Below are positions 1-35,602 of a stretch of DNA of 35,602 nucleotides, in pieces; within the stretch, counting starts at the first letter, position 1, and each line of letters opens with the position of its first letter. Where the stretch lies: positions 1 through 35,602 of the forward strand of contig JAALKG010000010.1 in NCBI GenBank assembly GCA_011088145.1, in the 5' to 3' direction. A program made the translations under genes and the position numbers. Origin of the DNA: Cyanobacteria bacterium MH1_Bin12 (GTDB lineage Bacteria > Cyanobacteriota > Cyanobacteriia > Cyanobacteriales > Cyanobacteriaceae). Under the pieces are notes generated by a model. It was not told the origin of the DNA. It did no database searches and was given only the letters and a program-made list of their open reading frames with translations.

Positions 1-67
1 GATTAGGACATTGATGATTTCTAAAAGTATTGCTATGTCAAGATTTTAACCTTTGTCCTTTGCTATA
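1..67 (-). repeat. Interspersed repeat R1, copy A (cut by window edge)
   Basis: This copy begins at the window edge with GATTAGGACATTGATGATTT and ends with CTTTGCTATA. It is closely similar to the segments at 2362-2464, 19645-19879 (reverse orientation, interrupted) and 25294-25360 (reverse orientation). The complete copy at 2362-2464 shows inverted ends of the form TATATAGCA...TGCTATATA, so the family looks like a small non-autonomous transposable element. This copy lies 26 bp past the stop codon of the symporter gene. It holds no open reading frame of interest. Confidence 0.8.
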
Positions 68-93
68 CATAAAATTCAGGTAGTAAATTTCAA

Positions 94-1614
94 TTATTCA
101 TTATCATCTAGTCCTGGACGTTGCATACCCTTAAATTGGTCAACATGCCAAAGAGTTAGTCCCTCCACAGAACGTTGTTTTGGTTTATTACCCAGAAGAG
201 AAATACCCAAACCTAATAGGACGGCAATGGGAGCTGTTATTGCTGAACGCCAAATACCAGGAAAAGTTAGCAAACCGTTGTTTGTGGCAATTATAATCAA
301 AATAACTGCCGAAACAGTACCGTAAAATGCTCCAGTGGCATTAATTCGAGGGAAAATAATACCCATGAGAAAAATACCTAACAATGGGCCTAAAAACATG
401 GTGGTATATGTAACTAAAAACGGAAGTAAGGATTCTCCTGTGGTAGCAACGTAAAATGCTGAGAGAATACCTAAAATTCCCCAAAGGACAATTAAACCTT
501 GGGCAACTTTCAAAGATTGAGAATCTCCATTTTTAGGTTTAAAATAGCGATCGTAAAAATCTACTGTCATACAGGTTGCTAGAGAATGAAGAGCAGAATC
601 AATGGATGACATTGCAGCGGCAAAAATAGCCGCGACTAACAATCCAGATGCTCCCGAAGGTACTTGATTGATAATAAAATAAGACAAAATCTCATCTGGT
701 TTGATATTGTCAGGAATACCAGAGTTTAAAGAATAGAAACCAAATAAAAGAACACCTAACAGAAGCGTTGCTGCTACTCCGATAAAGCCAGAAAACCAGC
801 CTAAGAATATAGCTTTACGTGCAGAAGGTACATCAGCACAGGAGACATAACGTTGAACTGATTGTTGGTTTGTTCCTGCTACAGCAAAAGATAATATTCC
901 GTAAGCGATTAATGCTGTAGGTAATGAACGGATAGATTCTGGTTCCCAAGATAAATTAACGACGGCTAGTTTTCCTCCTTGAGATGCGGCATTCCAAAGT
1001 TCTCCAAATCCTCCTGGTACTGCTGACACAGCTGCCCAAATACCTGCACCTAAACCGACAAAAATCATGGCAAATTGAAGTACATCTGTCCAAACCACTG
1101 CGGTGATACCACCTGTTACGGTATAAACAATCGAGATAATACCAACGATTAAAATAGCCATAGAAAGATTTAAACCCGTTACTTTTGATACGACTAGAGA
1201 TGCTGCGTATAAAAGTCCTCCTAATCTAGCAATGACAAACAGTAAAAAACACAGTGAACCTAGAGAACGGGTTTTGGCATCGAAACGTTTTTCTAAGTAT
1301 TCATAAGCAGTAGTTAAATTCAGTCGCACAAAAAATGGGACAAAAAATAGAATAACTAATCCATAACCAATTAAATCACCTAATTGAAGTTGTAAGTAAA
1401 GAAAACCATGATTGTATCCTTCTCCAGGCCCTCCTAAAAGCGAGGCGGCAGAAAAAGAGGTGGCAATAATTGAAAAGCCAATTGCCCACCAAGGTAGCTG
1501 TCGTGAACCTCGAAAATATTCATCAGTATTATTTTGTTTACGACTGGCGAAAACTCCAATTGCGATGACAATCATTGCATAAACGAAAACAATGATCCAA
1601 TCAACTATATTCAT
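94..1614 (-). CDS. Sodium:solute symporter family (SSS/SLC5) permease
   Basis: This 506-residue polytopic inner-membrane protein should import a small solute with Na+. The N-terminal stretch DEYFRGSRQLPWWAIGFS, followed by SFSAASLLGGPGEGY, is the classic SSS signature: the segment after TM1, then the unwound TM carrying the Na+/substrate-site residues. About 13 hydrophobic segments are visible, which is usual for the family, and the length is normal. TGGITAVVWTDVLQFAMIF and SIDSALHSLATCMTVDFY are two further conserved SSS blocks. The substrate cannot be told from sequence; sugars, amino acids, organic acids or urea are all possible. The ATG at 1614 fits the family N-terminus. A copy of repeat R1 lies just beyond the stop codon. 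No other transport gene is adjacent, so context does not help. Confidence 0.9.
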   Translation of the reverse strand: MNIVDWIIVFVYAMIVIAIGVFASRKQNNTDEYFRGSRQLPWWAIGFSIIATSFSAASLLGGPGEGYNHGFLYLQLQLGDLIGYGLVILFFVPFFVRLNLTTAYEYLEKRFDAKTRSLGSLCFLLFVIARLGGLLYAASLVVSKVTGLNLSMAILIVGIISIVYTVTGGITAVVWTDVLQFAMIFVGLGAGIWAAVSAVPGGFGELWNAASQGGKLAVVNLSWEPESIRSLPTALIAYGILSFAVAGTNQQSVQRYVSCADVPSARKAIFLGWFSGFIGVAATLLLGVLLFGFYSLNSGIPDNIKPDEILSYFIINQVPSGASGLLVAAIFAAAMSSIDSALHSLATCMTVDFYDRYFKPKNGDSQSLKVAQGLIVLWGILGILSAFYVATTGESLLPFLVTYTTMFLGPLLGIFLMGIIFPRINATGAFYGTVSAVILIIIATNNGLLTFPGIWRSAITAPIAVLLGLGISLLGNKPKQRSVEGLTLWHVDQFKGMQRPGLDDNE

Positions 1615-1914
1615 AGATATTCTATACTTTTAATTCAATGATGATGTTGCTTGATGAGGATATGAAAATAAATGTAGATAATTATGATAATATTTTCAAT
1701 TTATTTAATTGATCGCATTATAATTATTTTTACAGTACGAAACTAAACAAAAATCATAGCTCAATTAAGTAACGCCTAAATTATAATCTTAAAAGCTACA
1801 TTACGCAGTTTCAAAAAGTGGCATTAGTTATTTTGGCTATGATTTTTAACTTAGGTAAGCTGCCATGCAGTAAATATTTTCACGCAATTACCTATCAATT
1901 CGCTGAAGAGAAAT
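1615..1914. other. AT-rich intergenic region, no gene seen
   Basis: These 300 bases lie upstream of the symporter gene and downstream of the PilZ-like gene, both on the minus strand. I see no open reading frame with a plausible protein, no RNA-gene signature and no strong hairpin. The promoter of the symporter probably lies in the 1620-1750 part, which is very AT-rich, but no single -35/-10 pair stands out. Confidence 0.5.
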
Positions 1915-2316
1915 TTAATTTGGATGATACTTTTCTTTTTCAGTGGTATCACAATAATTAATAAATTTAGCTAATTTTTCCGCAGAATCAACATGAATAA
2001 TTTTCCCACCAATTTGATCAAATTCTTCATTACTAGCAAAACGCCAAGCTTGACCAACCTTAATAATAATATCTGGATTGAGATCTTGATATTCTCTTCC
2101 TTGACTTAAAATAATTTCAAATTCTGACTGTTGAGGAAATTCTTTATCAACGATAATTTTAATTCCTGCCTGATTCAAATCGAGAGTAAACCCTAAAAAT
2201 TTTCTGTGTAAGTCTAATACTCGACACACAGCCAATATACGACGCGAATTTCTTTGCTCATCGATTGAATTTATCCTTTTATTTAACTCTAAACATAATA
2301 GTATTATAACAATCAT
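1915..2316 (-). CDS. PilZ-like domain protein (degenerate)
   Basis: This 133-residue soluble protein resembles a single PilZ domain. RRILAVCR at about residues 25-32 lies where the PilZ RxxxR motif would be, and DLNQAGIKI at about residues 46-54 matches the (D/N)xSxxG motif with Asn in place of Ser. A beta-rich stretch with acidic residues follows. In intact PilZ domains these two motifs bind cyclic di-GMP. Here both depart from consensus, so binding is uncertain and the protein may be a non-binding adaptor. The first ten residues are hydrophobic (IVIILLCLEL), so translation may begin further in. Neighbours give no functional link. Family assignment is by eye and moderately sure. Confidence 0.55.
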   Translation of the reverse strand: MIVIILLCLELNKRINSIDEQRNSRRILAVCRVLDLHRKFLGFTLDLNQAGIKIIVDKEFPQQSEFEIILSQGREYQDLNPDIIIKVGQAWRFASNEEFDQIGGKIIHVDSAEKLAKFINYCDTTEKEKYHPN

Positions 2317-2361
2317 ATTTAATCTAAATTTTGCGATCGCATTTTCGAGCAGGAAAATTTA

Positions 2362-2464
2362 TATATAGCAGAGAACGGCTTGATTAGGACATTGATAATT
2401 TCTCAAAGTATTACTATATCGAGATTTTAACCTTTATCCTTTGCCCCTTGTACTTTGCTATATA
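2362..2464 (-). repeat. Interspersed repeat R1, copy B (complete)
   Basis: This is the most complete uninterrupted copy of R1, about 103 bp. Its ends are inverted repeats: TATATAGCAGAG on the left and CTTTGCTATATA on the right (reverse complement TATATAGCAAAG). The terminal TA steps would fit the TA target duplications of IS630/Tc1-type elements, but the surrounding AT-rich DNA makes that hard to prove. It sits between the TonB-like gene (stop at 2478) and the PilZ-like gene. No coding capacity is visible, so it would need a transposase supplied from elsewhere. Confidence 0.8.
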
Positions 2465-2477
2465 TACATCACATCGA

Positions 2478-4094
2478 CTATTTAATTAACTTGATTTCTT
2501 CAGAATTTTTGGTAGTTGGTGTATCATTGGATGATTCTATAACGGCTGGTTTTGGATTGGAGGGTTTTGTCTCTATTTTTTTGGGAATGACTTGTTTGGG
2601 TTGATTGGAATTAGATGGGGCAGGAATTACTAACAAATTAGCTTTATTATCTGAAGAATTCGGCAGTTTTATAGTTGATTTATCAGTTGTAGAAGTTTGA
2701 CTATTAGTTTTAGGTTTATTAACTGACTCAGGAGAAGGTTTTATTGGTTCTACTTTTTGGGTTTGAGGTTTAGTGTTAGTAGGTTGGGTGTTAATAGGTT
2801 TTGGAGTGGATTGTACAGGTAATACTGTCTCTATTTGAGGTTGAGTCGCAGGTTTGATATTGGGATTATTTTTGTTTACTGGTTTGGGAGTCGGAGTTAC
2901 TGGTTGATTTGGGGTGTTATTACGCAAATTATTAACAGAAGCGGAAGGGCATATTTTATTGTTGTATTTGAAGTTCACATAGACATGATAAGGCTGATTT
3001 GCACCAGTATTATTGGCAAATGTACGACTTTTGATTTGACTTAATGCTTGATTATTAAATAATGAATAACCTGAACTTTTAATTAGTTTGGTGTTGATGA
3101 CACTACCACTTTTATTAACGGTAACTCCATAGGTTGTTGTACCTCCTAATTTTCTGACACAAGCGTCTTTGGGATATATACCTTGTAATGTGATTTGTTT
3201 TGATTTAACTGTTTTAACTTGGTTTGCCCATGCAACATAATTTTTTCTGGCTTCTTCGTCGCTAGTATTCTTGGGGTTTTTGGCAATTTTACTTGCTAGT
3301 GATTGATAATTTTTTGGTAAAGGTGTGACGATCACTTGTTGATTTATTGTATTATTTTGATTATTATTTTCCTCAATTTTTCGACCATTAATCACATCTC
3401 TAGGATTTGCCACTAGTTTTATGGGAGTATTCGCAAAGATTTGTTGTCTGATTTTAGCTTCTTCAAGGGGATCTATATGTATTCTAGTTGTAACTTGTTG
3501 ATTATTCGTTGGCAAATCTAAATCATTCATTGTCGGCAAACTAGTTAAAATTTCTCTGTTCGCTTCTCCGTCAATGATTGGTGGTGGTGGTAGTTGCGAC
3601 CGGTTATATGGGTTGACTTTATAGTTGGGCAAAGGTATTTGGGATGGATTATATGAATTCACTTTATAGTTAGGTAAAGGAATTTGTGAAGGATTTCTAC
3701 CATAAAAAGAAGTGGGTGGAGGCATTGGTGGTAATGAAGATATATTGACGTTTCCTCCATTATTTATTCTAGGAAGTGATAATGGATTTTGTTGTGGTAA
3801 TGGTAAAGGTATATTAGGGATATTTAAGGATGAAGTTTGGTTGTTAGGTAAACTATTGACCAGATTCCAGTTGAAATTATGAACAGGAGTTTTAGTTGGT
3901 ATTCTAGTTTGTTCTAATTGATTTAATTCGACCAGAGGTGTATTTTGAAGTTTACCTATCTTATTGTTCAAATGACCCTCTGCATTCCATTCAGGGAGAA
4001 TTGTCGCAAAGAAAACACCGTGAATACCAATAGAAACTAACAGAGGCAAATTTATTTGTTTAAGAATTTGATTTGGGGATATTGATAATGCCAT
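2478..4094 (-). CDS. TonB family protein with long low-complexity C-terminal tail
   Basis: This 538-residue protein is probably anchored in the inner membrane and spans the periplasm. Residues about 15-35 form one hydrophobic segment, preceded by a short cytoplasmic stretch, as in TonB. A long Pro/Asn/Gln-rich spacer follows and includes a tandem duplication of PSQIPLPNYKVN (DNA about 3590-3700). A TonB C-terminal domain lies at about residues 295-385 (GVTVNKSGSVINTKLIKSSG, then ALSQIKSRTF and VYVNFKYNN). TonB normally ends at this domain, but here about 150 more Pro/Thr/Asn/Lys-rich residues follow. The family couples proton motive force to outer-membrane transporters. No ExbB/ExbD or receptor gene lies nearby, so a structural envelope role is equally possible. 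Confidence 0.7.
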   Translation of the reverse strand: MALSISPNQILKQINLPLLVSIGIHGVFFATILPEWNAEGHLNNKIGKLQNTPLVELNQLEQTRIPTKTPVHNFNWNLVNSLPNNQTSSLNIPNIPLPLPQQNPLSLPRINNGGNVNISSLPPMPPPTSFYGRNPSQIPLPNYKVNSYNPSQIPLPNYKVNPYNRSQLPPPPIIDGEANREILTSLPTMNDLDLPTNNQQVTTRIHIDPLEEAKIRQQIFANTPIKLVANPRDVINGRKIEENNNQNNTINQQVIVTPLPKNYQSLASKIAKNPKNTSDEEARKNYVAWANQVKTVKSKQITLQGIYPKDACVRKLGGTTTYGVTVNKSGSVINTKLIKSSGYSLFNNQALSQIKSRTFANNTGANQPYHVYVNFKYNNKICPSASVNNLRNNTPNQPVTPTPKPVNKNNPNIKPATQPQIETVLPVQSTPKPINTQPTNTKPQTQKVEPIKPSPESVNKPKTNSQTSTTDKSTIKLPNSSDNKANLLVIPAPSNSNQPKQVIPKKIETKPSNPKPAVIESSNDTPTTKNSEEIKLIK

Positions 4095-4262
4095 GTTATA
4101 CCTTCATCTATTAAAGTGATTTTATTTATCTTTGTATTTTATCAATTTTGTTTTGATTCGGTAGACGATCGATTATTTTTATGGTGAAATTATTATTATC
4201 ACTGATAATTATCCTCATTCACTTCAGAAAAGTAGGAGATTTAACTATTCACTGATGTTGAT

Positions 4263-5288
4263 TCATTTTTGTTGCCAATGATCAAAAATATCATAAACAA
4301 GTATTTCTTTAATCAAAATTTGACAAATAATCGTTAATGGTAAAGCTAACAATAATCCTAATAATCCTAAAAAATTAGCAAAAATAACTTCTCCAATAAT
4401 GATATTTACTGGGATTAGTTTAATTCTATTTTTTCTGATTTTAGAAAGGATAATTCTGTCAATTATTTGATGAATTATGATATAACTGATTAAGATTAAC
4501 CATGGTTTCAACGGTGAATTAATAAATGCGATCGCCATAGGAGAAATAACACTTATTACCAGCCCTATATAAGGTATAAAAGTTAAAAATCCTGCCAATA
4601 AAGCCTGTATCAAAACTAGAGGAACAGTAAATATAGATAAACAGAAATAAGTTAAAATAGTAACCGTAATCATTTTAATAAAAGTATCTGTTAATCCTTC
4701 CTCTAATTCAATATGAATTCTTTGTAAAATGCGAGTAATTCTGGGACGATAAAACAGAGGAAAAAAACGAATAAATCCTTTTTGATAAGATAAAGGCTCT
4801 CCTAAGAACATTAAAGTTAAAGCCAGTAGTAACAAGCTACCCAATAAAGCTCCCAAAAAACCAGAAATAAAATCTAAACCTCTTGTTAATAAATCCTCAA
4901 ACAAAGGTTGGATTTGTGGCAGTATATCTTCCAAATTAGGAAGAAAATTATTGATTTGAGGAGAAATATTATCTTGTAACTTATCCAATTCAACAATTAA
5001 TTTATCAATACCTTGAGGAACGAGATTAAATAATTCTTGAAACTGAAAAAATAACGGTGGTAGAGCGAGGAGTAAACAGGATAATAAGAATAGGATTAAA
5101 CCAATTGTAGATAGTAAAACACCATGACTTCTTTTCATCCCTAAAGCTTCTAATTTTTCCACTAAAATATTAACTGTTAAGGCTAAAATAATAGCAGTTA
5201 AAATTAACAAAACTAGCTTTTTTATCTGCCAAAGAATATCAATTAAAATAATAACAATACTAAAGCTAATCCATTTAGCAAAATCCAT
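4263..5288 (-). CDS. AI-2E/PerM family membrane protein
   Basis: This 341-residue integral membrane protein belongs to the AI-2E transporter (UPF0118/PerM) family. It has two N-terminal membrane segments, a hydrophilic region rich in Gln/Glu/Leu at about residues 85-135, then five or six more hydrophobic segments. The family hallmark GFLTFIPYIGLVISVISP is clearly visible at about residues 233-250, and the C-terminal part (NIIIGEVIFANFLGLLGLLL) also fits. Length is normal. Members have been linked to autoinducer-2 export and to Na+/H+ exchange, and many cyanobacterial paralogues have unknown substrates. The neighbouring genes are unrelated, so I make no claim about substrate. Confidence 0.85.
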   Translation of the reverse strand: MDFAKWISFSIVIILIDILWQIKKLVLLILTAIILALTVNILVEKLEALGMKRSHGVLLSTIGLILFLLSCLLLALPPLFFQFQELFNLVPQGIDKLIVELDKLQDNISPQINNFLPNLEDILPQIQPLFEDLLTRGLDFISGFLGALLGSLLLLALTLMFLGEPLSYQKGFIRFFPLFYRPRITRILQRIHIELEEGLTDTFIKMITVTILTYFCLSIFTVPLVLIQALLAGFLTFIPYIGLVISVISPMAIAFINSPLKPWLILISYIIIHQIIDRIILSKIRKNRIKLIPVNIIIGEVIFANFLGLLGLLLALPLTIICQILIKEILVYDIFDHWQQK

Positions 5289-5358
5289 TTCCAGCTTAAT
5301 TCTCAGTTAATAATAATTGTTTTGCTTTACTTGATAAATAAAAAAATTATTTCCTATT

Positions 5359-5553
5359 TCAATGAAACTGTTTTTGCCTTATTAATAAAATAAAGAATAA
5401 GCCTAAGACAGGAGATAAAATAATTGTTAATGCAAGATATATTTGATGATCAACTATTAACCAATTATCTAAACCATTTTTAATGAAAAAAGATAAGATC
5501 ATTGATACAAGAATTATTTTACAGATAAATAATGATTGACTTTTAATAAACAT
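5359..5553 (-). CDS. Small two-helix membrane protein, unknown function
   Basis: This predicted 64-residue protein has two hydrophobic segments (about residues 8-24 and 38-57), separated by a short loop containing NGLDNWLIVDHQ, and ends in a basic tail. I do not recognise a family. It lies upstream of the AI-2E-like gene on the same strand, with a 70-bp gap, and could be co-transcribed with it. The ATG at 5553 is not preceded by a clear Shine-Dalgarno sequence. In such AT-rich DNA, hydrophobic open frames of this size can occur by chance, so conservation in relatives is needed to call it real. Confidence 0.4.
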   Translation of the reverse strand: MFIKSQSLFICKIILVSMILSFFIKNGLDNWLIVDHQIYLALTIILSPVLGLFFILLIRQKQFH

Positions 5554-5808
5554 GAAAAGATCTACAGTTTTTCTACTTTAATAATATTTGAAAAGTGAAA
5601 GTTTAAGTATTATAGTGATTTTTTGAGAATTTTAAGGTTCTCATTTAGGTAAAAAATCAGATGAACAATTAATTTTGAGTTGTTACTTATAAGCAAAAAT
5701 TAAATGATTACGAATAAATATTTCCATAAAAAAATTGATATAAGAAGTTAGGTACAAAGGATGTAATTGCTCCCTACCTAATTCTTTGTAATCAGCATTG
5801 AAAGGAGT

Positions 5809-6366
5809 TTATTTTAATTTCTTTTTGATAAAACCAACAACTTGAGCAAGTTGTTTTTTCAGTTGTTTAACATCGGATTCTAACTTAGCAACTTTTGCCT
5901 GTAGTTGTTCTACTTCAGCATTATCGATAGTACTAATACTAGCGGCCACTTTTTGAACAGGTGTAGAGGTTGATTCTAGTTCGGCTAATTGTTTAGATTT
6001 CTCCATTGAATCACGAATACCTTGTATCAATTGTTTTTGATCAAAAGGTTTTTCTAAAAAGGAGAAAAATTCAAAAGGTTCAGGTATTTTGTCCGTTACT
6101 TCATCTTTCCTTCCAGACATTAATAATAAAGGAATTGCTTTGAGAGCGGGATCTTTTTGGATGGTTTGATATACCTCATAACCACTTTTTTTGGGTAAGA
6201 AAAAGTCAAGCATGATTAAATTTGGGTGACAACTTCTCACAAGTTCTAATGCTTGTAATCCATCTTTGGCTTCGACTACTTCAAATTTTCCGTCAGGTAA
6301 CATATCTTTTACGGTTCTTCTAATGACCATACTGTCATCAATAACTAAAATTCTATGAGTAGACAC
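5809..6366 (-). CDS. Orphan response regulator with C-terminal coiled coil
   Basis: This 185-residue cytoplasmic protein has a complete receiver domain at residues 1-125. The acidic pair is D10/D11, the phosphoacceptor is D54 (LIMLDFFLPKKSG), the switch serine is S84 (LLMSG) and the conserved lysine is K106 (LEKPF). A short linker with Ser/Thr follows, then a heptad-like coiled coil at about residues 150-180 (VEQLQAKVAKLESDVKQLKK) ending in IKKKLK. There is no DNA-binding or enzymatic output domain, so output is probably by protein contact or dimerisation, as in the PatA/PilG/CheY-like class. No histidine kinase lies nearby. Translation starts at a GTG (6366) behind a very strong Shine-Dalgarno. 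The gene is divergent from lipA. Confidence 0.9.
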   Translation of the reverse strand: MSTHRILVIDDSMVIRRTVKDMLPDGKFEVVEAKDGLQALELVRSCHPNLIMLDFFLPKKSGYEVYQTIQKDPALKAIPLLLMSGRKDEVTDKIPEPFEFFSFLEKPFDQKQLIQGIRDSMEKSKQLAELESTSTPVQKVAASISTIDNAEVEQLQAKVAKLESDVKQLKKQLAQVVGFIKKKLK

Positions 6367-6373
6367 AACTAAA

Positions 6374-6382
6374 CTCCTTCCT
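6374..6382 (-). promoter_or_regulatory. Strong ribosome binding site of the response regulator
   Basis: On the minus strand the sequence AGGAAGGAG sits 7 nt upstream of GTG at 6366. It decides the start codon in favour of GTG, since no in-frame ATG lies closer. Most other genes in this window have weak or no visible Shine-Dalgarno, so this one stands out and suggests high translation. Confidence 0.7.
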
Positions 6383-6387
6383 AAATG

Positions 6388-6419
6388 ATTATAAATACTC
6401 TAATAATTACTTAAGTCAA
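6388..6419 (-). promoter_or_regulatory. Possible sigma70-type promoter of the response regulator
   Basis: On the minus strand a perfect TATAAT (6388-6393) lies just upstream of the strong ribosome binding site, and TTGACT (6414-6419) lies 20 bp further up. The 20-bp spacer is longer than the ideal 17, so the -35 element may not be used, and AT-rich DNA yields such matches by chance. The same 104-bp gap must also hold the lipA promoter on the other strand. Confidence 0.3.
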
Positions 6420-6470
6420 GTATATTAAACTATGATGTAAAGTGATTATTTTCTCTGATTTTTTCTTCTC

Positions 6471-7373
6471 ATGGTTAATAATGTTAGTGCAGATCAGGTC
6501 TCTAAATCTAGTTTTATTAATTTACCACCTTGGTTGCGATCGTCAATTGGTAAAGCATCAGAAATTTCCCAAGTACAAAAAATTATTAAACAACGGGGCA
6601 TCCATACTATTTGTGAAGAAGGGCGTTGTCCAAATCGAGGGGAATGTTATAGTCAAGGCACGGCTACTTTCTTGTTGATGGGCCCAGTTTGTACTCGTAA
6701 TTGCGGTTTTTGTCAGGTGGATAAGGGAATTCCTCCTGTGGAATTAGATCAAGATGAACCTTACAAAGTTGCGGAATCAGTAAGTTTATTAAAATTAAAA
6801 TACGTGGTGTTAACTTCTGTTGCTAGGGATGATTTAACTGATGGGGGTGCTAGTTGGTTTGTTAAAACAATGGAAGCGATTCGTCAGATAAACCCTGATA
6901 CCCTCATCGAAGTTTTAACTCCTGATTTTGGTACTGGAAAGGATGCCCATAGACAGCAAAAACAGAGTATTAAAACCATTGTTGATGCTAATCCTGCTTG
7001 TTATAACCATAACCTAGAAACCGTTGCTAGACTACAAAATTCTGTGCGTAGAGGGGGAAAATACGATCGCTCTTTGCGAGTATTAGCAACAGTTAAGGAG
7101 TTAAATTCTTTGATACCGACAAAGTCAGGTTTAATGTTGGGTTTAGGAGAGACAAAAGGAGAAATTATTGAAACTTTAAAAGATTTACGACAAGTGGGAT
7201 GCGATCGTCTAACATTAGGTCAGTATATGCGTCCATCTCTTGCTCATTTAAATGTGGAAAAATATTGGACACCAACGGAATTTGACGAATTAAAAGATAT
7301 TGCTGATAGTTTGGGCTTTAGTCATGTTCGTAGTGGCCCTTTGGTGAGAAGTTCTTATCATGCAGGGAGTTGA
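6471..7373 (+). CDS. lipA: Lipoyl synthase (radical SAM)
   Basis: LipA inserts two sulfur atoms into octanoyl groups on the E2 and H proteins of 2-oxoacid dehydrogenases and the glycine cleavage system, completing lipoate synthesis in the cytoplasm. All cluster ligands are visible. C48, C53 and C59 ([12 protein letters not shown]) bind the auxiliary sacrificial [4Fe-4S] cluster, together with the C-terminal serine of the RSSYHAGS tail. C74, C78 and C81 (CTRNCGFC) bind the radical-SAM cluster. The 300-residue length is typical. The ATG at 6471 gives a normal N-terminus ([13 protein letters not shown]). No lipB is adjacent. Many cyanobacteria carry two lipA paralogues, and whether this is the only copy cannot be told here. 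Confidence 0.97.
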
Positions 7374-7701
7374 TTTTAGTTGATTTTAACAAAGGGCAAA
7401 ATTCAATAGTCAACGTGCAAAGATCTTTTCTTGAGTAATTGCTCAACGCCCATAATATTATTATTGTTAGGGATGAGGACAAAATAATTTACAAAAGTCT
7501 TTTTTTTAATCAGTCTATTTTTCATATCTTGCAAAATCAACTTTGGTATTTAATTAAAAATGCTCATTCCTAACTATATTTTACGTCTAATGTGTATTGA
7601 TTCTTAAAAACCTTGTAATTTGGTTGATTATTCGCAATTAACAATTTTCGACATTCAGGCTTTGCCGCCACTGCGTGATCGTTGAAATCCTTATAGTCAT
7701 T
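7374..7701. other. Intergenic region between convergent genes, no gene seen
   Basis: These 328 bases separate the 3' ends of lipA and the secreted hypothetical protein. I find no plausible open frame and no tRNA-like or riboswitch-like structure. It contains an oligo-T stretch near 7500 and a GC-richer patch near 7650-7680 (GGCTTTGCCGCCACTGCG) that differs in composition from its surroundings and may be a repeat remnant. Transcription of both genes must end here, but no strong hairpin-plus-T terminator is clear. Confidence 0.4.
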
Positions 7702-8199
7702 TTATTGGGGAGGACCTTGTAAGCCGAAGTTTGACGTATCTTCAAACCCAACTCCTTGAGCATCTAGGGCATCTTTATATTTTTGGACATATTCTCCATT
7801 AAGAAGCTTATACTGATCTAAATTAGCTTGTGTATGACACTCAGAAGGAGCTTTTGGCTGAGTAAGTATTCCAGTTGAACTATAATAATACAATTTAGCC
7901 AACATTAATTCTCCATTAAATCCATTTGTTTCACTTATCACATATCCTTGATTCTTTTTGGTTTCGTCAATTACGGGAAAAAATTCTTCCAAAATTTTTT
8001 CCCGTAGTAACATTCTTTCTTCTTCTTCACTACCAGGGGCTGGTTGCAAGCCCTTCAGATCAAAGCCAAGAGTTGTGCTCTCTAGTAAACATTCAGGGGA
8101 TGAAGTTTGAGAAAAAGTGGGACTACTTAATCCAATTACTTGTAAACCTGCTATCAAGAATGTACTCGTCAATTTGAGACTTATATTTCTTTTTATCAT
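7702..8199 (-). CDS. Secreted hypothetical protein
   Basis: This 165-residue protein has a clear signal peptide: MIKRNISLK (basic), a hydrophobic core TSTFLIAGLQVIGLSS, and a likely cleavage after TFSQ near residue 31. The mature part is acidic and contains two cysteines (SPECLLES and PSECHTQ) that could pair in the periplasm. It also has a central stretch of charged residues (GSEEEERMLLREKILEEFF) that looks helical. I do not recognise a family. It stands alone between lipA (convergent) and a 640-bp region of repeats. It may be lineage-specific. The ATG at 8199 fits the signal peptide well. Confidence 0.6.
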   Translation of the reverse strand: MIKRNISLKLTSTFLIAGLQVIGLSSPTFSQTSSPECLLESTTLGFDLKGLQPAPGSEEEERMLLREKILEEFFPVIDETKKNQGYVISETNGFNGELMLAKLYYYSSTGILTQPKAPSECHTQANLDQYKLLNGEYVQKYKDALDAQGVGFEDTSNFGLQGPPQ

Positions 8200-8375
8200 T
8201 TTATTAAACTATATATATGTATACAAATTCAATTATATAAAACCTTTGTTTTTAGCAACTTAAAGATTTATTAATTCGCATCTCAATGCTTTTGATGTCA
8301 TCGTAGTTTATCGGCGAAAATTTCAACTTTTTTGGTGCAAAAATGTAGTCTTTATCTCAATAAAAATATCTATTT

Positions 8376-8520
8376 AACTAGAGTCTGCTGAATAAAAATG
8401 AAACCCTTACGAATAATGCTTGACCGCTAAAATTCACTTCAAAAAATACCAAAAATCACCCCAAATTCCCATTCTCAATTATCCGCAATTTTTGACTTTT
8501 TAGCCCAAGCCCTAACTAGA
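8376..8520. repeat. Interspersed repeat E, copy 1, flanked by 8-bp direct repeats
   Basis: The block from about 8384 to 8512 is repeated in reverse orientation at 13606-13784, with strong identity over segments such as ATTGCGGATAATTGAGAATG and AAGCATTATTCGTAA. Copy 1 is bounded by a direct repeat TAACTAGA (8376-8383 and 8513-8520), as expected of a target-site duplication. The two ends are only weakly inverted (GTCTGCTGAATAAAAA against GGGCTTGGGCTAAAAA), sharing mainly the inner TAAAAA. No coding capacity is visible. It is best read as a MITE or a deleted insertion sequence inserted at TAACTAGA. Confidence 0.7.
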
Positions 8521-8745
8521 TTCAAATAGACAGATATACCAAGGAAAGGAAAGTAACTTTAACTGTTGCCATTGTTCTTAATAAACTTCTACTTTTACAT
8601 GGTAATTTTGTAACTTATTAGCAGGACAATTAATATTTAAAAATAAGGAAACTCGATGTTGATTTTGACGAATCAATAGAGGAAAATATTTTCCTACCCA
8701 TTAAATATAAATTTCCTTTGATTTATGGGTTTTAAAAATCTTCAT
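8512..8745 (-). pseudogene. Possible decayed open reading frame with two internal TAA codons
   Basis: On the minus strand, an ATG at 8745 opens a frame of 78 codons. It is interrupted by TAA after MKIFKTHKSKEIYI and again after a 40-codon block that begins WVGKYFPLLIRQNQHR and ends KVEVY. A final block, EQWQQLKLLSFPWYICLFES, then runs to a TAG inside the edge of repeat E copy 1. The blocks have protein-like composition (Trp, Cys, Pro, His and mixed charge), and all lie in one frame. That is the reason for listing it. I cannot name a family, and chance cannot be excluded. The rest of the 8200-8843 gap holds repeat E and otherwise nothing recognisable. Confidence 0.25.
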
Positions 8746-8843
8746 ATCATCAATGTTCTCTTAAGATTTTGCTAACCAACTGCTCAATATGCGATCGTAA
8801 TATAGAATAAAGTCTTGATTAAAAATAAATTATAGGACACGAA

Positions 8844-9629
8844 ATGGAAATTATTACTGGTTTATTAACGATTCTAATATCAGTATTATCTGTTGGTGGA
8901 ATAGTTATTGATAAAGTGATAACGAAGGTAATAGAAAAAGAATCGGAAAATATAGAGCAAGTAGATGTAAGAGTAAATGCCGTACCTACTCATAAACTAT
9001 TGAAAGGAAAAAGTGATGGAATTAAACTTAATTTACAAGGATGGGAAATTAGAGAAAATATTCGTCTTGAATTATTACAGTTAGAAACGGATAAATTCCA
9101 ATTAAATTTACCTAAACTGCGAAATTTATCCAAGACAAAAGGAAAAAATTGGCAAGAAGTATTCGATACACCTTTTAATATGGGATGGCGTGTCATTCTG
9201 ACAGAAGAAGACTTAAATAATATATTTCTTTCTCAACAAGTTCAATCTACTATTCAAAAAATCTCAGAAGATAATTCTAGAATTGAAATAATTAATCTAA
9301 ATTTTGATTTTCAGTCCCAAAATAGACTGGTTTTAGAAGGTAAACTCAAATTAGCATTTCGTGGAGAAGAGGAATTAGACGTTCGTTTACAATTTGATTT
9401 AGACTTGACCAAAGGTCATAAATTTAAAATTAAAGAAATTCAAGGAACATTAAATAATCGAAAACTATCATCTAAACTATTACAGGGCTTTGCTAATAAT
9501 ATAAATGATAATTTAGATTTACAATTATTAGAAAAATCAGGTGTTACCCTAAGACTATTACAATTTGATATAAATGAAGATGATATAACGGTAGCTGGAT
9601 TTATCCATGTCAAACCAAAATCTCCATAA
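8844..9629 (+). CDS. DUF2993 (LmeA-like) lipid-binding family protein
   Basis: This 261-residue protein resembles the DUF2993 family that is common in cyanobacteria and actinobacteria. It begins with one hydrophobic segment (GLLTILISVLSVGGIVI, residues about 5-21), likely a membrane anchor or uncleaved signal. A long beta-rich domain follows, built of alternating hydrophobic strands (for example INLNFDFQSQNRLVLEGKLKL), which is the look of a tubular lipid-binding (BPI/LmeA-like) fold. The mycobacterial member LmeA binds phosphoinositides in the periplasm; the cyanobacterial role is not established. The start has AGGA about 9 nt upstream. The GerMN gene follows after 43 bp on the same strand, so the two may form an operon. 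Confidence 0.75.
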   Translation: MEIITGLLTILISVLSVGGIVIDKVITKVIEKESENIEQVDVRVNAVPTHKLLKGKSDGIKLNLQGWEIRENIRLELLQLETDKFQLNLPKLRNLSKTKGKNWQEVFDTPFNMGWRVILTEEDLNNIFLSQQVQSTIQKISEDNSRIEIINLNFDFQSQNRLVLEGKLKLAFRGEEELDVRLQFDLDLTKGHKFKIKEIQGTLNNRKLSSKLLQGFANNINDNLDLQLLEKSGVTLRLLQFDINEDDITVAGFIHVKPKSP

Positions 9630-9672
9630 ATATTAACCAACATAAATTATATTGTGAGTAACCGATAAAATT

Positions 9673-10254
9673 ATGGTAGAAGATAAAAAACCAAACTCTT
9701 TAGTTTCAAGTAAAATAATCGCTTCTATTGCCGCTGCTGTCTTGGCAGGTGGTGGTTTTGCCGCATGGTACACTTATAATGGTTTTCAGAAACAAAATCA
9801 GACTAACAATCCTGACAAACATGGATTAATTAACAATCATGGTCAGAAGCAACAAGAAGTTTCAATTTATTTACTGAATGATAATTTGGAGATTGTTCCC
9901 CATAAAATTGCAGTAAAATTAGAACAAACACAAGAAGAGATTTTAAATAGTACTTTTAATCATTTATTGACAGAGAATAAAGATGATACGGCAATTCCGA
10001 TGGAAACTAAGCTAATTTCTTTGAATATTAAACAAGATGGTATTCATATTGATTTATCCTCTGAGTTCACTGAAGGTGGTGGTTCTAGTTCTATGATTGG
10101 ACGTTTAGGTCAAATTGTTTATACGGCTAGTTCTTTAGATGAAAATGCTCCTATTTGGATTAGTGTTGATGGGCAATCTTTGGAAGTTTTAGGTGGTGAA
10201 GGTGTTATGGTTGAACAACCAATGACGAGGAAATTATTTGCCGAATCTTTTTGA
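9673..10254 (+). CDS. GerMN domain-containing membrane-anchored protein
   Basis: This 193-residue protein has one N-terminal membrane segment (residues about 12-30, IIASIAAAVLAGGGFAAWYTY), a short hydrophilic linker, and then a GerMN domain at about residues 58-185. That domain is recognisable from VSIYLLNDN, TKLISLNIKQDGIHIDLSSEF, the Gly/Ser-rich SEFTEGGGSSSMIGRLGQIVYT and the downstream WISVDGQSLEVLGGEG. The topology places the domain outside the cytoplasmic membrane. GerMN domains occur in sporulation lipoproteins and in cyanobacterial cell-wall-associated proteins; the biochemical role is unknown. It follows the DUF2993 gene closely, which suggests a shared envelope function. A GC-richer hairpin lies about 75 bp downstream. 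Confidence 0.85.
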   Translation: MVEDKKPNSLVSSKIIASIAAAVLAGGGFAAWYTYNGFQKQNQTNNPDKHGLINNHGQKQQEVSIYLLNDNLEIVPHKIAVKLEQTQEEILNSTFNHLLTENKDDTAIPMETKLISLNIKQDGIHIDLSSEFTEGGGSSSMIGRLGQIVYTASSLDENAPIWISVDGQSLEVLGGEGVMVEQPMTRKLFAESF

Positions 10255-10320
10255 TTGTGACTTTCGTTAATTAATAAATGTATTCTAATTTTTTATGGTC
10301 ATGTCAAACAATTGACAATG

Positions 10321-10350
10321 AGCCGTTACCTCTACCTGAAGATAGAGGCT
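10321..10350. other. Hairpin in an intergenic region, terminator or IS200/IS605 end relic
   Basis: CCTCTA (10329-10334) and TAGAGG (10343-10348) form a stem around the loop CCTGAAGA, inside AGCCGTTACCTCTACC and GATAGAGGCTTATGTCC. The form resembles the sub-terminal hairpins of IS200/IS605 elements, but no tnpA or tnpB is nearby. It could also be a terminator for the DUF2993-GerMN unit, although no clean T-tract follows directly. Confidence 0.3.
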
Positions 10351-10427
10351 TATGTCCCAATTTTCTTTGGTAATTTAAGATAATCTAATCAAATTTTGAA
10401 TCCTGAAATAATTTTTTGTTATAACTA

Positions 10428-11570
10428 ATGATATTAAGTAAATCGGTTCGTTTTTTAGTGGGATTTATTTTCTTTTTGGTATTTATATTAATCACTACTG
10501 ATTCTAATGTATTGGCGGCACAAGAGAGGCTATTTTTAGATTTAAATTTAGAATTTTTAGGAGAATATGAACTAACTAATAATGACTATCAAAATACTAA
10601 AATTGGAGGATTTTCTGGGATTACTTACGATCGCAAAAAAAATCAATATTATGTAATTTCTGACGATCGCTCTTCTTTTTCTCCTGCTCGTTTTTATACC
10701 TTAAAAATCGATATTAAAAACAATAAAATTAGTAATATTAATATTAAAAATGTTACTTTTTTAAAAAATCAAAAAGGTGATAATTATCCGATAAATACCA
10801 TCGACACAGAAGGTATTGCTTTAAGCCCAAAAAATACATTATTTATTAGTAGTGAAGGAGTAGCAAATAAAGAAATATCACCTTTTATTAAAGAATTTGA
10901 CTTAGAAGGTAACTTTTTAAAAACAGTCAGAATACCCAATAGATATATTCCCAAAATAGCAGAGAAAAAAGGCATCGAAAATAATTTAGGTTTTGAATCT
11001 TTGACCATTAAAGCTAATGGATTTATGCCACAAGATCCTTTTCGTTTATTTACAGTAACGGAATCGGCTCTTGTTCAAGATATTGATATAGAAAATCCTG
11101 ACACGTTTAACCGTAGTCGTTTGATGCATTATGTCATTAATCCTTTTGGTGAACCAACACTAGTCGCAGAACATTTATATAAGATTGATAATCCATCTTT
11201 TGGTACTTTATATCATGGTATTCCTGATTTATTTGCCCTACCTCAAGAAGGATATTTGTTAAGTATAGAACGCTCTTTTGGCATGAAAGGATATGGAGTG
11301 AAAATTTTTCAAATAGTAATGGCAAATGCTAGCGATATTTCTTCTCAAAAAAGTTTAGCTGGTAATATTGAAAATATTTCTCCTATCAAAAAACAATTAC
11401 TATTAGATTTAGGGAAATTAGACATTGAATTAGATAATTTAGAAGGAATTAGTTTTGGTCCTCGTTTACCTGATGGTAGTCAAAGTTTAATCCTAATTAG
11501 TGATAATAATTTTGCGGAAAAAGGAGAACAAAAAAATCAATTTTTATTATTTAAATTAACAGGTTTATAA
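10428..11570 (+). CDS. Esterase-like activity of phytase family protein, secreted
   Basis: This 380-residue protein has a signal peptide (residues 1-30, MILSKSVRFLVGFIFFLVFI, ending near VLAAQ), then a single large domain of the phytase-like esterase family. Conserved blocks are GGFSGITYDRKKNQYYVISD near residue 62, DTEGIALSPKNTLFISSEG, NNLGFESLTI and the closing DNLEGISFGPRLPDGSQSLI followed by LISDNNF. These fit a periplasmic beta-propeller that binds metal and may hydrolyse phosphoesters. Substrate and even enzymatic activity are unproven for most cyanobacterial members. Length is normal. cinA begins 31 bp downstream on the same strand, so they may share a transcript, though no functional link is evident. 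Confidence 0.85.
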   Translation: MILSKSVRFLVGFIFFLVFILITTDSNVLAAQERLFLDLNLEFLGEYELTNNDYQNTKIGGFSGITYDRKKNQYYVISDDRSSFSPARFYTLKIDIKNNKISNINIKNVTFLKNQKGDNYPINTIDTEGIALSPKNTLFISSEGVANKEISPFIKEFDLEGNFLKTVRIPNRYIPKIAEKKGIENNLGFESLTIKANGFMPQDPFRLFTVTESALVQDIDIENPDTFNRSRLMHYVINPFGEPTLVAEHLYKIDNPSFGTLYHGIPDLFALPQEGYLLSIERSFGMKGYGVKIFQIVMANASDISSQKSLAGNIENISPIKKQLLLDLGKLDIELDNLEGISFGPRLPDGSQSLILISDNNFAEKGEQKNQFLLFKLTGL

Positions 11571-11601
11571 AGTCATAAATAATTAACTATCAACTATCAT
11601 C

Positions 11602-12879
11602 ATGAGTGCCGAAATTATTTGCATTGGAACAGAATTATTGTTAGGGGATATATTAAATGGAAATGCCCGATATTTAGCTCAAGAATTAGCTAGTTTAGGT
11701 ATTCCTCATTATTATCAAAACGTTGTTGGTGATAACTTAAACCGAATTCATGGGGTGATTGAAATAGCTTACAAACGATCGCAAATTCTTATTTTTACAG
11801 GTGGTTTAGGCCCTACTCCTGATGATTTAACCACAGAAGCGATCGCCTCTTTTTTTGATGGTACATTAGAAAGTCAACCTGAATTAATAGCAGACATCAA
11901 AGAAAAATTTGCATCCAGAGCTAGAGAAATGAGTGAAAATAACCTCAAACAAGCTTTGATTCCTCAAGGTGCAGATGTTTTACCAAATATAACAGGTACT
12001 GCCCCTGGGATTATCTGGCAACCTTTCAAAGGAGAAAAAGATCATCCTCAACAACAGTTAACGATTTTGACTTTCCCCGGTGTACCATCGGAGATGAAAC
12101 AAATGTGGCAAGATACGGCGGTACCTTTTCTGAAAACTCAAGGATGGGGAGAGGAGATTATTTATAGTCGCATGATGCGTTTTCGAGGTATTGGAGAATC
12201 TAATTTAGCTCAAAAAGTTAATCATTTTTTTGATTTAACTAGTCCCACCGTTGCCCCTTATGCTTCTATGGGTGAAGTTCGATTAAGAGTTGCCGCTAAA
12301 GCCAAAACACTTGAATTAGCCGAAAAATTAATTAATCCTGTGGCTGAACAAATAAAAGCGATCGCAGGAGATGACTATTTTGGAGATAATGAAGATACGA
12401 TAGCTTCTGTTGTTGGTAAATTGTTAACCCAGAAAAGACAAACTATTAGTGTCGCTGAATCTTGTACAGGAGGAGGCTTAGGTGCAATGTTAACCGAAGT
12501 TGCTGGTAGTTCAACTTATTTTGATGGTGGTGTGATTGCTTACAGTAATCAAGTTAAAATTGCTCAATTGGGTGTTTGCTCTCAAACTTTAGATCAATAT
12601 GGTGCTGTCTCTCCTCAAGTAGCAGAAGAAATGGCAAAAGGAATTCAACAAAAAATGAATACCGATTGGAGTATCAGTGTCACAGGTATTGCTGGCCCTG
12701 ATGGAGGTACTGAAGAAAAACCCGTGGGTTTAGTATATGCTGCCATAGCAAGTCCTGATGGACAGGTAAAAAGTTACGAATTCAAATTAGGTCAAAAAAG
12801 AGGTCGTGCAGGAATTCGTTATTTAACAGCTTGTTATGCTTTGGATAAGTTGCGAAGACAAATAATGCTGATGAATTAA
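11602..12879 (+). CDS. cinA: CinA family protein (NMN deamidase / ADP-ribose pyrophosphatase type)
   Basis: This 425-residue cytoplasmic protein has both CinA domains. The N-terminal molybdopterin-binding-like domain shows IGTELLLGDILNGNARYLAQ, the loop FTGGLGPTPDDLTTEAIA and FPGVPSEMKQMW. The C-terminal CinA/PncC domain begins near residue 270, with SVAESCTGGGLGAMLTEVAG carrying the catalytic serine region, then GGVIAYSNQVK and SVTGIAGPDGGTEEKPVG. The family acts in pyridine nucleotide salvage, with the C-terminal domain deamidating nicotinamide mononucleotide. In some bacteria it is induced with competence genes. Length and start are normal. Its last codons overlap the convergent GNAT gene by 4 bp. 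Confidence 0.95.
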   Translation: MSAEIICIGTELLLGDILNGNARYLAQELASLGIPHYYQNVVGDNLNRIHGVIEIAYKRSQILIFTGGLGPTPDDLTTEAIASFFDGTLESQPELIADIKEKFASRAREMSENNLKQALIPQGADVLPNITGTAPGIIWQPFKGEKDHPQQQLTILTFPGVPSEMKQMWQDTAVPFLKTQGWGEEIIYSRMMRFRGIGESNLAQKVNHFFDLTSPTVAPYASMGEVRLRVAAKAKTLELAEKLINPVAEQIKAIAGDDYFGDNEDTIASVVGKLLTQKRQTISVAESCTGGGLGAMLTEVAGSSTYFDGGVIAYSNQVKIAQLGVCSQTLDQYGAVSPQVAEEMAKGIQQKMNTDWSISVTGIAGPDGGTEEKPVGLVYAAIASPDGQVKSYEFKLGQKRGRAGIRYLTACYALDKLRRQIMLMN

Positions 12880-13415
12880 TCATTTCCATAAGGTGGAATA
12901 TCAGAAAATACTAATTGCATTATTACCACGTCTTGCCATTTACCTTGACTAAAACCAACTTCTTTTTGAGTACCAACTATCTCAAAACCAAATTTTTGAT
13001 GGAATTGAATACTTTTTTGATTGCAACCTAATATTTTGGCAACTACATGATGATAGCCAAACTGTTTGACCTTTTCTAGTAAGTGGTGTTGCAGTAATTT
13101 ACCGTAACCGTTACCAATGTGAGCAAAATCAAAATAAACGGAAGTTTCACAACAAACTATATAGCCTAATCGATCGCTATAACGTTTTATACTACCCCAA
13201 CCAATGACGTTATTTTCTTTTTCGGCGACTAAATAAGTTTCACGCTCATTAAATTTACTAACAATGGCTTTCATCTCTTTGATAGAATAAGGATGACCAT
13301 CAAAAGTACTGCCACCATGGGCTATATGTTGATTATAAATTGAAGCGATCGTCATAAGATCATCTTCAACAAAAGTTCTAATTTTAATTGGGAGAGAATC
13401 AGGGGATTGTAACAA
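12876..13415 (-). CDS. GNAT N-acetyltransferase, phosphinothricin acetyltransferase-like
   Basis: This 179-residue enzyme of the GCN5-related acetyltransferase fold transfers acetyl from acetyl-CoA to an amine. IASIYNQHIAHGGSTFDGHP is typical of the PAT/MnaT subgroup. The acetyl-CoA loop is at HIGNGYGKLLQHHLLEK (a variant of Q/RxxGxG/A), and the C-terminal FHQKFGFEIVGTQKEVGF closes the fold. The natural substrate may be an amino-acid analogue such as methionine sulfoximine, but this is unproven. The frame opens at TTG (13415), and no ATG lies upstream of the first beta strand (IKIRTFVEDD), so a non-ATG start is likely. It is convergent with cinA, with a 4-bp overlap of the 3' ends. Confidence 0.85.
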   Translation of the reverse strand: MLQSPDSLPIKIRTFVEDDLMTIASIYNQHIAHGGSTFDGHPYSIKEMKAIVSKFNERETYLVAEKENNVIGWGSIKRYSDRLGYIVCCETSVYFDFAHIGNGYGKLLQHHLLEKVKQFGYHHVVAKILGCNQKSIQFHQKFGFEIVGTQKEVGFSQGKWQDVVIMQLVFSDIPPYGND

Positions 13416-13563
13416 GGAACGAAGGTAGATAATTTAGTTATGGTTAGTTTAGATAAAATTATAAATTACAACGACAATTTCACGACCCTCAAATTATTGT
13501 CATCGGAAAATTTAATACCAAATCCTATTGTGAAAATATTTCGATAAAAATCGATCAAACTTT

Positions 13564-13591
13564 GTAGAGACAAGGCATGCCTTGTCTCCAC
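13564..13591. repeat. Palindromic interspersed repeat
   Basis: A perfect 22-bp palindrome occupies 13567-13588 (half-site GAGACAAGGCA). It extends to a 28-bp imperfect one framed by GTA and CAC. It belongs in form to the GTAGAGACNNNNCATG palindromes scattered through many cyanobacterial genomes. It would fold into a strong RNA hairpin. It lies upstream of the GNAT gene and downstream of the MscS gene, and could help end transcription of the latter, although no T-run follows. Confidence 0.65.
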
Positions 13592-13605
13592 ATTAATACC
13601 CCATA

Positions 13606-13784
13606 TAGGGCTTGGGCGAAAAAGTCAAAAATTGCGGATAATTGAAAATTGCGGTCAGAACCCGCGGAATTTTTAATCTGCAAGGGAAGGCTGACCAAGA
13701 GGAGAATTGAGAATGGGAATTTGGGGTTATTTTTGGTATTTTTTAGCTGTTAAGCATTATTCGTAAAGGTTTCATATTTATTCA
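13606..13784. repeat. Interspersed repeat E, copy 2, with a 65-bp internal insertion
   Basis: This is the second copy of repeat E, in the opposite orientation to 8384-8512. It reads TAGGGCTTGGGCGAAAAAGT onward and ends near TTTATTCA at 13784. Relative to copy 1 it carries 65 extra bases (13646-13710), bounded by AATTGA on both sides, with an inner GGTCAG...CTGACC inverted pair. Its far end (13778-13784) reaches into the stop codon and the adjacent Glu codon of the MscS gene. Between this and the GNAT gene lie only the palindrome and AT-rich DNA. Confidence 0.7.
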
Positions 13785-15691
13785 TCAACATAAAAACGGT
13801 AGAACAAATATTTATCCATAAAGGGGTGCTCATCTGTGACGTGGTGAATGATTTTTTTCTCAATTAAAATTTGTCCTAATTCAGTGGCTTCCTCTCTCTC
13901 ATAATCATAATTTTTAATGAACCAATCTACTAATTCTTGACCAATAAAACAGCTTTCATAGACATTTAAACGATAACGACGATCGAGTATTTTGATCCCA
14001 TTTTCGCCACGAATTTTAATAATTAAATTTTCAATCCCTTCATCAGTTAATTTATCCTCCAAATCAGTTAAGAAAATATTTGTATCTTCTTCTATCACTT
14101 CCATATCTTCTAAGTCATATTTTGTCTGCATATCGGGTGAAATTCCTTGTTTTTCAAGCCAAATTTCGATCGCTTTATCTAATTTAGGCGATCGTAAATT
14201 AAGATCTCTTTGAGGGAAAGGAATCTCAATTTCATGGCGATATAAACTCGCAGCAATACGATAATTAAGTTCACTTATTAACTGTAATTGCTTGGATGGT
14301 TCATCAATCCAAACACAAACTTGAAAATTCAAGGAACTGTCTGCAAACTCTTTAAACCAAATTTGAGGACGAGGGGTTAATAACACATCAGGATGACTTT
14401 TGACGGCCTCTAATAAAGCCCGTCTTACTTTTTTCATATTCGAGCCATAAGCAACACCAATGGGAATTCTTAAGCGAGAAACAGAATCTCCATAATTCCA
14501 ATTTATAACATCATTTTCCACAAAACGAGAATTAGGAATAATAATCGATACTTTATCCATTGTCTTAATGACAGTACTACGAGAACCAATTTTTTGAACT
14601 TTTCCTTGCCAATCCCCCACCTTAATAAAATCCCCTATTTGTATGGGACGTTCTATAACAATAATTAAACCACTAATAAAATTATTGGCAATATTTTGTA
14701 AACCAAAACCAATTCCAACCCCTAAAACACTAACTAAAATAGCTAAAGAACTAACATCAAATCCCCAAATTTGCCAGAGAATAATTATTGCTAAAAAACT
14801 GAGAATATATTGAAGAATAATAGTTATAACATCTTGTAAAGCTCTATTTGCTCCTGTTTTACTTAAAATAGTTTGTTTTAATAAAACCGTAAAAATGCGA
14901 ATTATAAACCATAAAGCAATGGTAAAAATTAACAGTAATAATAAATCGATTGCAGAGTATTCACTTTCACCTAAACTCAAAATATTACTATCAAGAGTTT
15001 GGTAAATTTGATAACGGATAGTGCGAACTAAGGGAAAAACTTCACTGGTATAAAATAAAACCCAAATCCAAACTCCTACTTGTAGAGCAAAAAGTGTTAA
15101 ATTCCAAACAATTTTAAAAGGGGTTTCTAAATTATAAACAGGAGAAGATGGATTTTTGAGTAACCATGCTAATTTAATAATGCAAAACTTACCGAAAAAA
15201 TAGAGAAAAATATTAAAAATAACAGCAAAAATAACTGCTAAAAAAGTTTTTAATAAATGATTTAATATATAGTTATAAGAACGTTGCTTTCTACCTTGAA
15301 TTACATTGTTTTGTAAAATATTTCGCCAAACTTGTGCTTGTTCTTCGATCGTCGTTCCTGAGATTACATCTGATTTAGTTACATTCAAAATATGCTTATT
15401 ATCAGCAAGATTACGAATAACAGTTTGCTCATTTTCCACAAACACTTGTAAACTTAATTTTTGTGAACTATTTACTTGTTCGAGTAAGTTAGAATTAATT
15501 AGTTCTGCCCTTTCTTGAGCTGTAAAATTTTCAATACTACCTACTTTAAATAAATATTTTCCATCCAAAACAATTATAGCTTTTTGTTTGACTTGAATCG
15601 GAGTATCTTGAGCAAAACTATCACCATTAAGTGATAAAAAACAGATTAATAACACTGTTAACAAAAATTTTAAAGTTTGTTGGATTTTCAT
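13778..15691 (-). CDS. MscS-type mechanosensitive channel fused to a C-terminal DEP domain
   Basis: This 637-residue inner-membrane protein has a signal peptide (residues 1-28, ending DSFAQ), a periplasmic region of about 115 residues and several membrane segments (about residues 145-330). An MscS core follows: pore helix VLGVGIGFGLQNIANNFISG, beta domain PIQIGDFIKVGDWQGKVQKI, then IIPNSRFVENDVINW and the mixed alpha/beta vestibule. About 95 residues at the C-terminus (SCFIGQELVDWFIKNYDYER and ILIEKKIIHHVTDEHPFMD) look like a DEP domain, which in other proteins binds membranes or partner proteins. Opening under membrane tension would release solutes on osmotic downshock, and the DEP part could tune gating or location. 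The stop codon lies in repeat E copy 2, so the end may have been altered. Confidence 0.85.
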   Translation of the reverse strand: MKIQQTLKFLLTVLLICFLSLNGDSFAQDTPIQVKQKAIIVLDGKYLFKVGSIENFTAQERAELINSNLLEQVNSSQKLSLQVFVENEQTVIRNLADNKHILNVTKSDVISGTTIEEQAQVWRNILQNNVIQGRKQRSYNYILNHLLKTFLAVIFAVIFNIFLYFFGKFCIIKLAWLLKNPSSPVYNLETPFKIVWNLTLFALQVGVWIWVLFYTSEVFPLVRTIRYQIYQTLDSNILSLGESEYSAIDLLLLLIFTIALWFIIRIFTVLLKQTILSKTGANRALQDVITIILQYILSFLAIIILWQIWGFDVSSLAILVSVLGVGIGFGLQNIANNFISGLIIVIERPIQIGDFIKVGDWQGKVQKIGSRSTVIKTMDKVSIIIPNSRFVENDVINWNYGDSVSRLRIPIGVAYGSNMKKVRRALLEAVKSHPDVLLTPRPQIWFKEFADSSLNFQVCVWIDEPSKQLQLISELNYRIAASLYRHEIEIPFPQRDLNLRSPKLDKAIEIWLEKQGISPDMQTKYDLEDMEVIEEDTNIFLTDLEDKLTDEGIENLIIKIRGENGIKILDRRYRLNVYESCFIGQELVDWFIKNYDYEREEATELGQILIEKKIIHHVTDEHPFMDKYLFYRFYVDE

Positions 15692-15933
15692 TTAATTTGG
15701 TCAACTTTTGTTAACGTAAATATTGGTGAATTTGGGTTACGAATTCTTTCTTTAAAAGACTTAAATAATATAATTTATATTTTTAATTAATAAAACTATT
15801 AACTTTGAAAATATATGAATTTTAAACTAATACTTTAATATTATAAAATTGTCAATTAATAATTATTAATTATCTCAATAGCTTTTGAGCGTAAGTTAAA
15901 ATTATTATTGTTGTAAATGAGTATTTATAAATT

Positions 15934-16419
15934 ATGTCAGATTATTTTGATTGTCCCATTTGTGGTGAAAAAGTATCCGTCAAAGCTAAATTTTGTCCTG
16001 AATGTGGTTCGGATGAACAAACAGGGTGGTCTGAAGCCGCTGACTATATTCATCTTTTACCAGATAAATATGATCGTGATGTCACGAAGGAATCTCCAAC
16101 GTTACAATCTTGGTTTAAACAATGGGGAATATTAATAATTTTAGTGATGATTACGGGTTTCGTTACAGCTTCTATTGGCTCATTTTTTGCTATAGTTGCT
16201 TTGATAATCATTGGAATTCTGTATTTGGTTACAGAAATTTATCCTAAAACAGCGTATGCACAGGAAAAAATTCTTTATAGAAAACTGTTGCAAAAAACAA
16301 AAGGTAACTCACAATTAGCAAATCGATTAATTCAGCTAGAACGAGAACGCACAGGTGAGGCTAGTCAGTTAGAATTAATAAAAGATGCGATCGCTCGATG
16401 GGAAAAAGATAATAAATAG
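15934..16419 (+). CDS. Zinc-ribbon membrane protein
   Basis: This 161-residue protein opens with a zinc ribbon (C7, C10, C21 and C24 in CPICGEKVSVKAKFCPECG). A linker with WSEAADYIHLLPDKYD follows, then two adjacent hydrophobic segments (about residues 70-105), and a hydrophilic helical tail with many Glu, Arg and Gln. The layout fits a cytoplasmic zinc finger and tail held at the membrane by a hairpin. Homologues are annotated only as zinc-ribbon proteins, and no activity is known to me. The ATG at 15934 is chosen because the ribbon follows at once; an overlapping frame starting at 15917 is spurious. Both flanking genes are on the minus strand. Confidence 0.75.
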   Translation: MSDYFDCPICGEKVSVKAKFCPECGSDEQTGWSEAADYIHLLPDKYDRDVTKESPTLQSWFKQWGILIILVMITGFVTASIGSFFAIVALIIIGILYLVTEIYPKTAYAQEKILYRKLLQKTKGNSQLANRLIQLERERTGEASQLELIKDAIARWEKDNK

Positions 16420-16469
16420 AGACTATATCACAATCAGCTATTATTCGTTCTGAATTTTAGGTCAATAGT

Positions 16470-17165
16470 CTACTTTAAACGAGTCGGCATCGCTTTTATG
16501 GTGATCATCTCGGGCATATCTTGATCGACCGTTGCGATCGACTTCGCATACCAATTAGCACAAGGAAATGCGGTGATACCATGGGCGAAGACACTACATA
16601 AAACCGTAATTACCATCGTTGTGAAAATAATTCCATTACCCACAACACTTTCTTGTTCTAAAACTAATAAACCATACAATACTGAGGCGATACCTCGAGG
16701 GCCAAACCAACCGAGGAATAAAATTGTGTCTTGACGAAGCTTCATCCCTTTACAGCTAATTGCCACCCCCAACATTCGCACTAAAGTTAAGCTAAGTATC
16801 CCATAAAGCCAGATATGCCAATTACCCAAACTCAAGGCAGGAAAAACCATGGTTGAACCATAAATCATAAAAATGAGTAACACCAACAGTTGTCCTTCCG
16901 CTTCTCCAAATTCATACAAGCATTCACAGATAGATTTGGCGGTATTACCTAAGGTTAAACCAGCACAAAAAGCCCCAATAAAACCATTTCCACCTACTAA
17001 TTCCGCTAGAGAATAAGCGAGTAATGCCAGTCCTAAAACTGATAAATCTTCAAAACTATGATTCATCCATTTGCGATCGACACTTTTGGTAATTAACCAA
17101 CCTCCAATATAACCTACTGCCACGCCGACGATCGGGCCTAAAATAATTTGTTTAGCACTAAAACG
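16470..17165 (-). pseudogene. Na+/H+ antiporter (CPA1/NhaP-like), 5'-truncated
   Basis: What remains is the C-terminal half of a cation:proton antiporter, about 230 codons with roughly seven membrane segments. Family blocks are FIGAFCAGLTLGN, LVLLIFMIYGSTM and GWFGPRGIASVLYGLLVLEQ, the last being the NhaP-type GPRG region. Full-length relatives have about 400 residues or more. Protein-like sequence can be followed upstream to RFSAKQIILGPIVG, then ends abruptly at the inverted-repeat element (17165 onward), so the first five or six helices are gone. A GTG at 17123 could start a fragment, but half an antiporter is unlikely to work. The same element truncates the neighbouring Rieske-TPP gene, so one deletion event probably removed the ends of both. 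Confidence 0.8.
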
Positions 17166-17354
17166 GGTGCGACCTGTTAGGGGTGCGACCTGATTTTGAT
17201 GTTGGAAGAAAGGTCATAAAATTTTTGCTCTATAAGGTATTTATTAATCCATAAAATTAAGAAAATACTGTAGCTAATTATATGTTCTAAAATTTTCTAA
17301 AAACCTCTTTAATGGTGAATCACAGCCATAATGTATCAGAGGAGAGTCGCACCC
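17165..17354. mobile_element. IS remnant or MITE with GGGTGCGAC inverted repeats
   Basis: The left end reads GGGTGCGACCTGATTTTGAT (17181-17200). The right end, read on the other strand from 17354, is GGGTGCGACTCTCCTCTGAT. They match perfectly over 9 bp and at 14 of the first 20 positions. A second direct copy of GGGTGCGACCTG sits 16 bp outside the left end (17165-17176). The interior is about 140 bp of AT-rich DNA without coding capacity. The right end encodes the last residues (RVRLSSDTLWL) of the truncated Rieske-TPP frame, and the left end abuts the truncated antiporter. This is an internally deleted insertion sequence or MITE at a deletion junction. I cannot assign the IS family. Confidence 0.7.
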
Positions 17355-18668
17355 TTTTAAACTGTTCTACCACAATGCTAATTTCTCCCCACACAGGCAC
17401 AGTTACCCGATGAAATTTACCCAAAGCTAAAGGATCGAAATCTACTTGAATAATTGGTTTACCAGCATAAATGCCCGTATGATTAGAAAAAGAAGCACCA
17501 AAAACCAATAACACATCCGACTCATTCATAAACCAACTGGCAATAGGAGTGCCACTACGACCTAATACTCCACAACCTAAAGGATGACTATCTGAGATTA
17601 AACCCTTGCCTTTAAAAGTCGTTAAGACTGGTGCATTTAACATCTCAGCTAGTTGGGTAATAGCATCCATATTAAACCTCGAACCATGTCCCACGATAAT
17701 TACAGGACGTTTAGCTGATTTTAATAACTCAACCGCTTGGTCTAAAGATTGAGGTGGTGGAGCGATTTGTAAGGGAGTAATCCGACCCTCTGGAGATGAT
17801 GCCTTTGCACCTTCTTTCGCAGGTAAGGTTTGGATTTCATCGGGAAAAATGAGGTGGGAGACGTTGCGTTCTAACAAGGCGTGTTTAATCGCTAAAGTAA
17901 TCAATTCAGTATGATCGCTATTTTGTAAAACCGTATGACTCCAAGAAGCAACTCCACTAAAAGCGGCAGAAAGATCACATTCTTGGAAATTGCCTCTACC
18001 TAAGACTTGGGTGCTAACTTGTCCTGTCAAAGCTAAAATGGGAGCACGATCGACTTTGGCATCCCACATCCCTGTTAATAAATTAGTCGCACCCGGCCCT
18101 GCGATCGTCAAACAAGCCGCAGGTTTTCCCGTTAATTTACCGTAAGCCGAAGCCGCAAATGCCCCCCTGCACCTTCGTGGCGAATTCCGATAAATTTGAG
18201 GTTACCTTGTTCTTCTTGACGACGTAAAGCATCGGCTAATCCTAAGTTAGAATGACCAACCATACCAAAGACATGAGTAACTCCCCAATTAACCATAGTT
18301 TCTGCCATGATATCAGTGACAGTTTTCACATGGGCTTGTTCTTCGGGTAAACCGACATAAATACCGTCTTCTCTAATTTCGGTGGGGAATGTTTCTAGGG
18401 AATCATCAACATCCAAACTACCAGGAGATTGACCTGTCAAAGGACAGTAATCCCAGCCATGCCAAGGACAACGCAAATAACCATTTTCGATCGAGCCTTC
18501 TCCTAGTGGGCCTCCTTGATGAGGACAACGATTATCTAATGCACCATATTTTCCTTCATAATGGGTTAAAGCAAGACTTTTATGTCCAGCGACGACGGTT
18601 TTAACTCGACCTTCTGGTAGTTCATCTAAATCGAGGACATGAAACCATTTTGTTGTTGTTTGAGACAT
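17320..18668 (-). pseudogene. Rieske [2Fe-2S]-TPP enzyme fusion, frameshifted and 3'-truncated
   Basis: The frame opens with a Rieske ferredoxin domain (residues about 8-110). Its cluster ligands are C48/H50 (NRCPHQGGPLG) and C67/H70 (RCPWHGWDY). A TPP-enzyme N-terminal domain of the acetolactate synthase/pyruvate oxidase type follows (VTHVFGMVGHSNLGLADALR, then IRHEGA). At about 18160-18165 a run of six G (minus strand) shifts the frame. One more G would join it to AFAASAYGKLTGKPAACLTI and the rest of the PYR domain, and to the central domain (PVIIVGHGSRFN, DVLLVFGASFSNHTG). The frame ends inside the IS-like element, so the C-terminal TPP-binding domain is missing. Intact, it would probably have been a redox-linked 2-oxoacid enzyme. 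It is almost certainly inactive here. Confidence 0.85.
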
Positions 18669-18687
18669 AGTTTTTATTTTTATTAAT

Positions 18688-18812
18688 TATATATAGCAAT
18701 TCCCGTATAAATGAGATACAAATAGCTTAGATTAAAGCCCGTGATCCTCCTCTCATCTCCTTTTGCAAAGGGAGGCTAGAGGATGCTTCGCTATTTTTTT
18801 TCAGCAAACCCT
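18688..18812. repeat. Cluster of repeat-element remnants
   Basis: Three fragments lie side by side. TATATAGCAATTCCCGTATA followed by AATGAG (about 18690-18715) resembles the end of the 131-bp element at 19672. An imperfect hairpin at 18744-18784 (ATCCTC...GAGGAT outside, CTCCTTT...AAAGGGAG inside) is like the CCTCC/GGAGG repeats common in cyanobacteria. TTTTCAGCAAACCCTAATT (about 18798-18816) looks like a lone IS end. None contains coding sequence. They occupy the region upstream of the Rieske-TPP pseudogene. Confidence 0.45.
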
Positions 18813-18854
18813 AATTAAGATAATGAAAATCAAATGGTCTTCCCATTATTTGTT

Positions 18855-19610
18855 TTACATTGACAGTATTAGAGTCGCAAACAGAATAGTACCAAACATA
18901 AACGACCCAAAACAGGTTTCCTTTTCGTCAGGAAGCTCTCGCTTGAGAACATTGAGAATAATGCTACCAGCTAAAAATGACCAGACAATAGCGATCGCAG
19001 CTTCATTCAGATGAACTACCTGACCCACAATGGTACCAAACATAATAGCTCCGACGAGTAGCCAGCGTCCTTGCTCATCGTAGAGAGATTGGTGATGTTC
19101 CCGTAGGCTTTCGTCAATGATGAAAAAATGAAGAGCAATAGCGATAAAAAATAAGAGACAAGGGATAAAGTCATGATGGCTAATCTCTTGCAACAAATAG
19201 CCTAGAATGACATTGAACAGAGAAAAGGCACCGATGTGAATCCAAAAAATAGCCGAGCTATCACTTTCTATTTTAGTTGTTGATTGCTTAGATAACTTAG
19301 CTCTCAAAGCAAATAAATCTAATCCATAGAATACTAGCAACCCCATAAGTGCCAAAATGTAAACATGGTTTTCTAAATACTGCACCAAGAGAATTTCTGA
19401 GTGCTGAAGTTCTTCTTGGGTATGGCTTAGTTCAGGAAATATTTCCAGAAAAACATAACTGAGGGACACTCCACCAGCAAAAGATGTCCATCGAAATTGC
19501 GGAATAATGGAAAAAATGGGCAATCGTGTAGCAAAGCCATGAACTAAAGCTAAAGCGATCGCTAATATTACACCTGAACTTATCATCATACTTCTATCTA
19601 AAAATTTCAA
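18855..19610 (-). CDS. ZIP-like integral membrane protein
   Basis: This 251-residue protein has about eight hydrophobic segments. SFAGGVSLSYVFLEIFPELS near residue 43 and WSFLAGSIILNVLKRELPDE near residue 210 resemble the paired ZIP-family helices that carry Gly and an acidic residue before Pro. A His/Glu-containing region (HIGAFSLFNVILGYLLQEIS) lies mid-protein. ZIP proteins carry divalent metals such as zinc or iron into the cytoplasm. The classical metal ligands (HS/HEhxHE) are not all present: a helix with IDESLREHHQSLYDE and a later VVHLNEAA supply some His and Glu. Metal transport is therefore a guess. Neighbours on both sides are repeats, and no metal regulator is nearby. The start at 19610 gives a plausible first membrane helix. 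Confidence 0.55.
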   Translation of the reverse strand: MKFLDRSMMISSGVILAIALALVHGFATRLPIFSIIPQFRWTSFAGGVSLSYVFLEIFPELSHTQEELQHSEILLVQYLENHVYILALMGLLVFYGLDLFALRAKLSKQSTTKIESDSSAIFWIHIGAFSLFNVILGYLLQEISHHDFIPCLLFFIAIALHFFIIDESLREHHQSLYDEQGRWLLVGAIMFGTIVGQVVHLNEAAIAIVWSFLAGSIILNVLKRELPDEKETCFGSFMFGTILFATLILSM

Positions 19611-19644
19611 CTCAATAATTTAACGACCAGTAACTTCTAATTTT

Positions 19645-19879
19645 TATATAGCAAAGGACAAGGGGCAAAGGCAGCAATTCTCATAATGAGAATTTCACTT
19701 AATTATTTGCGATCGCAGATTAATAAAAATGCTGAAAAAGTTGATCCCTTCGTGAACATTTTGATAGCAAAAATAAATTATTAGTCAAAATGAGAATTGC
19801 TGGGGCAAAGGTTAAAATCTTGACATATCAATACTTGCAAAAATTATGAATGTCCTAATCAACATGTTCTCTGCTATAT
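19645..19879 (+). repeat. Interspersed repeat R1, copy C, interrupted by a 131-bp element
   Basis: The outer parts (19645-19671 and 19803-19879) match R1 copy B in reverse orientation, from TATATAGCAAAGGACAAGGG through GTTAAAATCTTGACATATCA to GTCCTAATCAAC and CTCTGCTATAT. Both inverted ends of R1 are present, so this copy was complete before another element jumped into its GGGCAAAGG segment. The last 25 bp overlap the 3' end of the PCP_red gene and supply its final codons and stop. Confidence 0.8.
19672..19802. mobile_element. 131-bp MITE-like element with 13-bp TIRs and 9-bp target duplication
   Basis: The left end is CAGCAATTCTCAT (19672-19684) and the right end is its exact reverse complement ATGAGAATTGCTG (19790-19802). 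The flanks repeat GGGCAAAGG on both sides (19663-19671 and 19803-19811), as a 9-bp target-site duplication. Next to the left end is a near-palindrome (AATTCTCATAATGAGAATT). A HIP1 site lies inside at 19709-19716. No coding capacity exists in 131 bp, so a transposase must act in trans. The intact target form is seen in R1 copy B, where CAAGGGGCAAAGG is uninterrupted. Confidence 0.85.
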
Positions 19880-20076
19880 CTTGTGTTCTGGGCTGTTAAA
19901 ATCACTTTTACAACCTGCATCCCAAACTTCAGGTTGATTTCCATGAGCGGGAATTCCGCCGTAATCAATTTTTCATCCTTTTCTGTAGCAAATTTTTCAA
20001 TTTTTTTTCTCGCACCAGGACGTACGAAAAAAGGTATTTCTTTTAATTTTTCTTGAGCTTCTGTAGTCCATTCCAT
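19855..20076 (-). CDS. PCP_red domain protein
   Basis: This small 73-residue protein resembles the PCP_red domain, best known as the C-terminal part of subunit B of light-independent protochlorophyllide reductase. It also occurs alone in cyanobacteria. WTTEAQEKLKEIPFFVRPGA followed by RKKIEKFATEKDEKLITAEF covers the family signature (W..EA...L..IPFFVR...R..IE..A...). I start it at the ATG at 20076, because the longer frame from 20154 overlaps the upstream DUF3086 gene and adds a stretch unlike the family. The last seven codons and the stop lie in repeat R1 copy C, so the original C-terminus may have been replaced. It is probably the last gene of a DUF3119-DUF3086-PCP_red unit. Confidence 0.75.
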   Translation of the reverse strand: MEWTTEAQEKLKEIPFFVRPGARKKIEKFATEKDEKLITAEFPLMEINLKFGMQVVKVILTAQNTRYSREHVD

Positions 20077-20110
20077 AGTTAAGCAAATATATACGATAAA
20101 AGATTGAACC

Positions 20111-21412
20111 CTAATAATAATATTCTGGTGAAGACATAGGCGATTCTGGAGCAAAAGCTAACCATAAGGGAAATTTTAACAATGATAAACTAACTCGATC
20201 GTCATCGAGATCCATAATTATTAATGGTAAATCTTTTTGCTGAGTAATTTGATCGCCTTTTTTGACTAAAGCACTAGCAGTTTCAAACAAAATTACACCA
20301 CGGCTAGGGCCAAAATCACTACGAGAAATACCCAAACAATCTTGTAAACCTCTTCGCCATTCCCCTAATTTTTCTGGTGTATCCGCTAAAATTAAAACCC
20401 TACTGCGATCGCCATAAAGATGAGATAAAATAGAGATAATTGCCGAACCTATCAAAATATTCTGTAAACGAGAACCCATAGTTGGTAAAGCTCCTCTACC
20501 TCCTTGCTCAAAAAACCAATCTCCAACCTTTTGAGCATGTATAGGCTCAAAAGTACGACGTAATTGCCAAGGAGAACCATAATAATCGGGGCGAGTACGA
20601 TATTGGTCTAATAAACGGCGGATTTCCTTTCTTTCTTGATTGAAACTTTGTTCAGCAAACTGAGGTGTAGAAGATTTATTTTCTGTGGGAATAGGAATTA
20701 CAGGTGTTTCTTGTTCCCATTTATCACCCGAAGAAGATAATTCTAGTTGTTCTGCTGCTGCGGTCAAATCCTGCAAACTACCAACTAAATAATCTTTAAA
20801 ACCCTGAACTCGAATGGCTAAATCTTGAGAAACCCCCGCAAAATTTTTCTTCATTTCCTGTTCAATTTTGTCTCGACGATGTTCCAATTTAGCAACTTGA
20901 TTCTCTAAATTTTCTCTTTTTTCTTCTAGCTCTTTTAAACCATTTTTTATTAATAAATTAATATCAGTTTGAGCTTCATTTTCTTCTTGATTAGATTCTT
21001 CTTTTTGTACGATTACATTCTCAATATTTTGTGCCAATTTAACTGAATTAGATAATAATTTGATCGATTCTTCTTTCTGCTCTAAATTATCTAAACTAGA
21101 TAGCATATCTTCTTCTCTATCTTCCATTTTCTCCTCTGTCTCTTCTATTTCTTCCTCTTGTTCATTAATATCTTCATTAATAGTTTCCAACTGTTCTTCT
21201 ATGATTTTATTGGTAACATTTTCGACTATTTCTTGATTCTCTTCTAATGTAGTTTCTGTTACATTAATAGGCTCTTTTTCTTCATCAAAACCATCTATAT
21301 CTACGGACATATCATTTTCTTGATCCGATTGTAATGACCATAAATCATCTTCATCATCAAAACTATCTAAATTTAAACTAGCATCTTGAATTTCTTTTTT
21401 GTTCTCTGACAT
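20111..21412 (-). CDS. DUF3086 family protein with acidic coiled-coil N-terminus
   Basis: This 433-residue cytoplasmic protein has two parts. Residues 1-220 are very acidic and then coiled-coil (EEEIEETEEKMEDREEDM; LKELEEKRENLENQVAKLEH), suggesting a rod or oligomerisation region. Residues about 255-433 form the DUF3086 domain (DYYGSPWQLRRTFEPIHAQK, DWFFEQGGRGALPTMGSRLQ, LILADTPEKLGEWRRGLQD, PLIIMDLDDDRVSLSLLKFP), a cyanobacterial family of unknown function whose body looks like an alpha/beta fold. The ATG at 21412 is the first in frame and is followed by a plausible soluble start. The DUF3119 gene lies 163 bp upstream and the PCP_red gene 34 bp downstream, on the same strand. The acidic N-terminus is likely variable between species. 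Confidence 0.85.
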   Translation of the reverse strand: MSENKKEIQDASLNLDSFDDEDDLWSLQSDQENDMSVDIDGFDEEKEPINVTETTLEENQEIVENVTNKIIEEQLETINEDINEQEEEIEETEEKMEDREEDMLSSLDNLEQKEESIKLLSNSVKLAQNIENVIVQKEESNQEENEAQTDINLLIKNGLKELEEKRENLENQVAKLEHRRDKIEQEMKKNFAGVSQDLAIRVQGFKDYLVGSLQDLTAAAEQLELSSSGDKWEQETPVIPIPTENKSSTPQFAEQSFNQERKEIRRLLDQYRTRPDYYGSPWQLRRTFEPIHAQKVGDWFFEQGGRGALPTMGSRLQNILIGSAIISILSHLYGDRSRVLILADTPEKLGEWRRGLQDCLGISRSDFGPSRGVILFETASALVKKGDQITQQKDLPLIIMDLDDDRVSLSLLKFPLWLAFAPESPMSSPEYYY

Positions 21413-21575
21413 AGTAATTATTAATAATATTTAATCTAGCGTTTTTGTAATTTATTAGTATAAGTAATTGGTCTCAAATATAAACTATGTAAATATTGTA
21501 TTTTCTTACTTTATTTTAACTGAAATAAATTTATTCTGAACTTATTTATCCTAAAAGTAAAACCTTTTAATGCAA

Positions 21576-21977
21576 TCAATTAGTTTTATTTTCTATACGA
21601 GGACAATATTTTTCTAAACAAGATTTTAATTGAACAGGGTTGAAAATAATAGGTAGAAAATGAATGCTTTTAACTTCTTTAAAGTATAACAAAACAGGTA
21701 CAGACGCAGAAAATATCACCCAATTTTCCCAATCACTATAAGGAAAACTTCTAATTTTTGTTTGTTGGCGATAAAGTACTAAGGCCGTTTGCGTAAATGT
21801 TAATTTAATAATCGAAGCCTGAATTAACAAACATAAACCGATAACTGCAATAATTATACCCGCAGTCATTTGCCATATGGTTAAACTAATTCCCGTGAGA
21901 ATGAGAATAATAGGTAAATTATAACTGGGTTTTAATTGGATTTCTTCTATGACAGCAGTCTCATTTTTCATTTCCAT
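21576..21977 (-). CDS. DUF3119 family membrane protein
   Basis: This 133-residue protein has two adjacent hydrophobic segments (about residues 17-55, YNLPIILILTGISLTIW and GIIIAVIGLCLLIQASII). A beta-rich domain with LTFTQTALVLYRQQTKIRSF and PYSDWENWVIFSASVPVLLY follows, resembling the PH-like regions of other membrane-anchored bacterial proteins. It matches the DUF3119 family, largely cyanobacterial and of unknown function. The start could be the ATG at 21977 or the one two codons later (21971); neither has a strong Shine-Dalgarno. It precedes the DUF3086 gene on the same strand, and the two families are commonly found together in cyanobacteria. The P450 gene is divergent. Confidence 0.8.
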   Translation of the reverse strand: MEMKNETAVIEEIQLKPSYNLPIILILTGISLTIWQMTAGIIIAVIGLCLLIQASIIKLTFTQTALVLYRQQTKIRSFPYSDWENWVIFSASVPVLLYFKEVKSIHFLPIIFNPVQLKSCLEKYCPRIENKTN

Positions 21978-22107
21978 GATTGTTAAAATGATGATTAACT
22001 AATTATGATTTCGATCAATTATATTTTACCGAACCTATTGAAATTAAGTCATTTCTTAAAATCAAAATAATCAACATTGTTCAATTAGTCAACAATCAAT
22101 ATATTTA

Positions 22108-23472
22108 ATGAGTATAGTTAATCAATTATCAATGCCCGTATGGCAACAAAGGCTATTATGGATAGTCAATCCAGTTGCTTATATGGAACAAGCAGTGAAA
22201 GAACATCCTGATTTATTTACGGCAACAGTATCAGGATTTAGTGATAGTCTCATCTTTGTTAATGATCCTCAAGGGATACAACAAATATTGACTAATGATA
22301 GACAAATCTTTTTTCCTGCTGGAGAGTTAAATAATATTCTGACTCCTATCGTTGGTTATTCTTCTTTATTATCGTTAGATGGTCAAAAACATAAACGTGA
22401 ACGTAAATTGATGATGCCTTCTTTTCATGGTGAAAGAATGCACTATTATGGTAATTTAGTTCATGAAATTGTCGATCGCATTTTTAGTAAACAAAGAGTC
22501 AATTCTGTTTTTATTGCTCGTGAAATAACACAAGATATTTCTTTAACAGTAATTCTTGAAGTGGTTTTTGGATTAACCGAAGGAGAAAAATTTGATCGCA
22601 TTGCCCAGTTAATTAAATCCATATTAAACCGTTTTAATCAACCCATAAATATTAGTTTTTTATTTTATGAATTCTTAAGAAAAGATTGGGGTAAATGGAG
22701 TCCTTGGGGAAATTTTATTCGTATTCAAAAAGAATTAGATGAGTTAATTTATCATGAAATAGAAACTAGAAGAACAGAAACAAATGATCAACAAATAGAT
22801 ATGTTATCCCTACTATTGTCTGCTCAAGATGAAAACGGACAAGGTATGACCAATCAAGAATTACGTGATGAATTAATGTTAATTTTATTTGCAGGTCATG
22901 AAACTACTGCGATCGCTATGGCATGGTCTTTATATTGGATTCATTATCATCCTGAGATTAAAGACAAACTATTAGGAGAATTAGACAACTTACCAGCAAA
23001 TAGTGATGGGATGACAATTTATCAACAACCTTACCTAACTGCGGTTTGTAATGAAACATTACGAATATACCCCGTTGCCATGTTAACTTTTCCTCGTATC
23101 GTAACCGAACCCGTAGAATTATTAGGACATCAACTATCTAAAGGTACAGTCTTATTAGGATGTATCTATAACACTCATCAAAGACAAGACTTGTATCCTT
23201 CCCCTTACCAATTTAAACCAGAAAGATTTTTAGAGCGTCAATATTCACCCTATGAATTTTTACCCTTCGGTGGGGGTGTACGACGTTGTCTAGGAGAAGC
23301 TTTAGCCAGTTATGAAATGAAATGAGTTGTTGCCAAAATCTTAAAAGAATATCAACTAGAATTAGTAGAAAGAAAAACTATTAAGCCTCGTCGTCGTGGA
23401 GTCGTCTTAAGCCCAGAAGGAGGTATACCTATGATTTATCAAGGTAAAAGATCAAATAAATTTGATTTTTAG
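22108..23472 (+). pseudogene. Cytochrome P450 (CYP110-like) interrupted by an in-frame TGA
   Basis: The frame from ATG 22108 shows all P450 landmarks: the oxygen-activating helix AGHETT at residues 262-267, ExxR at E316/R319 (NETLRIYP), the PERF motif (FKPERFL) and the heme loop FLPFGGGVRRCLGEA with cysteine ligand C394. At 23323-23325 a TGA follows ASYEMK. The same frame then continues VVAKILKEYQLELVERKTIK to PRRRGVVLSPEGGIPMIYQG and a natural TAG at 23470. The restored protein would have 454 residues, the normal length. The missing 48 residues hold the end of helix L and the last beta sheets of the substrate pocket, so the truncated form is probably unstable. TGG to TGA is the simplest change. 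Relatives oxidise fatty acids, alkanes or terpenoids. Confidence 0.85.
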
Positions 23473-23692
23473 ATTGCAGATAAGAAGGAATTCAGGAGTC
23501 AGGAGAATAATATTTTCACCTTTTTTTCCTATTAATAAAATAGGCAAGCTAAATTCATCTTTCCTGATTAATTTGTTTAAATAACACTGTTAATTGTTAA
23601 TTATTTAACCCCTACCTTCACAATTTCACTTTTTCAGCGAATTATAAATAATATCTAAATTGAAAATATTAGCCAGATATACGATTGTCTAA

Positions 23693-25291
23693 ATGATCAA
23701 AATAAATGTATTTAACAATGGTAAAATTACTTGTTTATTGCCTTATATTTACCTTTTAATATTGACTATACCATTATTATTTATTAATGGTGATCAGCAA
23801 AGTCTAATGGCTCATGATGAGGGATTATATGCCACTAGAGCAAAGTTGATGTTTAACACAGGGAACTGGATTAATCCTTGGGATGAAGGACATCATAAAA
23901 CACCAGGGATTTATTGGATTATTGCTATCTCCTATAACATATTCGGAATTAACGAAATTGCTGTAAGATTACCCACAATATTATTCAGTTTAGGATGTTC
24001 ATTTTTAATATATGAAATTACCAAAATTATCATCAACAAAAGAGTGGCTTTGTTATCTGCTATTATTTTAAATCTTCAGTTTTTATGGTTGAGATATAGC
24101 AGAATAGGTAATCCAGACCATGGAACAATTTTTTTAATTTTACTCGGCATTTTTTGTTTGTTAAAAGCAGAAGGTATTGAAAATAATTGTCAAACAAAAA
24201 AATATTTAATATTCTCTGTTGGTATTTGTTTTGGTTTAAGTTTTCTGATCAGAAGTTTCATGATATTTGTGCCAATGATGGCCTTATTACCATATTTAAT
24301 AATCGAACACAAAAGACATAAACATTTAATAAATATTTGGCTATATTTAGGCTTCCTATTAGGTTTAATGCCTACCATATTATGGCTAATCGCAGATGTT
24401 TTTTTATATCAAAATAATACCGCTGAAAGTTTAATTAATTTGATTTTTGATTTCGGAACGAATCAACGTGATAATAATAACTTGTTTTTCTATTTTTGGA
24501 ATATTTTTGTCTTATCTTTTCCTTGGATAATATTTACAATTATTGGTAGTATTTATTACTATAAAAAATTTCAATATAAATACAAATGGTTAATACTGGG
24601 AACTCCTTTAATTATCTTAGGAGAACTAACCCTTTTTTCGACTAGACTTTCGCATTATAGTTTAATTATCTATCCTTTTTTAGCAATCTTAGCTGGTTTG
24701 GGAATAGATTTATTGATTAATAAGAAAAATAGTGAATCAAAATTTTCCTCGAAATTACTATCAATAATTAGTTATAGTTTAGGATTTTTAGCAGGTCTAA
24801 TTTTACTGGCAAGTATTGGTATTATATTAAACTCTCAATTCAATATTATTAGTCTTGACGGTGATATTAGCAAATATAGTACTATAGGTCTTACTTTAGG
24901 AATTCCTTGGATTCTCTTACCTTTTTTACATAGAAATAAGAATCAGCTTAAATTATGGCTAATAGTTTTAATTCTGGGTAATTGGTTGACTTTTATAAAC
25001 TTAGGAAAAATAGGATTACTAACAGATATTAATCCTGATATTAAAACTTTCGTTACTCGTCCAGAAATTTCGCAAATATTAAATAACAATCCAGTTTATA
25101 TTGCAGGAAGTGGCAAAACCAAAGTATTGCTAAAATTTTATACTTCTGATTTAAAAAGAGATATTGAACAAACAAAAAATTTAGAACCTAATTTGTATGT
25201 TTGGATTAAAAATAGCGAACTCTCTAATTTAAAACTTGCTTATTATTCTTATGGTGATGTGAAAGATTGGCAATTAATTAAAACTAAATAA
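23693..25291 (+). CDS. GT39/ArnT-like membrane glycosyltransferase
   Basis: This 532-residue protein has about 11-13 hydrophobic segments and the layout of a GT-C fold. The first periplasmic loop carries the catalytic-type acidic pair D42/E43 in AHDEGLYATRAKLM, followed by GNWINPWDEGHHKTPGIYW, typical of the ArnT/PMT-related (GT39/GT83) group. The soluble C-terminal part (residues about 440-532) would lie in the periplasm. Such enzymes take a sugar from a polyprenyl-phosphate carrier and attach it to lipid A, protein or another glycan outside the cytoplasmic membrane. The acceptor here is unknown. It is the first gene of a plus-strand series of envelope glycan genes. Repeat R1 copy D lies just after its stop codon. 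Confidence 0.85.
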   Translation: MIKINVFNNGKITCLLPYIYLLILTIPLLFINGDQQSLMAHDEGLYATRAKLMFNTGNWINPWDEGHHKTPGIYWIIAISYNIFGINEIAVRLPTILFSLGCSFLIYEITKIIINKRVALLSAIILNLQFLWLRYSRIGNPDHGTIFLILLGIFCLLKAEGIENNCQTKKYLIFSVGICFGLSFLIRSFMIFVPMMALLPYLIIEHKRHKHLINIWLYLGFLLGLMPTILWLIADVFLYQNNTAESLINLIFDFGTNQRDNNNLFFYFWNIFVLSFPWIIFTIIGSIYYYKKFQYKYKWLILGTPLIILGELTLFSTRLSHYSLIIYPFLAILAGLGIDLLINKKNSESKFSSKLLSIISYSLGFLAGLILLASIGIILNSQFNIISLDGDISKYSTIGLTLGIPWILLPFLHRNKNQLKLWLIVLILGNWLTFINLGKIGLLTDINPDIKTFVTRPEISQILNNNPVYIAGSGKTKVLLKFYTSDLKRDIEQTKNLEPNLYVWIKNSELSNLKLAYYSYGDVKDWQLIKTK

Positions 25292-25293
25292 TT

Positions 25294-25360
25294 GATATAG
25301 TAAAGGACAAAAGTTAAAATCTCAACATAGCAATACTTTTAGAAATCATCAATGTCCTAA
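25294..25360 (+). repeat. Interspersed repeat R1, copy D (partial)
   Basis: The sequence from GATATAGTAAAGGACAAAAG to AGAAATCATCAATGTCCTAA matches the reverse complement of copy A almost base for base. The far end (CAGAGAAC...TATATA in copies B and C) is missing, so this copy is truncated on its right side. The rest of the 25292-25567 gap holds short AATTCTCA direct repeats and no gene. Confidence 0.75.
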
Positions 25361-25567
25361 ATGAATTGTCAACTATTAAATATTAATAAATAATCGGAAA
25401 TGATTGTTAATTCTCAATTCTCAATTGAAGCTTAAATAGTCGATTCATTATTGCAAGCTCCTTATTTCTTTACCTTCGTGACATTCTCATGGATAATAAT
25501 GGTCGAAAAAGTATTTTATCTAATTTTAAAAACTAGCTACATACTTTAACAATTAACTTAAATCAAG

Positions 25568-27160
25568 ATGAACAGAGATTTATTTGCTCAATTTGCTCTT
25601 CGGCAAATACCTCAAATTTTAACCTTATTAGATCGTAATCCTCATAGTCCCACTTATGGATGTTTCGATCGCAATTTTTGGCACTATAAAATATTAGACT
25701 TTCCTAGCGGAATGTCCCAAGAATTTGTCTTGCCCCTCGCTTTAGCTTACCAAACCAATATTGCTGATAATCCTTTTTATCAACAATCAGTACTAAAAGA
25801 TTGGGTAAAAGCGGGAATTTTATATGCAAAAAAAAGTAGTCACCAAGATGGCTCTTGTGATGATTATTTCCCCTACGAAAAAGCAGGAGGTGCAACCGCA
25901 TTTTCTTTATTAGCTTTTATTGATAGCTATCAAATTTGCGATTTTAACGATTCTCAAATGATTGATTTTTTTTTTAAAAGAGCATCTTGGTTAGCCAATC
26001 ATCACGAAAGTGGACAACTAAGTAACCATCAAGCTTTAATCGTTCTTTGTTTAGAATTGTTAACCAAGATTTTAAATACTAATCAATTCGATAAAGCTAA
26101 AACCTTAAGACTAGAAAAAGTGCTAGACTGGCAGAGTTCTGAAGGTTGGTTTCAAGAATACGAAGGATGCGACCCAGGATACCATAGTCTGACGATATCA
26201 TGTTTAGCGAGAATTTATCAACTCAGACCAGATGAGAGACTAAAAGAAGCATTAATCAAAGCAGTCAAAGTAGCGAGTTATTTTATACATCCCGATGGCT
26301 CTTATGGAGGAGAATATGGTAGTCGCAACACTTATAATTTTTTTCCCCACGGTTTTGAATTAGTCGGACAATGGATGCCAGAAGCACTAGCAATCAACAA
26401 TCAATTTTTAATCGGATTAAAAGATGGTCTTTCTCCTTGCTATAGTGATGATCATATTATCGGGCATCATACTTGGAATTATTTATTAGCTTGGCGAGAT
26501 TTTGTCCCACAACGGTCTTTTGATGTTCCTCAGAATAATGGCAGAATTTGGCTCAAAGAAGCTAAGATTTTGATAGATATTAGAAAAAATACTTCTATTT
26601 ATTTAGCTTTGAATAAAGGAGGTGTTTTCAAATTATTTCGCGATCGAAAATTAATTTTATCTGATACTAATTTTTCGCTACAAGTCAAAGAAGGTAAAAA
26701 GATTAAAAATGCAGTGGTTCATTTAATCGATAATTATTCTGTGCAAATTAATGACGATGATATTATCATCAGAGGAGATTTAGGATGGGCAAAGCAAAAG
26801 CAAATGAATCCAACTAATCTATTAATTTTAAGAATTGTAATGTTAAGTTTGGGGCGATTTTTTCCTGATTTAATTCGCAAAATATTACAAAAAGTCCTAA
26901 TTACAGGAAAACAAAATGCACCTTTTACCTTTGAAAGAAAAATTACGTGGCAAGATAACGATATCCTAATTGAGGATACTTTGAATGCTGATAATTGGGA
27001 AAATGTCACGGCAATTGGAATAGGTGGAGATCAAACTTCTATTTATATCGTCATGAGTCGAACTTTTCAAATAAGTCAATTACAATCTTGGTTGGATTTA
27101 AAAGATAATATCAAACAATTATCGAATCATGAACCCTTAAAATTAAAACGTCAATTATAA
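25568..27160 (+). CDS. Alpha/alpha-toroid protein, heparinase II/III-like
   Basis: This 530-residue protein has no signal peptide or membrane segment. Residues 1-320 consist of repeated amphipathic helices with aromatic- and His-rich turns (DGSCDDYFPYEKAGGATAFS, GWFQEYEGCDPGYHSLTISC, DGSYGGEYGSRNTYNFFPHG). This pattern is that of the alpha/alpha-toroid of polysaccharide lyases and GH88/GH105-type enzymes. Residues about 340-530 are beta-rich (FKLFRDRKLILSDTNFSLQV, WQDNDILIEDTLNADNW), as in the C-terminal beta-sandwich of heparinase II/III-like proteins. It probably binds or modifies an acidic polysaccharide or its precursor. Cytoplasmic location is surprising for a lyase. Its place among glycosyltransferase genes, 19 bp before the LPG-synthase-TM gene, supports a glycan role. 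Catalytic residues cannot be named with confidence. Confidence 0.6.
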   Translation: MNRDLFAQFALRQIPQILTLLDRNPHSPTYGCFDRNFWHYKILDFPSGMSQEFVLPLALAYQTNIADNPFYQQSVLKDWVKAGILYAKKSSHQDGSCDDYFPYEKAGGATAFSLLAFIDSYQICDFNDSQMIDFFFKRASWLANHHESGQLSNHQALIVLCLELLTKILNTNQFDKAKTLRLEKVLDWQSSEGWFQEYEGCDPGYHSLTISCLARIYQLRPDERLKEALIKAVKVASYFIHPDGSYGGEYGSRNTYNFFPHGFELVGQWMPEALAINNQFLIGLKDGLSPCYSDDHIIGHHTWNYLLAWRDFVPQRSFDVPQNNGRIWLKEAKILIDIRKNTSIYLALNKGGVFKLFRDRKLILSDTNFSLQVKEGKKIKNAVVHLIDNYSVQINDDDIIIRGDLGWAKQKQMNPTNLLILRIVMLSLGRFFPDLIRKILQKVLITGKQNAPFTFERKITWQDNDILIEDTLNADNWENVTAIGIGGDQTSIYIVMSRTFQISQLQSWLDLKDNIKQLSNHEPLKLKRQL

Positions 27161-27179
27161 TTTTTATCGTCAATTTTAT

Positions 27180-28142
27180 ATGAAAAAAATAATTTCCTTA
27201 ATTATTAGTTTGTTGATCTTAACAATAATTTATTGGAAAATTGATTTTGCTAGTTTATTAGAACTTTTTAAATCTTCTAATATTTTCTGGATGTTAATAA
27301 GTCTAGGAATGTTTATTCCTTTAACTATTATTACATCTTGGAGATTTCAACAATTAATGCCCAAAGGAGACAAAATTAGCTTTATAGAAGCCAACAAGTT
27401 AATTTTGGTTGCCAGTGTTTTAAACATGATTTTGCCATCGAAAATGGGAGATATTGCCAAAGCCTATTTTATGACTCAAAAAGGTCATTTAGAAGGTACG
27501 TTATCTTTATCATTAGTTATTTTTGAAAAGTCTTGCGATTTTTTATCTTTGTTATTATGGTGTGTTTTTGGTTTGGGTTTTTTTCCGCCACAAGAAAAAC
27601 CATTTTGGTTAGGTATTATGACGGCAATTATTATGACGGGAATAGTTATTTTTTCTCTTCTACTTGGTTCTAAAAAATTTGCCAAATTATTTTTTAATTT
27701 AGTTAAAAACATCAAAATAATTCCCCAAAAAATAACCTCAAAATTATCAAAGTTAGAAGAATCTTGGCAGATAATGCACAATTATTTTTGGAGTGATAAA
27801 AAACTATTATTATTAATCGCAATAACTTCTATTTTTCTTTGGTTTTTACATTTATTACAAATTTGGTTATTTATTTTTGCTTTAAACGCTTACGTTCCAT
27901 TTCTAACGAATTTAGCTCTTTCTTCGTTAGCAATCTTAGCAGGTTTATTACCTTTGACTTTTGGCGGTGTTGGTACTCGTGATGCTGCTTTAATTTTGTT
28001 ATATAAACCTTATTTAACAGTAATAACTGCTGCTGGATTAGGTTTACTATGTACTTCTCGTTATTTATTACCTGCTTTGGCAGGATTACCTTTTTTAAAT
28101 CAATATCTATATATATTACCCAAAATTACCAAAGACAATTAA
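27180..28142 (+). CDS. Lysylphosphatidylglycerol synthase TM-region family (UPF0104) protein
   Basis: This 320-residue protein has about eight membrane segments. It matches the flippase-like domain that forms the N-terminal half of MprF and stands alone in many glycosylation loci (AglD and UPF0104 types). Typical blocks are WRFQQLMPKGDKISFIEANK, VASVLNMILPSKMGDIAKAY, LVIFEKSCDFLSLLLWCVFG and the C-terminal LTFGGVGTRDAALILLYKPY. Such proteins are thought to flip lipids or lipid-linked sugars across the membrane; direct proof is limited outside MprF. It starts 19 bp after the toroid protein gene, so translation is probably coupled. In this locus it could move the polyprenyl-phosphate-sugar made by the GT2 enzyme to the periplasmic GT-C enzymes, which is inference. 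Confidence 0.85.
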   Translation: MKKIISLIISLLILTIIYWKIDFASLLELFKSSNIFWMLISLGMFIPLTIITSWRFQQLMPKGDKISFIEANKLILVASVLNMILPSKMGDIAKAYFMTQKGHLEGTLSLSLVIFEKSCDFLSLLLWCVFGLGFFPPQEKPFWLGIMTAIIMTGIVIFSLLLGSKKFAKLFFNLVKNIKIIPQKITSKLSKLEESWQIMHNYFWSDKKLLLLIAITSIFLWFLHLLQIWLFIFALNAYVPFLTNLALSSLAILAGLLPLTFGGVGTRDAALILLYKPYLTVITAAGLGLLCTSRYLLPALAGLPFLNQYLYILPKITKDN

Positions 28143-28247
28143 CAGTTAATAGTTATTAATTTGTAATCAATTATTGATACTCAATAGTTCATAGTTGTAC
28201 TTTTTAAACAATTTCTAATTAATCAATATTTTTTGTTTTATTTTCAT

Positions 28248-29780
28248 ATGAATAACAGTCTATCAAAAAAAATTAAACATCTTTATAAATCACCAATATT
28301 TATAGTTAGTCTATTTGTAATATTGTCTTTGATTGGTATTCTTAATCATGTCATGTGGCGAGACGAAATGAACACATGGTTAATTGTTAGAGATAGTAAT
28401 TCTTGGCATGATTTAATTTATAACATTAAATCCGATCGAGGTCATCCGGGTTTATGGCATTTTTCTGTAGCATTGTTAAGAAATCTTGTCGATAATCCTG
28501 TAATTATGCAGTTATTTCATTGGAGTTTAGCTGTTATTACGATTATTTTATTTTGGTTATATAGTCCCTTTAATCATCTACAAAAAGCTCTGTTTACTTT
28601 TGGTTATTGTCCTTTGTATGAATACACTTTAATTAGTCGTAATTATGGTTTAGGAATTTGTTTATTATTTGCTTTTTGTGTTGTCTTTTCTTCTCGATAT
28701 CAAACTTATTTAATTTTAGCTGTCTTACTAGGATTAATTGCCAATGTTAACGTTTACAGTTTATTAATTTCTATGGCATTAATTTCAATGTTAACCCTAG
28801 AATTTGTTCTCGATCGTCAACTACAACAAATTTATTTAAATAAAAGCAAAATTTGGGATGTAATCATCAGTATCTCGATCGTCATATTTTGTTTCGCTTT
28901 AGCCGCTTATTTTATCATACCTCCTGTGGATAATAATCCGAATATTTTAGGAGAACAAATCACAACTTTTGATTTGCGTCATTTGTTTAAAATTTTAGGT
29001 AGATTTTTTGGTGGTTATACCTTAATCGTCCCCAATTCTAAAAGATGGATTGATTTAATTATATGCGGTTCAATTGCGATCGGTATTTTTGGAATTAACT
29101 GTTCTTATTTATCAAAAAAAATTATACCTTTATTCTTTTATATTACTGCTAATTCAGGTTTATTTTTATTTATGTATAGTAAACATTTGACTATCTCTAT
29201 TCGTCATTTAGGACATTACTATTTCATCATGATAATTGCCTTATGGTTAGCTAATTATTATCAAGAAAACAAACTTAAATGGAAATATAATTTTAACTTT
29301 TTACCAATAAAAGCTTCATGGCATCACTACTTGTTCATGATAATTTTATATATTCAGTTAGGTGGTGGTATTTATAAATATATAAATGATTTAATTGTTC
29401 CTTTTTCTGCGAGTAAAGCAGCTGCCAACTATATTATTAAATCTAACTTAAATCAAGAATTTATTGTCGCTAGTAGAGATGTTAATATGGCTTCAGTTTC
29501 TGGTTATTTAAACCGTAAACTTTACTATCCTGAATTAGAAGAATTGGGTAGTTTTTTTCTGTTTTCTCAAAGAGGTTTTGACAATGTTACTCATGATGAA
29601 GTATTGAAACAAATAAAAGACATACTAAGCAAAAAAACACAATTAGATAGAATTCTAATGATTTTAAATAAAGAAGTAAAATCAACTAGAAATGACTTAC
29701 AAATTATTCCGATTGAAAAATTTAAAAAATCTTACTTGAGTGGTGAAAGATATTATCTTTATTGGGTTTCACTAAAATAA
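28248..29780 (+). CDS. Polytopic GT-C-like glycosyltransferase, substrate unknown
   Basis: This 510-residue membrane protein has about 11 hydrophobic segments. A conserved acidic pair in the first loop (D39/E40, VMWRDEMNTWLIVRDSNSWH) and KSDRGHPGLWHFSVALLRNL follow the pattern of GT39-like glycosyltransferases: RDE...W...HPxLW. It ends in a hydrophilic periplasmic-type domain with YIIKSNLNQEFIVASRDVNM. I place the start at ATG 28248, since the frame's earlier TTG (28233) would add five hydrophobic residues without a ribosome site. It likely transfers a sugar from a lipid carrier on the outer side of the cytoplasmic membrane. No close named relative comes to mind. It lies between the LPG-synthase-TM gene and another GT-C-like gene that is broken. 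Confidence 0.7.
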   Translation: MNNSLSKKIKHLYKSPIFIVSLFVILSLIGILNHVMWRDEMNTWLIVRDSNSWHDLIYNIKSDRGHPGLWHFSVALLRNLVDNPVIMQLFHWSLAVITIILFWLYSPFNHLQKALFTFGYCPLYEYTLISRNYGLGICLLFAFCVVFSSRYQTYLILAVLLGLIANVNVYSLLISMALISMLTLEFVLDRQLQQIYLNKSKIWDVIISISIVIFCFALAAYFIIPPVDNNPNILGEQITTFDLRHLFKILGRFFGGYTLIVPNSKRWIDLIICGSIAIGIFGINCSYLSKKIIPLFFYITANSGLFLFMYSKHLTISIRHLGHYYFIMIIALWLANYYQENKLKWKYNFNFLPIKASWHHYLFMIILYIQLGGGIYKYINDLIVPFSASKAAANYIIKSNLNQEFIVASRDVNMASVSGYLNRKLYYPELEELGSFFLFSQRGFDNVTHDEVLKQIKDILSKKTQLDRILMILNKEVKSTRNDLQIIPIEKFKKSYLSGERYYLYWVSLK

Positions 29781-29847
29781 TCCTAAGCCTTTTCCAAAGC
29801 CAAAAATCTTTATACTTCGCCTGTGAAAATTTGATATTTACATAACT

Positions 29848-31548
29848 ATGCTAATAGCAAAAAATCATAAAATATTTACTATTGAGCCACAGAAAATAAC
29901 TCGAAATCAAATAATATTTTGGTTAACCTTGAGTCTTACTATTGCGTCAATTTATGGATTGATGTTATGGCAAGAAATATTTTCTTTTGAATATATCATT
30001 CAAGATGATGCAAGACAACATGTTTTTTGGATGCAAAGATTTATTGATCCAGATTTATTTCCTAATGATTTAATTGCTGACTATTTTCAATCTGTAGCTC
30101 CTTTAGGATATAGTACGCTTTATAAATTAATGGCTTCATTTGGTATTAATCCTTTAATTTTTGCCAAAATTCTACCCGTAATATTAAGTTTAATCATTAC
30201 AGTTTATTGTTTTTTATTTACTCTCAAAATTCTACCAATTCCCTTTACAGGATTTTTAGCTACTGTAATGCTCAATCACAGTTTATGGATGAAAGATGAT
30301 ATCTCATCAGATACTGCTAGAGGATTTATTTATCCTTTATTATTAGGATTTTTATATTATTATTTTGATCAAAAATTAATTGCTTGTACAGTATTTTTAA
30401 TACTTCAAGCATTATTTTATCCTCAGACTGTTTTAATATCAGCAGCATTAATATTTTTAGACTTAATATTAAACTATATAAAATAAAAAAAAATAGATAA
30501 AAGTTATGTAGTTATTTTAATTATTTCTTTTTTAATATTATCAGTTTATAAATTTCAAACTTCAGAATTTTCTCCAGTAATAACGGTAGAACAGGCAAGA
30601 CTTTTACCTGAATTTTATTCCGCAGGAAGAAGTAGTTTTTTTAATGATAATAATTGGATTCGTTATTGGTTGATTTCTGGAAGATCGGGAATGTTTCCTC
30701 ATGCTCTTATGTTAATGCCTGTGACCAATTATATAGCAATATTACTACCTTTTTTACTCTGTTTTACTAAGAAAAAATCATGTATTGAAAAAGAAAATCT
30801 TAAAATATTAGGCAAACTAATGTTAGTTTCATTTGGAATGTTTTTTATTGCTCATATGATGCTCTTTAAATTACATTTACCAAGTCGTTATGTTGTTCAT
30901 ACTTTTCGTATTATAATCGATATTTCGGCTGCGATCGTCATCTCTATTTTACTTAATAAAAGCTATCGATATTTTCAGAAATATAACAACATTTTTCTCA
31001 AAAAAATATCATTTATAATTATTTCTCTTATTTTACTCGCTCCCATAATTTTCTATCCCTTTTTTCTAGATACTTTTCCTAAAGGTAATTATTTAGTCGG
31101 TAAGCATCCTCAGACATATGAATTTTTTGCACAACAACCCAAAAATATTATGATCGCATCTCTGGTTGGTAATTATATACCTTCTTTTTCCGCTAGATCT
31201 GTGTTGGTAAGTCGAGAATATGCTATTCCTTATCATAATGGCTATTATCTCGATCGCTTACGTCCTAAGATAATAGATACAATTGAAGCTCAATATACAA
31301 CTGATTTATCTATCTTGCAGAAATATATTAATCAATATAAAATTAATTTTTGGTTGATTCCTAATAATAGTTTTACTTTGGAATATTAAAAAAAAAATAA
31401 ATGGGTACAACAATTTGAATCGGTGACGAAAAAGGCTGAAAATATCATTAAAAATAAAGAAGAACTCGTTTTAAAAAAGTTTACTCAACAATGTAAACTA
31501 TTAGAAGATCAAGAACTAATAATTATTGATGCTCAATGTATTAAATAA
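29848..31548 (+). pseudogene. GT-C-like membrane protein gene with two in-frame TAA codons
   Basis: A single reading frame of 567 codons runs from ATG 29848 to TAA 31546-31548, but contains TAA at 30484-30486 and 31387-31389. All three pieces are in the same frame and protein-like. The first (212 codons) holds EYIIQDDARQHVFWMQRFID with an acidic pair D53/D54 typical of GT-C first loops. The middle has membrane segments (ISGRSGMFPHALMLMPVTNY), and the end is a short soluble tail (NKWVQQFESVTKKAENIIKN). Each TAA is followed at once by an A-run (A9 at 30485-30493, A10 at 31388-31397). A point change from TTA, CAA or AAA to TAA at each site would restore a membrane glycosyltransferase of normal size. 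It is probably a recent pseudogene. Confidence 0.75.
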
Positions 31549-31655
31549 AAGTATTTTATGATTATTAAATAATAGAAAAAAAGGTTAAAAGTGAAGTCTT
31601 TAAATTTCTTTTTTTTGATAGTAAAGAATATATTTTAAAGTTTATAAGCGACGAA

Positions 31656-32594
31656 ATGACTAAATTAATTATTCAAATTCCTTGTTATAACGAGGAAAAA
31701 ACTTTAGGAATGACTTTGGAAGACTTACCTCGTCATATTGAAGGTATAGATGAGATTGAATGGCTAATAATTAATGATGGTAGTAGCGATCGCACTGTTG
31801 ATGTTGCCAAATCCTATAATGTAGATCATATCGTCTCTTTTTCTCAAAATCAAGGTTTAGCTAAAGGTTTTATGAAGGGCTTAGAAACAGCCTTAAAAGC
31901 TGGTGCTGATATTATTGTCAATACGGATGCAGATAATCAATATTGTGCAGAAGATATACCTCTACTAGTACAACCTATTTTAGATCAAGAAGCAGAAATT
32001 GTGATTGGGGCAAGACCTATTCAAACCATTAGACATTTTTCTCCCACCAAAAAAATATTGCAAAAATTAGGTAGTTGGGTTGTACGTCTAGCCAGTAATA
32101 CCAATATAGTCGATGCTCCTAGTGGCTTTCGGGCGATTAGTAAAGAGGCGGCATTGCAACTTAATGTGTTTAATAGTTATACCTACACTTTAGAAACAAT
32201 TATTCAAGCAGGACAAAAAGGAATTGCCATAAAATCAGTTCCGATTCGCACTAACCCCATGTTACGCCCTTCTCGACTGGTAAAAAGTAATTTATCCTAT
32301 GTCTGGCGTTCACTGTTAACTATTGTACGGATTTTTATTGTCTATAAACCCCTACGCTTTTTTCTCTTCTTAGGAAGCATTCCCTTCGGCTTAGGTACGG
32401 CTTTAGGTGTTCGATGGTTAGTTTACTTGCTGATAGGGACGGAAAGATTAAGATTACCGAGTTTGATTTTGACAGCACTGTTGATCATTATCGGTTTTCA
32501 AATCTGGATTTTTGGTTTAATCGCCGATTTAATCGCCGCTAATCGTCAATTATTAGAAGAAATTCAGCAAAAATCACGTCGTAAAAACTATTAA
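31656..32594 (+). CDS. GT2 family glycosyltransferase (DPM1/polyprenyl-phosphate glycosyltransferase type)
   Basis: This 312-residue protein has an N-terminal GT-A domain (residues 1-225): IIQIPCYNEEKTLGMTLEDL at the start, WLIINDGSSDRTVDVAKSY binding the nucleotide, the DxD metal motif D91/D93 (NTDADNQYC) and VDAPSGFRAISKEAALQLN. Two C-terminal membrane helices follow (about residues 228-258 and 268-295), then a basic tail. This is the layout of enzymes that transfer a sugar from UDP- or GDP-sugar to undecaprenyl or polyprenyl phosphate on the cytoplasmic face. The product would serve the GT-C enzymes encoded upstream, which use lipid-linked donors. It is the last gene of the plus-strand glycan series, 107 bp after the broken GT-C gene. 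Confidence 0.9.
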   Translation: MTKLIIQIPCYNEEKTLGMTLEDLPRHIEGIDEIEWLIINDGSSDRTVDVAKSYNVDHIVSFSQNQGLAKGFMKGLETALKAGADIIVNTDADNQYCAEDIPLLVQPILDQEAEIVIGARPIQTIRHFSPTKKILQKLGSWVVRLASNTNIVDAPSGFRAISKEAALQLNVFNSYTYTLETIIQAGQKGIAIKSVPIRTNPMLRPSRLVKSNLSYVWRSLLTIVRIFIVYKPLRFFLFLGSIPFGLGTALGVRWLVYLLIGTERLRLPSLILTALLIIIGFQIWIFGLIADLIAANRQLLEEIQQKSRRKNY

Positions 32595-32627
32595 ACTTCC
32601 CAATTTATTTTCCATTGTGCATTGAAA

Positions 32628-33128
32628 TTATTGACTATCTTCCCAATAATAATAGAGCAAATAATACAATCTAATTACTTCTTGTTGACTTACTTGTTCA
32701 TTTTTTAAATTGGTTAAAAAAGTTTCCATGAAATAAACAATCCATTTCAGTTCTGGTTCAGGTACTATTTCTGCTAGTTTGGGTATATTTTCTTTAGCCT
32801 CTTCTAGTCTATCTTTATATTGGTTATTTATCGGGGTTGACTGTCGTAAAGGGTCTTTTTCGATCGCACTTAAGGCTTGACTAACAACAGAGCGAATTTT
32901 TTTTTGTAGTTCTCTATTTGTTTTAATTCTGACTTGTTGCCGATGAATACCTTCGGTACATGAAGCATAATAACAGGGTAGACGATTGAGAGCGAAGGTG
33001 GCAACTTCTGATGGCTTGATGTATTCAGCTTTCTTGTTATAATCCTTGATATTTTCTAACTGGGATGTAATTTCTTCTAAAACAAAAGTCTCCATGACAT
33101 TTTTATAGGTTTCAGTTTCTGAGGACAT
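32628..33128 (-). CDS. ComFB family protein
   Basis: This 166-residue soluble protein belongs to the late-competence ComFB family in its long cyanobacterial form. YKNVMETFVLEEITSQLENI near the start and YIKPSEVATFALNRLPCYYA at about residues 38-57 are the conserved core. The zinc cysteines of the Bacillus form are mostly lost. The rest is helical and charged. Cyanobacterial ComFB-domain proteins have been reported to bind cyclic dinucleotides and affect competence, motility or cell size; that this one does so is inference. The frame extends to 33152, but I prefer the ATG at 33128 (MSSETETYKN), which has GGA about 5 nt upstream. It lies upstream of nothing related: proS follows on the same strand further right, 77 bp away. 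Confidence 0.8.
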   Translation of the reverse strand: MSSETETYKNVMETFVLEEITSQLENIKDYNKKAEYIKPSEVATFALNRLPCYYASCTEGIHRQQVRIKTNRELQKKIRSVVSQALSAIEKDPLRQSTPINNQYKDRLEEAKENIPKLAEIVPEPELKWIVYFMETFLTNLKNEQVSQQEVIRLYYLLYYYWEDSQ

Positions 33129-33205
33129 AATTCCAATAATGTTTAATAGCAAAAGAGTAAATCCATAATTGGGGAACAGATTATAATGATCCCCAATTAT
33201 GTTTA

Positions 33206-35008
33206 TTATGATTGATTTTTGACCCTTGCTGACATAATTGTTACAATATCTTCAATTGCGACATTTTCTGAACAATTGTCTGCTCTGGTGACAACTTCCA
33301 CTTTTTTTTCTTTTAACGATCGCCCTGTTACTATACGATAAGGAATACCAATTAAATCAGCATCTTTAAATTTAGCACCAGCTCGTCCATCTCGATCGTC
33401 TAATAAAGTTTCAATACCTGCCTCATTGAGCTGTTGATATAATCTTTCAGCGACCTCCATTTGTTCTGCATTAGTGATATTAGGCACAACAATAATAACT
33501 TGATAAGGTGCGATCGCAACAGGCCAAATAATACCATTATCATCATGACATTGTTCCACCGCAGACTGAGCTAAACGAGATACACCAATACCATAACAAC
33601 CCATTTCTAAAGGTTTCTCTTTGCCATCTTCTCCTGTATAAGTTGCATTCATTGCCTGAGAATATTTATTTCCTAGTTGGAAGATATGCCCAACTTCAAT
33701 ACCTCTGGCAGTTTGCAATAACTGCTCATGATCATGAACTGCCCTGTCTCCCACTAAGGCTTTACGTATATCAACTACGGTAGTAGGAGCCGTAAATTGC
33801 TCACCCCAATTAGCACCGACAACATGATATCCATTCTCATTTGCACCAGTCACAAAGTTAGTTAATTCAAAAGCAGTGTTATCAATAAAACGTAAAAAAT
33901 GTCCTTCAATATCCCCAGAAGAAGTAATATAATCATCACCCAAATCAGGAGCAATATAACCCAAAGGCAAGGGTTTGGCTGCCCATTTTTGTTGTGCTTT
34001 TTCATCAGGGACAGTTAGACTCAGAATCGTTGTCGCACTGTAATTATCGGCTAATTTAACCAGTTCATTTTGTAACTTCACTTCATTAACATCTTGATCT
34101 GCTCTAATACTAATCAAGACCAAAACAATTGTACCTGAATCATAAACAACTTGGTAGAGAACATTTTTAACGATATTTGTAGGAGAACATTGCAGATTTT
34201 TGCTTAATTTTGTGATCGTCTCTGTATTAGGAGTTTCCTTTTTTTCGTAACTAGTAAAAGGTGAAACTACCACCTGTGCAGGTAAAGAGGTTGCTTTTTC
34301 CACATTGGCCGCATATTTACCATCTTGGGTGTAAAGGACATCATCTTCTCCCGCCTCAGCCAGAACCATAAATTCCTGTGAACCAGAACCACCAATCGCT
34401 CCAGAATCAGCTTCCACCGCCGTAAAATTTAATCCACAACGGGTGAAAATATTACGATAAGCTCGATCCATATCCTTATAAGTTTGCTTTAAAGATTCCT
34501 CACTGGTATGGAAAGAATAACCATCCTTCATAATAAATTCTCGACCACGCATTAAACCAAAACGAGGACGAATCTCATCCCTGAATTTAGTTTGGATTTG
34601 ATATAAATGTAAGGGTAATTGACGATAAGATTTAACCATCTCTTTGGCTACTGTGGTGATAACCTCTTCATGGGTAGGCCCTAAAGCTAATTCTCTTTTT
34701 TGACGATCGACAAAAGAAAACATGATACCTTCAGCTTTAGTATAAGTATCCCATCGTCCTGATTCTTGCCATAACTGGGCAGGTTGAATTTGAGGTAACA
34801 AACATTCTAATGCACCTGTTGCGTCCATTTCCTCGCGCACAATTTGACTGATTTTTTGTAAAACACGCCACATTAAAGGCAAATAAGCATATATCCCACT
34901 ACCAATTCTACGAATATACCCTGCTCTTAATAATAATTTATGACTCTTAATTTCTGCCTCTGCGGGATCTTCACGCAAAGTTACTAGTAACATTTTAGAT
35001 AAACGCAT
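33206..35008 (-). CDS. proS: Prolyl-tRNA synthetase (bacterial type)
   Basis: This 600-residue cytoplasmic enzyme charges tRNA-Pro. Class II motifs are clear: motif 1 region [20 protein letters not shown], motif 2 [20 protein letters not shown] with the preceding [11 protein letters not shown], and motif 3 [20 protein letters not shown]. An editing (INS/YbaK-like) domain sits between motifs 2 and 3 (about residues 225-385), which marks the bacterial long form that clears mischarged alanine. The C-terminal anticodon-binding domain starts near residue 475 ([40 protein letters not shown]). Length and ATG at 35008 are normal. It is an essential single-copy gene in most bacteria. Confidence 0.97.
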
Positions 35009-35124
35009 ATTCTAATTTCTAATTGTCTCACAAGGTTTAATTATACTGATATCCGTGGGTTAATAATTGTTGATTGTTGATTGCTATACTAATCAAGATT
35101 GATACCTCTTTTGAATTGTTGGTA

Positions 35125-35595
35125 ATGTTAGAAAGTAGATTTATTGATTCTCAAACACAACTGCATCTGGATATATATATAAATTCGTTAGATAGTCATC
35201 ATCAACCAGAATATATTATTGAACATCACCAAGAGTTGTTACCTGATTGGAGAAAACCTCCTCAGACAATTATTTTCATTTTCTTTGAGTGTAAATGTTC
35301 TTTAGATGGTAATAATTTGCGTTCAGAACAATTAGAAAAAGATCGATTATTCGTGGAATTTTATAATTTAGCCTCAGATTTTTATGATCTGTGTCAAAAT
35401 CAAGGGATTATTTCTGAAATTATTTGTCCCAAAGATGGTGTTCCCCTTCATTCTCAAAAAGGAAAAGATATTTTTAATATTTGTGCGATCGTCAATCGTC
35501 AGTTATCATCTTTTCAACAGGAAAATACTGGATGTGGATTAATACACCCCTGTTCTCGCACTTCAGTATGTAGTATCAAAGGTGATAACAGATGA
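35125..35595 (+). CDS. CblD/MMADHC-like family protein
   Basis: This predicted 156-residue soluble protein resembles the family annotated in cyanobacteria after human MMADHC (methylmalonic aciduria and homocystinuria type D), which in animals partners MMACHC in cobalamin trafficking. Supporting features are the nitroreductase-like beta strand/loop pattern (PPQTIIFIFFECKCSL, FYNLASDFYDLCQNQG) and a Cys-rich end, GCGLIHPCSRTSVCS, containing three cysteines that could coordinate a metal or form a thiolate. I take the ATG at 35125; the longer frame begins at TTG 35074 and adds a hydrophobic stretch unlike the family. The gene is divergent from proS, and no cobalamin gene is visible before the window ends. 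Family call is from memory of the pattern and needs a profile search. Confidence 0.6.
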   Translation: MLESRFIDSQTQLHLDIYINSLDSHHQPEYIIEHHQELLPDWRKPPQTIIFIFFECKCSLDGNNLRSEQLEKDRLFVEFYNLASDFYDLCQNQGIISEIICPKDGVPLHSQKGKDIFNICAIVNRQLSSFQQENTGCGLIHPCSRTSVCSIKGDNR

Positions 35596-35602
35596 GAGAA
35601 AA

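Follow-up and report, generated by a model that had tools for sequence, protein, structure and literature searches.

The window analysed here, i.e., the whole 35,602-bp stretch of DNA (32% G+C; contig 126 of a 2.57-Mb assembly with an estimated completeness of 67.5%), carries a small gene for a PCP_red-domain protein, and directly 3' of this gene lie two nested repeats: a copy of a high-copy repeat, termed R1, and, inside it and beyond the stop codon, a 131-bp element (Table 1). R1 supplies the last residues of the PCP_red protein (YSREHVD) and its stop codon, and the protein is about 22 aa longer than that of relatives, which has 51 aa and ends in KFN. Elsewhere in the window, positions 17320-18668 of the minus strand encode a Rieske domain and then a thiamine-pyrophosphate enzyme, the N-terminal domain of which is divided between two frames (18135-18668 and 17323-18111); this looks like a frameshift and may reflect either a gene that is broken or an error of assembly. 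There is also a pair of inverted repeat arms about 5 kb apart (8386-8514 and 13606-13787; 44-68 nt, 79-95% complementary), unrelated to the 131-bp element.

Table 1. Coordinates, in the window, of the nested repeats and of the gene beside them.
Feature	Position	Strand	Remarks
MITE, non-autonomous, exactly 131 bp	19672..19802	.	perfect 13-bp TIRs and 9-bp duplication
Left TIR, CAGCAATTCTCAT	19672..19684	+	first 13 bases are the reverse complement of the last 13
Right TIR, CAGCAATTCTCAT	19790..19802	-	19-bp form CAGCAATTCTCATTTTGAC at 19784-19802
Target-site duplication GGGCAAAGG, left copy	19663..19671	+	
Target-site duplication GGGCAAAGG, right copy	19803..19811	+	
R1, part left of the element	19645..19671	-	aligned to 2362-2464 and 30 other genomic copies
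R1, part right of the element	19812..19879	-	aligned to R1 copies
Uninserted R1 copy (reference of the preliminary description)	2362..2464	+	99-bp class between TATAGC and GCTATA
PCP_red-domain gene (MEWTTEAQ...YSREHVD)	19855..20076	-	PF08369, E=1.5e-16; translation

The element runs from CAGCAATTCTCAT to ATGAGAATTGCTG, and its outline is as the preliminary description of this DNA had given it: exactly 131 bp, reverse-complementary terminal inverted repeats (TIRs) that are perfect over 13 bp, and GGGCAAAGG on both sides. The 13-mer CAGCAATTCTCAT occurs exactly twice in the window, solely as the inverted pair that bounds the element, and four times in the 2.57-Mb assembly; no ORF of at least 80 aa was found inside the 131 bp. 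Being short and without a transposase gene, bounded by TIRs, flanked by a target-site duplication and equipped with ends common to autonomous ISs (below), the element is a MITE, and its nested insertion is real and well supported. Such an insertion is ordinary in kind and is mildly interesting for the breadth of its ends, its fixed 131-bp length and a sign of horizontal spread. MITE copies number only two in the 67.5% complete assembly, as compared to many per genome elsewhere (e.g., the 123-bp type of a verrucomicrobial MAG). Positions 19400-20100 gave no Rfam match up to E=1, and a conserved RNA structure was considered and rejected, as RNAalifold gives mainly the TIR stem; the internal hairpins of one MITE member are partly kept elsewhere (5 of 10 and 6 of 19 pairs in the window copy).

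R1, for which the genome holds at least 40 scored matches, mostly falls into length classes of 85, 92, 99 and 106 bp, measured from TATAGC to GCTATA. It is also found at window positions 1-67 and 25296-25387, ends in TATAGC..GCTATA, and contains a 7-bp unit (AAAGGAC) in variable number; its TA ends would fit a MITE of the IS630/Tc1 type. Taking out the 131-bp element and one GGGCAAAGG yields an R1 copy of 95 bp whose alignment to the reverse complement of 2362-2464 spans both from end to end but for the 7 bp that the latter carries beside the insertion point; that is, the match to 2362-2464 claimed earlier stands for the identity of the repeat but not for its exact length class. Since an uninserted R1 copy on contig 129 (L177; 92 bp) shares the junction of the rebuilt site, TTTTAACCTTTGCCCCTTG, and R1 varies by 7-bp units, we regard the 7-bp difference as natural R1 variation. 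The same empty copy has a single GGGCAAAGG, which supports the order of events proposed in the preliminary description, with R1 first and the 131-bp element second, and makes the locus a clean nested-insertion marker. This paralogous copy stood in for a strictly orthologous empty site, which was not found via the neighbouring DUF3086 and PCP_red genes of relatives because gene order differs there and PCP_red was not seen beside DUF3086; at the remaining relatives' neighbour-gene loci, R1 and the MITE were looked for and not found.

The ends are not confined to this locus. A second member in the same genome is 57 bp long (C27:4279-4335), with ends CAGCAATTCTCATTATGG and CAGCAATTCTCGTTTTGACC and a perfect 9-bp duplication, ATACAAACC, and among the 14 other genomes of the bacterial family two, G005 and G011, carry 131-bp members, each with a 9-bp duplication of its own (GATCGTTTC and GGGTTCTAT, respectively). 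Neither of the findings by which the preliminary description would have been refuted, relatives with the same 131 bp but no duplication, or ends confined to this place, was thus made. The exact ends that it gave for a new non-autonomous family hold, but this genome does not have the family to itself, given the 131-bp members in other cyanobacteria. The G005 and G011 copies are identical at 130 of 131 positions and lie at unrelated sites in two genera, although the DUF3086 proteins of their hosts share 67% identity, which suggests, from this one protein, a recent horizontal spread of the MITE. Matches to this 131-bp element were detected in 21 of the 293 genomes of the order (Cyanobacteriales), a search set that takes in Phormidium yuhuli (G107, with hit coordinates equal to those of NZ_CP098612.1); 131-bp copies sit on plasmids of P. 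yuhuli, Oscillatoria acuminata PCC 6304 and Anabaena cylindrica PCC 7122, and members in other cyanobacteria measure 131 bp, sometimes 132 or 141. The window element aligns to the other 131-mers without gaps and shares 33-37 of 79 internal bases with them, vs. an average of 20-22 for shuffles, and is thus a distant but homologous member of the 131-bp family. An inner block (GAAAGCC.CATTCYTTCGTTCAAG) is conserved across the 131-bp copies of several cyanobacterial families and has a weaker form in the window copy. That selection has kept the exact 131-bp architecture with this block strikes us as improbable; if it were so, the interior would be more than filler (e.g., a length or an extra protein contact needed for transposition), and the MITE lineage would persist and pass from genus to genus as a unit in itself, tied to no one parent IS.

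That the 9-bp duplication is more than chance is seen in 105 non-redundant inverted pairs of these ends, gathered without requiring a duplication. Exact duplications of 9 bp flanked 57 of these pairs, compared to one of 8 bp and four of 10 bp, and the shifted-flank control gave 0. The 57 duplications show a weak G/C excess at their outer positions, and a preferred target sequence was dropped, this weak excess being all that they display.

An exact scan for the 19-bp end CAGCAATTCTCATTTTGAC across 257 Gb of genomes matched at least 119 stretches of public genomes, where about two matches would be expected by chance (our own estimate, assuming even base composition). The record titles among the listed matches name Cyanobacteria, Verrucomicrobia, several classes of Pseudomonadota, Desulfobacterota, Nitrospira, Acidobacteriota, Aminicenantes, Omnitrophota, Chloroflexi, Marinifilum (Bacteroidota), Roizmanbacteria and others, i.e., more than 10 phyla among the listed records, a list that misbinning of MAGs may inflate. 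At dozens of the listed places, the end bounds a short element that has a second, inverted end and is flanked by a 9-bp duplication; these elements share the end and differ in their interiors. A set of MITEs in many phyla is thereby linked to the transposase group described below, and these elements can now be recognised by the 19-bp end. The JACQWK Verrucomicrobia MAG contains many copies of a 123-bp MITE that shares these ends and has 9-bp duplications (L054-L056, L060, L068, L082, L090, L093 and others). In other MAGs, several contigs stop about 55-125 bp inward of such ends, which suggests collapsed high-copy MITEs. A literature search with the 13-bp end CAGCAATTCTCAT returned no paper, nor any description of it as a transposon end, and the listed matches to an 11-bp part of the end were all in unrelated papers.

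The exact 19-bp end also adjoins genes for related transposases in Ca. Desantisbacteria (L059) and an alphaproteobacterium (L104). Autonomous ISs of Cyanobacteriales measure 1.4-1.9 kb and combine CAGCAATTCTCATTTTG-type ends on both sides, exact 9-bp duplications and one gene for a transposase of about 440 aa; the transposase is present in 54 of the 293 genomes of the order, and an exact 9/9 duplication was seen at many of the IS loci examined there. Full IS copies have one of two end types, CAGCAATTCTCATTTTG-type (1420 bp, or 1.80-1.88 kb) vs. CAGCAATTC(C/T)AAATT, with end type and transposase clade in agreement on the tree. The ends of the MITEs match the 1420-bp group best: their left ends align to the ends of these ISs over 23-24 bp at 92-100% identity, and that of the window copy over 28 bp at 89%. 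Further inside than about 25 bp from either end, the MITE bears no resemblance to any of the sampled ISs, and for this reason we do not present the MITE as a simple deletion derivative. The transposase was found in 10 of 21 MITE-bearing genomes vs. 44 of 272 others (Fisher p=0.0014, uncorrected for relatedness). Some IS copies, of 1526 and 1837-1876 bp (L195, L200, L203-L207), carry the same ~440-aa transposase and about 100-450 bp of extra DNA. The extra-long copies are near-identical and several per chromosome (at least seven each in G280 and G100), which suggests recent activity.

With the L059 protein as a query, two transposase copies were found in the window's own genome. One belongs to a 1401-bp IS (C86; ends CAGCAATTCCAAATTC, duplication GATTTCCAC) and is frameshifted, and the other (C163) is truncated, with only the left end of its IS remaining; both fall in the AAATT-end clade, with inner ends CAAATTC rather than TCATTTTGAC. 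The expectation that a transposase would lie elsewhere in the genome is not borne out by the two homologous copies, as both are broken and differ in their inner ends, and no intact cognate transposase was found in the 67.5% complete assembly. Given the tree clade and the fit of the ends to the 1420-bp group, the enzyme that moved the MITE was probably neither the C86 nor the C163 copy.

As for the nature of this enzyme, an alignment of 18 transposases shows D129 and D218/D219 to be invariant and E343 nearly so (numbering of the first sequence). The AlphaFold2 model (pLDDT 85.7, pTM 0.87) has a strand-helix core in which a run of strands (263-320) precedes the E343-bearing helix, as in the beta insertion of Tn5, and the PDB entries that it matches best are complexes of the Tn5 transposase (E=1.4e-9 to 2.9e-8, TM 0.51-0.59). 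The duplication length had been expected to limit the candidate IS families, and it does narrow the choice, but it is insufficient alone; it is the transposase that places the element near Tn5. The curated IS4, ISAs1, IS701 and IS1634 models matched weakly and, where cut-offs are stated, far below them: the IS4 model NF033591 matched 11 of the 18 members (best E=1.4e-5; 21 bits for the first member vs. a cut-off of 152) and the ISAs1 model matched one of 18 (E about 0.008, far below its cut-off). NCBI labels one relative 'ISNCY family transposase' (IS not classified yet). The parent family of the MITE is now identified, no curated model passes its cut-off for that family, and an unclassified, largely unmodelled transposase group is now tied to exact ends, a fixed 9-bp duplication and a predicted Tn5-like fold.

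We favor the hypothesis, with a probability of about 0.92, that a Tn5-like DDE transposase supplied in trans cut and pasted the MITE into a pre-existing R1 repeat. The transposase would recognise the ~19-bp ends CAGCAATTCTCATTWTGRM and free the element, which would be joined to target strands cut 9 bp apart, with gap repair producing the 9-bp duplication. The ends, the duplication, the nested order, the same-family members with other duplications and the autonomous ISs with the same ends and the same duplication length are direct observations, and we count the predicted Tn5-like fold with them; from the fold and the duplication length we infer the cut-and-paste chemistry of the group, and mobilisation would probably be in trans. 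The enzyme would be the ~440-aa transposase of the 1.4-1.9-kb IS group of Cyanobacteriales and, judging by the ends, of many phyla. More specifically, the one that moved the window copy would have belonged to the TCATTTTG-end clade and would by now either be lost or be absent from the assembly.

Alternatively, the element might be a member of Nezha, a cyanobacterial MITE (Zhou et al. 2008) that has been proposed to be moved by ISNpu3-like elements (PMC3049150); no paper found in our literature search describes a CAGCAATTCTCATTTTGAC-type end as a transposon end, and we consider membership to be on the unlikely side, although it would be compatible with mobilisation in trans by a Tn5-like transposase. 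Less probable still is that the element was mobilised by the CAAATTC-end IS of this genome (C86, C163), whose ends might be near enough given the shared CAGCAATTC: its transposase is of the same family and the sole one of the group found in the assembly, and the first nine end bases are identical, but the inner ends differ (CAAATTC vs. TCATTTTGAC), the tree shows the end sequence to vary with the transposase clade, both copies are broken, and the ends of the MITE agree better with those of the other clade. Finally, that we are dealing with an old palindromic repeat that does not move, and that GGGCAAAGG is a part of R1's own short tandem repeats, is hardly credible, even though the insertion point coincides with a variable array of 7-bp, AAAGGAC-type units in R1, because the duplication is exactly 9 bp long and includes GGGC, which is absent from the 7-bp unit, exact 9-bp duplications of unrelated sequence flank other members, and the uninserted R1 copy L177 has a single GGGCAAAGG in this layout.

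IS10 makes 9-bp and IS50 8-9-bp duplications, both by cut and paste, and the IS4 family as defined by De Palmenaer et al. (2008) has duplications of ~10 bp and requires a Y-(2)-R-(3)-E-(6)-K signature (PMC2266710). The 9-bp duplications and the predicted Tn5-like transposase fold agree with this family; in the rows of our transposase alignment (A1) that reach the signature region, R and E are present, but the Y position is G (A in one row) and K lies one residue later. The transposase thus probably works like that of Tn5 but is not filed as IS4. Tn5/IS50 and Tn10/IS10 (9-bp subgroups of the IS4 family) are alike in predicted fold with the beta insertion, duplication and IS length, whereas structure-aligned identity to Tn5 is 12-13%, the YREK tyrosine is absent here, and the end consensus differs: against CW------Y---CA-A--W- of IS50/Tn5, CAGCAATTCTCATTTTGAC fits C1, W2 and Y9 but has TT-T for CA-A at positions 13-16. 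The IS4Sa subgroup shares 5'-CA ends, 8-10-bp duplications and a length of 1150-1750 bp (PMC2266710), but its end consensus, as published, carries T at position 9, where C is found here, and the full YREK signature is absent from the transposase described here. Nezha, likened by description only, is likewise small, non-autonomous and cyanobacterial, and has been attributed to an IS. The ISNCY-annotated ISs of Cyanobacteriales (e.g., WP_013335080.1, from a plasmid of Gloeothece verrucosa PCC 7822) have a homologous transposase, with 44% identity to a broken copy of this genome, as well as CAGCAATTC ends and exact 9-bp duplications like those described here, and differ in being autonomous, with 1.4-1.9 kb and a transposase gene vs. 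131 bp and no gene.
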